64,000 bases of DNA, from contig NZ_JAABOS010000004.1 of the NCBI RefSeq assembly GCF_010078235.1, forward strand, positions 367,816 to 431,815, written 5' to 3'. Each line of letters opens with the position of its first letter. The stretch's first letter is position 1. Source of the DNA: Cognatundibacterium crateris. GTDB taxonomy: Bacteria > Pseudomonadota > Gammaproteobacteria > Burkholderiales > Burkholderiaceae_D. Shown piece by piece: positions 1 through 64,000 of the stretch. A model generated the notes under the pieces. It did no database searches. It was not told where the DNA came from and was given only the letters and a program-made list of their open reading frames with translations. Both the position numbers and the translations under genes were made by a program.

Positions 1-318
1 TCGGAGGATAATCCGGCGACTTTTCTGCAACGTCTGGATGCCTTAATAGAACATTCAGTAGCGCACTTTGAACAGGAAAATACCTGGATGGCCGAGACAG
101 ATTTCCCACCTAAGGGATGTCACGAGCAGGAACACAATGCCGTGTTAGAGATTATGCGCGAAGTGCGTCTGCGCTGCGAAGCTGGTGATAGCGAGTTGGG
201 TACCCGACTGGCAGAAGAATTGCCACACTGGTTTGAGCACCATGTGGATACAATGGATAACATGCTGGCCAGGCATATGGCGGCATTGCAAAAAGAAGCA
301 AGCGCTGTGACAGCCTGA
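1..318 (+). CDS. Hemerythrin-like protein, 5' end cut by window edge
   Basis: The reading frame is open from base 1 to a TGA at 316-318, so the start lies outside the window. The visible 105 residues carry the bacterial hemerythrin pattern: HFEQEN, then HEQEH, then HWFEHHVDTMD. These are the spaced His/Glu/Asp residues that hold a non-heme diiron centre in a four-helix bundle. Known members bind O2 and act in oxygen sensing, storage or delivery. No other domain is visible, but a fused N-terminal domain outside the window cannot be excluded. An ATG at 88 would cut through the first metal-binding helix, so it is not the start. Confidence 0.85.
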   Translation, partial: SEDNPATFLQRLDALIEHSVAHFEQENTWMAETDFPPKGCHEQEHNAVLEIMREVRLRCEAGDSELGTRLAEELPHWFEHHVDTMDNMLARHMAALQKEASAVTA

Positions 319-324
319 AATTCA

Positions 325-404
325 CTGGCTGTTGGCACTGTATGCACAACAGCCAGCATCATCTGTTCATATCAAACTGTGCAGATAAGGTCTGATATGA
401 ACAG
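325..404. terminator. Two tandem inverted repeats between convergent genes
   Basis: The first is a perfect 10-bp stem (325-334 with 347-356, CTGGCTGTTG and its complement) around a 12-nt loop. The second is a perfect 12-bp stem (363-374 with 393-404, CTGTTCATATCA and its complement) around an 18-nt loop. They fill the gap between the hemerythrin gene and the convergent S4 gene, so a bidirectional terminator is the simplest reading. Neither stem is followed by a long T run. Confidence 0.5.
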
Positions 405-427
405 TTTGATTTCATTATGCTCTGGTC

Positions 428-658
428 TCAGGCATGTACAGTGATCACAATGTCACCTAACTGTACGCGCTGACCTGCGCGGATTTTTGCCGTTTTCCTC
501 AATTCCTGTTGTCCATCTACGCGCACATCGCCGCTGGCAACGATCATTTTCCCGGCACCACCGCTGTCACACAATCCAGCTACTTTGAGTAACTGGTTTA
601 ATTCTATAAATTCCCCCTCCAGGGCGAAGCTGATCTGCTGACTCATATCTATACTCAA
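428..658 (-). CDS. S4-domain RNA-binding protein (YbcJ-like)
   Basis: A 76-residue protein that is essentially one S4 RNA-binding fold. The core (residues about 18-60) reads ELNQLLKVAGLCDSGGAGK, then VRVDGQQELRKTAKIRAGQ and a V-x-L-GD end, which is the usual pattern of YbcJ/YaaA-type single-domain S4 proteins. Members bind structured RNA, often ribosomal, but the physiological target is not known. A second in-frame ATG at 646 is possible. It stands alone, convergent with the hemerythrin gene and divergent from the bufferin operon. Confidence 0.8.
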   Translation of the reverse strand: MSIDMSQQISFALEGEFIELNQLLKVAGLCDSGGAGKMIVASGDVRVDGQQELRKTAKIRAGQRVQLGDIVITVHA

Positions 659-838
659 TTAATTCAGAAAGTGCGCAAGGATACACCAAAATTCAGGCGG
701 GACTGTTCAAACTTTTCCTATTCTGACAGGTGCAGACTGATGCAAGAGATACAGGATTTAGCGGTAGGATCTGACTTGCAAACATGTACATTCATAGTAG
801 GATGTTTTCTAAGCATAGAAAATTTTTTTTCTTTGTGT

Positions 839-867
839 GTAAGTAATCCGGCGAGCCAGGCGACTAA
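839..867 (+). promoter_or_regulatory. Candidate ECF-type promoter of the bufferin operon
   Basis: GTAAGT at 839-844 is followed after exactly 16 nt by CGACTAA at 861-867. This resembles the GTAACC-N16-CGAA consensus of the SigF-type ECF sigma factors that control several DUF2282/DUF692 operons. The predicted transcript start would be about 35 nt before the bufA-like ATG. A sigma-70-like alternative lies upstream (TTGCAA 776-781, 16 nt, TAGGAT 798-803). No sigma/anti-sigma gene is nearby, so this is a pattern match only. Confidence 0.35.
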
Positions 868-904
868 GGCTTGCAGGTTCCCTTTTTTAATTTAGGAGAT
901 AGAG

Positions 905-1171
905 ATGAGTAACAAAGCTTTGATCGCAATAGCATTGGCTGGTTTGGTCACTTCGGCTGTTGCAGTGGCCGCGGATGATGCGAAAGCACCGGCAAAAACT
1001 GAAAAATGTTATGGCGTTGCAAAAGCCGGTCAGAATGACTGCGCGACTAAAACCGGTAGCCATTCCTGCGCAGGACAGGCAAAAAAAGATAATGATCCTA
1101 ATGAATGGAAAAAAGTACCTGCCGGTTCTTGCGAAAAAATGGGCGGTAAAACTGAAGCGCCAAAAAGCTGA
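905..1171 (+). CDS. bufA1: Bufferin-type metallophore precursor (DUF2282 family)
   Basis: An 88-residue secreted peptide. Residues 1-22 form a signal peptide (positive start, hydrophobic core, AVA cleavage region). The mature part is Lys/Ala-rich with four cysteines, C35, C46, C55 and C76, the DUF2282 arrangement. In characterised bufferins some of these cysteines become thiooxazole groups that bind copper in the periplasm. AGGAG at 893-897 gives a good ribosome site. It heads an operon with the MNIO enzyme (1227) and its partner (2090), the usual A-B-C order. Family assignment is strong; the bound metal and the modified cysteines are inferred from relatives. Confidence 0.88.
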
Positions 1172-1226
1172 CCCGTCAGACATCACACACTGATTTTTCA
1201 TTTGTCCGTTTTTTAAGCAAGCTCAC

Positions 1227-2093
1227 ATGCAATCATCATCCGCAACTGCTATCGAAGGTTTTGGTGTAGGTCTCAGAACTTGTCACTACCGGGATTTTTT
1301 AAACGCTCCACAGGCGGTAGATTGGTTAGAGGTCCATACTGAAAACTATATGGGAGACGGCGGATATGATTTGCATGTGTTAGAAGTGCTACGCAAGGAT
1401 TACCCCATCAGTCTGCACGGTGTAGGCATGGGGTTAGGCTCGGCATCTGCCACCGGTGCAGGGCAGGAACAGCATCTGCAAGGTCTGAAACGATTGATAG
1501 ACAGAGTAGAGCCTGGCCTGGTGTCCGAGCACTTGTGCTGGAATGCTGTGCACAATCACTTTCTGAATGACTTACTCCCTTTACCCTTAAGCAGTGTCGC
1601 CTTGCAATTAATGTGCGAGCGCGTAGATCGCATGCAGGATGTGCTGCAGCGCCGGGTGCTGATTGAAAATGTGTCCACCTATGTGCGTTTTGCTGCTGAT
1701 CAGATGAGTGAAGCTGCATTTCTCGCAGAGCTGGTTCACAAAACAGGCTGTGGTGTTTTGTTGGATATAAATAACTTATATGTCAATCAGGTCAATCATG
1801 GTGAGAGTGCCATTGAAGCGTTACGGATTTACGCAGACTTGCCTGCTAGTACAGTAGGGGAGATACATCTGGCCGGACATTTGGATGCCGGAACTTGCCT
1901 GATTGATCATCATGGCAGCTGTGTTCATGATCAGGTCTGGAATCTGTATCAATTAGCCTGTCAGCAATTGTCTTACCAGGTTCCTGTTCTTATTGAATGG
2001 GATACGGATATTCCTGACTTGCATGTGTTGCTTGAAGAGGCGACTAAGGCAAGGCAACTGTCTGCACCGCAGCTGGCTGAGGTGAGCTCATGA
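1227..2093 (+). CDS. bufB: MNIO-family peptide-modifying oxidase (DUF692)
   Basis: A 288-residue TIM-barrel protein of the DUF692 family, the multinuclear non-heme iron-dependent oxidases. Likely metal and active-site elements: VHTENY (36-41), SLHGVG (62-67), SEH (100-102), IENVSTY (146-152), DINN (180-183), HLAGH (214-218), DHHG (227-230) and EWDTD (257-261). Related enzymes convert cysteines of the partner peptide to 5-thiooxazole or similar rings. The gene sits 55 nt after the precursor and overlaps the next gene by 4 nt (ATGA), so the products are probably translated together. Its substrate is presumably the four-cysteine peptide encoded at 905. Confidence 0.9.
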
Positions 2094-2893
2094 AGCCAGA
2101 ACTGTTTGAGTTGCAACAAAGCTTTGCCAGGGCATTGCAAAATGTACAGCAGGTGCCTGATTTATTACCTCAGCTTCAGCCTCATACCGAGTTGCAGGAC
2201 AGGTTGGCCATCTATCGCGGCAATTATGCTGCGCTGACGCTGCGCGCATTGGAGTCCGCGTATCCGGTGCTCAGATGTCTGGTTGGCGAAGATTTTTTTG
2301 CACAAATGGCCAAGGCGTTTGCGCTGGCGCATCCGTCTGATTCCGGTGATATGCATCGCTTTGGCGCTGCCTTAGCACGCTTTTTGGGTGAGGCTGAACT
2401 GGATCCAAAATATGCGTATTTTGTGGATGTGGCGCGCCTGGAATGGCAAGTGCATAGGGCTTATTTCGCGACAAATGCGGCTGCCTTGTCACTGACTGAT
2501 TTGATTCGAAAAGCTGGCGAAATGGAGCAGGAACTGACCGCTGTCAGACCTGTGCTTCATCCGGCATGTCAGTTATTCCGTTCGGAGTCAGGCGCAATCG
2601 ATGTCTGGCTTGCGCACCAAGAGACAAGTGAAAAAGCCGACCCAGATCAACATGAACTGTTGTTGCCAGTAAATTTGGAGCGGAATTTAGGCGTGCTGAG
2701 TCGCGTCAACTGGAAGATCCAGGTACATCGCATCGAAGAGCCGGCTTGGCTGGCATTGGAGCAGATACAAAGCGGGGTAAGTCTGGAGCAGGCATTTGAA
2801 GTTGCTTTACAGGCCCAGGCTGATTTCGATGTGGCCCAAGGCTTACGGCAATGGCTGGACTGGGGCTGTTTTGCTGATGTCCTGACTCAATAA
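2090..2893 (+). CDS. bufC: MNIO partner protein (DUF2063 N-terminal domain)
   Basis: A 267-residue cytoplasmic protein. The N-terminal part (about 1-95: [49 protein letters not shown]) is the DUF2063 domain. That domain is often labelled a putative DNA-binding domain but in MNIO systems acts as the partner that helps recruit the precursor peptide. The C-terminal half is the variable region of this family. The ATGA overlap with the oxidase gene supports co-translation and complex formation. A direct DNA-binding role is less likely in this context. Confidence 0.85.
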
Positions 2894-3019
2894 ATCTAAT
2901 TAGCTTTTCATAATTCAATAGCATTGTTTTTTGGTGATTTGCTGCAATGCAGTGAAGTTGCAAGTTGTTCCCAGAATAAGCAATGCAGATCCTACGTGAA
3001 ATCGAAATCGGAACACACC

Positions 3020-3490
3020 ATGAACATATTTAAATTAGCCGCCGGGCTGGAAAATGAATTCGGAAATCGCATGCAGCAATGGTTGCAGCCCTTGGCCTTG
3101 CTAGCAATACGCTGCTTTGTAGCCTGGCAATTCTTTAAGGCGGGACTGTTGAAGGTCCAGGACTGGGAGTTGACGCTGTCCTTGTTCAGGGAAGAATATC
3201 AGGTACCTTTGCTATCTCCGGAACTGGCGGCGCTGCTGGGAACAGCGGGGGAATTAGTGTTGCCACTGTTTCTGATTGCCGGCTTGTTTTCCCGTCCTGC
3301 AGCATGCGGGTTATTCATGGTGAATCTGATGGCGGTGATCTCCTATCCTTTGTTGTGGACTCTGGACTGCCCAGCAGCAATTCGCGACCATTTTTATTGG
3401 GGCGGAATGTTGCTGCTGATGATAGTAATGGGACCAGGGCGACTGAGTCTGGATGGATTCTTTAAAAACGCTTCGTCCAAATCTGCATAG
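3020..3490 (+). CDS. DoxX-family membrane protein
   Basis: A 156-residue inner-membrane protein with about four hydrophobic segments, matching the DoxX family (LAIRCFVAWQFFKAGLLKVQDW, then the ELAALLGTAGELVLPL segment). DoxX proteins are common last genes of DUF2282/DUF692 operons, and some relatives take part in thiosulfate or thiol oxidation. I chose the ATG at 3020. The frame is open back to 2924, but those 32 residues are polar, Cys-rich and unlike the family. The ribosome site before 3020 is weak. The 126-nt gap after bufC allows a separate promoter, though operon membership is the simpler view. Confidence 0.82.
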   Translation: MNIFKLAAGLENEFGNRMQQWLQPLALLAIRCFVAWQFFKAGLLKVQDWELTLSLFREEYQVPLLSPELAALLGTAGELVLPLFLIAGLFSRPAACGLFMVNLMAVISYPLLWTLDCPAAIRDHFYWGGMLLLMIVMGPGRLSLDGFFKNASSKSA

Positions 3491-3540
3491 TATTAGCACG
3501 CAATTTGATTTAAGCCAGATTTGGCTGCATTGTGCTGGCA

Positions 3541-3568
3541 TTGATTTTTTTGTGAGCAGGTCTATAAT
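3541..3568 (+). promoter_or_regulatory. Sigma-70-like promoter upstream of the lipoprotein hydrolase
   Basis: TTGATT at 3541-3546 and a perfect TATAAT at 3563-3568 are separated by 16 nt. It would give a leader of about 200 nt before the ATG at 3774. That leader holds two small perfect hairpins: AGAGT/ACTCT at 3619-3632 and AGATTT/AAATCT at 3633-3650. Apart from these the 3491-3773 gap holds nothing I recognise. Confidence 0.5.
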
Positions 3569-3773
3569 GCGCATCCCTTACCAAAGGTCAATGCTGATTT
3601 AGGGGAAAAAATAATTTAAGAGTATTTACTCTAGATTTGTAATTAAATCTATTCAGCTATTTGACCTGATGCGATACTTCATGTGAGTTTTTAGAACGCT
3701 CGTGCCATTACATGGTAATAAACAAGCGTGCGCTTCTTGTGACTTACAAACATAATTCTTACAGGAGACAACA

Positions 3774-5297
3774 ATGCGTCAACATTCAGTAATGCTGACA
3801 CTGATATCCGCTGCAGTTTTATCTGCTTGCGGTGGCAGTGGCACCCCAGGCCCAGCCGTCGACAATTCGATGGCACGTGGTACTCTGGTTGCAAATCCAC
3901 CTAATCTGGTACCGATTCCTCAGGCGAATGGTACAGCTGTCACTAAGCTGGATCCGGTTGTCTTTAAGGGCATGTTAGAGGCAGCTAAGCCAGGCTTCAC
4001 GCAGCTGACTGGCGTGCCTAAGTGCGAAATTTCCACTTACTACATGAAATACATTACCGTTGGTGGAGCGAACGAACCTACCAATGCGACTGGCGCGATT
4101 ATGGTTCCATCCGGTAGCGATCCAGCCTGTACCGGCCCACGTCCGGTTCTGCTGTACGCACATGGAACTACGACCGACAAGGCTTTCAATATGTCGAATC
4201 TGCGTGACAACCAGGAAGCCACCCTGGTCGCTGCTATGTATGCGGCTCAAGGCTTTATCGTAGTTGCGTCTAACTATGCGGGTTACGACGTTTCTTCACT
4301 GAGCTACCATCCTTATCTGAATGCAGAACAGCAAGCCAACGATATGGTTGATTCCCTGCGTGCTGCACGCAAGGCTTTCCCTGTGATTGGTGCCCAAGAC
4401 TCCGGTAAGCTGGTACTGACTGGCTATTCTCAAGGTGGTCACGTTGCGATGGCAACCCAGCGCGCAATGCAGACAACTTACGCTTCTGAATTTAAAGTAA
4501 GTGCTCTTGCTGGTATGTCCGGTCCATATGCACTGGCAATGTTGGGCGATGCTGTATTCGGTGGCGCGCCTAATGCTGGCGGTACTGTATTTACACCAAT
4601 GTTGACGACCAGTTTCCAGAAGTCTTATGGCGGTATTTACAACTCTCCAGGCGACATCTACGAAGATAAATACGCTACAGGAATCGAGTCCTTACTGCCA
4701 GGCAGCCTGAGCTTCAGTGAGTTGTTTACTACAGGTAAATTGCCACAACTGGCGATGTTTGCAGCCGACTCGCTGCCAGCCGCAAAGCCTGGATTCGGTG
4801 CATTCTTTGGTGCAGGAAATCTGGTTAAAACCAGCTATCGCAATGCCTATGTTGCTGACCTGGTGCAAAATCCTTGCGGCGCAAACCCTGCTGATCCATT
4901 GAACTGCGCTCCTGCTAACGGATTGCGTAAAGCCGGTGTTAAGAATGACTTACGTAACTACGTACCTCAAGTGCCAACCATGCTGTGCGGTGGCAATGCA
5001 GATCCAACCGTCTTCTTTGTGAGCACTCAAGCAACAGCTGGCTATTTCCTCGCAAAAGGCTTGCCTTCCGCTGCCCTAACCGTGTTAGACGTGGACTCTG
5101 CTCCGACTGGTGTAAGTGACCCATTTGCAGCTGCTAAAGTTGGCTTCGCGCAAACTAAAAAGGCAGCGATCGATGCTGCTATCGCTGCAAAGCAGGATCC
5201 GACTCAGGCAATCGCAAGCGCTTATCACGGCACTTTAGTTCCACCATTCTGCAATGCTGCAGCACGTGGCTTCTTCCAACAAGTTTTGGCTAAATAA
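3774..5297 (+). CDS. Lipoprotein alpha/beta hydrolase (secretory-lipase-like)
   Basis: A 507-residue exported enzyme. The N-terminus is a lipoprotein signal with lipobox LSAC (lipidated C19) followed by a Gly-rich linker. Residues about 125-131 (LLYAHGT) look like the oxyanion-hole strand, and GYSQGG (217-222) is the nucleophile elbow with S219. Later CGGNADPTVFF is compatible with the acid-loop region, and SAYHG near the C-terminus could supply the histidine. The fold resembles secretory lipases and large esterases; the substrate is not deducible. AGGAG precedes the ATG. It is followed 17 nt later by an OmpW gene, so the two are probably one transcript. Confidence 0.8.
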   Translation: MRQHSVMLTLISAAVLSACGGSGTPGPAVDNSMARGTLVANPPNLVPIPQANGTAVTKLDPVVFKGMLEAAKPGFTQLTGVPKCEISTYYMKYITVGGANEPTNATGAIMVPSGSDPACTGPRPVLLYAHGTTTDKAFNMSNLRDNQEATLVAAMYAAQGFIVVASNYAGYDVSSLSYHPYLNAEQQANDMVDSLRAARKAFPVIGAQDSGKLVLTGYSQGGHVAMATQRAMQTTYASEFKVSALAGMSGPYALAMLGDAVFGGAPNAGGTVFTPMLTTSFQKSYGGIYNSPGDIYEDKYATGIESLLPGSLSFSELFTTGKLPQLAMFAADSLPAAKPGFGAFFGAGNLVKTSYRNAYVADLVQNPCGANPADPLNCAPANGLRKAGVKNDLRNYVPQVPTMLCGGNADPTVFFVSTQATAGYFLAKGLPSAALTVLDVDSAPTGVSDPFAAAKVGFAQTKKAAIDAAIAAKQDPTQAIASAYHGTLVPPFCNAAARGFFQQVLAK

Positions 5298-5314
5298 GCG
5301 TGGAGATCACTCAA

Positions 5315-5989
5315 ATGATGAAAACTAAATTGGCTGCGGCCGCTTTGTTTGCCCTCGCTTCCAGCTCAGCGTTTGCTTACGACTATACTGTGCGTGGTGG
5401 TGTGATTGGTATCAATATTCACTCAGAATCGCCAGATTTCACCAGTAACGGTCCTGCATTTCTGACGCCTCAGCCTGCGGGTCTGACAGTCGGCAATGCG
5501 AAAACGCTGTTGTTTGGTCTGACCAAAAAACTCAACGATAACTTTGAGCTGGATTTCGTTGCTGGCTTGCCGCCAGAGCATGAGGTCTATGGTCGTGGCG
5601 TATTGGCACCATACGGTGTGATTGCTCGTGTGAAGCAACGCGCACCGACGGTATTTGTGAACTATAAGTTCGGTGCGCCGAGCTCAAGTTTCCGTCCTTT
5701 TGTCGGTCTGGGTATCAATTACACACAGTTCTTTGATGCTAAAACCACACCATTAAACGACATCGCTGTAGGCGGACCAACTAAGCTGAACCTGACAAGT
5801 TCGTTTGGTCTGGCGGCTCAGGTTGGTGCGACTTATCAGTTGAACGAACGCTGGTCTGTGACTGCTTCTGTCGCAACAGCTAAAGTGAAAACGGATATGA
5901 CAGCAATAACAGGTAGTATTGAACGTAAAACTACGGTTGACTTTAAGCCTGTTGTGGTTGCGGTAGGTGTTGGCTATAGCTTCTGGTAA
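5315..5989 (+). CDS. OmpW-family outer-membrane protein
   Basis: A 224-residue protein with a clean signal peptide (MMKTKLAAAALFALASSSAFA) and an eight-stranded beta-barrel pattern ending in the outer-membrane signature YSFW. The VFVNYKFG and FRPFVGLGINYTQF segments are typical of OmpW porins, which pass small hydrophobic compounds. I chose ATG 5315 because GGAGA at 5302-5306 lies 8 nt before it; a GTG at 5300 in the same frame has no such site. The upstream partner is an exported hydrolase, so the pair may release and import a hydrophobic product; this is inference from adjacency. Confidence 0.85.
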   Translation: MMKTKLAAAALFALASSSAFAYDYTVRGGVIGINIHSESPDFTSNGPAFLTPQPAGLTVGNAKTLLFGLTKKLNDNFELDFVAGLPPEHEVYGRGVLAPYGVIARVKQRAPTVFVNYKFGAPSSSFRPFVGLGINYTQFFDAKTTPLNDIAVGGPTKLNLTSSFGLAAQVGATYQLNERWSVTASVATAKVKTDMTAITGSIERKTTVDFKPVVVAVGVGYSFW

Positions 5990-6013
5990 TTCCAGTCCTG
6001 AGTCATAAAAAAT

Positions 6014-6056
6014 AAAAAACCCGGATACGCATCAGTCGTATCCGGGTTTTTTTTGT
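6014..6056 (+). terminator. Intrinsic terminator after ompW (bidirectional)
   Basis: A perfect 10-bp stem CCCGGATACG (6020-6029) with its complement at 6037-6046 and a 7-nt loop. It is preceded by an A run and followed by TTTTTTTT, so it can serve both the plus-strand ompW transcript and the convergent minus-strand signalling operon. Confidence 0.92.
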
Positions 6057-6113
6057 TTTAGCCCGCCAAATCTTTTACAGTCTCTGGATGATGGTAAGCT
6101 GCCGGTCGCAGTC

Positions 6114-7127
6114 TTACACGGCTACCTGATTGCGTCCCGCCTCTTTGGCGCGGTATAAGGCTTGATCTGCTGCTTCTATCAATGCGCTGTAGTCTTGCTC
6201 CTCGCTCAGGGTCGCGACACCAAATGAGCCTGTAATGTGTGGTAGCGCCTTATTGTGTTCATGAAAGACCCTGGCCTTAGCCAACCTGTTACACAGCCTT
6301 TGCGCAACCGTAAACGCTTGTTTTTGCGCTGTTCCAGGTAGGATTACCATCATTTCCTCGCCACCATAGCGGGCTGCAAAGTCGGTCGGCCTGAGGCCTG
6401 CATTCAATACCTTGGCAGCAGTTTGCAGTGCATCGTCACCCAATACATGTCCATAGGTATCATTGAAGCGCTTAAAGTGATCCAGGTCGACCAGTATGAT
6501 GCTGAGCGGGGTAGCGCTGGCCTGCGCCTGTTGTACCAAGGCAGGCAGCTGGCTGTTGAGCCATGCACGGTTATGTAGTCCGGTTAAGCCGTCGACCATC
6601 GATAATTGGCGATAGAATTCGCCCACCTTCTGGCGACTGCGTATCTGCGCATTGGCTGCACGTATCCGGAACGACAGCAGTTGCAGCAGATTCCTGGCGA
6701 CGCCATTGGACTCTTCAATCAGACGCCACATTGTTTCTGCTTCTATCACCAGCAATTCACTGTCCTGTATCGCAGTGACGGTGGCAGAGTGGGTTTCTTC
6801 ATCCAGCACCGATAGCTCACCTACGCATTCTCCGGGCAGGTATTGAGTAATCGTATTTTCGATATGATTATTATCGTCGTTGAGCTTACTGATACCGAGT
6901 GCGCCTTGCAATACCACATACAGTCGTGAGCCTGAGCTATTGGCATCAAGCACGATTTGTCCGGTTCTGGCGCTGACTACCGCGCAGTGACTCAGAATGT
7001 GGCGGATCAGTGGTAAATTTTGTTCAGGAATATCGCGGAATAACTGTATATCTTCGACCCGGTAATGCGTTTGATTGAAAACCATTAACTGTTCCAACAT
7101 TGATTTATCCAGATACATAGTACTCAC
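6114..7127 (-). CDS. Diguanylate cyclase with N-terminal cyclic-nucleotide-binding-like domain
   Basis: A 337-residue cytoplasmic enzyme that should make c-di-GMP from GTP. Residues about 28-150 form a CRP/cNMP-type sensor domain (GQIVLDANSSGSRLYVVLQG, PGECVGELSVLDEETHSATV). Residues about 172-337 are a GGDEF domain with the active-site GGEEM at 255-259. A product-inhibition I-site RPTD (246-249) is placed five residues before it, so it looks catalytically competent and feedback-controlled. It overlaps the HDOD gene by 4 nt and is the last gene of a three-gene operon. The ligand of the sensor domain is unknown. Confidence 0.9.
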   Translation of the reverse strand: MSTMYLDKSMLEQLMVFNQTHYRVEDIQLFRDIPEQNLPLIRHILSHCAVVSARTGQIVLDANSSGSRLYVVLQGALGISKLNDDNNHIENTITQYLPGECVGELSVLDEETHSATVTAIQDSELLVIEAETMWRLIEESNGVARNLLQLLSFRIRAANAQIRSRQKVGEFYRQLSMVDGLTGLHNRAWLNSQLPALVQQAQASATPLSIILVDLDHFKRFNDTYGHVLGDDALQTAAKVLNAGLRPTDFAARYGGEEMMVILPGTAQKQAFTVAQRLCNRLAKARVFHEHNKALPHITGSFGVATLSEEQDYSALIEAADQALYRAKEAGRNQVAV

Positions 7128-7972
7128 AAAAAAATTTGATTCAGTGCTTCACAGCGCATTTCAGTTTCCCGGAAAATACTCAGGCATTCTTTTTCATCCA
7201 GAGCTAGCGTATCCCAAGCTTGCTGCGACAGCAAGGGGACTGCATCATTTTCCTGGCCATTCAGATCCAGCGCATGCACCATACTGTTAGCAACGTGGAT
7301 GACCGAGGCGAGCGGATGAATATCTTCCAGGTCTGGCTGGTGGTGGCCGCGTATCGCATCCTGCACCGCTTCTGCGAAGTGCCAGTGTTGTGCTAGTGCC
7401 AGCCCGGCTTCGACATGATTCGTCTGTAAAACACTGTTTTCTGCTTCGATCAGCGCGCAATCCAGTGTGACTTTGGTTTGAATGACTTGCGCATAGGCAG
7501 ATGGATTATGCGTCACCAGCACCAGTCGCCCTATGTCATGCAGCAATCCGGCCGTGAATGCAAAGTCATGCTTCATATGCAGGGCACGTGAAATTAGTTC
7601 GGCGCAGACCGCTGTAGCAGTGCTATGGCGCCAGAAAGAACGAAAATCAAAGCCAGGGCAGTTAACTATTGGGAATTGACGTGACATGACAGAAGTACGG
7701 ATCACATTCTTTATATTTCTGACGCCAAGTAAGGCAGTTGCTTGCTGTATGGTGACGACTCTGGAGTTGGTGCCGAAATGGGAGGAGTTTGCCAGACGCA
7801 GAATTTTGGCTGTAATGGATTGGTCCATAGCAATTTTTTCATTCATGCTATCCATGCTGGATTCATCATTACTGAGGTCGGCAAGTAGCTCGTGGGCGAC
7901 CTCGGGCAAAGTTGGCAGATCCCGGATGTGACGAATGATTTCACTCATCCCTGTCGTCTCGATATTGCTCAT
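7124..7972 (-). CDS. HDOD-domain signalling protein
   Basis: A 282-residue protein, mostly one HDOD domain (about residues 12-210). It shows the family opening LPTLPEVAHELL and LRLANSSHFG, then the central LLGVRNIKNV and HDIGRLVL. HDOD proteins are non-enzymatic relatives of HD hydrolases and serve as regulatory scaffolds, frequently next to c-di-GMP enzymes. ATGA overlaps on both sides (7969-7972 and 7124-7127) tie it to its neighbours. It probably transmits or modulates the output of the diguanylate cyclase. Confidence 0.88.
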   Translation of the reverse strand: MSNIETTGMSEIIRHIRDLPTLPEVAHELLADLSNDESSMDSMNEKIAMDQSITAKILRLANSSHFGTNSRVVTIQQATALLGVRNIKNVIRTSVMSRQFPIVNCPGFDFRSFWRHSTATAVCAELISRALHMKHDFAFTAGLLHDIGRLVLVTHNPSAYAQVIQTKVTLDCALIEAENSVLQTNHVEAGLALAQHWHFAEAVQDAIRGHHQPDLEDIHPLASVIHVANSMVHALDLNGQENDAVPLLSQQAWDTLALDEKECLSIFRETEMRCEALNQIFL

Positions 7973-8289
7973 GATGCGAGTCCCTCGCGATAATGCACGA
8001 TGAATTGTTTAAGTGTCTGCATCGCGCCTTCTTCGGTAGCATGCCGGAACAAATAGTCTAAGCGCTTTAGCTGGTGCTGCAGTTCCTCCGCATCCACTTT
8101 CTGCTCACCGGCTTCAGCGACTATGCTAAGTAAATGCACGTCATGGTGGGCGATTGCCTTGATGGTAGCCTCCGTCAGGCTGACGCCCGCAGGCAGTAAA
8201 ACGTGTCCCATCTTGTCGAGCAGGTCATCCGCCAGTACCATGCCTGCCTCGAGCTTATTCAGTGGGAGATAGCGACTGTGCTTGCTCAT
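7969..8289 (-). CDS. Small protein resembling the N-terminal domain of HD-GYP proteins
   Basis: A 106-residue protein with PLNKLEAGMVLADDLLDKMG, VLLPAGVSLTEATIKAI and a later VHLLSI strand. This layout matches the small N-terminal domain often fused to HD-GYP or HDOD signalling domains. The rest is a helical tail with no HD motif. I chose ATG 8289 because GGAGG lies just upstream on the minus strand; 14 further codons are open upstream but unlikely to be translated. It begins a three-gene operon, overlapping the HDOD gene by 4 nt. The function is unproven, probably an accessory subunit of the HDOD/GGDEF pair. Confidence 0.7.
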   Translation of the reverse strand: MSKHSRYLPLNKLEAGMVLADDLLDKMGHVLLPAGVSLTEATIKAIAHHDVHLLSIVAEAGEQKVDAEELQHQLKRLDYLFRHATEEGAMQTLKQFIVHYREGLAS

Positions 8290-8481
8290 TGTTTTGCCTC
8301 CGTCTTTACGGGCTGTGCTGCTGCCAGACAACCCGTTCGGGGTTCAGATTGCGAAGTGCTTAGCTTGCCTACTTATTATTGCAAACCATTAATATGAGCA
8401 TATATGACAAACTTCGCAATGCCTAGCCCCAATTATGTGCAATTTGTTATGATCTGCTGCAAATAGGAAGCTGGGGAAATA

Positions 8482-9141
8482 ATGCGTATCTGGACATCGT
8501 TGCAGTCTGTCAGGCGGCCGCGCTTAATGCTGGCCATATTTTTGGGGATGTTCAGCAGTGTCTTGTGGCCTGAGAGCTGGCGCATGTCGACGCGCGTCTT
8601 GTTGAGCTGGGATGTTACTGCCTGGACTTATCTGGTGCTGATGGGGTGGATGATGTCACGTGCAAGGCCAGAGCAAGTGATGGAGATGGCCGAGAAAGAA
8701 GATGAAAGCGCAGTCGCAATCCTGACCCTGATTTCTGTTTGCGCCAGCATCAGTCTGGCTGCCATTGTGATTGAATTGGCAGGCATACAGGGAGCGGCAG
8801 CCGAGGTGAAGTTCTACCATTATGCGCTGACAGGTGTGACTGTGATCGGGGCCTGGGCACTGGTGCCGGTAGTCTTTAGCTTTCATTACGCTTTATTGTT
8901 TTATGCCTCACCGGAGCAGCAGCGTGCCTTGAAGTTCCCGGATCTGGAGTGTATTCCGGATTTCTGGGATTTCCTGTATTTTTCTTTCACTATTGCAGTC
9001 GCAGCGCAGACTTCAGATGTCAGTGTGATGTCTGGCAGTGCGCGTAAAACAGTTTTATTTCAATCTGTACTGAGTTTCTTCTTTAATGTCGCGATACTTG
9101 GTTTTTCGATTAATATCGCCGCCAGCCTGGTCAGCGCTTGA
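8482..9141 (+). CDS. DUF1345 integral membrane protein
   Basis: A 219-residue inner-membrane protein with about five hydrophobic segments. DFWDFLYFSFTIAVAAQTSD is the hallmark of DUF1345 proteins, whose pore-like segment faintly recalls potassium channels. GGGGA before the ATG supports the start. It faces away from the HDOD operon and precedes a nucleoside-recognition-domain protein after about 85 nt. The function of the family is unknown; transport of a small ion is a guess. Confidence 0.8.
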   Translation: MRIWTSLQSVRRPRLMLAIFLGMFSSVLWPESWRMSTRVLLSWDVTAWTYLVLMGWMMSRARPEQVMEMAEKEDESAVAILTLISVCASISLAAIVIELAGIQGAAAEVKFYHYALTGVTVIGAWALVPVVFSFHYALLFYASPEQQRALKFPDLECIPDFWDFLYFSFTIAVAAQTSDVSVMSGSARKTVLFQSVLSFFFNVAILGFSINIAASLVSA

Positions 9142-9225
9142 CGCAGGCATTTTTGCACAGGTGCTATGCCTGTGTCTTTCCTGATGTTCAATGGCATCAA
9201 TGGATATTTTTTCTCAAGTGAACGC

Positions 9226-10464
9226 ATGCTACTTAACTATATCTGGATCAGTTTTTTTCTGATCAGCTTTCTTGCCTCTCTGTTGCAATTCCTTGTTTTC
9301 GGCGATGTCGACGTTTTCAAACGCATTATGGATGGTACGTTTGAATCTGCCCGTATGGGTGTGATGGACATCGCATTGCCACTGGCGGGGGTGATGACGC
9401 TGTGGCTGGGTATTATGAATGTCGGAGAAAAAGCAGGTGCCATCCAGTTTTTTGCGCGCATCATAGGTCCGTTTTTTTCGCGGATTTTTCCTGGCGTGCC
9501 TGCCGATCATCCGGCCAACGGACATATGGTAATGAACTTTTCGGCGAATTTATTGGGGCTGGACAATGCCGCCACGCCGTTTGGGCTGAAAGCGATGGAG
9601 AGTTTGCAGACCTTGAATCCGAATAAGGACGAGGCGACCGATGCGCAGATTATGTTCCTGGTACTGCATACTTCCGGCCTGACTCTGATACCGCTTTCTA
9701 TCATGGCGCAACGTGCCATCCTGGGGGCGCAAAATCCTTCGGATATTTTCATTCCCTGCCTGATCGCTACCTACGTCGCTACGATAGTCGGTCTGATCGC
9801 CGTCGCCATTTGTCAGCGCATTAATCTGCTGAACCGGGTAGTGCTGGGATGGTTAGGTGGTATCAGTGCCGCCATCATCAGTTTGGTCTGGTATATGAGT
9901 CATTTCATGAACCGGACTGAGATCGAAGTTTTCTCGAAAGTCAGCAGTAATCTGCTGCTGTTCTCCATCATCGTTGTCTTCATACTCGGGGCCATGCGAA
10001 AAAAAGTGAATGTGTATGAAGCATTCATAGAAGGGGCGAAGGGGGGGATGCAAACTTCACTGACTATCATTCCCTATCTGGTTGGCATGCTGGTGGCCAT
10101 CGGTGTGTTACGCAATGCCGGTGTGCTGGGTATGGTGGTCTCAGGCTTTACCTGGCTGTTTTCACGGTTGGGTATCAATACCGATTTTACTTCTGCTTTG
10201 CCGACTGCGTTAATGAAGCCGTTCAGCAGCAGTGGTTCACGTGCATTGATGGTGGACGCCATGAAAACCTATGGTGTTGATTCCTTTGTGGGCAGGCTGA
10301 CCTGTATATTTCAGGGTTCAGCTGACACGACCTTTTACATCGTCGCATTGTATTTTGGATCGGTTGGTATACGTAAGACCCGCTATGCGATTTCGGTTGG
10401 TCTGATCGCAGATTTTGCTGGCGTGATCGCTGCGATTTTTGTTGCTTACCTGTTTTTTCATTGA
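9226..10464 (+). CDS. Nucleoside-recognition (Gate) domain membrane protein, SpmA/SpmB fused type
   Basis: A 412-residue polytopic membrane protein with two Gate domains. The first carries MDIALPLAGVMTLWLGIMNV, and the GHMVMNFSANLLGLDNAATP segment resembles SpmA. The second half (AFIEGAKGGMQTSLTIIPYL, TALMKPFSSSGSRALMVD) resembles SpmB. Such fusions are widespread in non-sporulating Proteobacteria and are labelled spore maturation proteins by homology only. I chose ATG 9226, where the first membrane helix begins; a start at 9166 would add 20 residues with no family match. The substrate is unknown. Confidence 0.82.
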   Translation: MLLNYIWISFFLISFLASLLQFLVFGDVDVFKRIMDGTFESARMGVMDIALPLAGVMTLWLGIMNVGEKAGAIQFFARIIGPFFSRIFPGVPADHPANGHMVMNFSANLLGLDNAATPFGLKAMESLQTLNPNKDEATDAQIMFLVLHTSGLTLIPLSIMAQRAILGAQNPSDIFIPCLIATYVATIVGLIAVAICQRINLLNRVVLGWLGGISAAIISLVWYMSHFMNRTEIEVFSKVSSNLLLFSIIVVFILGAMRKKVNVYEAFIEGAKGGMQTSLTIIPYLVGMLVAIGVLRNAGVLGMVVSGFTWLFSRLGINTDFTSALPTALMKPFSSSGSRALMVDAMKTYGVDSFVGRLTCIFQGSADTTFYIVALYFGSVGIRKTRYAISVGLIADFAGVIAAIFVAYLFFH

Positions 10465-10475
10465 GCTGATCAACG

Positions 10476-10502
10476 AAGCAGCCATCATAGTGATGGCTGC
10501 TT
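10476..10502. terminator. Hairpin between convergent genes
   Basis: A perfect 12-bp stem AAGCAGCCATCA (10476-10487) with its complement at 10491-10502 and a 3-nt loop. It lies between the Gate-domain gene and the convergent M14 peptidase gene. The T tract is short, so termination strength is uncertain, but position and stem favour a bidirectional terminator. Confidence 0.6.
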
Positions 10503-10511
10503 GCTCAGGAC

Positions 10512-12275
10512 TTATTTGGGAATGATGCTGGTTTTGTAGACCGGATATTGCTGGTAATTCTGATCCCAGGAACTGTGACGTTTTGCGAAAAACTCCAGCC
10601 GTGCGGCCGGATTTTTGGCAAAGGCCGGATCAGACTTCAACTTTTGCGCAAATTCTTTTTTCAGTTCCGGATCTGCCGCCAGCTGTTCTCTGGCGACGTC
10701 TTCCGCCACATAAGCTTCCATGTATTCTTTTTGTTCAAAGGCGTTATTGAACATGCCCCAGTTGACCAATGCGTCTGCCGAGGCGGGTTCGAATAATGTG
10801 GCAACCAACGCTGACTTTGGTTGTGCCGACGGAATGAATAATGAGGCTTTGCCAAAATTAGCAGTCGCGGTTTTCCATTCGCCTTGTAGCTTCAATTGCT
10901 GATGTGACTCAAAGGAGTGGCTGGCAAATTTCGCCTGGCTGGTTTGAAAGCGTTCTACCGCAACATCACTGAGTGGTGCGCTCAGAGACTGAAACTGTAT
11001 GCCATGCAGCCTGAGTTTTTCCAGCACCGGTTTGGCATAGGCGGCAGGTACCAGGTAGCCGCCTGCAGGTAATTGTATCTGTGCGTCAGGGATAACCTCG
11101 TCGCGCAGTTTGACTTTCCATAACTGTGGTTTGCTTTCGTCATAGCGCGTCATCAGCGCGCCTGATATCTCAGACATGGTACGTGTATAAGCATAGCCAC
11201 GGAAATTGATTTGTTTGTAGTTCTCAGTCGTTTTGTAAGTGACTGGCAGCTTGTTACCTGCTGCATTGACGGCACGCATATCAGCCTGCTCAGCGAGTTT
11301 TTTCCATTCGTTGCCATGACGCGCTACCTGATTCAGGATGGCGTAAATACTGTTTTTTGTGATTTTTACCCGGGTTGCATACTCTTTCCAGGAATGGGTT
11401 TCCACCAAAATGCCAAAGCGATTTCTGAGCAGAAAATAGCCATTCGAAAAGCGCGCGCCGGGGACGCCATCGATGAAGCCGGATTGCGGATCATCTTCTT
11501 CCGCAAAAGACATATAAAACGGCTGTGGCAAAGAGCCACTTTTCTCCAGCTCCGTGATGACGCTGTCGCGTAAGGCTTTACCGCTGCGTCGCAATTCTGC
11601 ATCGCCCGCATTCACAGGTTCGACCTGAATTGAAATATCGTGTTCGAATTTTGCGCCATCCGTCACATGTAAATCAGCGCTGACCAGCGGATCCCACAGA
11701 TTGATCAGCCTGAGCATGGCCTGCATTTCAGGTGCATCTGCTTTGATGTAATCGCGGTTCAGGTTGAAGTTTTGTGCTGTCGTGCGCCATCCCATTTCTT
11801 CTGGTCCACGCTGATTTGGACGATTCCATTTGCCGAAGCGTTCGTGTCCATCAACATTAAACACCGGTACGAACAACAAGACCTGCCTGTCGAGCAAATC
11901 GCTGCCCTGATTTTGTGCCAGTAATTCTTTGAGAACTAAGAAGCCCGCATCTTTTCCATCGATTTCACCAGCATGTATGCCAGCCTGTATCAGTGTGACC
12001 GGGATTTGTTTTTCTTTGACAGCCAGTGGTGTCAGCGCGCCGGTTTTGGTCACCAGCATCGCCAGCAAGGGCCGTCCTTCGGGACTGCGGCCAAATTCCT
12101 GGCAGCGTACAAATTTAGGATAATTTTTTTGGAAATTCCGGCACAGAGTTTCTACCTCATCGTAGCGACCGGTTTTTTGAAATTGCGACTTTTCTGCGAG
12201 TGTGGTGATGCTTTCTGCGGCGAGGGCAGTACCGCCAGTCATGAGACTGGCGATCAGGAAGGGCAGTAATTTCAT
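10512..12275 (-). CDS. Secreted M14-family zinc carboxypeptidase
   Basis: A 587-residue exported metallopeptidase. The signal peptide is MKLLPFLIASLMTGGTALAA. The zinc site is visible as IHAGEIDGKDAG (His and Glu of HxxE) and the later SADLHVTDG histidine; ILVETHSW carries the candidate catalytic Glu region. FNLNRDYIKADAPEM matches the substrate-carboxylate Asn-Arg segment. The C-terminal 250 residues are less conserved. I chose ATG 12275 because the signal peptide starts there; nine further codons are open upstream. It lies 113 nt after the MtaD-type gene on the same strand, with a strong hairpin between them. Confidence 0.85.
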   Translation of the reverse strand: MKLLPFLIASLMTGGTALAAESITTLAEKSQFQKTGRYDEVETLCRNFQKNYPKFVRCQEFGRSPEGRPLLAMLVTKTGALTPLAVKEKQIPVTLIQAGIHAGEIDGKDAGFLVLKELLAQNQGSDLLDRQVLLFVPVFNVDGHERFGKWNRPNQRGPEEMGWRTTAQNFNLNRDYIKADAPEMQAMLRLINLWDPLVSADLHVTDGAKFEHDISIQVEPVNAGDAELRRSGKALRDSVITELEKSGSLPQPFYMSFAEEDDPQSGFIDGVPGARFSNGYFLLRNRFGILVETHSWKEYATRVKITKNSIYAILNQVARHGNEWKKLAEQADMRAVNAAGNKLPVTYKTTENYKQINFRGYAYTRTMSEISGALMTRYDESKPQLWKVKLRDEVIPDAQIQLPAGGYLVPAAYAKPVLEKLRLHGIQFQSLSAPLSDVAVERFQTSQAKFASHSFESHQQLKLQGEWKTATANFGKASLFIPSAQPKSALVATLFEPASADALVNWGMFNNAFEQKEYMEAYVAEDVAREQLAADPELKKEFAQKLKSDPAFAKNPAARLEFFAKRHSSWDQNYQQYPVYKTSIIPK

Positions 12276-12302
12276 GGCTGAGCCTGGTAATGATGAGAAC
12301 AC

Positions 12303-12345
12303 AGATTGTCAAATCGTATCGTCGAATGTTGACGATACGCAATCT
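12303..12345 (-). promoter_or_regulatory. Hairpin in the leader of the M14 peptidase gene
   Basis: A perfect 9-bp stem CGTATCGTC (12315-12323) with its complement at 12331-12339 and a 7-nt loop. An outer 6-bp stem AGATTG/CAATCT sits at 12303-12308 and 12340-12345. It lies between the MtaD-type gene and the peptidase start on the minus strand. There is no T run, so a partial terminator, processing site or operator are all possible. Confidence 0.4.
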
Positions 12346-12387
12346 TACAGCAGGCTCAGACCCTGCACACCCCGCTTGGTTCCCGGT

Positions 12388-13710
12388 TTAGGCGGATGTG
12401 ATGTTTTCTACGATTTTTTGTTGCCACCACTTTGCTTTGTCCAGCAATTGCTGAGTGTCGAGGCTGGTCAATACGCGTTCGCGCATCAGGCAACGCCCAT
12501 TGACCCAGGTGTGCGTTACCTGTTCACGTCCCGCCGCATACACAATTTGCGATGCCGGATCGAACATAGGCTGAGTTTCTATCGTATCGAGATCAATCGC
12601 GATCAGATCCGCGCGTTTGCCGGGCAGCAGACTGCCGATTTGACTATCCAGGCCCAGTGCCCTTGCGCCCGCTAAAGTTGCCATTTCCAAAGCTTTGTGT
12701 GCATGCAGTGCAGTTGGGTCGCCTGATTGGGCTTTCGCCAGCAGGGCGGCCAGACGCAGATCGCCGAGCAGATCCAGCTTGTTATTGCTGGCTGCGCCAT
12801 CCGTGCCTATACCCACATTCACGCCCTGTTGTTGCATTGCGTGGATGCTGGCGAAGCCGGAAACCAGTTTCAGATTACTGGCAGGGTTATGGGCGATATG
12901 CACACCCTGACGCGCCAATAATGCGATTTCATCTTCAGTGGTATGCACCATATGCGCTGCAATCAGATTGGCTGACAGCAGACCGAGTTGATGCAGGCGT
13001 TCCAGCGGGCGTTTGCCGTGTTGTTCCAGACTGCCTTGAATTTCTTCCTGGGTTTCATGGATGTGGCAATGGATCCCCATGCCATGTTGTTCGGCCAGTG
13101 CGATAATTTTGCTGAAGGTGCTGTCGGCTACGGTGTAGGGGGCATGCGGAGCCAGGCGGAAGTCAACGCCGTCTTGCCCGGCAAACTGCTGATGGGCCGC
13201 CAATGCTTTTTCCAGATAGTCATCGGCATTGTTACCATAGCCAGTAGGGAATTCCAAAATGCTGCAACCAACCACAGTGCGCATGCCGCTGGCCAATCCG
13301 GCACGCGCCACCGCGTCATGATGGAAATACATATCATTGACGGTGGTGGTGCCGCCTCTGAGCATTTCTGCGATAGCAAAACTGGTGCCATCGAACACGA
13401 ACTGGTCGGAGACATGCTTTTTTTCTGCTGGCCAGATGTGGTGATTCAGCCAGTCCATCAGTGCCAGATCATCGGCCAGTCCACGCAAAAGGCTCATGGC
13501 CGAATGCGCATGTAAATTCACCATGCCAGGCATGATGCAGTGCTTGACTAGCTCTATGTGTTCTGCATCCGGATAGCCTAGCCGCACTTCATTGCTGGGT
13601 GCAATTTCACGGATTTTCGTTCCTTCGATAACGAGTGCATGATGTTGCAACACGACGCCCGCTGGTTCGACAGGGATCAGATAGTGCGGATGGAGGCAGG
13701 TAATTGTCAT
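12388..13710 (-). CDS. mtaD: Amidohydrolase of the MtaD/TRZ-ATZ type (methylthioadenosine / S-adenosylhomocysteine deaminase)
   Basis: A 440-residue metal-dependent deaminase. NLHAHSAMSLLRGLADD carries the HxH metal pair. LAPHAPYTV, IHCHIHETQEEI, AAHMVHTTEDEI and GIGTDGAASNN supply the remaining His, Glu and Asp of the amidohydrolase site. These motifs are those of 5'-methylthioadenosine/S-adenosylhomocysteine/8-oxoguanine deaminases. Substrate choice within the group cannot be read from sequence alone. It is a stand-alone minus-strand gene with the peptidase downstream. Confidence 0.82.
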   Translation of the reverse strand: MTITCLHPHYLIPVEPAGVVLQHHALVIEGTKIREIAPSNEVRLGYPDAEHIELVKHCIMPGMVNLHAHSAMSLLRGLADDLALMDWLNHHIWPAEKKHVSDQFVFDGTSFAIAEMLRGGTTTVNDMYFHHDAVARAGLASGMRTVVGCSILEFPTGYGNNADDYLEKALAAHQQFAGQDGVDFRLAPHAPYTVADSTFSKIIALAEQHGMGIHCHIHETQEEIQGSLEQHGKRPLERLHQLGLLSANLIAAHMVHTTEDEIALLARQGVHIAHNPASNLKLVSGFASIHAMQQQGVNVGIGTDGAASNNKLDLLGDLRLAALLAKAQSGDPTALHAHKALEMATLAGARALGLDSQIGSLLPGKRADLIAIDLDTIETQPMFDPASQIVYAAGREQVTHTWVNGRCLMRERVLTSLDTQQLLDKAKWWQQKIVENITSA

Positions 13711-13877
13711 GAGGAATACTTTCAGTTGTTTGCCGGATTATATCGGGAATAGAAATTTCTTGAATGCAGCTGTTTCCCTAAGCTGATTCGCTTGTAAAAC
13801 AATGATATTGCTCACTGCGCATGTAAAATGCAGTCTGAATTCAGATAATCCATGTTTATTGTTTGTCAGGGGGAAAG

Positions 13878-14537
13878 ATGAAACTGTATGGTTACTTCAG
13901 AAGCTCGGCCTCTTACCGGGTACGTATTGCATTAAACCTCAAAGGCTTGGACTATGAGCATGTGGGTGTGCATCTGGTAAAAAATGGCGGAGAACATTTA
14001 TCCGAAGCTTTCCGTGCGATCAACCCGGAAGCATTAGTGCCAGCGCTGACAGATACTTATGACGGTGCTGAACTGGAATTGAGCCAGTCGCTGGCTATTT
14101 TGGAGTATCTGGATGAAAAATATCCGCAATATCCATTGCTGCCTGCGGATTTGGGCTTACGCGCTCAAGTCAGGTCATTCGCGCTGTCTATTGCTTGTGA
14201 GATACACCCGGTCAATAATCTGCGTGTTTTGAAATACCTGAGCCAGACTTTGGGTGTGACAGATGAGCAGAAAAATGCCTGGTATCGGCATTGGTGTGAA
14301 ACTGGTTTGATTGCCTTGGAGAAAAAGTTGTCGCGGGATGGCGTCAGGCACGCATTTTGTTACGGCGATGAGCCAGGTTACGCAGAATGCTTACTGGTGC
14401 CGCAAATTTTTAATGCGCAACGTTTTCAGTGTGATTTATCTCAGGTGCCTGAGTTGATGCGTATCAATCAAAATTGCCTGGACCATCCAGCATTTATCAA
14501 GGCACATCCAGGAAATCAGCCCGATGCAGATGCGTGA
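13878..14537 (+). CDS. maiA: Maleylacetoacetate isomerase (zeta-class GST)
   Basis: A 219-residue glutathione transferase-fold enzyme. The N-terminal thioredoxin-like domain starts MKLYGYFRSSASYRVRIAL with the catalytic SSAS-RVR motif of the zeta class, then NPEALVPAL and ELSQSLAILEYLDEKYP. The helical C-terminal domain carries CEIHPVNNLRVLKYL. It should isomerise maleylacetoacetate to fumarylacetoacetate in tyrosine breakdown with glutathione as cofactor. AGGGGGA directly before ATG 13878 fixes the start over the in-frame TTG at 13863. No other tyrosine-degradation gene is nearby. Confidence 0.88.
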   Translation: MKLYGYFRSSASYRVRIALNLKGLDYEHVGVHLVKNGGEHLSEAFRAINPEALVPALTDTYDGAELELSQSLAILEYLDEKYPQYPLLPADLGLRAQVRSFALSIACEIHPVNNLRVLKYLSQTLGVTDEQKNAWYRHWCETGLIALEKKLSRDGVRHAFCYGDEPGYAECLLVPQIFNAQRFQCDLSQVPELMRINQNCLDHPAFIKAHPGNQPDADA

Positions 14538-14591
14538 TGAATCTGTAAGGCAATCAGTGCAGAACGCATTACGTCGGGTTTACGATTGAGT

Positions 14592-14624
14592 AAGGCGGGG
14601 TGTAGCAGATACTCCGCCTTTAAT
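14592..14624 (+). terminator. Hairpin terminator after maiA
   Basis: AAGGCGG at 14592-14598 pairs with CCGCCTT at 14614-14620 and the stem extends inward with G-U pairs around a short loop, followed by TTTAATT. It lies between maiA and the convergent receiver gene. Confidence 0.55.
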
Positions 14625-15258
14625 TCAATCGTCCCGAGGGTTCGTCGCCTGTATTGAGTGCCTCATTCAACACGGAGATCAGCAATGAGCGTGTGAGTTT
14701 GGATTTTGTGGTGTAACCGTCGATTGCAAATTGATGATGTACAGTTTGCTCAGGAGCATTTCCCGGCTGACCAGTGCGCAATACAATCTTCAAGCTGGTA
14801 CGGTTTAGTTCGCCGCGGATAGCTTCCACTAACTTCAGCCCTGCATCTACAGTTTCCATCACAACGTCAAGCAACAGCAGCGCAATATCATTTTCTGTTT
14901 CAAGAATTTGACGTGCTTCTTTGGCTGAGTAGGCGTGCAGAAAATGTAGTGGACGTCCGTGAATGCGGACTCCAGTCAGGGCAAGCAGGGTAGTCTCATG
15001 GACGTTGACATCATCGTCCGTAATCAGAATTTTCCAGGGATGAACTTCGGTTTTTTGAGCGACATCCTGTTGATCTTCATCCAGAAAATGAATCACGTCA
15101 TCATCCGATTCGCAATTGGACGTATTTTCACTCAAAGAGTATGAAGACGGTGCAGAAAAAGCGTCTGCAAAGATAGAACTCAACTGTGTATTGACGCCCA
15201 TTACGATCAAGTGATCGCGTTGAATCAAGCCGGGCAATTTACTGTGTAACTGCTTCAT
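14620..15258 (-). CDS. Response-regulator receiver protein of the type usually fused to DUF3369
   Basis: A 212-residue protein. Residues about 75-205 form a receiver domain: WKILITDDDVNVHETT (acidic pocket), HAYSAKEAR, LLLLDVVMETVDAGLKLV (phospho-Asp) and LKIVLRTGQPGNAPEQ. This LRTGQPG pattern is that of receivers normally followed by DUF3369 and an effector. Here the protein stops after the receiver. The expected switch lysine is in YTTKSKLT. GGGAGA 5 nt before ATG 15258 fixes the start; the frame is open 47 codons further upstream. It is divergent from the kinase at 15517, a likely partner. Confidence 0.75.
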   Translation of the reverse strand: MKQLHSKLPGLIQRDHLIVMGVNTQLSSIFADAFSAPSSYSLSENTSNCESDDDVIHFLDEDQQDVAQKTEVHPWKILITDDDVNVHETTLLALTGVRIHGRPLHFLHAYSAKEARQILETENDIALLLLDVVMETVDAGLKLVEAIRGELNRTSLKIVLRTGQPGNAPEQTVHHQFAIDGYTTKSKLTRSLLISVLNEALNTGDEPSGRLN

Positions 15259-15516
15259 CAGTGTTCTCCCTGGTGCTTGGATTTTTATGTCATGTCTAAT
15301 CTTATGTGAAGCAAACTTGTTTATCAAGACTAGACGCGGAAAATCCTGAAAGAATTTACATGTAAATGAGAACTTGCGTTTCATTTTTTCGATTTGCAAC
15401 TTGCACTGGTGTACTATGAACTCTCGTATGTATGTTCCAATTGAATCAAGAATGAAGTGAGCGACTTATTTCACATTGAAAATTAGGGTAAACATTCAAA
15501 GGTAGGAGGGGTGTTG

Positions 15517-18027
15517 GTGTCAACGCAATTTCTAGTCCTCATTCTTTTGCTTCACAGCATGATACTCATCTACGTGCTGAGTATTTTTCCCGATAAACAC
15601 TTCAATCCAAATCATTGTCTGACGCCTGCTTCGCTCAGGTCGGGCGGTTATTTGCTACTCGCATCTGCACTGGGTGCCAGTGCCTATCTTATGCTTTCAT
15701 CAGTCCAATTGCCTGATGCCTTACCATGGCTATTGATCGGGATGTCGCTGGCATTTTCATTCTTTTTGCTTCAAAGAAATTTTACTGACGCAATTCGTCG
15801 TTTGGTTTGGGTTGGTATCGCTGGCGACCTGATTTTCTTGCCGCTTGTTTTGTCCCATGGCACTCACTACTGGCTATGCCCAGCGCTGATTTTGCGTGCT
15901 GCTTTGCAAGCCTTGTTGGTACGGGAAACCTTGAGCCGAGATCAATTACGGCAAACTGTGCAGATCATCTCTGCTTCGGACGAAATTTATCGCTCCATGT
16001 TTTATTCAGCGCCGGATGCTTTGCTGGTGCATCTGCAGGATGGCCGTTGCATAGACTGGAATGCGCGTTGGGAGCAGCTCAATGGTGTTGCTGCGACCAC
16101 CTTGCGTGGCGAAACTTCGATTTTCGATATCTGGGTGGATGCGTCGCAATACCGCACGCAGATGGGTTTGCTGCAGGAGGGGCAGCCCTCAGTGTCCTGC
16201 GATCTGGAGATGAAGAGTCATACCGGAGAAATGATACCGGTGGGTGTGACGCTGCGTCAGGTCGAACGTCAGGGGCAATGGTATTTTCTGCTTACCTTGC
16301 GTGATCGCAGAACGCTGATACAGGCCGAAACCGAGCGCGACCAGGTAGTCAAGGAATTGGCGCAACGTGAGAAAGTCCTGTCCACAGTTTTTCAACTGGT
16401 ACCCGACACGCTGACCATTACGCGTATGGAAAACGGGCAGTACATAGACGTCAACCGGAATTGGGAACCTTTGTCCGGATACACCCGGGAAGAAGCGATA
16501 GGACGCAGTTCTGCAGATTTAAATTTATGGCAGGATTTTTCTCAGCGCGATCAGCTTATTCAGCGCATAAACCGTGATGGGGAGGCGCGCAATATGCAAA
16601 TCGCATTCCGCCATAAAGATGGTCGTATCTCGCAATGTCTGGTGTCCGGATCCCGCTTCGATATGGATGGAAGTGCTTACCTTTTATTGAGTTCGCGCAG
16701 TATCGATGCCGAGCTGCGCGTAGAAGGTGCGCGGCAGGAAGCAGAACAGTTATTGCGTGAAAGCGAGCGCCAGTACGCAGATTTGTTTCAAATGTCACCG
16801 GTACCTTTGGTACTGCTGCAGGTCGGTAGCTGGCAAGTCCAAAAACTCAATGATGCCTGGCACAGAGAGTTTTATGCTGCTATGGACAGGGATGGTCAAA
16901 GCAGTGCATGGCGGCAGCAGTTCAAGACAGATTTCTCTCCTATGTTGGTTTTGCTGGAGCAGTTGAGTCAACAAGGCAATGTAGAACAGACCGAGGTGTC
17001 TGTTACCGGCCTGGGGGCTGCGCAAAGAATTTGCCGCATGTCTGCACGCTTTCTGGATCCCGAAGCCTCATTGCTGATTGTGGCATTGATGGATGTGACT
17101 CAGCAGGTGAAGATAGAAAAAGAAATTCGTGAGCTCAGCGCGCAACTGGAGCGGCGGGTGGTCTTGCGTACCCGTAAGCTGGAGCAGGCGAATCAGGAGC
17201 TCGCGAAAGCCATGGAAAATCTGCGTTATACCCAGGCTGATCTGGTGCGCTCTGAAAAAATGGCGGCACTGGGGTCTTTGGTTGCTGGTGTTGCGCATGA
17301 ATTGAACACGCCACTGGGGAATAGTGTGACCGTAGCCAGTACCTTGCAGGATAAGGTACATGAATTAATGCTGCAGCTGGATACTGGCAATTTGAAACGT
17401 TCGGGCATGAAGCTGTTTATGGATTCCTACCTGGAAGGTTTAGACCTGTTAATGCGCAATTTAGAGATTGCGCGTGATCTCATCGGTAGTTTCAAGCAAG
17501 TGGCGGCGGATCAGTCCAGTAATCAAAGACGACAGTTTGAATTGTCGCGGGTGCTCGAAGAGGTGGTTGTGACGCTCACGCCCCTGTATAAGAAAACTGG
17601 ATTTCATCTCGATTGCACGCTGCAGCCTGGCATTTCTATGGATAGCTATCCTGGACCGCTGGGGCAGATTTTGACGAATTTTGTGACGAATTCTTTATTG
17701 CATGGATTCGAAGGAAAAACCACGGGCAGGATGACTGTGCGTTGCCACGAAATCGATGCGGAGTTTGTCGAAATTCAGTTCAGCGATGATGGTGTAGGCA
17801 TGACTGAATCTGTGCAAAAGAAAGTGTTTGATCCGTTTTTTACCACTAAACTAGGCCATGGCGGTTCCGGACTGGGTATGCACATCGTCTACAACCTCGT
17901 TACCCAGGTATTAGGCGGAGAGATTGAATTGAATAGTCAGCCTGGGCAAGGTGTGTTGTTTACACTGAGACTGCCGCGTTTTGCGCCGGATCTTGCAATG
18001 GTGCAGGATGAAGCATCAGCCACCTGA
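15517..18027 (+). CDS. Membrane-bound multi-PAS sensor histidine kinase
   Basis: An 836-residue kinase. Residues about 1-140 hold several membrane helices. They are followed by PAS-like sensor domains near 165-280, 295-405 and 425-540, then a coiled coil. The dimerisation domain has SEKMAALGSLVAGVAHELNT (phospho-His). The ATPase domain has ILTNFVTNSLLHGF, DDGVGM and GGSGLGMHIVYNLV. All catalytic boxes are intact. AGGAGG at 15504-15509 is 7 nt before GTG 15517, so this start is preferred over GTG 15511 and TTG 15514. There is no receiver in this protein; the divergent receiver at 14620 may be its target. Confidence 0.85.
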   Translation: MSTQFLVLILLLHSMILIYVLSIFPDKHFNPNHCLTPASLRSGGYLLLASALGASAYLMLSSVQLPDALPWLLIGMSLAFSFFLLQRNFTDAIRRLVWVGIAGDLIFLPLVLSHGTHYWLCPALILRAALQALLVRETLSRDQLRQTVQIISASDEIYRSMFYSAPDALLVHLQDGRCIDWNARWEQLNGVAATTLRGETSIFDIWVDASQYRTQMGLLQEGQPSVSCDLEMKSHTGEMIPVGVTLRQVERQGQWYFLLTLRDRRTLIQAETERDQVVKELAQREKVLSTVFQLVPDTLTITRMENGQYIDVNRNWEPLSGYTREEAIGRSSADLNLWQDFSQRDQLIQRINRDGEARNMQIAFRHKDGRISQCLVSGSRFDMDGSAYLLLSSRSIDAELRVEGARQEAEQLLRESERQYADLFQMSPVPLVLLQVGSWQVQKLNDAWHREFYAAMDRDGQSSAWRQQFKTDFSPMLVLLEQLSQQGNVEQTEVSVTGLGAAQRICRMSARFLDPEASLLIVALMDVTQQVKIEKEIRELSAQLERRVVLRTRKLEQANQELAKAMENLRYTQADLVRSEKMAALGSLVAGVAHELNTPLGNSVTVASTLQDKVHELMLQLDTGNLKRSGMKLFMDSYLEGLDLLMRNLEIARDLIGSFKQVAADQSSNQRRQFELSRVLEEVVVTLTPLYKKTGFHLDCTLQPGISMDSYPGPLGQILTNFVTNSLLHGFEGKTTGRMTVRCHEIDAEFVEIQFSDDGVGMTESVQKKVFDPFFTTKLGHGGSGLGMHIVYNLVTQVLGGEIELNSQPGQGVLFTLRLPRFAPDLAMVQDEASAT

Positions 18028-18201
18028 TGATAGCGCTCATAACATAACGATACAAATCTACGGGGAAATTGCGCTGGCTGGCTGAACTTTCTGTTTCTGG
18101 GCCAGTCTGAGCTGCAGCTTACAGTGCTTAGTATGTGTAGATGGATAATCTGCCCAGCATAAGTACTGAATTCCCTTCCAATTTTTATCATCCATCATTC
18201 A

Positions 18202-20472
18202 ATGAAATCTAAAGATGCCTTGCCAGCTTTTCCCCTGCGCGTATTGACCATGTCGGTATTACTGGCTGTTCAGGCTCAGGCCTACGCACAGCAAACCACG
18301 CAGCCGCCGCAAACCGTGCTCAGTGAAGAGAGCAAAAAGCCTGAAGTGAAAAAAGCTGCGCCTAAAGACAGTGCTGGCGGTATGCAAAAAGTCGAAGTGC
18401 AGGGCGCACGCCAATATGATGAGCGGCGTCAGGATACGGCAACCAAGATCGTAGTCACCCAGGAAGACATCGTACGCTATGGCGATACCACGGTGGGTGA
18501 TGTGCTCAAGCGTTTGCCCGGCGTAACCATAGGCGGTGTACAGGGGCGCGGCGGCGATATTCGTATGCGTGGACTGGGTTCTGGCTATACCCAGATTTTG
18601 TTAAATGGTGAGCCTAGCCCACCCGGGTTTTCGCTGGATTCTATCTCGCCGGACCTGATCGAAAGAATAGAAATTATCCGTGCAGCGACTGCAGAACTGA
18701 GCACTCAGGCAATCGCTGGTGCGATCAACATCGTATTGAAACGCGCAGTGCAGACCGCACAGCGCGAAATTAAGTTTGGTGGTCAGGTGGATGGTGGCAA
18801 ATATGGTGAAAATCTGAATTTCCAGACTTCCGATAAAGCCGGTCGTATGTCGTATTCGATATCCGGCAATGTGACGCATGGCCAGTATGAGCGTCCTACT
18901 GTGACCGATTACGTAGTACGCGATGCAAACGGAAAAATCACTGGACAACAACACACTGATTTACTGGGTTGGGGCACTTTTAACGGCATTGGTTTTTCGC
19001 CGCGTGTGAACTGGAGTCTGGAAAACGGCGACACCATCACGACCCAGAGTTTTATCAACGCCAATCGTTTTTCCGGACATAATAAGGAAGTGACCGCTAC
19101 CTCAGTCGGTTTGCCGCCTTCTTACCAGAGCGATATGCAGACCGTGAATTCTGATTTTGCCATGCTGCGCACCAATCTGAACTGGATACATAAGCTGGCT
19201 GACAGTGCCAAGCTGGATGTGAAATTGGGACTGAACTATAACAAACGTTCGTCGGATGTGGGCTTGATCGGCTATGGTTACAACCAGGCTCAGGTACTGG
19301 ATCGCAAATCGCTGTCCGATGGTATTGGTAAGGGCTTGACGACCAGTGGTAAATACTCTGCCCCTTTCGTTGAAGATCACGCCTTTGTGTTGGGCTGGGA
19401 TGCGGAATACAGCAAGCGCAGCGAGAATCGTCAGCAGACCGATATCGTGAGCGCCGATCCGGTCACCAATATCACCTTGAAGCCTATCAATCTGAACGAG
19501 GACTATAACGCGACTGTCAGTCGTCTGGCTTTGTTCGCACAGGATGAATGGAGTATTAGCAAGCAGTGGTCGCTGTATGCCGGTTTGCGTTGGGAAGGTC
19601 TGGATACCAAGAGCGTAGGTAGTACCTATGCTGAGGTGAATAACCGCTCCAGCGTCTGGAGCCCGATTTTGCAAACTTTATGGAAGCTGCCGGGCAGTAA
19701 AAATGATCAGGTCAGGCTCGGTCTGACCAGAACTTATAAAGCCCCGGATACCAGCCAACTGGTGCCACGCCGCTTTATTTCTACCGACAATAAACAAACC
19801 AACCCGGACACCACTGGTAATCCGGCACTGAAGCCTGAACTCGCATGGGGACTGGACTTCTCGTTCGAGCATTACCTGCCTGAAGGCGGTATGCTGAGTG
19901 CCTCGGTGTATATGCGCAAGATCAATGACATCGTCATTACGAAACTGGACTTCCTGGATGGACGCTGGGTATCCATGCCGGTCAATCAGGGTGCTGCAAC
20001 CACCAAGGGTGTAGAGCTGGAAGCGAAATTCCCACTGCGCTCGGTGATGGATAATGCACCAGCGCTGGATTTCCGTGCCAATGTCTCGTTCAACTGGTCG
20101 GATCTGAATTCTGTACCAGGTCCTAACAATCGTCTGGATTCGCAGACACCAGTCAGTGCTAACGTAGGCGCAGATTATAAGTTGGATAAACTGCCGCTGA
20201 CCTTGGGTCTGAACTATGGTTATCAGGGGGCAGGTCCGGTTCAGGTGTCTGCGGTACAAAGCCGTTATTCGACACCAAAACGCGTGGTTGACGTGTATGG
20301 TTTGTGGAAGTTCGATGCAAAGACCAGCTTGCGAATTTCGCTGTCGAATGTGCTGCATCAGGATAATGTCTCATCCAATTCCTACATTGCGCCACAGGGC
20401 GGCACGATAGTACAGACTACGCTCAATCCAACCACAGTCGTGGCACGTGCGATGTTTGAGCACAAATTCTGA
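18202..20472 (+). CDS. TonB-dependent outer-membrane receptor
   Basis: A 756-residue receptor with signal peptide (cleavage near QAYAQ) and a plug domain about 60-185. The plug shows TVGDVLKRLPGVTIG, IRMRGLGSGYTQILLNGEP, DLIERIEIIRAATAEL and IAGAINIVLKR. It is followed by a 22-strand-type barrel ending in VVARAMFEHKF with a terminal Phe. It takes up a large or scarce ligand across the outer membrane with TonB energy. The ligand, perhaps a siderophore, is not deducible. No transporter, TonB or regulator gene is adjacent. Confidence 0.88.
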   Translation: MKSKDALPAFPLRVLTMSVLLAVQAQAYAQQTTQPPQTVLSEESKKPEVKKAAPKDSAGGMQKVEVQGARQYDERRQDTATKIVVTQEDIVRYGDTTVGDVLKRLPGVTIGGVQGRGGDIRMRGLGSGYTQILLNGEPSPPGFSLDSISPDLIERIEIIRAATAELSTQAIAGAINIVLKRAVQTAQREIKFGGQVDGGKYGENLNFQTSDKAGRMSYSISGNVTHGQYERPTVTDYVVRDANGKITGQQHTDLLGWGTFNGIGFSPRVNWSLENGDTITTQSFINANRFSGHNKEVTATSVGLPPSYQSDMQTVNSDFAMLRTNLNWIHKLADSAKLDVKLGLNYNKRSSDVGLIGYGYNQAQVLDRKSLSDGIGKGLTTSGKYSAPFVEDHAFVLGWDAEYSKRSENRQQTDIVSADPVTNITLKPINLNEDYNATVSRLALFAQDEWSISKQWSLYAGLRWEGLDTKSVGSTYAEVNNRSSVWSPILQTLWKLPGSKNDQVRLGLTRTYKAPDTSQLVPRRFISTDNKQTNPDTTGNPALKPELAWGLDFSFEHYLPEGGMLSASVYMRKINDIVITKLDFLDGRWVSMPVNQGAATTKGVELEAKFPLRSVMDNAPALDFRANVSFNWSDLNSVPGPNNRLDSQTPVSANVGADYKLDKLPLTLGLNYGYQGAGPVQVSAVQSRYSTPKRVVDVYGLWKFDAKTSLRISLSNVLHQDNVSSNSYIAPQGGTIVQTTLNPTTVVARAMFEHKF

Positions 20473-20499
20473 CGCGGCCCGGGCTCAGGTCACACAAAA

Positions 20500-20534
20500 A
20501 AAACGCCGGACTGTATGTTCCGGCGTTTTTTATT
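20500..20534 (+). terminator. Intrinsic terminator after the TonB receptor (bidirectional)
   Basis: An 8-bp stem ACGCCGGA (20503-20510) with its complement at 20519-20526 and an 8-nt loop, flanked by an A run and by TTTTTATTT. It serves both the receptor gene and the convergent pilin gene. Confidence 0.9.
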
Positions 20535-20547
20535 TCTGCATCTGTGA

Positions 20548-21036
20548 CTATGGCATTTTTCTGCGACAGATTGCTGGCAGATATTCGGATGGAATCGAGG
20601 TTTTATCGGTGCCGTAAATGCTCATTTTTGCCGGCGCTTCCGCTTTACCACATACCCAGGTCACCGGTACCTGATGGGTGTCATTCACCACTGCCGGGCG
20701 CAGACTCAGTATTCTGCCCTTGATGGCATTGCTGGCGCGATTGCCGAACATGATGTGTATTGCGCCATTCTCCACTGTTACGCTGCTGATGAAATTATTC
20801 ACGATCTTGTCAGCTGTCGGTAATCCTGCCGCTGCATTGTCTGCCGGGAAGTCCTTTTCGCTGAGCCAGGCCAGCTCGCTGGGCTTTTTGGCGATATCTG
20901 CCAGCGGGACAGAACTGTCTACCTGCTCACGAACTACTTTGTACAAATAAGAGGGTAGTGCCATCGCACCCAGAATGGCGATGATGGCGACCACCGCCAT
21001 TAATTCAAGTAAGGAAAAGCCAGCATTTTTTTTCAT
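20548..21036 (-). CDS. Orphan type IV pilin-like protein
   Basis: A 162-residue prepilin. The leader MKKNAG is followed by FSLLELMAVVAIIAILGAMA, with the prepilin peptidase site after G6 and the conserved E at +5 of the mature protein. The C-terminal domain has only two cysteines (WVCGK and PAICRR), which could form the D-region disulfide of type IVa pilins. No pil assembly gene is nearby, so it could be a minor pilin, a competence pseudopilin or a second major pilin. TonB receptor convergent, LysR gene upstream. Confidence 0.85.
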   Translation of the reverse strand: MKKNAGFSLLELMAVVAIIAILGAMALPSYLYKVVREQVDSSVPLADIAKKPSELAWLSEKDFPADNAAAGLPTADKIVNNFISSVTVENGAIHIMFGNRASNAIKGRILSLRPAVVNDTHQVPVTWVCGKAEAPAKMSIYGTDKTSIPSEYLPAICRRKMP

Positions 21037-21148
21037 AGATTTTCAGTATGTACACAGTACTGTGCAGGATTTTTTGCTGCGCAGAAAAATAAGACTATGC
21101 CAATATAAGCAAAAACCCGCTTTATGCCAACTGTATGCGGCCATATGT

Positions 21149-22057
21149 TCAGGCTGGATTGCGCTCTTCGCTGGCGCTCTGACTCAGATAGTGCAATAGC
21201 TGAGCCGCCTGGGGGGACAGATTTCCCAGACTGAATACGCACAAGCGTAATTCCCGGCTGGCCCATGGATCGTCGAGGTAGATCAGTCTGGCATCCAGCT
21301 CCCTGGCATGCCTTTGCGCCGTAATTTCCGGCAGCATCGCGATGCCGGCTTCCTGCGCCACCAACTGTGCCTGGGCATAGAAGCTAGGAGCCCGGACCCG
21401 AATTTTGAGCGGTCTGCCGTGTTGCATTGCTATTCCCTCGATAAATCCCTGTATTGCCCTTTCCTTGGGAAGTCCGATGAAATAGTAGCTCAGCGCATCA
21501 CGTAGCAGGCAATGCTGACGGCTGGCTAGTGGGTGCTTTGCCGAGACCAGTAACACCAGGCGAAAATGGCGAAACGGCACTGAGTACAGGGTTTCCGGCA
21601 CCAGGTTGCCATCCAGGACACCGATGTCGGCATCTTTATCCTGTACTGCTGCCAAAATCTGACGGCTGCTTTTCTCTTCCAGTTGCAAATCGATTTCCGG
21701 GTAATCGGCCAGAAATGGGCCGAGTGCGGCGGGCAGATAGGTATTGTTGGCAACCGTAGTCGCCGCCAGTCGCAGCTTGATCCTGCGCTGGCCTGACAGG
21801 TCTTGCAGCGTGTGTTGCAGTTGCTCGGTTTCGGCCAGTATTCGCCTGGCTTGCTCAAGCACGATTTTCCCAGCGGGTGTCGCAATCATGCCGGCACTAT
21901 CGCGCTTGAACAGGATCACCGCGTGACGCTCTTCAAACTGGCGGAGTCGATTGCTGGCGGCGGACAAAGCGAGTGGAAACTCTGCCGCCGCACGACTCAG
22001 GCTGCCGCTGTCCGCGATCGCAAGTATCAGACGCAGATCGATCAGGTTGAGTTGCAT
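21149..22057 (-). CDS. LysR-family transcriptional regulator
   Basis: A 302-residue regulator. The N-terminal winged helix (about 1-60) reads LNLIDLRLILAIADSGSLSRAAAEFPLALSAASNRLRQFEE, with ATPAG after it. The effector domain (about 90-295) has the usual periplasmic-binding-like layout. It is divergent from a DMT-family exporter at 22168 with 110 nt between starts, the classical arrangement for a LysR regulator and its target. The effector is unknown. Confidence 0.85.
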   Translation of the reverse strand: MQLNLIDLRLILAIADSGSLSRAAAEFPLALSAASNRLRQFEERHAVILFKRDSAGMIATPAGKIVLEQARRILAETEQLQHTLQDLSGQRRIKLRLAATTVANNTYLPAALGPFLADYPEIDLQLEEKSSRQILAAVQDKDADIGVLDGNLVPETLYSVPFRHFRLVLLVSAKHPLASRQHCLLRDALSYYFIGLPKERAIQGFIEGIAMQHGRPLKIRVRAPSFYAQAQLVAQEAGIAMLPEITAQRHARELDARLIYLDDPWASRELRLCVFSLGNLSPQAAQLLHYLSQSASEERNPA

Positions 22058-22167
22058 GCCTTCTCCATAGGCGAAGTAATCCTGCTTAAATGAGGAATTT
22101 TACCTTGTTTTCCTTCGTGGCAGAATAAGTCAGATTCTTCATTTCTTCCTTCTTTTCTTCCATAACT

Positions 22168-23145
22168 ATGTCAGCTTTTTTGCCATTCTGGACCCGCATC
22201 AGCCGTGACGGCCGATTGTATGCGGTGTTGTCAGCCGCAGGTTTTGCGCTGAAAGCCATTTTCGTCAAACTCGGCTATGCGGCCGGTGCGCAGGATGCGA
22301 TCAGCTTACTCGCACTGCGTATGGGCTTTGCCTTGCCTTTGTTTTTGCTGTTGTGGCTGATGAGCCGTGAACCGGGGCAGGCCAGACTCACGCTGGCTGA
22401 CTGTGGACGGATCTGGATACTGGCATTGCTGGGCTACTACTTATCCAGCCTGTTTGATTTCTATGGCTTGCAGACCATCAGTTCCAATCTGGAGCGCGTG
22501 ATTTTGTACGTCTATCCAACACTGGTGCTGGTCTTTCAGGCGCTGCTGCTACGCCGGTGGCCGCAGCGCACTACGGTGCAGGCCATGCTGATCTGTTATG
22601 TTGGTTTGATGGTCGCGTTCGTACACGATTTACTGCAAAGTGCTTATGGACGTGAGGTAGTGACTGGTTCGCTGTGGGTGTTTGCCAGTGCGGTTACTTA
22701 TGCCATGTATTACATCGGTACCGGGCAAGTGGTGCAGCGCATAGGTTCTATGCGGCTGACCGGACTGGCTGGTTGTGCTTCCTGTGTATTGGTGTTGCTA
22801 CATTTTGTCGGGACTGGTCAGTCTGCGACGGTATTACAGTTGCCCGCTGCGGTCTGGGGATATGGCGCACTGATGGCACTGTTTTCAACTGCATTGCCGG
22901 TGTATTGGATGGCGCTTGCAATTCGTCAGTTAGGAGCGACGCAAGCTGCCGCGATAGGCAGTCTGGGGCCGGTGCTGACCTTGTTTGCTTCCTGGCTGAT
23001 GCTGGGTGAAGCCGTTACGCTGTGGCAGATTGCCGGCTTGGCGCTGGTCATCGTGGGTGTCGCGAGGCTGAAGCCCAGGCAGAATGCGGATGTAGACGTG
23101 GCGCCGGACGGTTCTGCGGTATCCGCCGTCAAGTCCGCAAGCTAA
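22168..23145 (+). CDS. EamA/DMT-superfamily transporter
   Basis: A 325-residue membrane protein with about ten helices in two EamA repeats (about 15-145 and 165-300); the second ends QAAAIGSLGPVLTLFASWLMLGE. Such proteins usually export amino acids or metabolites. The region before the ATG is almost purely pyrimidine (CTTCTTTTCTTCC), so no Shine-Dalgarno site is visible; translation may be leaderless or use another signal. The divergent LysR gene probably controls it. The substrate is unknown. Confidence 0.85.
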   Translation: MSAFLPFWTRISRDGRLYAVLSAAGFALKAIFVKLGYAAGAQDAISLLALRMGFALPLFLLLWLMSREPGQARLTLADCGRIWILALLGYYLSSLFDFYGLQTISSNLERVILYVYPTLVLVFQALLLRRWPQRTTVQAMLICYVGLMVAFVHDLLQSAYGREVVTGSLWVFASAVTYAMYYIGTGQVVQRIGSMRLTGLAGCASCVLVLLHFVGTGQSATVLQLPAAVWGYGALMALFSTALPVYWMALAIRQLGATQAAAIGSLGPVLTLFASWLMLGEAVTLWQIAGLALVIVGVARLKPRQNADVDVAPDGSAVSAVKSAS

Positions 23146-23153
23146 GTATGATG

Positions 23154-23184
23154 AAGCCGGGTGCAGCTGATGGCACCCGGCACT
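23154..23184 (+). terminator. Hairpin between DMT transporter and acyl-CoA ligase genes
   Basis: A perfect 9-bp stem GCCGGGTGC (23156-23164) with its complement at 23173-23181 and an 8-nt loop, followed by a weak T-rich stretch. It lies between convergent genes. Confidence 0.6.
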
Positions 23185-23193
23185 TCTTTGCGC

Positions 23194-25026
23194 TTAACGG
23201 CCTTTGTACAGCGCTTCAACCTGCGGTGCAAAATGCGCGGCGAGATTATTGCGCTTGAGCTTCAGCGTCGGTGTGAGCAGAGAATTCTCTACTGACCAGG
23301 GCGTCAGCGTCACGATTACCCCGCGTGGCTGCGCATAATACGGGAAGCTGGTAGTCAGTTCACGGATACGCTTGAGTATCAATGCACGTGCCTTGGCAGC
23401 TTCGGCGCTGTCCGGTGCACAGGCACTGATACCGGCTTTGGCCTGCATCTGTTGCCAATAAGCCTGAGTGACGACGACCGAGCATGCGATGAAAGGACGG
23501 TTATCGCCAAACACATACACCTGTTCATAGCCCGAATCAGCCAGGATGGCCTGTTCCAGATCGACCGGCGCGATTTTTTCACCAGTAGAGGTTACGATGA
23601 TTTCTTTCACGCGACCCAGGATGCGGATGCGGCCATTGGCTTCCACTGCTGCCTGATCACCGGTTTTGAGCCAGCCATCATCGAACACTTTGGCCGTATC
23701 TTCAGGGCGGTTCCAGTAACCACGCATGATGCTGGGGCCGCGTACCTGCAATTCTTTGTTGTCACCGATGCGTACTTCCACGCCTTCTAAGGCTGCACCG
23801 ACGCTGGTTGGATCGGTATTGAGCGGGATATTGGCAGCAATCACCGGCGAGGTTTCTGTCATGCCGTAGCCTTGGGCAACCGGTATGCCCAGTCCCAAAA
23901 AAGTCTGCGCCACATGTTGCGACAGCGCGGCACCGCCACTCACGGCCAGTCGCAATCTGCCACCAAACTGGGTGCGCAGTTTACCGGCTATCAGCTTGTC
24001 CAGCAGTGGCCACAGGCAGCGCTCAGCCAGGCTCAGGCGATTGCTTTCTTGCACGCCGTCGTGCTGCTGGCTGTAACGTTTCCAGCCTACGCTGCAAGCC
24101 TGACGGAATAACCAGGATTTCAGTGCAGAGGCGCTGACGTCGCCTTCAATTTTAGCCAGTACCCGTTCATAAATACGCGGTACCGATACCAGGATAGTCG
24201 GTTGCATGGTGCGCATATCTTCTGGCAAGTCTTTGACCGAACGCGCGAATGCAACGCAGCAGCCACCGGCAATCGGTGTGTAATAGCCAGCGGTACGTTC
24301 GAAAGTATGCGACAGCGGCAGGAAGGACAGAAATACATCGCTTTCAAACGGGGTCACACGCTGCAGCACCGCTTTGACGTTAGCCATTACATTGCGATGA
24401 GTCAGCATCACGCCTTTTGGTTTGCCGGTTGTGCCTGAGGTATACACCAGTCCGGCCAGATCTTCTTCATCCGGGAAGGGCCAGCTGGTCGCTGGAAACT
24501 GTTCCGCCGCTTGCAGCCAGTCTGCCAGTGTGCTGATACGGGTCTGTGCATCCGCGGGGTTGCTGCTGACTGATGCAGCTGTAATCACCACCTGCTGTAA
24601 GTCAGGCAGCGCATAGCCCGCATCGCGGATTGCTTCCCACTGCTTTTGGGACTCGGCAATCAGCATGCTGGCGGCACTGTCGGCCAGAATAAACGCGATA
24701 CTCTCAGGATTGTCCAGTGCATGCATAGGTACCGGTACATGGCCCAGAGCCAGTGTGGCCTGATCTGCGCAGACGGTATCGAGGCCATTAGGTAGCAAAA
24801 TGCCGATACGGGCACCTTTATAGAACTGCATAGCCGCCATAGCACGGCTGAACTGACTGACCAGGCGGCCTGCATCGGCCCAGCTATAGGTCAGCCATGT
24901 TGCGGTTTGTGTGTCAAATTGACGATAGGCATCTGCGCCTGGTGTTTTCTGTACTCGCCATTGTAATAACTCAGGAAGGGTTTTCAGGGCCTGCACTTCC
25001 GGTGAGATGGCTTGAATCTTAAGCAT
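23194..25026 (-). CDS. Long-chain acyl-CoA synthetase (AMP-forming)
   Basis: A 610-residue adenylate-forming enzyme. The P-loop-like motif is YTSGTTGKPKGVMLTHRN, with GYGMTETSPV (A5), DDGWLKTGD (A7) and RIRILGRVKEIIVTSTGEKI (A8) in order. The C-terminal subdomain is complete. The family (FadD15-like) activates long-chain fatty acids to acyl-CoA using ATP. The N-terminus has no signal peptide. It is transcribed alone, with the frmA-fghA terminator just upstream. Chain-length preference is not readable. Confidence 0.88.
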   Translation of the reverse strand: MLKIQAISPEVQALKTLPELLQWRVQKTPGADAYRQFDTQTATWLTYSWADAGRLVSQFSRAMAAMQFYKGARIGILLPNGLDTVCADQATLALGHVPVPMHALDNPESIAFILADSAASMLIAESQKQWEAIRDAGYALPDLQQVVITAASVSSNPADAQTRISTLADWLQAAEQFPATSWPFPDEEDLAGLVYTSGTTGKPKGVMLTHRNVMANVKAVLQRVTPFESDVFLSFLPLSHTFERTAGYYTPIAGGCCVAFARSVKDLPEDMRTMQPTILVSVPRIYERVLAKIEGDVSASALKSWLFRQACSVGWKRYSQQHDGVQESNRLSLAERCLWPLLDKLIAGKLRTQFGGRLRLAVSGGAALSQHVAQTFLGLGIPVAQGYGMTETSPVIAANIPLNTDPTSVGAALEGVEVRIGDNKELQVRGPSIMRGYWNRPEDTAKVFDDGWLKTGDQAAVEANGRIRILGRVKEIIVTSTGEKIAPVDLEQAILADSGYEQVYVFGDNRPFIACSVVVTQAYWQQMQAKAGISACAPDSAEAAKARALILKRIRELTTSFPYYAQPRGVIVTLTPWSVENSLLTPTLKLKRNNLAAHFAPQVEALYKGR

Positions 25027-25119
25027 AGAACGACCTTGTTAGACGATAGACCCATATTATCGCAGTATTCTTTGCATTATTGCTTGATGTGGATACTTGA
25101 CACGCGATTGAGTTCTTAG

Positions 25120-25158
25120 CAAAAAGCGCAAGAAACCGCTATGGTTTCCTGCGCTTGA
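25120..25158 (-). terminator. Intrinsic terminator of the frmA-fghA operon
   Basis: A 14-bp stem with a single A-C mismatch (25124-25137 with 25143-25156), loop GCTAT. On the minus strand it is followed by TTTTT. It lies about 30 nt downstream of the fghA stop and upstream of the acyl-CoA ligase gene. Confidence 0.85.
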
Positions 25159-25187
25159 GTACCGCTCTCGGTTGATGGCGCGATGAC

Positions 25188-26030
25188 TTAAGTGCTCAGG
25201 CGTTCGTGATGAAAGCGCAGATGATCTTCGATCACGCTGGCGATGAAGTAATAGCCATGATCATAGCCCGCGTGACGACGCAAATTCAGTGGCTGAGCCG
25301 CTTGCAGGCAGGCTTGCTCAAAACGTTCGGGATGCAGTTGCGTCGCCAGGAACTGATCCGATAAACCCTGATCGATCAATATACCTGCAGGGAAGGGCGT
25401 TTGCCGGTCGCGCATCAGACAGCTTGCGTCATAGTGCTCCCAATTCGTACGGTCTGGTCCCAGATAAGCCTGGAAAGCTTTTTCACCCCATGGACAATCG
25501 GCAGGCGCGCAAATTGGAGCAATCGCAGAAACCGAGCGGAACAGCGCAGGCTGGCGCAAGGCAGTCACCAGCGCGCCGTGCCCCCCCATAGAGTGACCCA
25601 TGATGCCGGTTTGTGCAGCAATGACCGGTAAGTGCTGGCTGACCAATGTGTGCAACTCGGTCAGATAGCTTTGCATGCGATAGTGCGTGGACCAGGGTTC
25701 CTGACTGGCATCCAGGTAAAAACCTGCACCCACACCCAGATCCCAATGTTCGGCCTCACCAGCCACACCGGCGCCGCGCGGGCTGGTGTCGGGGCAAATC
25801 AGCGCCAGTCCCAGCTGAGCGGCGATACGCTGCGCACCAGCCTTGATCATGAAAGTCTCTTCTGTACAGGTCAGTCCCGCCAGATAGAAAAGTGCGGGCA
25901 CGGCTGCGGTCTGTGCCTGCGGCGGCAGGTAGACCGAAAACCGCATAGGCAAGCCTATAGCCTGCGATGCATGGCGGTAAAACCGCTGTACACCGCCAAA
26001 GCACAGGTGTTCACTGATCAGTTCAGGCAT
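25188..26030 (-). CDS. fghA: S-formylglutathione hydrolase
   Basis: A 280-residue esterase-D family enzyme that splits S-formylglutathione to formate and glutathione, the second step of formaldehyde detoxification. Family motifs are CTEETFMIKAGAQR and CPDTSPRG. The nucleophile elbow is GHSMGGHGAL, and YDHGYYFI near the C-terminus carries the catalytic His. It starts 10 nt after the frmA stop, so both are one operon. Confidence 0.93.
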   Translation of the reverse strand: MPELISEHLCFGGVQRFYRHASQAIGLPMRFSVYLPPQAQTAAVPALFYLAGLTCTEETFMIKAGAQRIAAQLGLALICPDTSPRGAGVAGEAEHWDLGVGAGFYLDASQEPWSTHYRMQSYLTELHTLVSQHLPVIAAQTGIMGHSMGGHGALVTALRQPALFRSVSAIAPICAPADCPWGEKAFQAYLGPDRTNWEHYDASCLMRDRQTPFPAGILIDQGLSDQFLATQLHPERFEQACLQAAQPLNLRRHAGYDHGYYFIASVIEDHLRFHHERLST

Positions 26031-26040
26031 CGCATCATCC

Positions 26041-27147
26041 TTAGTAAATCACGACCGAGCGTATCGATTCGCCGCGCTTCATCAGATCGAAACCATCGTT
26101 AATCTGCTCCAGTGATAAACGGTGGGTGATCAGGTCGTCGATATTAAGTTTGCCTTCCATATACCAGTCTACGATTTTAGGTACATCGGTACGGCCACGT
26201 GCACCGCCGAAGGCGGAGCCGCGCCATTCGCGACCGGTCACCAGCTGGAACGGGCGGGTGGAGATTTCCTGACCGGCAGCGGCCACGCCGATGATAAAGG
26301 ATTTGCCCCAGCCTTTATGGGTACATTCCAAAGCCTGACGCATGGTGCTGGTGTTACCCACGCATTCAAAGCTGTAGTCGGCACCGCCATCGGTAATCTG
26401 CGTAATCGCATCGACCACGTTCTCTACCTGATTCGGATTGATGAAATGCGTCATGCCGAATTTGCGTGCCATTTCCTGACGTGCAGGATTGATGTCCACG
26501 CCAATGATTTTATCTGCGCCGACCATGCGCGCAGCCTGTATCACATTCAAGCCTATGCCACCCAGACCGAACACGGCGACGTTAGCGCCAGCCTCGACTT
26601 TGGCAGAAAACAGGACTGCGCCGACGCCAGTGGTGACACCGCAGCCTATGTAGCAGACTTTATCAAACGGCGCATCTTCGCGGATTTTTGCCAGAGCGAT
26701 TTCAGGTACTACGATGTAGTTGGAAAAGGTCGAGGTTCCCATGTAGTGAAACAGCGGATTGCCGTTCAGCGAAAAACGTGAAGTGGCATCCGGCATTAAG
26801 CCCTTACCCTGAGTGCTGCGGATCGCCTGACACAGATTGGTTTTGCGCGACAGACAGAATTTACACTCGCGGCATTCCGGTGTGTAGAGCGGAATGACAT
26901 GGTCATCTTTCTTCAGGCTTTTAACGCCTGGCCCGACATCGACCACGATGCCAGCACCTTCATGCCCCAGAATCGCAGGGAACAGGCCTTCCGGGTCGGC
27001 ACCTGATAAAGTGTAATAGTCGGTATGGCAGATGCCGGTGGCTTTCAGTTCGACCAGAACCTCACCCTGTTTTGGGCCCTGCAATTCCACCTCTTCGATA
27101 GTCAGTGGTGCGCCTGCCCGCCATGCAACTGCAGCTTTGGTTTTCAT
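26041..27147 (-). CDS. frmA: S-(hydroxymethyl)glutathione dehydrogenase (class III alcohol dehydrogenase)
   Basis: A 368-residue zinc- and NAD-dependent enzyme that oxidises the formaldehyde-glutathione adduct to S-formylglutathione. The catalytic zinc site is in GICHTDYYTLSG and ILGHEGAGIV. The structural zinc cysteines are in PECRECKFCLSRKTNLC, and the nucleotide site is GLGGIGLNVI. Length and motifs match class III ADH throughout. It is the first gene of the operon with fghA, and is divergent from the GlxA-type regulator at 27280. Confidence 0.94.
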   Translation of the reverse strand: MKTKAAVAWRAGAPLTIEEVELQGPKQGEVLVELKATGICHTDYYTLSGADPEGLFPAILGHEGAGIVVDVGPGVKSLKKDDHVIPLYTPECRECKFCLSRKTNLCQAIRSTQGKGLMPDATSRFSLNGNPLFHYMGTSTFSNYIVVPEIALAKIREDAPFDKVCYIGCGVTTGVGAVLFSAKVEAGANVAVFGLGGIGLNVIQAARMVGADKIIGVDINPARQEMARKFGMTHFINPNQVENVVDAITQITDGGADYSFECVGNTSTMRQALECTHKGWGKSFIIGVAAAGQEISTRPFQLVTGREWRGSAFGGARGRTDVPKIVDWYMEGKLNIDDLITHRLSLEQINDGFDLMKRGESIRSVVIY

Positions 27148-27237
27148 GTGTTTGCTCCTTCGTATTCATTCAGATGGCCTATTGTGACCAGGTCTGAGGC
27201 CGGACGTTCGGCCGTATGCCGGGAATGGCTGAAAATG

Positions 27238-27252
27238 CTGCCATAATGGCAG
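27238..27252. promoter_or_regulatory. Dyad between frmA and the GlxA-type regulator
   Basis: CTGCCAT-A-ATGGCAG, a perfect 15-bp inverted repeat, lies 28 nt before the regulator ATG and overlaps a CATAAT -10-like hexamer. It could be an operator for the regulator gene or for the divergent frmA operon. No expression evidence is available from sequence. Confidence 0.4.
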
Positions 27253-27279
27253 ACTTTTCACGCTTTCAGCTCTGAGATA

Positions 27280-28293
27280 ATGAGAAAACTGCCTGCTACC
27301 CGCTCCGTGCGTCAGATACACACCGTCGATATCATCGTCTATCCCGGTTTTAAAGCCATGGAAGCGGTCGGGCCTATGTCAGTGTTCGAGTATGCCAACC
27401 TGCATTTGCAAAGACGCGGTGAGCCCGCTGCCTACGATGTACGCATCGCAGCGCCACAAGCTGGCAATGTGGCCTCTGATACGCTGATGTCACTGACAGC
27501 GACCAAGTCTTTGAACACGCTGGCATTGCCGGATACAGCACTCATCGTTGGTGCCAGGCATATTCAGCATGTGCTGGATCAGGATACCGCGATCGTGCCA
27601 TGGGTTGCCGCAGTGAACGCGCGTATCCCGCGTCTGGCCTCCTTGTGTTCCGGCGCTTTCTTTCTTGCCGCGGCCGGTGTGCTGAATGGTCAGCGCGCCA
27701 CTACCCACTGGAGCGTTGCCGCAACATTGCAGCAACAATATCCGCTGGTGCAGGTCGACAGTGATGCGATCTTTGTGCGCTGTGGTCACATCTGGACCTC
27801 AGCCGGTGTTACCGCAGGGATAGATCTGGCACTGGCGCTGGTTGAAGAGGATTATGGTCGTGAGCTGGCGCTGGAGGTCGCTACCGAGATGGTGGTATAC
27901 CTGAAGCGCCCCGGCGGGCAGTCGCAGTTCAGTTCTCACTTACTGACTGAGCGGACGGTTAAACCTGGTATCCGTGACATTCAGGCCTGGGTGCAGGAGC
28001 ATTTGCAGTCGCCTCTGACAGTCAGTCAGCTGGCGGAAAAAGCGATGATGAGTGAAAGGAATTTCTCCCGGGTGTTTCATCGGGAAACCGGCTTGAGTCC
28101 TCAGCAGTTTATTGAACTATGCCGCTTCGAGCGCGCCACGCAGCTGCTATCAGATTTACAGCTGCCGATTAAAACAATTACCGCTATGGCCGGATTCAGC
28201 GATGAAACTCAGATGCGCCGGGTGTTCCAAAAAAAGCTGGGCATTACCCCTAAATTGTACCGTGAACGTTTCGCGACGACGGGTCTGATTTAA
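27280..28293 (+). CDS. GlxA-family regulator (DJ-1/PfpI plus AraC-type HTH)
   Basis: A 337-residue regulator. Residues about 15-185 form a class I glutamine-amidotransferase-like (DJ-1/PfpI) domain with LCSGAFFLAAAGVL containing the nucleophile-elbow Cys. Residues about 225-330 are an AraC DNA-binding domain with two helix-turn-helix units (TVSQLAEKAMMSERNFSRVF; ITAMAGFSDETQMRRVFQKK). Members often control degradation of small nitrogen compounds and sense amino-acid-like or aldehyde ligands. Divergence from frmA makes that operon a plausible target, which is inference only. Confidence 0.87.
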   Translation: MRKLPATRSVRQIHTVDIIVYPGFKAMEAVGPMSVFEYANLHLQRRGEPAAYDVRIAAPQAGNVASDTLMSLTATKSLNTLALPDTALIVGARHIQHVLDQDTAIVPWVAAVNARIPRLASLCSGAFFLAAAGVLNGQRATTHWSVAATLQQQYPLVQVDSDAIFVRCGHIWTSAGVTAGIDLALALVEEDYGRELALEVATEMVVYLKRPGGQSQFSSHLLTERTVKPGIRDIQAWVQEHLQSPLTVSQLAEKAMMSERNFSRVFHRETGLSPQQFIELCRFERATQLLSDLQLPIKTITAMAGFSDETQMRRVFQKKLGITPKLYRERFATTGLI

Positions 28294-28569
28294 ATTTGAC
28301 AGAGCAAGATTTTTGCACGTTCGCGCCCTCAGTTTCCGCGAACCTGTGGTTTTGTCGTGCTGCACGAAGTAATCTTCTGTTTGTGCAGGGGGACTTTCAG
28401 TAGAATGCAGTAAAGCAGGTAGCTTACTGCCTGCGTTTACATTCCGCTGAGCGGGCGCTTGTTGGCGGGACAGATGGTGTGGTTAGGAGATTGGTGTTTC
28501 CTCATTGTTTCAGGTTGATGGTACGGCAGTGATGACTGCAGGATCGTAGCGATAGAACAGGAAATAAAT
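28294..28569. other. Intergenic stretch without recognised gene
   Basis: 276 nt between the GlxA-type regulator and the binding-protein gene. It contains a 7-bp hairpin GCAGTAA/TTACTGC (28407-28413 with 28424-28430). I see no convincing promoter, terminator or small reading frame. Confidence 0.4.
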
Positions 28570-29691
28570 ATGCCTTTTGTAAGCCGGATATCTGTTTTAC
28601 TTTTGCTGCTAATGCTGAATTGCGTGAGCGTTTCTGTTTGCGCGCGTGATTCTGCTGCCGCCACCACCGCCACCACCGCCACCGCTGCTGCGTTTGCATG
28701 GGATGGTCCGCGCGATGGGCCAATGGCATTGCCTGGAAAAAGAATCAGTTTTATTGGCCAGGATATGCGTAATGGTGGCATCTCTTCGGTTTATCGCAGT
28801 CTCTACCTCGCTGCTCTTGAGCTGGGATGGAAGCTGGATGTGTATGATGGTAAGGGAGATGTCAGGCTGTTCCGGTCCTTATTGAAGGATGGATTGACGC
28901 AACGTTTGGATGGCGTAGTCCTGGCGGGCATTGATATCGACGAGGAATTTCAGGATCTTGTGACGCTGGCGCAGCAAAAAGCAGTGGTGCTGGTGGGCTG
29001 GCATGCAGCGGCAACGCCGGGAGCCAGCAAGCAATTGTTCGTGAATGTCACTACGCACTATGAGCAGGTGGCACGCAAGGCTGCAGAGTTGCTGGTGGAG
29101 GCAGGTAGCGCCGAAAAAGGCATCATTATTCTCAATGACAAGCGCTTTAAAATCGCCAATGCGAAAACGGCAGTCATGAAAGATGTTATCTCCCGTTGCA
29201 GACTATGCACTTTGCTGGCTGTGGAAGATATCGCGATTGGGAATGTGAATCTGGAAATTCCTGCTGCTGTACGCCGATGGAATCAGCAATTTGGCTCACG
29301 CTGGACCCATACACTGGCGATTAACGACGCATATTTTGATGCGATGAATATCCCCATGATGTCAGAAGGGCGGCGCGATATCGTCAATATTGCGGCGGGC
29401 GATGGCTCCTATATAGCGCTCAATCGTATCAAGTCCGGGAAATCGCAACAATTGGCGACCATTGCTGAGCCGCTGGGAATACAGGGCTGGCAACTGGCAG
29501 ATGAATTGAATCGTGCATTTTCCGGCGCTGCACCGAGTGGCTACGTGAGTAGTCCGGTTGTGGTGACCAGCCGCTTGCTGAATCAGCTTAAGGGCGCAGA
29601 CATCGATACGCTGTCCAATTTTAAAGAGCATTATCGCCAGATTTGGTTTGCTCGCGCAAAGGCAGTTCCCGGTCAGCCGCCTGTACGCTGA
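28570..29691 (+). CDS. Periplasmic sugar-type binding protein without visible transporter genes
   Basis: A 373-residue secreted protein. A signal peptide (about 1-25, ending VCA) is followed by an Ala/Thr linker encoded by a 9-bp repeat (28660-28683). The remainder is a LacI/ribose-binding-like fold: RISFIGQDMRNGGISSVYRS, DGVVLAGID, VVLVGWHAA, and TIAEPLGIQGWQLADELNRA near the end. No permease or ATPase is nearby, so it may be an orphan binding protein feeding a distant transporter or a periplasmic signal input. CDRs of partner proteins are not visible and the ligand is unknown. Confidence 0.72.
   Translation: MPFVSRISVLLLLLMLNCVSVSVCARDSAAATTATTATAAAFAWDGPRDGPMALPGKRISFIGQDMRNGGISSVYRSLYLAALELGWKLDVYDGKGDVRLFRSLLKDGLTQRLDGVVLAGIDIDEEFQDLVTLAQQKAVVLVGWHAAATPGASKQLFVNVTTHYEQVARKAAELLVEAGSAEKGIIILNDKRFKIANAKTAVMKDVISRCRLCTLLAVEDIAIGNVNLEIPAAVRRWNQQFGSRWTHTLAINDAYFDAMNIPMMSEGRRDIVNIAAGDGSYIALNRIKSGKSQQLATIAEPLGIQGWQLADELNRAFSGAAPSGYVSSPVVVTSRLLNQLKGADIDTLSNFKEHYRQIWFARAKAVPGQPPVR
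28660..28683 (+). repeat. 9-bp coding repeat, GCCACCACC x 2.7
   Basis: Units at 28660-28668 and 28669-28677 plus a partial unit at 28678-28683. They encode Ala-Thr-Thr repeats just after the signal peptide of the binding protein. Because the unit is a multiple of 3, slippage would change linker length without breaking the frame. Confidence 0.85.
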
Positions 29692-29793
29692 GCCTTGGTT
29701 CGTGGCAGACGGCCAGCGCGGTTTGGCATTGCAGGTACATGACTTTGTGTCTGCGATAGTTGATAATGCTGCATTCTGAATTCTGCGCCTGCC

Positions 29794-30384
29794 ATGAACG
29801 ACTCAATTCCCTTTTTTGCCTGGCAAACCACACCGCTTGAACTGTTAAGCTTTGTGCTGTCGGTGCTGACTGTACTGCTGAATATCCGCCAGATACATTG
29901 GGCCTGGTTATTTTCTATCCTGTCGTCTGCACTGTACGGCATCGTTTTTTTCTCATCCAGATTGTATGGTGACAGTGGTTTGCAAATGGTGTTTGTGGTG
30001 GTGTCGGTATATGGCTGGTATTGCTGGCTGCAAGGGAGTAAACAAAGTCAGGAAATGCCGGTTACCAGCCTGAACCTGATGCAACGCTTTGCTGCCATCC
30101 TGGCCTGGTTAAGCGGTTTTGTTATCCTGTCTCTGTTTCTCAAAACCTACACCGATACCGATGTGCCGTATATGGATGGTTTTCTGACCGCGGGCAGTCT
30201 GGTTGGGCAACTGCTGTTATCGCGAAAAAAAATAGAGAACTGGCTGATCTGGATAGCTGTGGATGTACTGTATGTAGGCCTGTATCTGAGTAAGGGACTG
30301 GTGCTGACGGCCATACTGTATGGGATTTTTGTCGTATTGGCCGCGATAGGCTTAAAACAATGGAGTGCAGCATGCCGGGTATAA
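29794..30384 (+). CDS. pnuC: PnuC-type nicotinamide riboside transporter
   Basis: A 196-residue protein with about seven membrane helices, the PnuC fold. Family features include VLLNIRQIHWAWLFSILSSA, SRLYGDSGLQMVF, VYGWYCWLQG and WIAVDVLYVGLYLSKGL. PnuC lets nicotinamide riboside diffuse in, and phosphorylation traps it. The 3' end overlaps the kinase gene by 13 nt, which fits this transport-and-trap role. No NAD- or thiamine-type riboswitch is evident in the 100 nt upstream. Some PnuC relatives carry thiamine or riboflavin, but the kinase argues for nicotinamide riboside. Confidence 0.9.
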   Translation: MNDSIPFFAWQTTPLELLSFVLSVLTVLLNIRQIHWAWLFSILSSALYGIVFFSSRLYGDSGLQMVFVVVSVYGWYCWLQGSKQSQEMPVTSLNLMQRFAAILAWLSGFVILSLFLKTYTDTDVPYMDGFLTAGSLVGQLLLSRKKIENWLIWIAVDVLYVGLYLSKGLVLTAILYGIFVVLAAIGLKQWSAACRV

Positions 30385-30905
30385 AACAAGCGCAGAAAAT
30401 TGCGATTCTTGGTGCGGAATCTTCCGGTAAATCAGCTCTGGCTGAAATGCTCGCAAAGCGTTATCAGACAGTCTGGGTGCCGGAATATTTACGTGAGTTC
30501 GTCGATACCCAGGCACGCGTTCCTAAGGAGCAGGAGCAGACCGGGATAGCGCAGGAACAGCTGCGGCGTGAGGCTGCCATGCTGGCGCAGGCAAATCAGT
30601 ATCTGTTCTGTGATACTTCCCCGCTGATGACCTGGATTTACAGTGATCATTACTTCCGTTTTGCGGATGAAACCCTGACCACGCTGGCCGATGAGCATGA
30701 CTATGATTTCACGCTGGTGACGGCGCCCGATTTTCCGTGGATGCCAGATGGCTTGCAGCGTGAGTCACCCGCAGTGCGGCAACGCATCCATGAGCGTTTG
30801 CTGAGCGAACTGGAAGCGCGTGATATTCCCCATTTGCTGATAGAGGGAAGTCCTGAGCAGCGGCTGGAGCAAGTCGGGTTTGCGCTGGAATTTTTGATGG
30901 AGTGA
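30372..30905 (+). CDS. NadR-like nicotinamide riboside kinase
   Basis: A 177-residue P-loop kinase with Walker A GAESSGKSAL, VPEYLREFVDTQ and FCDTSPLMTWIYSDHYF, the AAA_28/NadR kinase layout. It should convert nicotinamide riboside to NMN. Unlike full NadR it has no adenylyltransferase domain and no repressor HTH. I chose ATG 30372 because GGAG at 30362-30365 lies 6 nt before it; a start at 30360 would lack a ribosome site. It overlaps pnuC by 13 nt, so translation is coupled. Confidence 0.85.
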   Translation: MPGIKQAQKIAILGAESSGKSALAEMLAKRYQTVWVPEYLREFVDTQARVPKEQEQTGIAQEQLRREAAMLAQANQYLFCDTSPLMTWIYSDHYFRFADETLTTLADEHDYDFTLVTAPDFPWMPDGLQRESPAVRQRIHERLLSELEARDIPHLLIEGSPEQRLEQVGFALEFLME

Positions 30906-30940
30906 ACTGCGCACAGGATGTTAAGCTGTATGATGGAATG

Positions 30941-30977
30941 AAAAAAACCTCAGTGAATTCACACTGAGGTTTTTTTA
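30941..30977 (+). terminator. Intrinsic terminator, bidirectional, between the kinase gene and rpoD
   Basis: An 8-bp stem CCTCAGTG (30948-30955) with its complement at 30962-30969, extended by seven A-T pairs, loop AATTCA. An A run precedes it and TTTTTTT follows. Confidence 0.93.
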
Positions 30978-30997
30978 TTGGCGTTGACTAGCCAGGA

Positions 30998-33907
<2,910 letters not shown>

Positions 33908-34007
33908 GTAACAAAATCGAATGCGACAACAAAGGCTTGTCAATAGTGTATGGCAATGGCGATAGGCTGCTGACGATCATGTGTTGTAGATCAACGGCAG
34001 ACACGGA

Positions 34008-34156
34008 CGAAAAAGCCCGCTGTGATAGCGGGCTACGCTGATGAAAGCGGATTCATCTTGCTCAAACTGGATCTCTGAAGAGACGCGAGGGCAGAATTAT
34101 CCTCGGCTTAGCTCTTCTTGACAAGTTTTGTCTGTAATTTCCTGGATTTTTAAAAG
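34008..34156 (-). ncRNA. Candidate small RNA or attenuated leader upstream of rpoD
   Basis: On the minus strand a TACAAT hexamer (34168-34163) is followed by about 145 nt containing successive short hairpins: CGAGG/CCTCG near 34086-34106, TCTC/GAGA near 34070-34083, and GATGAA/TTCATC at 34040-34057. They end in a perfect 8-bp terminator stem with a U run. No -35 match is present and no reading frame fits. It could be an independent sRNA or the 5' leader of rpoD with premature termination. I recognise no RNA family. Confidence 0.3.
34010..34034 (-). terminator. Intrinsic terminator on the minus strand, about 100 nt before rpoD
   Basis: A perfect 8-bp stem AGCCCGCT (34014-34021) with its complement at 34027-34034 and a 5-nt loop. 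Read on the minus strand it is followed by TTTTT. It is 388 nt downstream of the pstS-like stop, too far to be an obvious terminator for that gene. Confidence 0.75.
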
Positions 34157-34421
34157 TGCGCAATTGTAGCGATTTTTTTAGCACTCGTGGGAGCGCTAGG
34201 CCTGATAAGGCTTTCAAGGGATAGGGGGGGTAGAATCAGGCAAAATCCGCTCTGGATACGCAGCATATAGAATAAACAATTAATGCGTATTTTGTGCTGA
34301 TGCTAAGGGCTTACTGCTGTATTTTTTTGTGGTCTGTATGCTCAGCCGTTTCAATTCACGCGGGTACGCAATGAAGCGGCTGAGCTGGGCCATCAATTCA
34401 GGTGGCCATTCAGATGGTGAC

Positions 34422-35459
34422 TCAGACTGACCAATTCAGAGGCACGCCTTTCTGATCAGTGACTGTCGTCATTTCCCTGAATACCCTTGCTTGCAATGCG
34501 TCAGGCAGGCGTACAAAGTCGACGCTGTTGACCAGACGATCACCATTGAGGAAGGCCCAGTTGAAGTATCTGAGTGTTGCTTTCGCTTGTTCACTATTGA
34601 CTGCAGCCTGCGGCATAATGACAAAGGTTCCCATGGTAATTGGCCAGGACTTGGTGCCAGCTTTGTCGGTCAGTGCTTCTTCAAAATTACCGCTGGTTTT
34701 CCAACTGCTATTACTCAGTGCGCTGGAAAAAGATTCTGTATTTGGCAGTACAAATTTACCTTCCCGGTTTTGCAGTTGAGCGACATCGAGTTTTTCTTGT
34801 GCCACGTAGTTGTAGTCTACATAGCTGATCGCATACGGCGTTTTTTTCAGCTTTGCCGCCAGCAGACTGCTTCCCTTGACCTGCTGTATGTTTTCGTTCC
34901 ACTGTATGGTGAAATTTTTTCCGTACTGATTTTGCCAGTCCGGATTGGTTTTACTCAGATAGTCGCTGAAATTATAGGTGCTGCCTGATCCATCCTGACG
35001 TGCGATCACTTCGATGGTATGGGCGGGTAAGCGTAAGCCAGGATTCAGACTTTGAATTGCCTGATCATTCCAAAACTGGATTTTTTTGGAAAATATTTGC
35101 GACAGCAGTGTGCTATTGAGCTTTAGTTCGCCGGAACGCAGGCCGGGAACATGGTAAATGATGGCGACACCGGATACGGCGGATGGGAATTGTATCAGCT
35201 TTGCTTTTTTTAATTCTGCAGAGGGCAAGGCAACGTCACTCGCACCAAAATCCAGCTCATTGTTTTTGATTTTGCGTATGCCTGCGGATGAGCCTATGGC
35301 TTGATAGTCAATTTTGGATGCGGTCGTTTTCGCATAAGCATCGGCCCAGGTCTGGTAAAGCGGAGCGGCCGCGGAAGATCCTGCGCCTTTGATTTCATTT
35401 GCGCCTGCGTAGGCGGATGTCAGCGAAATCAAACTGATGAGTAGAGCTTTGCGTATCAT
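34422..35459 (-). CDS. Second PstS-like phosphate-binding protein
   Basis: A 345-residue exported protein with signal peptide MIRKALLISLISLTSAYAGA. Phosphate-site segments match the main PstS at 40864: IKGAGSSAAAPLYQTWADAY, IGSSAGIRKIKNNELDFGASD and RQDGSGSTYNFSDYLSK. It is therefore a divergent paralogue, 6 kb from the pst operon and on the opposite strand. No permease accompanies it and no Pho box is visible upstream. It may feed PstCA with different affinity or act as a periplasmic phosphate sensor or storage protein. A 13-bp hairpin at 34341-34384 follows the stop. Confidence 0.85.
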   Translation of the reverse strand: MIRKALLISLISLTSAYAGANEIKGAGSSAAAPLYQTWADAYAKTTASKIDYQAIGSSAGIRKIKNNELDFGASDVALPSAELKKAKLIQFPSAVSGVAIIYHVPGLRSGELKLNSTLLSQIFSKKIQFWNDQAIQSLNPGLRLPAHTIEVIARQDGSGSTYNFSDYLSKTNPDWQNQYGKNFTIQWNENIQQVKGSSLLAAKLKKTPYAISYVDYNYVAQEKLDVAQLQNREGKFVLPNTESFSSALSNSSWKTSGNFEEALTDKAGTKSWPITMGTFVIMPQAAVNSEQAKATLRYFNWAFLNGDRLVNSVDFVRLPDALQARVFREMTTVTDQKGVPLNWSV

Positions 35460-35621
35460 GATTGTTGATGTGTGGAAAAATAAAAGCGGCGCGATTATCC
35501 CACAAGCGTTTTTTTTGTGAAGAGACTCGTAATTTGCTTGTCATGTCAAGGCGTTATGCTTAGAGTTAAGTGTTTTGCATAAATTGTTTATATCATTTGC
35601 CGTTTAACCAGGGAGATTGAC

Positions 35622-36032
35622 ATGGCTGCAGTCGGAAATAAGAAAGAAGTTGCTGTCGAAAAGCTTGTTGCTGGACGTAAGCCGGTGGCGGCTAAGGTGC
35701 CAGCAGTGAAAGCCGCCAGCACAGCTCGTGCGCAAAAAACAGCGACAGCGGTCAAAGCTGTTACTGAGCGCGCTGTCGCTGTCAAAGCGGAGGTGCAGGA
35801 AAAACCCCGCAAAACTAAGCTGGTCAGGGATAGCTTTACCATGCCAGAAGATGAATATGCGGTGCTTGGACAGGTAAAAAAAGCTTGCCTGAAAGCTGGC
35901 GTAGAAGTGAAAAAGAGCCAGTTACTGCGGATAGGACTGGTCTTGCTGAGCCGCAGCGGCACGCCGGAACTTAAGAAACTGATCGCTGAACTGGCTCCTT
36001 TAAAAGCCGGTCGCCCTAAAAAAGAGAAGTAA
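35622..36032 (+). CDS. Lys/Ala-rich protein with C-terminal ribbon-helix-helix-like domain
   Basis: A 136-residue basic protein. The first 65 residues are Ala-Lys-Val-rich and resemble histone-H1-like tails (KPVAAKVPAVKAA, AQKTATAVKAV). The C-terminal part, about 66-125 (KLVRDSFTMPEDEYAVLGQV, KKSQLLRIGLVLLSRSG), looks like a ribbon-helix-helix or similar DNA-binding unit common in Burkholderiales. A nucleoid-associated role is plausible but not shown. It is followed by a strong terminator and then by the Pho-controlled olsB-like operon. Confidence 0.65.
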   Translation: MAAVGNKKEVAVEKLVAGRKPVAAKVPAVKAASTARAQKTATAVKAVTERAVAVKAEVQEKPRKTKLVRDSFTMPEDEYAVLGQVKKACLKAGVEVKKSQLLRIGLVLLSRSGTPELKKLIAELAPLKAGRPKKEK

Positions 36033-36048
36033 AATCTGCGCATAACGG

Positions 36049-36090
36049 ACAGCCTGCAGCGATGAAAATCCTGCAGGCTGTTGTTTTTTT
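36049..36090 (+). terminator. Intrinsic terminator after the Lys/Ala-rich gene
   Basis: A perfect 11-bp stem ACAGCCTGCAG (36049-36059) with its complement at 36071-36081, an 11-nt loop, then TGTTTTTTT. It separates this gene from the Pho-controlled promoter starting at 36105. Confidence 0.93.
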
Positions 36091-36104
36091 ATCTGCTTAT
36101 ACCG

Positions 36105-36149
36105 CTGTCATTAAACCGACACACAGCTGTCATCTTGCTGAAGTATTCG
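36105..36149 (+). promoter_or_regulatory. Pho box with three 11-bp-spaced units, promoter of the olsB-plcP-like operon
   Basis: CTGTCAT at 36105-36111, a degenerate unit CCGACAC at 36116-36122, and CTGTCAT at 36127-36133, all at 11-bp period as in PhoB-binding sites. Ten nucleotides after the last unit comes TATTCG (36144-36149), placed where a -10 element sits in PhoB-dependent promoters. The same 10-nt spacing occurs at the ppk and pstS promoters in this window. Confidence 0.8.
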
Positions 36150-36204
36150 CTCATTATTCTTCGTCCGTCAGCGTTTCAATCATGCGACTTTACAAGGACG
36201 ACGA

Positions 36205-36966
36205 ATGCGATTACTCACCATACCTGCCGATGCCAATCCCAGCTTTTCCAAGCTCAGTCTGAGTCTGGCGACCACGCCGGAAGAGGTTAAAGAAGTACAG
36301 CGCTTACGCTATAAAGTATTTATCGAAAGTATGGGTTTGTCTGCCTTATCTAATCCGGATGGACTGGATAAGGATGATTTTGACGCGTATTGCGATCATC
36401 TGATCGTGCGCGACAGTAAAACACTCAAAGTGGTCGGCACTTATCGTATTCTGGGCCCGAATGCGGCACGCGAAATGGGCCGTTATTATTCTGAAACAGA
36501 ATTCGACCTGTCCCGCCTGCAGCATATCCGTTCCGGTATCGCTGAGGCTGGTCGTGCCTGTATTCATCCGGATTACCGCAGTGGCGCTGTGATTATGATG
36601 TTGTGGGCTGGTCTGGCGGCCTATATGCGCCGTGAGCGTTGCAGTCATCTGATTGGTTGTGCCAGCATCAGCCTGACCGATGGTGGTCAGAATGCAGCAG
36701 CCATTTACCGCGGTCTGGCAGAGAAAGATTTCTGCCCATTAGAGTACCGCGTATCGCCACATCTGCCATTCCCTCTCGATGAAATTGATACCAGCAATAC
36801 CGAAGCACGCATTCCGCCTTTGTTGAAAGGCTATCTGCGTGCCGGTGCCTGGGTGTGCGGTGATCCAGCCTGGGATCCGGATTTCCACAGCGCCGATTTG
36901 TTTGTGATGCTGCCTTTGTCAAATCTGGATAATCGCTACGCCAAGCACTACGGAACAGGGGAGTAA
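36205..36966 (+). CDS. olsB: OlsB-type N-acyltransferase (ornithine-lipid synthesis)
   Basis: A 253-residue GNAT-fold acyltransferase of the Acetyltransf_5 group. RLRYKVFIESMGL, DFDAYCDHLIVRD, VVGTYRIL, YYSETEFDLSRL and EAGRACIHPDYRSGAVIMML follow the OlsB pattern. OlsB uses acyl-ACP to acylate ornithine, giving the phosphate-free membrane lipid precursor. AAGGA precedes the ATG. A triple-unit Pho box lies 70 nt upstream and a PlcP/LpxH-like phosphoesterase follows 3 nt later. Ornithine specificity is inferred from the family. The second enzyme, OlsA, is not in the window. Confidence 0.8.
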   Translation: MRLLTIPADANPSFSKLSLSLATTPEEVKEVQRLRYKVFIESMGLSALSNPDGLDKDDFDAYCDHLIVRDSKTLKVVGTYRILGPNAAREMGRYYSETEFDLSRLQHIRSGIAEAGRACIHPDYRSGAVIMMLWAGLAAYMRRERCSHLIGCASISLTDGGQNAAAIYRGLAEKDFCPLEYRVSPHLPFPLDEIDTSNTEARIPPLLKGYLRAGAWVCGDPAWDPDFHSADLFVMLPLSNLDNRYAKHYGTGE

Positions 36967-36969
36967 AAG

Positions 36970-37827
36970 ATGAAGCCCGCTGATCAGTTCCTGAATAAAA
37001 AACTGCATAAGGCCGCAAAAAAAGAAGTGACGCGGTTTAAAACGATCTGGATTTCGGATCTGCATTTGGGAACCAGCGGGTGTCAGGCAGCGAAGCTACT
37101 GGAGTTTCTGCGTGCGACCGAGTCGGAAACTCTGTACCTGGTTGGCGATATCATCGACGGCTGGCAGTTGAAGCGCCGTTGGTATTGGGATCAGACCCAC
37201 AATAATGTGGTGCAAACGGTGTTGAAAAAAGCCAAAAAAGGAACGAATGTGATTTTTGTTCCGGGGAATCATGATGAGTCGGTGCGTCAGTTCATTGATC
37301 TGAACTTTGGTGGTATACAGATACGCGATGAACTGGTGCATACGACGGCAGAAGGCAAGCGTCTGCTGGTCTTGCATGGCGACCGTTTCGATGGTGTGAT
37401 TGCCTGTGCAAAGTGGCTGGCCTATGTCGGTGATAATCTGTACACCGTGATCCTGAAATTCAATCAGGTATTCAATAACTGGCGCGCCCGTGCCGGTTTG
37501 CCTTACTGGTCCTTGTCTCAGTATCTGAAACTTAAAGTCAAAAATGCGGTGAGTTACATCACCCAGTTTGAAGATGCATTGGCCGAAGAGGCGCGCCGTA
37601 AAGGTCTGGATGGTGTCATTTGCGGCCATATTCACAAACCCGAAATTCGGGACATCAATGGCATCCTGTATTGCAATGATGGCGACTGGGTGGAAAGTCT
37701 GTCCGCTTTGGTGGAAGACGCTGATGGCAAACTACGTCTGATTACCTGGCATGATGTGGTTCAGCATGGACACACTGAGCTTGCGCAGTCGGGCATGGAA
37801 ACGGACGTAGCTGCAATTGCCGGCTGA
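36970..37827 (+). CDS. Metallophosphoesterase of the PlcP/LpxH-like group
   Basis: A 285-residue calcineurin-like phosphoesterase. Metal ligands are visible in TIWISDLHLGTSGCQA (D30, H32), YLVGDIIDGW (D60), VPGNHDES (N100, H101), LVLHGDRFD and CGHIHKPE. The GTSGCQA opening and the later YWSLSQYLKLKVKNAV segment match, from memory, the PlcP subgroup that degrades phospholipids during phosphate starvation. Annotation pipelines usually call it UDP-2,3-diacylglucosamine diphosphatase. Its position directly after olsB, under one Pho box, favours the PlcP role. The gap of 3 nt implies coupled translation. Confidence 0.8.
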   Translation: MKPADQFLNKKLHKAAKKEVTRFKTIWISDLHLGTSGCQAAKLLEFLRATESETLYLVGDIIDGWQLKRRWYWDQTHNNVVQTVLKKAKKGTNVIFVPGNHDESVRQFIDLNFGGIQIRDELVHTTAEGKRLLVLHGDRFDGVIACAKWLAYVGDNLYTVILKFNQVFNNWRARAGLPYWSLSQYLKLKVKNAVSYITQFEDALAEEARRKGLDGVICGHIHKPEIRDINGILYCNDGDWVESLSALVEDADGKLRLITWHDVVQHGHTELAQSGMETDVAAIAG

Positions 37828-37916
37828 GTGATCCTTATCTCTTGAGCGCTGTCGCTGTTTTTTTTCCTTCGTCCATCTTCGTAAAGATGTAGTTGTATGT
37901 AATCTGTGATGAATAA

Positions 37917-37950
37917 TGAAAAAAGCTGTGTGGTTACACAGCTTTTTTTT
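37917..37950 (+). terminator. Intrinsic terminator between the phosphoesterase and sixA genes (bidirectional)
   Basis: An 8-bp stem AGCTGTGT (37924-37931) with its complement at 37936-37943, loop GGTT, extended by A-T pairs, with an A run before and TTTTTTT after. Confidence 0.92.
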
Positions 37951-37968
37951 GCCTGGCTCTTGGCGTGA

Positions 37969-38448
37969 TTAGCGTATGACCAGATCCGGTGCCATGATGG
38001 CCTTCAGATAGGTTTGCATTTCTTCCGCATCTCTTTGTTTTTGCGAGATCCACCAGACATTCGCCTTCCTGACCGGATAATCATGCAAAGGATGTCCTAG
38101 TAACTCGCCGACTACCTGACCCAGGTAAGGCTGATGACCTATGATCAGCACCGGTTCACGGCTGTGGGGCCAATTCGCTGCCAACAGGACGTCCTGTACG
38201 GTTGCAGCCGTGCCGAGTTCAGGGCAAATCTTGAATTTCCTGCCGCAAGTTGCCAAAGCCTCTGCGGTATCCCGGGTACGGATCGCCGGGCTGACCAGAA
38301 TTTTGCACGTGTCTGGTAAGGTGCTGTCTAACCAGTAGGCCATCTTACTGGCTTGCTTCAAGCCTTTACTGGTCAGCTTACGAAACTCATCAGTGATATC
38401 TCCGCTGGCGAGTTCGGCTTCGGCATGACGCCACAGGATTAAGTCCAT
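37969..38448 (-). CDS. sixA: SixA-type phosphohistidine phosphatase
   Basis: A 159-residue histidine phosphatase-superfamily protein. The catalytic RHG-like motif is LILWRHAEAE; ILVSPAIRTRDTAEAL and LIIGHQPYLGQVV supply the second His and Arg. SixA removes phosphate from histidines of phosphorelay or PTS proteins. Its ATG overlaps the ppk stop by one base (TAATG), so it is co-expressed with polyphosphate kinase and therefore probably Pho-controlled, an unusual setting for SixA. Confidence 0.87.
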   Translation of the reverse strand: MDLILWRHAEAELASGDITDEFRKLTSKGLKQASKMAYWLDSTLPDTCKILVSPAIRTRDTAEALATCGRKFKICPELGTAATVQDVLLAANWPHSREPVLIIGHQPYLGQVVGELLGHPLHDYPVRKANVWWISQKQRDAEEMQTYLKAIMAPDLVIR

Positions 38449-40694
38449 TATTCCTCGTTTCGTTCAGATAAAGAGCCCAGTTGTTGCATCAGGTATTGCT
38501 GTGCGCAGAAAGAAGCTTGCTTGCTGCGTGCTTTCTTACGCTCGTAATGACCTTCGCTATCGAGTACCCAGGCATTCACATTGTCTTTCAGGTAGGGATC
38601 CAGGCCTTCTGAAATGACGCGCTTTTTGAGCGATTTTTCGAGTACCGGGAAGGCGACTTCGATACGGCGGAACAGATTGCGGTTCATCCAGTCTGCGCTG
38701 GCAAGATATACATCATGCGCCAGATCATTACGGAAGTAGTAAATCCGGCTATGTTCCAGGAAGCGACCGATCACCGATCTGACCCGGATGTTTTCTGACA
38801 GTCCAGGCACGCCGGGGCGCAGTGCGCAGGCACCGCGTACGATCAGATCAATCTTAACGCCATCGGCAGACGCTGCATACAGTGCGCGTATTACCGACTC
38901 GTCCAGTAAGGCATTCATCTTGGCGATGATGCGGCCCGGACGGCCTTCGCGCGCTATCCTTGCCTCATTGCGGATGGCCTTGATAATTTGCGGTTGCAGT
39001 GCAAACGGTGCTAACCACAGATATTCCAGCTTTTTCGGTTTATTCAGACCGGTCAGATGAATAAACACTTCATTCACTTCTGCTGCGATGCCGGGATGGG
39101 CTGTCAGCAAACCAAAGTCAGTGTAAAAACGGGTGGTCGATGGATGGTAGTTGCCTGTACCCAGATGGGCATAGTGGCGCAGATGGCCACCTTCTTCGCG
39201 CCGTATCACCAGCGCCAGTTTGGCATGGGTCTTCAAGCCAACCACGCCATACACCACCTGAGCACCGGCGCGCTGCAATTTGTCGGCCCAATTGATGTTG
39301 GCTTCTTCATCAAAACGCGCCATCAATTCCACCACGACGGTGACTTCCTTGCCCAGACGTGCGGCGGTAATCAGGGATTCCATTAAATCGGAATTCATAC
39401 CGGTGCGATAAATGGTTTGCTTGATCGCGACCACATTCGGATCTTGCGCAGCAGAACGGATGAAATCAATCACGGTCTGGAAGGGCTGGAATGGGTGGTG
39501 TAGCAAGATGTCTTGCTTGCGCAGTAAGGTGAAAATATCTGCGTGGTGGTATTTGCTGATCGCTCTTGGAGAGAACGGTGGGAAGCGCAGGTTGGGCTGC
39601 TTTACATGATCTATCAATTCGCTGAGCCTGACCATATTGACCGGGCCATCGACCGGGTACAGGCGATCCGGGCTCAGGGAAAACTGTTCAAGCAGGAATT
39701 TAGCCAAATCTTCCGGGCAGTTTTTGGCGACTTCCAGCCGCACCGCTGCACCGAACTGGCGGGTTTGCAATTCGCCCTGTAAGGCCTGGCGCAGGTTTTT
39801 GACTTCTTCTTCGTCCACCCACAGATCACTATCGCGTGTTACACGGAATTGGGAATAGCTCAGGACTTCACGGCCATTAAACAAATCTTCGATGTGGGAG
39901 TGAATAATCGAGGACAGCAGGCAGAAAGATGCGCCCTTATCCGACAATTCATCCGGCAGCTTAATCACGCGTGGCAGTACGCGCGGGGCTTTAACGATGG
40001 CGATGCCAGTGCCGCGACCAAAAGCATCTTTGCCAGCTAAAGAAACGATGAAGTTAAGGCTCTTATTGACAACTTGTGGGAATGGGTGAGCTGGGTCCAG
40101 GCCTATCGGGGTCAGCAGCGGGCGCACCTCACGCTCAAAATATTGCTTGACCCAGGCGCGCTGGGCTTCATTGCGTTCTGAGTGGCGTAATAAATGAATG
40201 CCTTTTCTGGAGAGTTGCGGCAGGATTTCCTGATTGAGTAATTCGTATTGCTTTTGTGCTAATTGGTGGCATTCGGTCGATACCCGCTTCAGCATAAACT
40301 GGAAAGCAGGGTGTTGAGCCAGTTCGCCGTCTATCGTATTTTGCGCCAGCAGGCTGGCTACCCTGACTTCAAAAAATTCATCCAGATTGCTGCCGACAAT
40401 GCACAGGTATTTGAGTCTTTCTAACAAAGGGATGGTGCGGTCTTCGGCCTGAGCCAGCACGCGCCAGTTAAATGCGATTTGTGACATCTCCCGGTCCAGA
40501 AAAATGACAGCCTTGGATGTTTCAGCTTTGCTGGCACTTGTCACATTCCTTGCTGGCGGCTTGGATTTTTCAGGTTTTACTGTATCCGGAGCAGTTGGTG
40601 TAACTGGATTTTCGGGTAATGCCGTGGTGGTGGCTGTCACTTCTGGGGTCTGCATAGTTTTTCGCATGTCATCAAAGCTGTCATAAGCTGTCAT
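38448..40694 (-). CDS. ppk1: Polyphosphate kinase 1
   Basis: A 748-residue enzyme that polymerises the ATP gamma-phosphate into polyphosphate. The N-terminal domain starts at IFLDREMSQIAFNWRVLAQA. The catalytic part has FDEEANINWADKL, GLKTHAKLALV with the autophosphorylated His, YAHLGTGNYHPSTTRFYTD, and a second His segment LEHSRIYYF. The first 60 residues are a Thr/Pro/Lys-rich tail. A Pho-box promoter with its -10 at 40716-40711 excludes a start at 40733. ATGs at 40694, 40667 and 40655 remain possible and none has a clear ribosome site. Confidence 0.93.
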   Translation of the reverse strand: MTAYDSFDDMRKTMQTPEVTATTTALPENPVTPTAPDTVKPEKSKPPARNVTSASKAETSKAVIFLDREMSQIAFNWRVLAQAEDRTIPLLERLKYLCIVGSNLDEFFEVRVASLLAQNTIDGELAQHPAFQFMLKRVSTECHQLAQKQYELLNQEILPQLSRKGIHLLRHSERNEAQRAWVKQYFEREVRPLLTPIGLDPAHPFPQVVNKSLNFIVSLAGKDAFGRGTGIAIVKAPRVLPRVIKLPDELSDKGASFCLLSSIIHSHIEDLFNGREVLSYSQFRVTRDSDLWVDEEEVKNLRQALQGELQTRQFGAAVRLEVAKNCPEDLAKFLLEQFSLSPDRLYPVDGPVNMVRLSELIDHVKQPNLRFPPFSPRAISKYHHADIFTLLRKQDILLHHPFQPFQTVIDFIRSAAQDPNVVAIKQTIYRTGMNSDLMESLITAARLGKEVTVVVELMARFDEEANINWADKLQRAGAQVVYGVVGLKTHAKLALVIRREEGGHLRHYAHLGTGNYHPSTTRFYTDFGLLTAHPGIAAEVNEVFIHLTGLNKPKKLEYLWLAPFALQPQIIKAIRNEARIAREGRPGRIIAKMNALLDESVIRALYAASADGVKIDLIVRGACALRPGVPGLSENIRVRSVIGRFLEHSRIYYFRNDLAHDVYLASADWMNRNLFRRIEVAFPVLEKSLKKRVISEGLDPYLKDNVNAWVLDSEGHYERKKARSKQASFCAQQYLMQQLGSLSERNEE
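40678..40694 (+). repeat. CTGTCAT direct repeat at 10-bp period within the ppk1 5' end
   Basis: CTGTCAT at 40678-40684 and 40688-40694, separated by AAG. The units are Pho-box-like, but the period is 10 rather than 11 bp and the orientation is toward pstS. It lies just downstream of the predicted ppk1 transcript start, so PhoB binding here could hinder rather than help. Confidence 0.5.
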
Positions 40695-40710
40695 ATATAT
40701 GGCAATACCT

Positions 40711-40744
40711 ATTGTAGGTGTAAAACATGACAAGTTTATGACAA
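40711..40744 (-). promoter_or_regulatory. Pho box and -10 element of ppk1
   Basis: On the minus strand TTGTCAT-AAAC-TTGTCAT (40744-40727), two perfect 7-bp units at 11-bp period. Ten nucleotides later comes TACAAT (40716-40711). This is a textbook PhoB-dependent promoter layout with no -35 element required. Confidence 0.88.
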
Positions 40745-40785
40745 ATAAAATTGCACTAAAAGAAATATTTCACAATTATTTCCTC

Positions 40786-40819
40786 TTGTCATGTTCTTGT
40801 CATATTTCGCCAGTAAAGT
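40786..40819 (+). promoter_or_regulatory. Pho box and -10 element of the pst operon
   Basis: TTGTCAT-GTTC-TTGTCAT at 40786-40803, then 10 nt, then TAAAGT at 40814-40819. The predicted transcript start is about 38 nt before the pstS ATG. Together with the ppk1 box it forms a divergent PhoB-controlled promoter pair separated by 41 nt. Confidence 0.88.
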
Positions 40820-40863
40820 TCGCCTCGCAGTAGCAAAACATGTAATTTAACCTAGAGGTCAAC

Positions 40864-41907
40864 ATGCAAATGAATCATGTCGTGAAATCCCTGATCGCTG
40901 CAGTCGGTGTAGCAGCATCTTTCTCTGTTGCACACGCAGCTGATATTACTGGTGCTGGCGCGACTTTCCCATTCCCGATTTACGCGAAATGGGCTGAAGC
41001 TTATAAAAAAGCAACTGGCACAGGCCTGAACTATCAGTCCATCGGCTCCGGTGGTGGCATTAAGCAGATTAAGGCAAAAACAGTGGATTTCGGTGCATCC
41101 GATATGCCTTTGAAGCTCGAAGAGCTGGACGCTGAAGGTCTGACCCAGTTCCCGGCTGTGATTGGTGGCGTGGTTCCGGTTGTGAATCTGGATGGCGTGG
41201 CACCTGGCGCAATGAAAATGACTGGCGAAGTGCTGGCCGGCATTTACATGGGCAAAATCACGAAATGGAATGCAGCTGAAATCGTTGCATTGAATCCTGG
41301 CGTGAAACTGCCTGCTGAAGATATCACCGTAGTACATCGTTCTGATGGTTCCGGTACAACTTTCCTGTGGACAGACTACCTGAGCAAAGTCAGTGCAGAA
41401 TTCAAAACTGCAGTTGGTTCTGCGACTGCAGTGAAATGGCCAGTCGGTATGGGTGGTAAAGGTAACGAAGGCGTTGCCGCGAACGTGCAGCGTATCAAGA
41501 ATTCTATCGGTTATGTTGAGTACGCTTTCGTCAAGCGTAACAAAATGACGCATACACAGCTGAAAAACACAGATGGCGTATATGTCAGCCCGGACGATGA
41601 AAACTTCAAAGCAGCGGCAGCTAATGCGGACTGGGTAAAAGCACCCGGTATGTATCTGGTGCTGACTAACCAGCCAGGTAAAGCTTCCTGGCCTGTGACT
41701 GGTGCATCTTTCATTCTGATGCACAAATCCCAGGCGGACGCTGAAAAAGGCAAAGAAGTGTTGAAATTCTTTGACTGGGCATTTAAAAACGGCGGCGCAA
41801 TGGCGACTGAGCTGGAATATGTATCCATGCCAACACCGGTTGTAAAGCAGATTGAAGATGGCTGGAAAGCTAAAATCAAAGATGCATCTGGCAAAGCACT
41901 GTGGTAA
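40864..41907 (+). CDS. pstS: Phosphate ABC transporter, periplasmic phosphate-binding protein
   Basis: A 347-residue protein with signal peptide (ending VAHA) and the PstS phosphate site: ITGAGATFPFPIYAKW, IGSGGGIKQIKAKTVDFGASD and HRSDGSGTTFLWTDYLSKV. It captures inorganic phosphate in the periplasm for PstCA-PstB. GAGGT lies 5 nt before the ATG. It is the first gene of pstSCAB-phoU-phoB-phoR, preceded by a clear Pho box and followed by two hairpins before pstC, which should keep its level above that of the permease genes. Confidence 0.96.
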   Translation: MQMNHVVKSLIAAVGVAASFSVAHAADITGAGATFPFPIYAKWAEAYKKATGTGLNYQSIGSGGGIKQIKAKTVDFGASDMPLKLEELDAEGLTQFPAVIGGVVPVVNLDGVAPGAMKMTGEVLAGIYMGKITKWNAAEIVALNPGVKLPAEDITVVHRSDGSGTTFLWTDYLSKVSAEFKTAVGSATAVKWPVGMGGKGNEGVAANVQRIKNSIGYVEYAFVKRNKMTHTQLKNTDGVYVSPDDENFKAAAANADWVKAPGMYLVLTNQPGKASWPVTGASFILMHKSQADAEKGKEVLKFFDWAFKNGGAMATELEYVSMPTPVVKQIEDGWKAKIKDASGKALW

Positions 41908-41943
41908 TCACAGGCTGAGTAACTTGTAATTCCGATGTGAGCC

Positions 41944-41996
41944 TCTCTGCAATTCAGAGATTTTCGTATCAGGCGAACCACTGCAGTGGTTCGCCT
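41944..41996 (+). promoter_or_regulatory. Two hairpins between pstS and pstC
   Basis: The first, TCTCTG (41944-41949) with CAGAGA (41955-41960), is followed by TTTTCG and resembles a weak terminator. The second is a perfect 26-bp palindrome at 41971-41996, arms AGGCGAACCACTG and complement. Such hairpins behind binding-protein genes commonly stabilise the upstream message and reduce read-through. The effect here is inferred from position. Confidence 0.7.
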
Positions 41997-42016
41997 CCCG
42001 GTGAAAAAACACACCC

Positions 42017-43060
42017 ATGACACTACCAACGTCTACCGTCAACATGAACGCACCCTCCGTTATCTCTACAGCCTCTTCCTCGCCGCAAGCAAACTTGCCA
42101 CTTAGTGATGCGCGCATGGCGGTCATTATGCGTCGTCAGCGTTGGCAAGATTTCTTTTTTCATAAACTCACCTTGAGCTTCGCAGCATTTGTGCTGATCG
42201 TATTGCTCGGTATTATTTTCTCTTTGTTTGTCCGTGCTTTGCCTGCGATGCAGGAATTCGGACTGGCATTCATCACCACCATAGAGTGGGATCCGGTCAA
42301 CGATAAGTTTGGTGGCCTGATTGCGATTGTGGGCACGCTTGCTACTTCTGTCATTGCATTGCTGATCGCGTTTCCCGTCAGTTTTGGTATCGCGCTGTTC
42401 CTGACTGAAATCTGCCCGGCCTGGCTCAAACGCCCTTTAGGTACAGCGATAGAATTGCTGGCGGGTGTGCCAAGTATCATCTACGGCATGTGGGGTCTGT
42501 TCGTATTCGCTCCGCTGTTTTCTGAATATGTGCAACCTGCACTGGCTGCCACCCTGGGTAAATTGCCAGTGATTGGTGCTTTGTTCTCAGGTCCTATGAT
42601 AGGTCTCGGTATTCTGTCGGCCGGCATTATCCTGGCGATCATGATTATCCCGTTTATCTCTTCCGTGATGCGCGATGTGTTCGAAGTCGTGCCACCTGTA
42701 CTGAAAGAGTCTGCCTATGGTCTCGGTTGCACTAAATGGGAAGTGGTCAGAAAGATTGTGCTGCCTTACACCAAAATCGGTGTGGTTGGTGGTGTGATGC
42801 TGGGTCTGGGACGTGCGCTGGGTGAAACCATGGCCGTTACCTTCATGATCGGTAATGCACACAAGCTGTCCTGGTCCTTGTTCGCAGCCGGTAACAGTAT
42901 CGCTTCTACACTCGCGAATGAATTTGCAGAAGCAGAATCTGTGCTGCATACCTCCTCGCTGTTCCTGCTGGGTCTGATACTGTTTGTGATTACGTTTTTT
43001 GTGTTATCTGCAGCTAAATTATTGTTGCTCGGTCTGAGCAAAAAAGAGGGATCAAAATAA
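42017..43060 (+). CDS. pstC: Phosphate ABC transporter permease
   Basis: A 347-residue membrane protein of the PstC family, with about six helices and a long cytoplasmic N-terminus. [40 protein letters not shown] and the EAA-type loop [20 protein letters not shown] contact Pst[19 protein letters not shown] is the conserved PstC end segment. It overlaps pstA by 1 nt (TAATG). It forms the transmembrane channel with PstA. Confidence 0.95.
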
Positions 43061-43932
43061 TGAGTGATCAACAAGTAATAGCGGCGCGTAATCCGGTTTA
43101 CCGCAAGCGCCTGTATATGCACAGAGTGGGGATTTTTTTGTCCTCGATCGCAATGGCGTTTGGCCTTGTGTTCCTGATGTGGATTTTATTCACGCTGATC
43201 TTAAAAGGTTTTTCGGCAGTCAATCTGGCGATGTTTACTGAGTCTACTCCTGCACCAGGCAGCGAGGGCGGCGGTTTGATGAATGCCATTGTCGGTAGTT
43301 TTATGATGGTTGGTGCAGCGACCCTGATCTCGACGCCGATTGGTATTCTGGCTGGTATCTACCTGGCGGAATATGGCGATAAAAGCTGGTTTGGTGGCCT
43401 GACCCGCTTCGTGACTGACATCATGTTGTCCGCGCCGTCTATCGTGGTTGGTTTGTTTGTGTATGCGATCTATGTCGCTAACGTGAAGCACTTTTCCGGT
43501 TGGGCTGGCAGTATCGCGATTTCCCTGATTGCGATTCCGGTCGTGGTGCGTACCACCGACAATATGCTGGGCCTGGTGCCTGCCAGTTTGCGTGAGGCGG
43601 CATTTGCGCTGGGTGCGCCGCGTTGGAAAGTCGCTCTGCTGGTACGTCTGCGTGCGGTAAAAGCAGGTGTGGTCACCGGTATTTTGTTGGCAGTGGCACG
43701 TATTTCCGGTGAAACTGCGCCCTTGCTGTTCACCGCGCTGAGCAACCAATTCTTTAACGGCAATATGAATAAACCGATGGCGAACTTGCCAGTGGTGATT
43801 TACCAGTTTGCTATGAGTCCTTATGAAAACTGGCGTGATCTGGCTTGGGCAGGAGCCTTGCTGATTACTTTCAGTGTTCTGGGCCTGAATATTTTATCGC
43901 GTACCTTGTTTAACCAAAAGACACAGCATTAA
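43060..43932 (+). CDS. pstA: Phosphate ABC transporter permease
   Basis: A 290-residue membrane protein of the PstA family with six helices. Visible segments are [35 protein letters not shown], the EAA loop [19 protein letters not shown], and [13 protein letters not shown]. It pairs with PstC to pass phosphate inward. The start codon overlaps the pstC stop; pstB follows 13 nt later. Confidence 0.95.
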
Positions 43933-43945
43933 TCCGAGCATCGAT

Positions 43946-44725
43946 ATGACAACTACTCAAGCAACTACCCAAAAGAAAGCAATCGAGATCGACGGGCTGA
44001 ATTTTTACTACGGTGCGACCCGTAGCCTGCGCGATATCAACCTGAATATTTTCGATAAAAAAGTAACTGCTTTTATCGGTCCTTCGGGCTGTGGTAAATC
44101 CACTTTGCTGCGTACCCTGAACCGTATGTATGATCTGTATCCAGGCCAGCGCGCAGAAGGCCGCATCATTTATAACGGCAAAAACATTCTGGATGCAGAT
44201 CAGGATATCAATCTGCTGCGTGCTAAGGTCGGTATGGTGTTTCAGAAGCCAACCCCATTCCCAATGTCGGTGTATGACAATATCGCGTTTGGTGTACGTC
44301 TGTATGAGAACCTGTCCAAAGGCGAGATGGATGAGCGTGTGGAATGGGCGCTGAAAAAAGCGGCGATCTGGACTGAAGTCAAAGATAAACTCAATAAGAG
44401 TGGTTTAAGCCTGTCCGGCGGTCAGCAACAGCGCCTGTGTATCGCACGCGGTGTGTCGGTCAGACCGGATGTGTTATTGCTGGACGAGCCAACCTCTGCG
44501 CTTGATCCTATCTCTACCGTCAAAATTGAAGAGCTGATTAATGAGCTCAAAGAAGAATATACGATCGCTATCGTGACGCACAACATGCAGCAAGCTGCGC
44601 GTTGCTCTGACTATACTGCTTACATGTATCTGGGTGAGCTGGTCGAATTTGGCGAGACCGATCATATTTTCATGAACCCAGTCAAAAAAGAAACCCAGGA
44701 CTATATTACCGGTCGTTTCGGTTAA
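43946..44725 (+). CDS. pstB: Phosphate ABC transporter ATPase
   Basis: A 259-residue ABC ATPase. Walker A is GPSGCGKST, the Q-loop [13 protein letters not shown], the signature [13 protein letters not shown], Walker [14 protein letters not shown] and the switch His [16 protein letters not shown]-like [10 protein letters not shown] and the GRFG ending are typical of PstB. It powers phosphate import and joins the PhoU-PhoR signalling complex. The ribosome site is weak. Confidence 0.96.
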
Positions 44726-44759
44726 TAACACCCAGTGATACGGAATACAGGAGAAAAAA

Positions 44760-45470
44760 GTGACAGGTGAACACTCTTCAAAGCAGTACGACATGGATCT
44801 GGAAACGATCCGTTCTAAAGTTTTACTGATGGGCGGTCTGGTTGAAAGCCATTTCCATGATGCGATGTCTTGCTTCAGAACCGGTAATGAGCAACAGGCA
44901 GAGGCCGTGATTCAATCGGATCTGGAAGTAAACCGGCTGGAAGTCAGTCTCGATGATATGTGCAGCCATCTGATCGTCAAACGTCAGCCAGCTGCGAACG
45001 ATCTGCGTACCGTGATGGCGACTGGTAAAGTTATTACTGATTTGGAGCGGATTGGCGACGAATCGACTAAAATTGCACGTATTGCAAAAGATGCGGCAGT
45101 CAACCGTCGTAGTTTGCCTATGTTCAGTGGCTACGAAACTGTGCGTGTACTGGCAGCGAATGTGGCCGATATGCTGCATCACTCGCTGGACGCATTTGCG
45201 CGCCTGGATGATGCAAAAGCGGTCCAGCTGATCGCGCAGGATGCGATCATTGATAATGACTTCCGCTCGATTATGCGCAACCTCATCACCTTCATGATGG
45301 AAGATCCGAGCACAATCTCATCCTCCCTCAATGCCTTGTGGGTGGCGAAAGCGATAGAACGTATCGGTGATCACGCGAAAAATATTGCGGAACATACGAT
45401 ATACATCGTTGAAGGTAAAGATATCCGGCATTCTGATTATGTCGCAACCAAACAAGAGCAAAAGAGCTAA
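44760..45470 (+). CDS. phoU: Phosphate signalling protein PhoU
   Basis: A 236-residue helical protein with the two PhoU repeats. Each ends in the metal-binding E/DxxxD-type pattern (LERIGDESTKIARIAK and IERIGDHAKNIAEHTI). PhoU passes transporter status to PhoR and holds PhoB inactive when phosphate is plentiful. The start is GTG 44760, supported by CAGGAG upstream; it is followed by phoB after 7 nt. Confidence 0.95.
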   Translation: MTGEHSSKQYDMDLETIRSKVLLMGGLVESHFHDAMSCFRTGNEQQAEAVIQSDLEVNRLEVSLDDMCSHLIVKRQPAANDLRTVMATGKVITDLERIGDESTKIARIAKDAAVNRRSLPMFSGYETVRVLAANVADMLHHSLDAFARLDDAKAVQLIAQDAIIDNDFRSIMRNLITFMMEDPSTISSSLNALWVAKAIERIGDHAKNIAEHTIYIVEGKDIRHSDYVATKQEQKS

Positions 45471-45477
45471 TTGAGAT

Positions 45478-46164
45478 ATGGCAGCTGACACCACTATTCT
45501 GATCGTTGAGGATGAACCGGCTATCGTTGAGCTGGTCAGCTTTACCCTGCGTGCCGCTGGCTGGAATACCTTCGCTGTGAACAATACAGCGGAGGCATGG
45601 GAGTTTATTCAACGCCGTACGCCGCAACTGATTTTACTGGACTGGATGTTGCCGGATCAAAGCGGCTTGCGTTTGTTATCCAAGATTCGTGGTGATCGCC
45701 AATTCAATGAAATTCCTATCATCATGCTTACAGCAAAGAGCATGGAAGAGGACAAAATTGCGGGATTGGATCATGGCGCGGATGACTACATCACCAAACC
45801 ATTTTCACCGCGTGAACTGACAGCGCGCATTAAAGCTTTGTTACGCCGTAAGAGCCCTGAGCACGCGCAGACTGCGCTGACAGCTGGTTCAGTGGTACTC
45901 GATCCGGTCAGCTGCACTGTCAAGATATCTGATCAGAAAGTCGATATCGGACATGCGGAATACAAACTGCTGAAGTTCTTCATGGCCCATCCTGAACGAG
46001 TATTTTCGCGCAGCCAGTTACTCGACAAGGTGTGGGGCGATCACGTCGTGATTGAAGAACGTACCGTGGACGTGCATGTATTACGTTTGCGTAAAGTCTT
46101 AAAGTCTGCTGAATCCTTGATTAAGACAGTCCGTAGTGTAGGCTATATGCTGTCTGAGAAATAA
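45478..46164 (+). CDS. phoB: Phosphate response regulator PhoB
   Basis: A 228-residue OmpR-type regulator. The receiver has the acidic pair in IVEDEPAI, phospho-Asp D55 in LILLDWMLPDQSG, and K in YITKPFSP. The DNA-binding domain has HAEYKLLKFFMAHPERVFSR and VEERTVDVHVLRLRK-like VIEERTVDVHVLRLRKVL. It should bind the three Pho boxes in this window. The gene lies in the pst operon, so PhoB amplifies its own synthesis through the pstS promoter. A triple hairpin separates it from phoR. Confidence 0.95.
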   Translation: MAADTTILIVEDEPAIVELVSFTLRAAGWNTFAVNNTAEAWEFIQRRTPQLILLDWMLPDQSGLRLLSKIRGDRQFNEIPIIMLTAKSMEEDKIAGLDHGADDYITKPFSPRELTARIKALLRRKSPEHAQTALTAGSVVLDPVSCTVKISDQKVDIGHAEYKLLKFFMAHPERVFSRSQLLDKVWGDHVVIEERTVDVHVLRLRKVLKSAESLIKTVRSVGYMLSEK

Positions 46165-46169
46165 ACCCG

Positions 46170-46262
46170 GCTTCCGGAGTGCGCAAATCTGCACTCCGGA
46201 AGCACATCAGTTGCGCTGCTGTCGCAACGGGCTGGCCTGATCAGACCAAGATCGCCAGGCCA
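46170..46262 (+). promoter_or_regulatory. Three consecutive hairpins between phoB and phoR
   Basis: Stem 1 is a perfect 13-bp stem, 46170-46182 with 46191-46203. Stem 2 is GTTGCG (46210-46215) with CGCAAC (46223-46228). Stem 3 is TGGCCTG (46233-46239) with CAGGCCA (46256-46262). None has a U tract. They occupy most of the 139-nt gap and probably set the phoB:phoR ratio by RNA stability, processing or partial attenuation. Confidence 0.65.
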
Positions 46263-46303
46263 TCATCTACCATCCTCATTCCATAATAATATCTGGATCC
46301 CTT

Positions 46304-47602
46304 ATGTCTCCTCGTCTGATTTTCTGGATTTCTAACGTAGTCAGAATTTTTCTGGTGTTGGCCGGAACTGCCTTGGCGGCCTATTTCTGGGGCCTGGTTC
46401 CAGGTCTGATTCTGGGTTTTCTGGGCTTGTTAGCCATGTTCCTGATACAGCTGATTTATCTGCAGCGACTCGGTGACTGGCTGGATAATCCCAGCAGTTC
46501 CCGCTTGCCCGATGGCTCAGGTGCCTGGACTGATGTATTTTCGCGTCTATACAAACTGCGTCGTGGCGATGAAAAAAATCAGGCTGAGCTGACAGAATGG
46601 CTGGCGCGCTTCCGCCAGGCGATGACACTGCTGCCGGATGGCGTGGTGATTATGGATGATGTGCTGTTTTTGGAATGGTGTAATCCGGCCGCTGAGCATC
46701 ATTTAGGCTTGAGTCTGAGCCAGGATAAGGGCATGCGTGTCACCAATCTGGTGCGCAGCCCTGAGTTCATGGATTACATTATCCTGGGTCGCTACGAAAC
46801 ACCGCTGACCTTGTCTTTCCGCGACAGAAAACTGATCGCACATATTATCCCGTTTGAAAACCGCCGCCAGATTCTGGTGACCCATGATGTGACTGAATCT
46901 GAGCGCATAGATATGATGCGGCGCGACTTTATTGCCAATGCCTCGCATGAATTGCGTACGCCACTGACAGTCATTAATGGCTTTCTGGAAATCGCTTCTT
47001 TGCAGCCAGATCTCGATATACCGACTCGTAATGCGCATCTGAAACTGATGTCCGAGCAGGGCGAGCGCATGCAACGTCTGGTCGAGGATATGCTGACCCT
47101 GACCCGTCTGGAGTCGGTCGATCATTTGTTACGCTCGGAAATCGTCAATATGCGCGGCTTGCTGGAGCAGATTCTGCAGGAGGCAGAAGCCTTATCAGCC
47201 GGACGTCATCAGCTCAGTCTCAGTGTTGAAGGGCCAGATGTTAAAGGCAGTACCGATGAAATCCGCAGCGCGCTGACCAACCTGGTTACCAATGCGATCC
47301 GCTACACCCCGCAGGGTGGACGTATAGAGATTTGCTGGGAGAGTGTGGAGCAGGGAGCGAAATTCAGCGTGCGTGACAATGGTATCGGCATTAGCTCCGA
47401 ACATATTTCCAGGCTGACTGAGCGCTTTTACCGGGTGGATAAGAGCCGTTCGCGCGAGACCCAGGGAACTGGTCTCGGCCTGGCTATCGTGAAGCATGTG
47501 TTGTTACGCCACAATGCGCAATTGTTTATTGAGTCGACACCTGAAGTCGGCAGTGTCTTCGCAGTGCAGTTTCCAGGCTCAGTCTTGCATCAACAGCACT
47601 GA
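46304..47602 (+). CDS. phoR: Phosphate sensor histidine kinase PhoR
   Basis: A 432-residue kinase with two N-terminal membrane helices and no large periplasmic loop, as usual for PhoR. A PAS domain follows (about 95-195, LLPDGVVIMDDVLFLEWCN). The phosphorylated His is in RRDFIANASHELRTPLTVI and the ATPase boxes are ALTNLVTNAIRYTPQGG, VRDNGIGIS and GTGLGLAIVKH. It phosphorylates PhoB under phosphate shortage. The ribosome site is weak and the gene is set apart from phoB by three hairpins. Confidence 0.95.
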   Translation: MSPRLIFWISNVVRIFLVLAGTALAAYFWGLVPGLILGFLGLLAMFLIQLIYLQRLGDWLDNPSSSRLPDGSGAWTDVFSRLYKLRRGDEKNQAELTEWLARFRQAMTLLPDGVVIMDDVLFLEWCNPAAEHHLGLSLSQDKGMRVTNLVRSPEFMDYIILGRYETPLTLSFRDRKLIAHIIPFENRRQILVTHDVTESERIDMMRRDFIANASHELRTPLTVINGFLEIASLQPDLDIPTRNAHLKLMSEQGERMQRLVEDMLTLTRLESVDHLLRSEIVNMRGLLEQILQEAEALSAGRHQLSLSVEGPDVKGSTDEIRSALTNLVTNAIRYTPQGGRIEICWESVEQGAKFSVRDNGIGISSEHISRLTERFYRVDKSRSRETQGTGLGLAIVKHVLLRHNAQLFIESTPEVGSVFAVQFPGSVLHQQH

Positions 47603-47608
47603 GCATGC

Positions 47609-47640
47609 CTGAGGTGTCAGCCATACACCTCAGCTTTGAT
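47609..47640 (+). terminator. Hairpin after phoR
   Basis: A perfect 9-bp stem CTGAGGTGT (47609-47617) with its complement at 47625-47633, loop of 7 nt, followed by CTTTGATTT. The T tract is imperfect, so this is a likely but not certain end of the pst-pho operon. Confidence 0.65.
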
Positions 47641-47643
47641 TTA

Positions 47644-47704
47644 GTTAAATTTCGTTTAAATTTAGTTTAAATTTCTTGTCGCAAATATTCAGGCAGGCTA
47701 AATA
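47644..47704 (+). promoter_or_regulatory. 11-bp iterons abutting a promoter of the HD-GYP gene
   Basis: Three consecutive units GTTAAATTTC (47644-47653), GTTTAAATTTA (47654-47664) and GTTTAAATTTC (47665-47675) run directly into TTGTCG (47676-47681). After 17 nt comes TAAATA (47699-47704). Helical-phase repeats next to a -35 element are typical of activator sites for OmpR/PhoB-class regulators, but the units do not match a Pho box. Confidence 0.5.
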
Positions 47705-47782
47705 CAGTACACTCAAAAAAGATTCCTAGTAGTAAAATCAGTGTCATCCAGACATCTGGAATTCTTTTTTGAGGAATGTTCG

Positions 47783-48868
47783 ATGGAAATGAATGTTTTG
47801 GTGCTGGATGACGCACAGATTAACGTGACTCTGCTGTGTCATTTGCTACAAAAACTGGACGGTTGCCGTTCCATCAGTTTTACTCAGCCTGCAAAAGCGC
47901 TGAGCTGGTGTGCCAGCCAGGTGCCCGACCTGGTGCTGGTGGACTATATGATGCCTGAGATGGATGGTGTGGCCTTCATCAGTCATTTTCGCCAGCTGCC
48001 AGGCTGCGCCGATATTCCCGTACTCATGATCACTGCCAACAGCGAGCTGGAACTGCGCTATCAGGCACTGGATGTTGGCGCTACCGACTTCCTGATCAAA
48101 CCGATAGACCGCATCGAATTCCTGGCCAGAACAAAGAATATGCTGGCCTTGCGGCGCAGCCAGCGCTTTCTGGAAGACAGGGCGAGCTGGCTGAATGTCG
48201 AGGTGCAGAAAGCCACCGCAGAAATTCGTGCCCGTGAGAGAGAGACCATATTGCGCTTATCGCGCGCAGCGGATTCGCGCGATCCTGAAACCGGTGCGCA
48301 CATCATCCGTATGGCAAATTATTCCAAAATCATCGCAGCCCATCTGGGACTGTCCAGCGATGATCAGCAATTGATACTCGAAGCTGCACCCATGCATGAC
48401 ATAGGCAAGGTAGGTATTCCGGATAGTATTTTGCTCAAGCCTGGCCGGTTAACGCCGGAAGAGTTCACGATCATGAAGCGTCATTCTCGCCTTGGCTACG
48501 AAATTCTGGCTGGCAGCTCGTCTGAAATGCTGAATGCCGGTGCCGTCATCGCGCTTGCGCACCATGAAAAATTTGATGGCAGCGGCTATCCTCAAGGCTT
48601 AGTGGGTGAAGATATTCCTCTGTTTGCCCGCATCGTCGCTGTGTCCGATGTGTTTGATGCGCTGACTTCTGAACGACCGTATAAGGCGGCATGGGAAACT
48701 GACCGCGCTTTGGAATTTTTGCGTGAAGGCTCAGGCCAGCATTTCGACCCTGCCTGCGTGGATGCGTTTATGGCGGGCTTGAGCGAGATAATGACAATTA
48801 AAAATCAGTATCAGGAAGATTTATCGCAGCAAAAAGCCTTCGGTGCAGAGTGGGGTATACAGGCCTGA
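47783..48868 (+). CDS. Response regulator with HD-GYP c-di-GMP phosphodiesterase domain
   Basis: A 361-residue RpfG-type protein. The receiver (about 1-120) has D9/D10, phospho-Asp D54 (LVLVDYMMPEMDG) and K106. A coiled linker leads to the HD-GYP domain (about 155-345) with MHDIGKVGIPDSILLKPG (H205/D206) and HHEKFDGSGYP (260-270), an intact signature. It should degrade c-di-GMP when phosphorylated. GAGG 8 nt before ATG 47783 fixes the start over the frame open from 47741. It is followed by FIST and hybrid-kinase genes on the same strand. Confidence 0.92.
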   Translation: MEMNVLVLDDAQINVTLLCHLLQKLDGCRSISFTQPAKALSWCASQVPDLVLVDYMMPEMDGVAFISHFRQLPGCADIPVLMITANSELELRYQALDVGATDFLIKPIDRIEFLARTKNMLALRRSQRFLEDRASWLNVEVQKATAEIRARERETILRLSRAADSRDPETGAHIIRMANYSKIIAAHLGLSSDDQQLILEAAPMHDIGKVGIPDSILLKPGRLTPEEFTIMKRHSRLGYEILAGSSSEMLNAGAVIALAHHEKFDGSGYPQGLVGEDIPLFARIVAVSDVFDALTSERPYKAAWETDRALEFLREGSGQHFDPACVDAFMAGLSEIMTIKNQYQEDLSQQKAFGAEWGIQA

Positions 48869-48963
48869 TACAGACATAATACAGACCTGATGCAGATACA
48901 GGCTGGCATCAAAACACCACTTGAAATGCGCTGATCATCCCCGTTTTTTACAATGAGGTTGCT

Positions 48964-50112
48964 ATGAAAATTGCTCAGGAAATTTTATATGGTACACCCG
49001 GTGCAGAATGGAAGCTGGAGGATGTCGCGGCCATTTCACCACAGCTGGTGCTGGTATTTGCCTCAATTACACATTTCGAAAATCCGGATTTTTTCCCTCG
49101 CTTACGACTTTGTCTGCCGCATGCCCAATTGCTGGGATGTTCGACTGCCGGTGAGATTTCTACGCAGGGCGTGAGTGCACAAAGTGTCGTCGTGACTGGC
49201 ATACATTTCGATAACACGCAGTTTCAGATCGTTACCGCCAACTTGCCTGACATGGAGCACAGTGCGCAAGCCGGACGCGCTTTGGCTACGCAATTGAGTA
49301 AAGAGGGCTTGCGCGCCGTCAGCGTATTTGGTCAAGGCGTAGGCATCAATGGCAGTGCACTGATCGATGGCATCGTGGCAGAGTTGGGGCAGGAGTTGCC
49401 TGTCACTGGTGGTCTGGCGGGTGATAATGGCAGTTTTTCTCGCACCTATACCTTGGGTCCTGCCGGTGTTTCTGACGCGCAGATTGTGGCGCTCGGTCTG
49501 TATGGCGATAGCCTGACTTTCACGCATGGCAGTTATGGGGGCTGGCGTCCGTTTGGGCCGGTGCGCAAGGTAACGCGTTGCGAAGACAATATACTGTACG
49601 AACTAGACGGCGCGCCCGCGCTCGACATCTATAAAAAATATCTGGGTGACTATGCTGCAGACTTACCCGGGTCAGGTTTGTTATTTCCATTTGAAATGCT
49701 GACCCATCTGCGCGAGTCTATGGGGCAGATACGTACCATACTCGGCATCAATGAGCAGGATGGTAGTCTGATATTGGCAGGTTCTATTAATCCCGATGGT
49801 TATTTGCGCCTCATGCATGCACAAACCAATGAATTGGTGGATGGGGCAGAAACTGCTGCCAGCGCGGCTTTGCCCAAAGATGCATTGCAATCCGGTCAGG
49901 CGCTGGCGATGCTGGTCAGTTGCGTAGGCAGAAAACTGGTGATGGGCGGCCGGGTGGATGAGGAAGTGGAAGTCGTGCAGGACTTGATGGGGCAGCACAC
50001 AGTGATATGCGGCTTTTATTCCAATGGCGAGATTTGTCCTGGCTATCAATTGCAAGTATGCAGCCTGCATAATCAGACCATGACCATCAGCTATATGGCT
50101 GAGCGCATGTGA
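48964..50112 (+). CDS. FIST-domain sensor protein (NosP-like)
   Basis: A 382-residue protein made of FIST_N (about 30-215) and FIST_C (about 220-365). LGCSTAGEIS, TGGLAGDNGSFSRTYTLG and FSNGE-like FYSNGEICPG are family landmarks. There is no signal peptide. FIST proteins bind small ligands and sit beside sensory kinases. The NosP subgroup binds heme and nitric oxide and controls a cognate hybrid kinase. The gene ends in an ATGTGATG overlap with the kinase gene, so they are co-translated. Heme binding is not demonstrable from the sequence. Confidence 0.85.
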   Translation: MKIAQEILYGTPGAEWKLEDVAAISPQLVLVFASITHFENPDFFPRLRLCLPHAQLLGCSTAGEISTQGVSAQSVVVTGIHFDNTQFQIVTANLPDMEHSAQAGRALATQLSKEGLRAVSVFGQGVGINGSALIDGIVAELGQELPVTGGLAGDNGSFSRTYTLGPAGVSDAQIVALGLYGDSLTFTHGSYGGWRPFGPVRKVTRCEDNILYELDGAPALDIYKKYLGDYAADLPGSGLLFPFEMLTHLRESMGQIRTILGINEQDGSLILAGSINPDGYLRLMHAQTNELVDGAETAASAALPKDALQSGQALAMLVSCVGRKLVMGGRVDEEVEVVQDLMGQHTVICGFYSNGEICPGYQLQVCSLHNQTMTISYMAERM

Positions 50113-53100
50113 TGGCGCATAAGCTCTCCCAGCGTCAGTATAAACGCTTGCTTGGCATTGCAGAGGAAGCGCAGTTTCAACAGCTGCTGCAAGAGTTTGA
50201 AGTGCTTGCGACATCGGCTGATTGTCCGGCTTTGGCTGGGCGCGCATTGCAAGGAATGCGGCATTTTTTTACGCAGGTAGATGAAGCCTATGTACAGTCG
50301 GATCGTGATCTGGAGCTGGGTAAGCGCAGTCTGGAGCTGAGCTCGCAGGAACTGGGTCAGGCCAATGAAACTTTAAGAGCTGATGCGGATCAGCGCCGCC
50401 AATTGTTGAGCGCCTTGCGCCAGACCGCCAATGAGGCGCTGGGTCAGCTTGGCCGGCAACTCAGCGATGATGATGCGAGTCTGGAAGGTTTATCGCAACA
50501 ATTGTCTATCCTGGTGAATGAACTGCTGACCACCCGCAATGAATTGCAGGAAGCGATGGCCGACCTGGGCAAGCAGCAATTCGCACTGGATCAGCATGCG
50601 ATCGTCAGCATTACCGATGCCAAAGGCACGCTGATTTATGCCAACGAAAAATTTTGTACTATCAGTCAATACAGTTCGCAGGAGCTGATGGGAAAAAACC
50701 ACCGTATCGTGAATTCTGGCCTGCATAGCAAAGAGTTCTTTCAAGCGATGTGGGCTACGATTTTGTCTGGCAAAGTCTGGCACGGTCAAATCAGGAATAT
50801 CGCGAAAGATGGTAGTTTTTACTGGACCAACGCAACTATCGTTCCTCTGCTGGATGAGGATCAGCGACCCTATCAGTTTATCTCTATCCGTACTGATATA
50901 ACGGAAGAGTTTGCGCTGCGCGAAAAGATAGAGTCGAGTCAGGCCTTATTGCAGAATGTGATGAACACGCTGGGTGAGGGCGTTTATACCGTCGATGCGG
51001 AGGGTATCTGTACTTTCATTAATCCTGAAGCTGAGAAGTTACTTGGCTGGCAGCTTGATGAAATTATGGGACAGAAATTGCATAAGCTGCTGCATCCAGA
51101 GTTACCTGTGGATGGAACCGTGATGGACATTTCTGAGCAAATACGTTTGTATATCGCTGCAGGAAAAGCCTTCCGTTCCGACCTGACTTTTTTGCGGCAT
51201 AAAACAGGTAAGAGCTTTCCTGCTGCGATTGTGGTTTCACCGATTTTTGAAGAGGGCAAAATAGTCGGCGCTGTCGGCGCTTTCCAGAATATATCGGCAC
51301 GTCTCGCAACTGATCAGGCTTTGCGCGAAAGCGAGATGAAGCAACGTATGTTGCTGGACAATGCGGCCGATGCCGTATTCGTTGCGGGTGCCGATGAGAA
51401 GTGTACTTACGCCAATGACCTGGTACTGACTTTACTTGGTTATCGACGTGAGGAATTGATAGGCAGTTCAATTCACGATCTGTTTTTGGATGAGCGCGCC
51501 GATCCCTCGGAGCTGAGGTTTATGTGTCAGCTCATGCAAAGTCAGCGTTTGCGGGCAGAAGTTCGGCTGGTGACTAAAGATGGCAGTACCGTGCCAGTGG
51601 AGCTGAACGCGGCTCTGCTGCCGGATGGGAGCATTTACTGTTCTTGCCGCGACATCACCGAGCGCCTGGAATTCGAATCAGCACTGATCAAGGCCAAGGA
51701 AGGTGCGGAAGCGGCCAATAAAGCCAAGAGCCAGTTTCTCGCGACCATGAGTCATGAAATTCGTACTCCTATGAATGGCATCATAGGGATGACCGAGCTG
51801 GCACTGGATACGCCCTTGCAGCCACAGCAGCGCGAATACCTGGAATTGGTGAAGCTGTCTTCCGACGCTTTGCTGGCTATCATTAACGATATATTAGATT
51901 TTTCCAAAATCGAATCCGAAAAGATTATTTTGGAAAAAATCGACTTCCCTGTCCGTGATCTGCTTGCCTCATCGCTCAAGGCGCTGGCGGTCAAGGCCAA
52001 TGAGAAAAAACTGGAACTGGTGTATCAGATAGACCCCGGCATTCCTGAGATACTGATTGGTGATCCGGGGCGGATACGGCAGATTATTACTAATCTGGTG
52101 GGCAATGCCATCAAATTCAGTGAGGCCGGGGAGGTGGTGCTGGAAGTCCGCCTGGTCGCTAGCCATACCAGTAAGGTCGACATATTTTTTGCCGTCAGGG
52201 ATCACGGCATTGGTATTCCGTATGATAAACAAGCCAGTATTTTTCAGGCTTTCAGTCAGGCGGATGCCTCGACTACGCGCAAATATGGCGGTACCGGTTT
52301 AGGCTTGACGATTTCCTCGCGGCTGGTACAACGCATGCATGGCAAACTGGAAGTGCTCAGCGAACCTGGTCAGGGCAGCAGCTTCTTTTTCACGCTGAGT
52401 CTGGGTGTGGGTAATAGCATAGAAACGACAGCGGCACCAGCCAGTCTGCATGGCCTGCGCGTTTTAGTCGTCGATGACAATGCCATCAACCGGCATTTTT
52501 TTGAAGATACGCTGATTGCCTGGGGTATGTTGCCTCAGTCTGTGGAATGCGCAGTAGAGGCGCTGCGGCAACTGACTGTCGCCAAGGAAAAGCAGCATCC
52601 TTTTGATCTGATTTTGCTTGATATCTGTATGCCTGAGACTGGTGGCTTTGAGCTGGCAGAGCGCCTGCGTCAGGCGGATGGCTGTTATGAGCAAAAAATT
52701 ATCATGCTCTCTTCTGCCGGTGCGTATGAACATGCTTGCCGTTGCCGCGAGGTAGGCATACACGACTATGTGAGTAAACCGGTCAGCCAGTCTGAACTAT
52801 TCGATGCGGTAGCTGCTGTGATGGCTGGCATAGACCGGCATGTCTTGCCTCTGCCATCGGCACCGGTGCCTGGTATCAGGCCGTTGCAGCCATTGCGGAT
52901 ACTGGTCGTGGAGGATAACTCGGTCAACCAAAAGCTGGTGATTTCGCTGTTGGAGAAGTGGGGGCATAGCAGCACCATCGCTGAAAATGGATTGATGGCC
53001 ATAGACCAGATTTCGCACCAGCATTTTGATCTGGTATTGATGGACATGCAAATGCCCTTGATGGGTGGGGTGGAGGCAACGATGTATATACGCCAGCTGG

Positions 53101-53684
53101 AGCGTGATGCGAAACGGTCTGCCCGTATCCCTATCATCGCCATGACGGCGAATGCCATGCCAGGTGATTGGGAAAAATGCCTGGAAGCCGGTATGGATCA
53201 CTACTTAAGCAAACCGATCAAAGCAGCTTCGCTCAAAGAACTGCTCGATCAATATCAATTACAAGTATTTCAAGGGGCAAAGATGACGATTCCCGACCTG
53301 AGGTCTGATACTCAACCCGCTGTTGCGCTTGCAGATGAATGGTCTGACTTTGATTATCAAGCGGCATTGCTGCGTGCTGATAGTGAAATTGTGCAGATTA
53401 TTGCCAATTCTTTTTTGCAGACTTGCCAGCAGCATGTAGAGGAAATGCGTACAGCAATTGCGACTCAGGATGCGGAGCTATTGCACAGAGCCGCCCATAC
53501 CTTGAAAGGATTGGTCGCAAATTTCTGCGCCGAACCGACCGAGAATATCGCTTATGCACTGGAGCAAAAAGGCAAACAGGCCGATTTTAGTCAGACGCCT
53601 GAGCTGTTTCGTCAGTTTGTGAGCGAACTGGAAAAAATGAATCAGGCTTTACGTCATTTTATCGCTGACTTTCCGCCTGAATAA
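50112..53684 (+). CDS. Hybrid sensor kinase: PAS x3, HisKA, ATPase, two receivers, HPt
   Basis: A 1190-residue soluble phosphorelay kinase with no membrane helix. Residues about 20-160 are coiled coil, followed by three PAS domains (about 155-275, 280-400, 410-525). The kinase core has FLATMSHEIRTPMNGIIG, QIITNLVGNAIKFSEAG, DHGIGIPYD and GGTGLGLTISS. Receiver 1 (LILLDICMPETGG) and receiver 2 (LVLMDMQMPLMGG) both keep the Asp. The HPt has AAHTLKGLVANF. It starts at ATG 50112, overlapping the FIST stop (TGATG). The output is probably the HD-GYP regulator at 47783. Confidence 0.92.
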   Translation: MAHKLSQRQYKRLLGIAEEAQFQQLLQEFEVLATSADCPALAGRALQGMRHFFTQVDEAYVQSDRDLELGKRSLELSSQELGQANETLRADADQRRQLLSALRQTANEALGQLGRQLSDDDASLEGLSQQLSILVNELLTTRNELQEAMADLGKQQFALDQHAIVSITDAKGTLIYANEKFCTISQYSSQELMGKNHRIVNSGLHSKEFFQAMWATILSGKVWHGQIRNIAKDGSFYWTNATIVPLLDEDQRPYQFISIRTDITEEFALREKIESSQALLQNVMNTLGEGVYTVDAEGICTFINPEAEKLLGWQLDEIMGQKLHKLLHPELPVDGTVMDISEQIRLYIAAGKAFRSDLTFLRHKTGKSFPAAIVVSPIFEEGKIVGAVGAFQNISARLATDQALRESEMKQRMLLDNAADAVFVAGADEKCTYANDLVLTLLGYRREELIGSSIHDLFLDERADPSELRFMCQLMQSQRLRAEVRLVTKDGSTVPVELNAALLPDGSIYCSCRDITERLEFESALIKAKEGAEAANKAKSQFLATMSHEIRTPMNGIIGMTELALDTPLQPQQREYLELVKLSSDALLAIINDILDFSKIESEKIILEKIDFPVRDLLASSLKALAVKANEKKLELVYQIDPGIPEILIGDPGRIRQIITNLVGNAIKFSEAGEVVLEVRLVASHTSKVDIFFAVRDHGIGIPYDKQASIFQAFSQADASTTRKYGGTGLGLTISSRLVQRMHGKLEVLSEPGQGSSFFFTLSLGVGNSIETTAAPASLHGLRVLVVDDNAINRHFFEDTLIAWGMLPQSVECAVEALRQLTVAKEKQHPFDLILLDICMPETGGFELAERLRQADGCYEQKIIMLSSAGAYEHACRCREVGIHDYVSKPVSQSELFDAVAAVMAGIDRHVLPLPSAPVPGIRPLQPLRILVVEDNSVNQKLVISLLEKWGHSSTIAENGLMAIDQISHQHFDLVLMDMQMPLMGGVEATMYIRQLERDAKRSARIPIIAMTANAMPGDWEKCLEAGMDHYLSKPIKAASLKELLDQYQLQVFQGAKMTIPDLRSDTQPAVALADEWSDFDYQAALLRADSEIVQIIANSFLQTCQQHVEEMRTAIATQDAELLHRAAHTLKGLVANFCAEPTENIAYALEQKGKQADFSQTPELFRQFVSELEKMNQALRHFIADFPPE

Positions 53685-53711
53685 AGGAAGGTTTAGTTCA
53701 GTCAGGATTCA

Positions 53712-54761
53712 TCACAAGATCAGCTGACTGATGAGCAGACCACCCAGCATCAACCAACACCAGATACTGCCTGCCAGCAGCAATGGTTTCCAGCCGGCTT
53801 TGCGCAAACTGGCGAGGCGAGTGCTGAATCCGAGTGCGAACATGGCGGCAGACAGCAGTACCTGGTCCAGCTGCGCAAACAGCTGACGTACAGCAGGGGG
53901 TACGCTCAGCAAGGATTGCAGTACGATCACGAGCACAAATAAAACGGCAAACCAGGGGATGCTGATATTGGCCAGACGCAGGCGCCAGTTCGCATTATCA
54001 GCTGCGGCAGCTTGCCGGACTGGGCTGACCAGTAATGCCAGCACACACAGTACCGGTGCAAGCAACATGACCCGCATCATCTTGGTCACGATGGCGACAT
54101 CGGCGATTTGCGACGTCATCGCCTTGCCCGCGACCACCACTTGGGCGACCTCGTGCAGCGTGGCACCGGTGTAGATGCCTATGCCAGCCGGGGACAGTCC
54201 GGACCAGCTCAGCAGCAGTTCCGATTGAAAGAATAAGGGATACAGCAGCATGCTGCAGGTGCCGAAGAACACTACGCCGGAAATCGCAATGCCTGTGTCT
54301 TCCTCCTTACTGCGCAACACCGGTGCCGCTGCCAGCACAGCCGCTGCACCACAAATGGCGCTGCCCGCACCGATCAGCAACGTGAGCTCACGTGGCAGCC
54401 GGAACACCCTGCGCCCCAGGAAAGCAGCCAGCCACAGCGTGCTGATCAGCATGACCAGATCGACCAGTAAGCCGGGAATGCCTACATTGCTAATGTCGCG
54501 CAGACTTAAGCGTAAGCCATACAGTACGATGCCAGCGCGCAGCAACTGCTGTTTGCTGAATTGCAGACCGGTGTCCCAGTAAGGGGCGCGGCTGGCAGCC
54601 AACGGCAAATTACCCAATATTAAGCCCAGCAATATCGCCAGTGTCAGGCTGCCCAGTCCCCAGCTTTGTAATAGCGCGTTCTGCGCCAGTGTCAGGCTAA
54701 GACCAGCCATCAGCACGCTCAGCAACAGGCCGCTGGCATGGTTTTGTATCATTTTTCGCAT
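53712..54761 (-). CDS. YeiH/UPF0324-family membrane protein (putative sulfate exporter)
   Basis: A 349-residue protein with about ten hydrophobic segments matching the YeiH family: LGLILGNLP, LLRAGIVLYGLRLS, LIGAGSAICGAAAVLAAAPV, GIYTGATLHEVAQVVVAG. Relatives are described as sulfate or sulfur-compound exporters. I chose ATG 54761 (GGAA upstream) over an in-frame TTG at 54773. A divergent LysR gene and a large AT-rich dyad lie upstream, as in many yeiH/yeiE pairs. Confidence 0.87.
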   Translation of the reverse strand: MRKMIQNHASGLLLSVLMAGLSLTLAQNALLQSWGLGSLTLAILLGLILGNLPLAASRAPYWDTGLQFSKQQLLRAGIVLYGLRLSLRDISNVGIPGLLVDLVMLISTLWLAAFLGRRVFRLPRELTLLIGAGSAICGAAAVLAAAPVLRSKEEDTGIAISGVVFFGTCSMLLYPLFFQSELLLSWSGLSPAGIGIYTGATLHEVAQVVVAGKAMTSQIADVAIVTKMMRVMLLAPVLCVLALLVSPVRQAAAADNANWRLRLANISIPWFAVLFVLVIVLQSLLSVPPAVRQLFAQLDQVLLSAAMFALGFSTRLASLRKAGWKPLLLAGSIWCWLMLGGLLISQLIL

Positions 54762-54818
54762 ATCAAGTTCCAAAAACGAGGAGTTTGGTTCACAAACATC
54801 ATATAGAAAACGATAAAA

Positions 54819-54849
54819 TTAATAAAACAAATTAATTTGCTTTTATTAA
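54819..54849. promoter_or_regulatory. AT-rich nested dyad, likely operator of the LysR/YeiH pair
   Basis: Outer arms TTAATAAAA (54819-54827) and TTTTATTAA (54841-54849) enclose a perfect palindrome CAAATTAATTTG (54828-54839). It lies 20 nt before the LysR ATG and 58 nt before the yeiH start, the usual place for LysR autoregulation and divergent control. Confidence 0.65.
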
Positions 54850-54868
54850 GCTGGAAAAGAGGTTGATA

Positions 54869-55816
54869 ATGCGTTTAAGCCTGCGTCAGTTACAGGTATT
54901 TCTAGGAATTGCAGAAACGGGTACGACCAGTGCCGCTGGACAGAAAATTGCTCTGTCACAATCTGCCACCAGTGCTGCTTTAAACGAATTGGAAGCTGCC
55001 TTGCAGGTACAATTGTTTGATCGGGTCGGCAAGGGGCTGCTGTTGAATGAAAACGGCAGGTTGCTATTGCCCCAGGCGCATCTGGTACTGGATGCGGTGC
55101 GCTCGATGGAGGCGCAGTTTGCACGGCCCGACGCTGCCTGGCAGGGCTTGCGTATCGCGGCCAGTACCACTATCGGGAATTATTACTTACCTGATTTGTT
55201 CGCTCATTTGCAATCTACCGTGGCAGCCAGCAAGACATCTGGCTTGCCATCGCTGTTCATTGGAAATACCAGCGATGTGGTGCAACGCATAGAGAATTAC
55301 GAAGCAGATATAGGTTTTATTGAAGGGGATTGTCATCAGGCTGGTATCGTGGTTGAGCCTTGGCTGCAGGAGCAATTGATCGTAGTCTGCCATCCGCAAC
55401 ACGCACTGGCACAAGCTGCCGGGCGGCGCTGCTCGGTATCTGACTTACAGAAAGAAGCCTGGTTACTGCGTGAAGCCGGTTCCGGCACGCGTGAAACGGT
55501 GGAGCAGTATTTGTCACAGCAGTTGCAATCTTTCCGCTGTACCGGTGAGTTGGGGAATTCTGAGGCGATCAAGTATGCCGTGGCGGCTGGTCTGGGATTG
55601 AGTTGCCTGTCGGTGGCGGTGGTGCAGGAGTTGCTGGCGGCTGGGCGCTTAATCCAATTACATCCCGAATTCGCGCCCTGTGAGCGGCGTTTTTCGCTGA
55701 TTTACCATGCCCATAAGTCGGCTTCGGCTCAGCTTGGGCATTTTCTGCGGCTGGTGCGTGGCTGGTCATCCGGCTTGCAGACTGCGACACCAGGCGAAGC
55801 CGGTGCCGCAAACTGA
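54869..55816 (+). CDS. LysR-family regulator divergent from YeiH
   Basis: A 315-residue regulator. The HTH reads LRQLQVFLGIAETGTTSAAGQKIALSQSATSAALNELE in two runs, followed by LLNENGRLLLPQA. The effector domain includes IAASTTIGNYYLPDL and EAWLLREAGSGTRETVEQYL, as in CysB/YeiE-like regulators. GAGG 7 nt before ATG 54869 decides the start over TTG 54863. The ligand is unknown; the divergent membrane protein is the likely target. The C-terminus abuts the convergent aminopeptidase P gene. Confidence 0.88.
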   Translation: MRLSLRQLQVFLGIAETGTTSAAGQKIALSQSATSAALNELEAALQVQLFDRVGKGLLLNENGRLLLPQAHLVLDAVRSMEAQFARPDAAWQGLRIAASTTIGNYYLPDLFAHLQSTVAASKTSGLPSLFIGNTSDVVQRIENYEADIGFIEGDCHQAGIVVEPWLQEQLIVVCHPQHALAQAAGRRCSVSDLQKEAWLLREAGSGTRETVEQYLSQQLQSFRCTGELGNSEAIKYAVAAGLGLSCLSVAVVQELLAAGRLIQLHPEFAPCERRFSLIYHAHKSASAQLGHFLRLVRGWSSGLQTATPGEAGAAN

Positions 55817-55822
55817 ACCAGC

Positions 55823-57619
55823 TTAGATTGCTTGTGTCGCCTGACGCAGCCAGTCGCTGGCAGCGCCAGAGACGTGTGGTGACAGACGCTGCCACACTTG
55901 CTGGTGGTACTGATTGAGCCATTGCAGCTCTTCATGGTTCAGCAATTGTGGCAGGATGCAGCGTACATCTATCGGGCACAGAGTCAGGGTTTCAAATTGC
56001 AGGAAATCCCCGAATTCATTGGCCTCTGCCGCGACATTCAACAACAGATTTTCTATGCGTACACCCCATTTTCCTGGCCGGTAAATGCCAGGCTCATTCG
56101 AGGTGATCATGCCTTCCTGCATCGCCATATGTGGCTCAGGCATGGCGCCGGAAATGCTTTGCGGACCTTCGTGCACATTCAGGAAATAACCGACGCCATG
56201 GCCGGTGCCGTGACCGAAATTGATATTCTCAGCCCACAGCGGCGCACGTGCCAGGCTGTCCAGCATAGGCGACAGCGTGCCGCGCGGGAAGTGCGCGCGC
56301 GACAGATTGATCATACCTTTCAGTACCAGCGTGAAATCGCGCTTCTGTGCCTCGGACACGTTGCCTATCGCTACCACACGCGTGATATCGGTGGTGCCGT
56401 TCAGGTATTGGCCGCCAGAGTCGATCAGCAGCAAGCCATCACCCTGAATGGTCGCATGTGAAGCCGGCGTGGCACGGTAGTGTGGCATCGCGCCATTGGC
56501 ATTGAAACCAGCGATAGTACCGAAGCTAGGTGAAATAAAATGTGGCTGACGTGCGCGCGCAGCGCAAATCTGCTCATCAATGGTGAATTCAGTAACTATT
56601 TCCTGATTCGCCAGTGCCTGTTCCAGCCAGCTGAAAAATTCGCACAGCGCAGCGCCGTCTTGTTCCATTGCTTCGCGTACGAACTGCGCTTCAGCCACTG
56701 TTTTGCGTGATTTGCTGAACACTGAAGGGTTGATGGCTTCGATCACGCTGCAGTGGGTCGCTATCGCCTGACGGAAGCCAAAGGTAATGCGGCGCGGATC
56801 GATCAGTACGCGGCTGCCTGCGGGCAACTGGTTTAAGGCGCCGGCAGCTTCTGCATAGTCGCGCAGGTAGATGTGCTCTGCGCGCAGTTGCTCTGCTAAA
56901 TCTGAGGGAACTTTGCCGGGTGCGATAAACAGCTGTACCTGGTCCTGGCTGATCAGGGCATGTGCTACAAATACCGGGTTGTAACTGACATCGGCACCGC
57001 GCAGATTCAGTATCCAGGCCAGATCATCGACGGTAGACACGAAATGCTGGTCGGCACCCAGCTTATGCATATCTGCGCGCAGTTGCGCCAGTTTGTCAGT
57101 GCGGCTGACCGGTGCAAACGGTGGCTGATGTTCAAATACAGCCGCGTCCGGTAAGCCTGGCCGCGCAGTCCAGACTTGTTCCAGTAAATCTGTATCAGTT
57201 TTCAGCGTGATGCCTTGCGCCGCCAGGCTGTGCTGCAAGTGGCGAGCGGTGGATAAGGCCAGCACCATGCCGTCGGCCGCCACTATCTGACCTGTTGTCA
57301 AATGTTGTGCCAGCCAGTCTATATGCAGGGTCGCGGCCGCAGACATAGTTTTCATCATGCTGATGCCGCTGCCTGCTAACTCCTGCTCGGCCTGACTCCA
57401 GTAGCGGCTGTCTACCCATAGTCCGGCAAAATCACGGGTGACCACCAGATTTCCGACCGAACCGGTGAAGCCGGAAAAAAAGCTGCGGCCTTGCCAGCGG
57501 TCTGGCAGGTATTCAGATAAATGGGGATCAGCAGAAGGGATCAGGCAGGCGTCGATTTGCTGCTGTTGCATCGTCAGGCGCAGCGCCTGCAAGCGTTCAG
57601 GAATAGTGTTCATCGGCAT
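55823..57619 (-). CDS. Xaa-Pro aminopeptidase (aminopeptidase P family, long form)
   Basis: A 598-residue cytosolic metallopeptidase of the three-domain type. The two N-terminal creatinase-like domains span about 1-310. The catalytic pita-bread domain shows the dinuclear metal ligands in LIDSGGQYLNGTTDITR, GHGTGHGVGYFLNVHEGP, ITSNEPGIYRPGKWGVRIEN and FLQFETLTLCPID. It removes an N-terminal residue in front of proline. Two ATGs, 57619 and 57613, are possible; neither has a good ribosome site. It follows the GNAT gene and metG on the same strand. Confidence 0.9.
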   Translation of the reverse strand: MPMNTIPERLQALRLTMQQQQIDACLIPSADPHLSEYLPDRWQGRSFFSGFTGSVGNLVVTRDFAGLWVDSRYWSQAEQELAGSGISMMKTMSAAATLHIDWLAQHLTTGQIVAADGMVLALSTARHLQHSLAAQGITLKTDTDLLEQVWTARPGLPDAAVFEHQPPFAPVSRTDKLAQLRADMHKLGADQHFVSTVDDLAWILNLRGADVSYNPVFVAHALISQDQVQLFIAPGKVPSDLAEQLRAEHIYLRDYAEAAGALNQLPAGSRVLIDPRRITFGFRQAIATHCSVIEAINPSVFSKSRKTVAEAQFVREAMEQDGAALCEFFSWLEQALANQEIVTEFTIDEQICAARARQPHFISPSFGTIAGFNANGAMPHYRATPASHATIQGDGLLLIDSGGQYLNGTTDITRVVAIGNVSEAQKRDFTLVLKGMINLSRAHFPRGTLSPMLDSLARAPLWAENINFGHGTGHGVGYFLNVHEGPQSISGAMPEPHMAMQEGMITSNEPGIYRPGKWGVRIENLLLNVAAEANEFGDFLQFETLTLCPIDVRCILPQLLNHEELQWLNQYHQQVWQRLSPHVSGAASDWLRQATQAI

Positions 57620-57682
57620 AGCTGGTTGGCATCAGAGTGAGGAAATTGCTGCGGCTGAGTGGCTACTACAATGCGCTCAGTT

Positions 57683-58156
57683 TCATAAAAAACGCCGCAT
57701 CACATTAGGTTTAGGTTCGTTTGGATTGGCATGCGCATAGTCAAGTTCCGGTGCCAGCTCGAACTCATAAGCCGCATACAAATCGAGTAATCTGGGCTGA
57801 TCGGTGCGCACGCCTAGTCGCAGTTCTTCCACGCCTGCGGTTTGCGCCGCCAGGATGACGGCTTCAAGCAAATGTTGTGACAGGGTCTGGCCACGGAAGG
57901 CTGGCAACACGCCCATGCGACGCATTTCCCAGATGCCAGCATCCATATCCACCGGCAGCCAGCGTACTGAGCCTGCCGGTTCATCGTTGATATACAGGAT
58001 AAAGCCGCCACCCTGCAATAACTCGTGCTGAACCTGTTCAGTTGCTTCGCGGTGCCCACTCGACGTAGGCGCCACTTTATCAGCCCAGCAACTCCGGGTC
58101 AGATGCGCAATCAGTTGCGCATCGTCCGGACTGGCTTCACGTATCACCAGTTCCAT
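57683..58156 (-). CDS. GNAT-family N-acetyltransferase
   Basis: A 157-residue single-domain GNAT protein: LVIREASPDDAQLIAHL at the start, FILYINDEPAGSVRWLP, and the acetyl-CoA loop MRRMGVLPAFRGQTLSQHLLE. The frame is open to 58198, but the family begins at MELVIREA, so I chose ATG 58156, six nucleotides after the metG stop, which implies coupling to metG. The substrate is unknown. Confidence 0.85.
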   Translation of the reverse strand: MELVIREASPDDAQLIAHLTRSCWADKVAPTSSGHREATEQVQHELLQGGGFILYINDEPAGSVRWLPVDMDAGIWEMRRMGVLPAFRGQTLSQHLLEAVILAAQTAGVEELRLGVRTDQPRLLDLYAAYEFELAPELDYAHANPNEPKPNVMRRFL

Positions 58157-58161
58157 ATAGA

Positions 58162-60264
58162 TCAGCCAACCCGCATACCAGGCTGTGCACCTGGCCACGG
58201 CTCCAGTATGTACAAACCAGGATTATTCTTTTCATCCGCGGCAGAGGCGGCAAGCACCATGCCTTCGGACATACCAAATTTCATTTTACGTGGTGCCAGG
58301 TTCGCAACCATCACAGTCAGCTTACCGATCAGCTGTTCTGGCTGATAAGCGGATTTGATACCGGAAAACACATTGCGCGTGCGGCCTTCACCGACATCCA
58401 GCGTTAAGCGCAGCAATTTGTCGGAACCTTCCACATGTTCACAATTGACGATTTTCGCGATCCGTAAATCGATCTTGGCGAAATCAGCAATGTTGATTTC
58501 TGCTGCAACCGGTTCGATGTCGCTCGCTGCGCCTGTTGCAGCTGTGACAGCTGCAGTCGTCGTTGCGGCTTCTGTAGTTGCAGCGGTTGCAGCAGGGGCA
58601 GCAGATGCGGTTGGTGCATCAAACAACTGGTCAAAAATCTTAGGATCGACACGTTGCATCAAATGCGTATACGGATGGATAGTATGCAGATGTGGCAGCG
58701 GTGTCGCGACATCTGACCATTGCAGTGCTGCGATGTTTAACTGGGCTTCAACCTGGCTTGCCAGTTGTGGCAAGACCGGTTTCAGGAAGATGGTCAGGAT
58801 GCGGAAAGCTTCTAACAGACGGCTGCAGACTTCCTGCAGTTTGGCATCGTTTTCCGGCTTCTTCGCTAATTCCCAAGGCTTATTGGCATCGACATAGGCG
58901 TTCACCAGATCAGCCTGTTCCATGGCCAGGCGCAGTGCTTTGCCGTATTCGCGGGCTTCAAACAAGGCTTGAATCTCAGGCGCAGCTGTGCGCAGGTTGC
59001 CCAGGAAGGCATCATCCGCCGTCGCCCAGTCGGTGCTGATGACGCCGTTGAAGCGTTTGGTAATGAAGCCAGCAGCGCGTGACGCGATGTTGATGTATTT
59101 GCCGATCAGGTCAGAATTCACCCGTGCGACAAAATCTTCCGGGTTCATATCCAGATCTTCCACTTTGGCGTTCAGTTTGGCCGCAAAGTAGTAGCGCAGC
59201 CATTCCGGATTCATGCCTATGTCCAGATAGCGCAAAGGTGAAATGCCGGTGCCACGCGACTTAGACATTTTTTCACCGGATACCGTGACAAAGCCGTGTG
59301 CATACACATTGTCCGGTGTTTTGTAGCCGGAGAATTTCAGCATCGCTGGCCAGAACAGGGTGTGGAAATAGGTGATGTCCTTGCCGATAAAATGGATTTG
59401 TTCGGTGCTGGGATCCGCCATGAAGGCATCGAAATCACGTCCGGTTTTGCTGAAATAATTTTTCAGTGAGGCCAGATAGCCCACTGGTGCATCCAGCCAT
59501 ACATAGAAGTACTTGCCCGGCTGATCCGGAATTTCAATCCCAAAATACGGCGCATCGCGGCTGATGTCCCAGTCGCCCAGTCCATCTTCGCCTTCCAGCC
59601 ATTCACGGCATTTGTTCGCCACTTCGGATTGCAGGCGATTATCTTGCAAGGCCCAGTTGCGCAGGAAATCTACGCATTGTTGGTCAGATAATTTGAAGAA
59701 GAAGTGTTCTGAGGATTTCATCACCGGTGTCGCGCCGGTCAGCACGGAATATGGATTCACGACTTCAGTCGGTGCGTAGACTGCACTGCAAACTTCGCAG
59801 GAATCGCCATATTGATCCTTGGCGCCGCATTTAGGGCATTCGCCTTTGATATAGCGGTCCGGCAGGAACATGTTTTTTACCGGATCATAAAATTGTTCTA
59901 TGGTTTTACTGGTGATGAAGCCGGCGGCTTTCAATTTACGGTAAATATCCTGAGACAGCGCATGATTTTCTTCGCCATCGGTCGAGTGCCAGTTGTCAAA
60001 CTGAATATGAAAACCATCCAGATATTGCTTACGGCCTGCCGCAATACCGGCTACGAAAGCCTGAGGCGTGAGGCCTGCTTTTTCTGCTGCAATCATGATC
60101 GGTGCGCCATGCGCGTCGTCGGCGCCGACGAAATGCACTTCGTTACCCGACATTCGCTGATGGCGTACCCAGATATCAGCCTGGATGTATTCCATGATGT
60201 GACCGAGGTGGAAAGGCGCGTTAGCGTAGGGGAGGGCGGTAGTAACGAACAGCTTACGGGTCAT
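58162..60264 (-). CDS. metG: Methionyl-tRNA synthetase
   Basis: A 700-residue class I synthetase. The HIGH motif is [11 protein letters not shown] and the KMSKS motif is [10 protein letters not shown]. The zinc knuckle is [19 protein letters not shown]. The C-terminal EMAP/tRNA-binding domain (about 598-700) has [20 protein letters not shown] and [17 protein letters not shown]. An Ala/Thr linker of about 45 residues joins the anticodon-binding and EMAP domains. The GNAT gene follows 5 nt after the stop. Confidence 0.96.
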
Positions 60265-60642
60265 GTTGATGCACTTTTGAATGTAAGGAACAAGGGCAAT
60301 ATTCTAACAGCGAATAGCAGGCTTTTTTCGCACAGGCAAAGAATTAGGCGCTGCTGCTGTTGATATTTAATTGTCGCTTTTGCTGCGGCGAATTGAAAAC
60401 CAGCTCAGCCATGATGGCCAAGGCGCGCACGAGATGGGACGAAAACAACAGCTGTTTTGCCTGGGGCTGGAAAATCCCTGATAATGCCTGACCACAATTT
60501 CCCTATGGAAATTATTTATCATCATTTTTGAAGTTGCTGCTGATAGCAATATCGCATATTGCAACAACATTAATTTCTGGTTTGGCTGATCAGCGCACAT
60601 GGCGCAATTGCTCAAACCAGTGCTTCATTATTTTGCCCGCTC
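60265..60642. other. Divergent intergenic region between metG and the sensor kinase
   Basis: 378 nt. The only clear feature is the 17-bp inverted repeat GCAATAT-CGC-ATATTGC at 60546-60562, about 80 nt before the kinase ATG. A minus-strand reading frame of 82 codons at 60367-60615 lacks a ribosome site and protein-like composition, and I do not call it. Confidence 0.5.
60546..60562. promoter_or_regulatory. 17-bp inverted repeat upstream of the sensor kinase gene
   Basis: Perfect 7-bp arms GCAATAT and ATATTGC around CGC. The symmetry suggests an operator for a dimeric regulator. The protein is unknown; the FixJ-type regulator encoded two genes later is one candidate. Confidence 0.4.
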
Positions 60643-62466
60643 ATGAAAAAAATCTTGTTTTTATTACTCTTTATCCTGTCCAGTCTGGCTTTGTCAGTAC
60701 AGGCGCAGTCTGCGGAGGGGAAGCGGGTTTTACTGTTGAGTCCGGATATGGGTTCCAGCGCTTCATTGCAGGAATTTTACGGTGCCTTAAAGACTGCATT
60801 GCGTAAATCAGGGCCGCACACGATTTTTCATGAAAATCTGGATATCTCTCAGTTTCCGCAGGAAACGTATAAGCAAAACCTGAGTAAATGGCTCAAAGAG
60901 AAATACCGCACGCAGAATCCGGACATGATCCTGGTGTTTGGTCAGCAGTCACTGCGTTTTTTACTGCAGCATGAAAAAAATCTGTGGCCTGGTACACCGG
61001 TGGTGTTTGCGCTGACCAGTGATATTGATGTGGTACAGATGAATTTGCCGCCTAATTTTACCGGCAAGGTATTGCGGGCAAATTTTTCGAATGTAGTCAG
61101 TGTCGCCAAAGCCTTGTTTCCTGATGCGCAGCAACTGGTTTTGATCGGCAATGCGCCCGGCCCTGAAACTAATAAAACCTTCCTGCCTTCGCGTTTGAGT
61201 GGCATGGCCGACAATCTGAATGTACAGGATATGCGTGGACAGCCCGTAGAGACTGTGAAGGAGGTGCTAAGCAATTTGTCACCGGATGCTGTGGTGTATC
61301 AAGGTTTGCTGGGTGCGGATATTGCGACCGGTCGCTCATCTGGCAATGAGCTTCTGGCGCAGGTAATCGCTACATCCATGCGTCCGGTGCTGGTGGATGA
61401 TCCGGCAGTGTTGGGGACCGGGCCATTGGCAGCACTGAGTTTCGCATTTGTTGAGCAAGGCCGGGAAACCGCTGAGCTGGCCTTGTCTATTCTGGCAGGT
61501 AAGCCCTTGCGGCAAGAGATACTCAGCTCAGGATTCACGCCGCTGCTCGATAAAAATCAAGTGCTGCGCTGGCAGGTCAAACCTGAGCAATATCCAACTG
61601 GCAGTGAGCTGCGCTTTTATACACCCACAGTGTGGGAGGCCTATCGCTGGCAACTCATCTTTACCTTTGCTTTGGTACTGGTTTTACTGATCGCGGTCCT
61701 TGCATTGGTCATAGAACGGCGCTTACATGCGCACGCAGTCGATGCCTCGCGTCAGGTCCTGGGTCAGATTACCCAAATGAACCGCAAGATGACGGCCTCT
61801 ATCTACAATGAAGCCATCGGTCATGAACTGATGCAGCCGCTGGCAGCGATCCTGAGTAATGTGGAGGCTGCGCAGATATTTCTGAAGCGTGAGCCGCCTA
61901 CGCTCGATCTGGTGCAGGAAACACTGCAGAATATCCGGCGCGATAATTTGCGCGCAGATGAGCTGATTAAAAACATGCAGGGTCTGCTGACTAAATCGGA
62001 TACCGAACTGGTGCCGGTAGAAGTTAACTGGCTGGTGCGTAAAGTGCTGCATTTCTTATCGATAGAAGCCAAAGTGCGACGCATCAGTATCAAAGAAAAA
62101 CTAGGCGCAGATGGCATGATCGTCTCGCTCAATATCGTGCAGATGCAACAGGTGCTGGTCAACCTGCTGCTCAATAGCATGGACGCGATAGACCGCAAAA
62201 AAGGACGTGAACGCAGTATCACAGTTGAGACCATGTTGTATGGGACCGATCACGTCAGGATTTCCATTCTGGATAGCGGTACCGGCTTTGATGAGGGGGT
62301 GGAACGGGTATTTGAATCGTTTTTCACTACTAAGCCTGAAGGCGTAGGTTTGGGGTTATGGATCAGCGCTTCTATTGTGCAGGCGCATGGCGGCCATATC
62401 TGGGCTGAGAACCGCTTAAACGGTGGCATCATGCGCTTCAAATTGCCACTGATCAGGAGCGAATAA
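60643..62466 (+). CDS. Sensor histidine kinase with periplasmic ABC-substrate-binding-like domain
   Basis: A 607-residue kinase. A signal or first helix (about 1-22) is followed by a 310-residue periplasmic domain of the ABC_sub_bind kind (RVLLLSPDMGSS, MILVFGQQSLRFLL, VFALTSDIDVVQM, FVEQGRETAELALSILAG). One helix follows (about 338-360), then the core: IYNEAIGHELMQPLAAILSN (phospho-His), QQVLVNLLLNSMDAI, LDSGTGFDE and GVGLGLWISASIVQ. All boxes are intact. It overlaps the FixJ-type regulator by one base. The ligand is unknown; the start has no strong ribosome site. Confidence 0.9.
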   Translation: MKKILFLLLFILSSLALSVQAQSAEGKRVLLLSPDMGSSASLQEFYGALKTALRKSGPHTIFHENLDISQFPQETYKQNLSKWLKEKYRTQNPDMILVFGQQSLRFLLQHEKNLWPGTPVVFALTSDIDVVQMNLPPNFTGKVLRANFSNVVSVAKALFPDAQQLVLIGNAPGPETNKTFLPSRLSGMADNLNVQDMRGQPVETVKEVLSNLSPDAVVYQGLLGADIATGRSSGNELLAQVIATSMRPVLVDDPAVLGTGPLAALSFAFVEQGRETAELALSILAGKPLRQEILSSGFTPLLDKNQVLRWQVKPEQYPTGSELRFYTPTVWEAYRWQLIFTFALVLVLLIAVLALVIERRLHAHAVDASRQVLGQITQMNRKMTASIYNEAIGHELMQPLAAILSNVEAAQIFLKREPPTLDLVQETLQNIRRDNLRADELIKNMQGLLTKSDTELVPVEVNWLVRKVLHFLSIEAKVRRISIKEKLGADGMIVSLNIVQMQQVLVNLLLNSMDAIDRKKGRERSITVETMLYGTDHVRISILDSGTGFDEGVERVFESFFTTKPEGVGLGLWISASIVQAHGGHIWAENRLNGGIMRFKLPLIRSE

Positions 62467-63098
62467 TGCAGACCAGCTTACCGCCTATCGTACATGTGGT
62501 AGACGATGATTCCTCAGTGCGTTCCGCGCTGGGGATATTGTTGCAGGCTTGCGGCTTTCGCGTATCTACCTACGAATCGGGGGCCCATTTTTTTCAGGCA
62601 GATTTGCCTGCAGAAGTCAGTTGTATTTTGCTGGATGTGAATATGCCCGGTCTGAGCGGCCTGGAAGTACAGGAATTCCTGAATAAGCGGCAATGCCCGG
62701 TTCCGGTTATTTTTCTGACTGCCTATGGTGATATATCCATGAGTGTGCGCGCCATTAAGGCGGGTGCCGAAGATTTCTTGAGTAAGCCGGTGCAAAAAGA
62801 AGACTTGCTGAAAGCAGTCAATGCCGCCCATCAGCGGTATGAGGAAGCACATCAGTCCAGGGTGCAGCTGGAAGATCTGCGCTATCGCTATTCTTTACTC
62901 ACTGAACGCGAACTCGAAGTATTTCATCTGGTCGTGCGCGGCAAGCTCAATAAGCAGATCGCCTATGAACTCGGAAATTCGGAGCGCACGATCAAGGCGC
63001 AGCGTAGCAGCGTGATGGAAAAAATGCAGGTAGAGACCCTGGCAGAGCTGGTGTTGCGCGCAACCCAGCTGGGGGTCTTTGATCAGGGTAAATCCTGA
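62466..63098 (+). CDS. FixJ/LuxR-type response regulator
   Basis: A 210-residue regulator. The receiver (about 8-120) has VVDDDSSVRSAL, phospho-Asp D57 in CILLDVNMPGLSG, VIFLTAYGDISMSVRAIKAG and LSKPVQ. The LuxR-type HTH (about 140-205) has LTEREL EVFHLVVRGKLNKQIAYELG-type segments and ERTIKAQRSSVMEKM. Its ATG overlaps the kinase stop (TAATG), so it is the cognate partner. Targets are unknown. Confidence 0.92.
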   Translation: MQTSLPPIVHVVDDDSSVRSALGILLQACGFRVSTYESGAHFFQADLPAEVSCILLDVNMPGLSGLEVQEFLNKRQCPVPVIFLTAYGDISMSVRAIKAGAEDFLSKPVQKEDLLKAVNAAHQRYEEAHQSRVQLEDLRYRYSLLTERELEVFHLVVRGKLNKQIAYELGNSERTIKAQRSSVMEKMQVETLAELVLRATQLGVFDQGKS

Positions 63099-63266
63099 GC
63101 AGCGAACTTCTCAAAGTCAGCCTGGTTAGAGCTGTAGTTTCAAATAAATATTCCTGATTTTGCACCAAAGTACGATAGACCGGCTTGTTCAGGCTCCCTA
63201 CACTGGCGCCTTTCAGCTTGCTGAGCCTCCCCGGATAGTCTTGTCTATGCTGTATTACAGGTATTT

Positions 63267-63665
63267 ATGTTGAATCCATCTGAGCTTATTCATGTCAATC
63301 TCATTGGCAGCGATGATTATGAACGCGCAGTGTTAGGCCTGGTGCTGGGTGCCAGAGATTACCGTGTGCGTAGTTTCTGCAGCCTGGATGAATTGGCTTT
63401 GCCGCGGCACGAGCCAGGCGGCACATGCGCTTTGCTGGCTCTGAGCCGGCGCGAAGTGGAGTCTGAAGCGATGCTGCAAGGAATCAGACAGTTAAGCTTA
63501 CATTTGCCCGTACTGCTGTTGATTGATCAGACATCCCATGCTCAGCTTGCTGCTGCAGTGGTCTCTGATCATGTTTCTTTGTTGGTTCGACCAGTCCAGA
63601 AAGACGTGCTGTTACGTTCCATACAGCATGCGATACGCTCCTGGCTGGAGTCTGAAATCGCCTGA
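63267..63665 (+). CDS. Degenerate receiver-like protein
   Basis: A 132-residue protein with the beta/alpha layout of a receiver: IHVNLIGSDDYERAVLGLVL, CALLALSRREVESEAMLQGI, LPVLLLIDQTSHAQLAAAVV, and LLVRPVQKDVLLRSIQHAI. The phospho-Asp position is taken by Ser in LALSRRE, and the conserved Lys of KPVQ is Arg (RPVQ). It therefore cannot be phosphorylated in the usual way. The C-terminal RPVQKDVLL strongly recalls SKPVQKEDLL of the neighbouring FixJ-type regulator, suggesting descent from it without the HTH. AGG lies 6 nt before the ATG. Confidence 0.7.
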   Translation: MLNPSELIHVNLIGSDDYERAVLGLVLGARDYRVRSFCSLDELALPRHEPGGTCALLALSRREVESEAMLQGIRQLSLHLPVLLLIDQTSHAQLAAAVVSDHVSLLVRPVQKDVLLRSIQHAIRSWLESEIA

Positions 63666-63673
63666 GCTTTACT

Positions 63674-63701
63674 TTGCTTGCTGAGTTGAAAATTATATAA
63701 T
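63674..63701 (+). promoter_or_regulatory. Sigma-70-like promoter of the terminal lipoprotein gene
   Basis: TTGCTT at 63674-63679, a 16-nt spacer, and TATAAT at 63696-63701, in a strongly AT-rich stretch. The predicted leader to the GTG start is about 35 nt. Confidence 0.55.
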
Positions 63702-63742
63702 CATTAAAAATATATTATATAAACAACTTGGAGTCAGAAATC

Positions 63743-64000
63743 GTGTATCACCAAAAATTGCAATCTGTCAGTAGTCTATTGGGTTTTATCGTTTCCGGTT
63801 TAGTGCTGACAGCTTGCGGCGGAGGTGGTGGAGCGACTGGCGGTGGTAGCGGCAGTACGACCGAGCCGCCCGTGCCGCAAAAAACTTTCCAGAGACAGAT
63901 ACCGCTCGCGGGCGATAGCTTTACTTATCAACACCAGATAAAAGATGATAAGGGTTCGAGCTGGACTTATTATTCGACCGAGGTTTATTGGAATCCGTAT
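63743..64000 (+). CDS. Lipoprotein, 3' end cut by window edge
   Basis: 86 codons are visible, open to the end of the window. The start is GTG 63743, supported by GGAG at 63730-63733 nine nucleotides before it. The first 26 residues form a lipoprotein signal with lipobox LTAC, followed by a run of glycines and a Gly/Ser/Thr linker. The next part (FQRQIPLAGDSFTYQHQIKD) begins a domain I do not recognise. The poly-Gly after the cysteine is typical of exposed betaproteobacterial lipoproteins. Confidence 0.75.
   Translation, partial: MYHQKLQSVSSLLGFIVSGLVLTACGGGGGATGGGSGSTTEPPVPQKTFQRQIPLAGDSFTYQHQIKDDKGSSWTYYSTEVYWNPY

Follow-up and report, generated by a model that had tools for sequence, protein, structure and literature searches.

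The window, a 64,000-nucleotide stretch of DNA, contains on its plus strand a complete four-gene operon of the Buf1 bufferin (gig) type at positions 905–3490, composed of a DUF2282 precursor, an MNIO oxidase, a DUF2063 partner and a DoxX-family membrane protein. The first-pass annotation had proposed a complete bufferin-type operon here and our analysis confirmed it, with all four family matches well above the curated cut-offs. The gene content and the family membership are direct observations: the genes follow the order bufABC plus doxX and the precursor combines a DUF2282 match with four cysteines, features by which a Buf1 bufferin BGC is recognised. As judged from its sequence, this is a Buf1 bufferin operon of a known, common kind. 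A minus-strand S4-domain gene (428–658) lies upstream of it, and an esterase/lipase-like gene and ompW follow downstream.

The precursor gene bufA1 (905–1171, plus strand) encodes a peptide of 88 residues that matches PF10048 with 89.3 bits (cut-off 22.4) and carries cysteines at positions 35, 46, 55 and 76, in agreement with the earlier description of the peptide. By eye, residues ~1–23 fit a Sec-type signal. No NCBIfam model matched the precursor above its cut-off; the BufA2 model NF050166 gave 31.5 bits against a cut-off of 60, which is expected for a Buf1 precursor. A Buf2 precursor would be expected to score above 60 bits with this model and to have six or twelve cysteines, compared with the four of bufA1.

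The oxidase gene bufB1 (1227–2093, plus strand; 288 residues) matches MbnB_TglH_ChrH with 320.5 bits (cut-off 25) and the MNIO_BufB model NF050167 with 349.7 bits (cut-off 310), the latter identifying an MNIO of the bufferin-maturase type. Its nearest named relatives are from U. curvum (91%) and U. rugosum (86%), and on this basis the genome is taken to be that of an Undibacterium close to U. curvum. When the window protein was aligned with 80 relatives, residues H64, H102, E147, D180, H214, D227, H229 and E257 proved invariant in all 81 rows, in line with the intact metal-site motifs noted earlier for this DUF692 oxidase. Residues of this kind serve as the metal ligands in MNIO enzymes. Most of the eight align with an identical residue in the Histophilus structure 3BWW, to which bufB1 is related by sequence match (E 1.1e-33).

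The partner gene bufC1 (2090–2893, plus strand; 267 residues; PF09836, 76.1 bits, cut-off 27.2) starts with an ATG that sits within ATGA, giving the 4-nt overlap with the end of bufB1 that had been described earlier. An AlphaFold model of bufC1 built from 31 sequences reached high confidence (pLDDT 92.5), and its three best Foldseek matches were TglI in 8HCI (E 6.6e-6, TM 0.62), TglI in 8HI7 (TM 0.64) and NGO1945 in 3DEE (E 2e-3, TM 0.54), with a Foldseek rmsd of 6.2–6.6 to TglI. With its DUF2063 match and an RRE-type second domain recognised by fold only, bufC1 is a partner of PME type 1; the Pfam family NGO1945_C matches two of its 31 relatives and not bufC1 itself. A sequence search of solved structures gave no credible match for the partner or the precursor. 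The DoxX-family gene (3020–3490, plus strand; PF07681, 55.4 bits, cut-off 23.6), which the first-pass annotation had also listed, occupies the gigT position and encodes 156 residues from its ATG, or 188 if the start is taken as TTG 2924. Matches of the HvfC model to the DUF2063 partner and of the HvfX model to DoxX were below the NCBIfam cut-offs. We identified no RNA element between bufA1 and bufB1 (fold z −0.54) and no Rfam match in window positions 1–6200, and the counts of sigma-70 promoters and terminators were no higher than in shuffles.

The four-gene arrangement is not due to chance. When 80 named loci were selected by the similarity of their MNIO, the precursor and the DUF2063 protein were each matched in 79 of them and DoxX in 69, some contigs stopping early; in one locus (L013) the precursor stands behind the MNIO. 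Of the 145 genomes sampled from the family, 81 contain DUF2282 (29 of 44 genera), and of the 39 Undibacterium genomes sampled, 35 contain an MNIO, with 64 MNIOs in all; 36 Buf1 loci of this genus were analysed. The operon is one more Buf1 cluster beside the thousands already collected. Two genomes hold clusters of MNIO and DUF2063 in which neither a Buf1 nor a Buf2 precursor was matched (L182, L183). No relatives of the precursor were found in viral contigs.

The bufferin-type identity put forward in the first-pass annotation held at every testable point, but its further suggestion that the cysteine spacing and the lysine-rich core may give a variant product did not. The cysteines of bufA1 are spaced 11-9-21 and six lysines lie between the outer two (C35–C76). 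A product or metal preference unlike that of other Buf1 peptides would be in keeping with the comparison to named relatives, where the spacing is 11-7-21 in 67 of the 77 loci with a readable pattern, 11-9-21 in nine and 11-8-21 in one (80 loci with L031, L050 and L069 dropped; a stricter count took 72 loci), and where two lysines are the mode (50/77). Within Undibacterium, however, a C2–C3 spacing of 9 is the norm, found in 33 of 36 Buf1 precursors with 8 in the other three, and six lysines are present in 31 of the 36. The same spacing of 9 occurs in 18 of 28 best-scoring other loci of the family, with 8 in the remaining ten (29 loci sampled, four of them Undibacterium; L095 was dropped), as well as in Sulfuriferula and two alphaproteobacterial MAGs. 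The residues flanking the cysteines in bufA1 (CYG, NDC and SCAG) are also common to many relatives. Both the spacing and the lysine count are thus lineage traits, and after the surveys of genus, family and named relatives the spacing was ruled out as a novelty. A variant bufferin appears very improbable to us; the letters of the operon give no sign of a new product and point to an ordinary Buf1.

This architecture is consistent with several characterised systems. The Buf1 operon of Caulobacter vibrioides (CC3254–3257) has the same order, DUF2282-DUF692-DUF2063-DoxX, and likewise features a signal-bearing precursor with four cysteines and an ECF-type promoter (PMC3511200, PMC12452194). The same four kinds of protein are encoded by the gigPABT operon of Cupriavidus metallidurans, which is reported to be induced by copper and gold (PMC10304878), and by the Legionella pneumophila GIG operon (PMC5413113); gig is divergent from rpoQ-rsqA, whereas the upstream gene here is the minus-strand S4-domain gene. 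The oxazolin/captophorin (hvf) cluster of Haemophilus and Neisseria also has MNIO, DUF2063 and DoxX genes (PMC7907618, PMC2893595), but its precursor features EGKCG repeats, unlike bufA1.

Caulobacter Buf1 is reported to carry cysteine-derived thiooxazoles and to chelate copper, with the central cysteines of Buf1 modified and the outer ones in a disulfide (PMC12452194). By analogy, the MNIO and its DUF2063 partner would oxidise C46 (codon 1040–1042, plus strand) and C55 (codon 1067–1069, plus strand) to 5-thiooxazoles in the cytoplasm, both being predicted modification sites as the central cysteines according to the Fig. 3 legend of that paper. The modified peptide would then be exported by Sec, the C35–C76 disulfide would close, and the mature peptide would bind periplasmic Cu(I)/Cu(II), with DoxX in a helper role. 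A copper-binding periplasmic product of this composition is likely, and its homology to Caulobacter Buf1 suggests a role in copper buffering (PMC12452194).

The same genome (4.31 Mb) contains one further MNIO, a 572-residue chain in which MNIO and DUF2063 are fused, following a Buf2 precursor that scores 97.5 bits with NF050166 (cut-off 60). This Buf2 locus (contig C1; L001 and L234) resembles the Buf1 operon in having a bufferin maturase (NF050167, 357.7 bits) and a common promoter element, and differs from it in the type of precursor and in the single-chain maturase and partner. DoxX gave no match in the 6,001 bases examined around it.

The promoter element of the Buf1 operon is of the ECF-sigma type and lies at 838–867 on the plus strand, with TGTAAGTAAT as −35, CGACTAA as −10 and 13 nt between GTAAGTAAT and CGACTAA. 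The pattern TGTAAGTAN{12,16}CGACTAA has exactly two matches in the genome, this one and a site before the Buf2 operon, with none in the reversed control; the looser TGTAAGN{14,18}CGACTA returns the same two sites against four in the reversed control. In the window the site reads GTAAGTAAT, 13 nt, CGACTAAG; before the Buf2 operon it reads GTAAGTATC, 12 nt, CGACTAAA. The pattern had first been derived from these two sites, and a G variant from bufferin upstream regions. Transcription of the operon probably starts at this shared promoter.

Both the presence of the element and its conservation are observed in the genus. Across 39 genomes the T variant (TGTAAGT) had 28 matches, compared with 57 in the reversed control, and the G variant (TGTAAGG) 34 compared with 49. 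The totals are not above the control, which was compared by total count only, so the signal lies in the location of the sites. The 62 genus matches of TGTAAG[T/G]..CGACTA comprise 31 that share the strand of an MNIO and are located no more than 1 kb upstream of it, four on the DoxX side, and 27 in other places; the stretches upstream of MNIOs represent 0.018% of the sequence, and an even spread predicts ~0.01 matches there. In the 295,560 bases around the precursors, one match was on the antisense strand. Thirty-one of the 36 Buf1 loci carry the motif when the first base of the −10 is left free, and 30 without that freedom. Two of the 12 Buf2 loci match the same pattern; in a scored scan, agreement at 11 of 13 positions was reached by ten of the 12, where shuffles gave means near 9 and maxima of 10 to 12.

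Thirteen of these 27 remaining matches could be assigned to genes: msrB (three), msrA (one), redoxin (two by Pfam and one by look), thioredoxin (one), DUF1223 (two), YHS (one) and, by sequence, one DoxX and one DUF2282 gene. Among the other 14, some seem to lie inside open reading frames and some lack a clear neighbouring gene. The element occurred five times (L003–L007) in the 80 named loci (1.79 Mb, both strands), always upstream of a Buf1 precursor; two of these loci belong to U. curvum and U. rugosum, and the other three to Oxalobacteraceae or Burkholderiales outside Undibacterium. It was not found in the other 74 named loci with a precursor, two of which (L008 and L009) contain TGTAAGG and CGACT in an arrangement short of the full pattern. 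The five genus Buf1 loci lacking the motif (L207, L215, L218, L228 and L229) also had no DoxX match in the stretch examined, and DoxX is present in 28 of the 31 loci with the motif, the other three being cut by a contig end. Since the motif-less loci are the five uncut loci without DoxX, Buf1 operons of two types may exist in the genus. In four genomes (L247, L265, L269 and L270) doxX has its own copy of the promoter, located between the DUF2063 gene and doxX; by eye, no such copy was seen in window positions 2894–3019.

The element is similar to the meningococcal sigma-E consensus GTMAGBWTT-N12/13-CGTCTAAH (PMC2893595): compared by hand with this consensus, the two sites of the genome agree at 14 and 15 of 17 positions. 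In Haemophilus influenzae, RpoE2 has a 67-residue anti-sigma and is reported to control msrAB and a DoxX/COG3220/DUF2063 cluster, in a study under HOCl (PMC7907618). The Haemophilus/Neisseria msrAB sigma-E regulon shares with our system a small zinc-type anti-sigma and, in Neisseria, a similar promoter (PMC7907618, PMC2893595). In the genome analysed here, contig C12 (L238) carries an ECF gene of 186 residues followed by a 70-residue protein that contains HLSMCKAC and matches the antisigmaE model NF052368 with 67.1 bits (cut-off 50). This pair is on another contig than the operon, whereas the sigma gene of Neisseria lies inside the operon. A second pair of sigma factor and small anti-sigma (L239) matches NF052368 below the cut-off; at L239:73–1892 it adjoins a gene that looks catalase-like by eye.

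Of the 39 genus genomes, 35 have the zinc-type anti-sigma family. Sigma genes adjoining an over-cut-off anti-sigma fall into one group of 35 rows, with a single row from each genome, and a second group of three. The near-complete genomes without this family, G063 and G104, are also two of the three, among 33 genomes, whose Buf1 lacks the motif. The coincidence of motif loss and anti-sigma loss (Fisher p 0.017, 33 genomes) is only suggestive because G063 and G104 look like near relatives. The third motif-less genome, G147, has the sigma pair with a long-branched sigma, and in G152, which is 73% complete, the Buf1 motif was present and the anti-sigma was not found. No promoter of this type was detected within 400 nt upstream of the L238 sigma gene, the best site agreeing at 9 of 12 positions; for autoregulation of four other sigma candidates of the genome, the best agreement was 8 of 12. 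With four ECF queries from the genome, no ECF sigma gene was found near the operon in the 63 genus loci analysed, most of ~4.8 kb, and a sigma-like open reading frame is present in 23 of the 80 named loci.

The genome combines a GTAAG..CGNCTAA-type promoter with a sigma gene beside a zinc-type anti-sigma, as in an Msr-type regulon. Because the sigma-E-like promoter is shared with msr genes and the pair of sigma factor and zinc-type anti-sigma is conserved, the bufferins here probably belong to an envelope-oxidation (Msr-type) regulon and not to a Caulobacter-type NrsF system. In C. vibrioides, sigma-F (CC3253) and NrsF (CC3252) adjoin the operon, whereas the genus loci analysed showed no ECF sigma. 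Regulation by NrsF and sigma-F could draw on the resemblance of GTAAGT-N16-CGAC to the sigma-F site GTAACC-N16-CGAA (PMC3511200), which agree at 7 of 10 positions by hand, but the spacer of the Buf2 site is 15 and the sites of this genome are closer to the Neisseria consensus. In addition, NrsF (PF06532) had no match in the genome, while the same search finds it in Caulobacter; this absence speaks against an NrsF-controlled Buf1 system, and regulation of the Caulobacter kind is very unlikely. The pair on contig C12 is the likely driver.

The main function of the operon could also be defence against envelope oxidation, for example by copper-driven ROS or by hypochlorite, to which the binding of copper would contribute. 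Within Undibacterium the promoter element also precedes msrA, msrB, redoxin and DUF1223 genes, which is consistent with such a role, as is the RpoE2 control of msrAB and the cluster in H. influenzae cited above. The chemistry suggested by the genes nevertheless points to copper, and the operons of Caulobacter and Cupriavidus are described as responding to metals (PMC3511200, PMC10304878), which leaves oxidation defence as the main job a doubtful reading. We are instead fairly confident that the locus is a Buf1 operon with a copper-binding product, transcribed from the ECF promoter at 838–867 that it has in common with the Buf2 operon, with the sigma factor of contig C12 as its likely driver.

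What is new here is the regulation, and the control region is the interesting part of the locus. The link between an oxazolin-type cluster and an msrAB-type sigma factor has been published (PMC7907618, PMC2893595); our searches of one literature collection showed, among the papers listed, no report of a bufferin regulon of this kind. We lean towards the view that in Undibacterium the distant Buf1 and Buf2 operons belong to one small regulon, together with msr, redoxin and DUF1223 genes, and that this regulon is controlled in trans by a sigma-E resembling those of Neisseria and Haemophilus and paired with a zinc-type anti-sigma. If so, copper-holding RiPPs would be a standard part of the envelope response to thiol and methionine oxidation and not of a metal response alone. 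The shared promoter offers a testable reason for bufferin clusters accompanying oxidative-stress genes, ties the bufferin and oxazolin branches together through the same type of control, and singles out one candidate sigma factor.

MNIO relatives are also present in 354 of 72,556 plasmid records, all at <60% identity; 73 of these plasmids are from Escherichia and 129 are predicted to be conjugative. Single-chain fusions of MNIO and DUF2063 occur naturally in the Buf2 clusters of two Undibacterium genomes (L001:628–2346, minus strand; L234; L193) and in Buf1 clusters of other Burkholderiales (L006, L007 and L008), and a fused HvfB-HvfC is reported to have been made artificially (PMC13419390).
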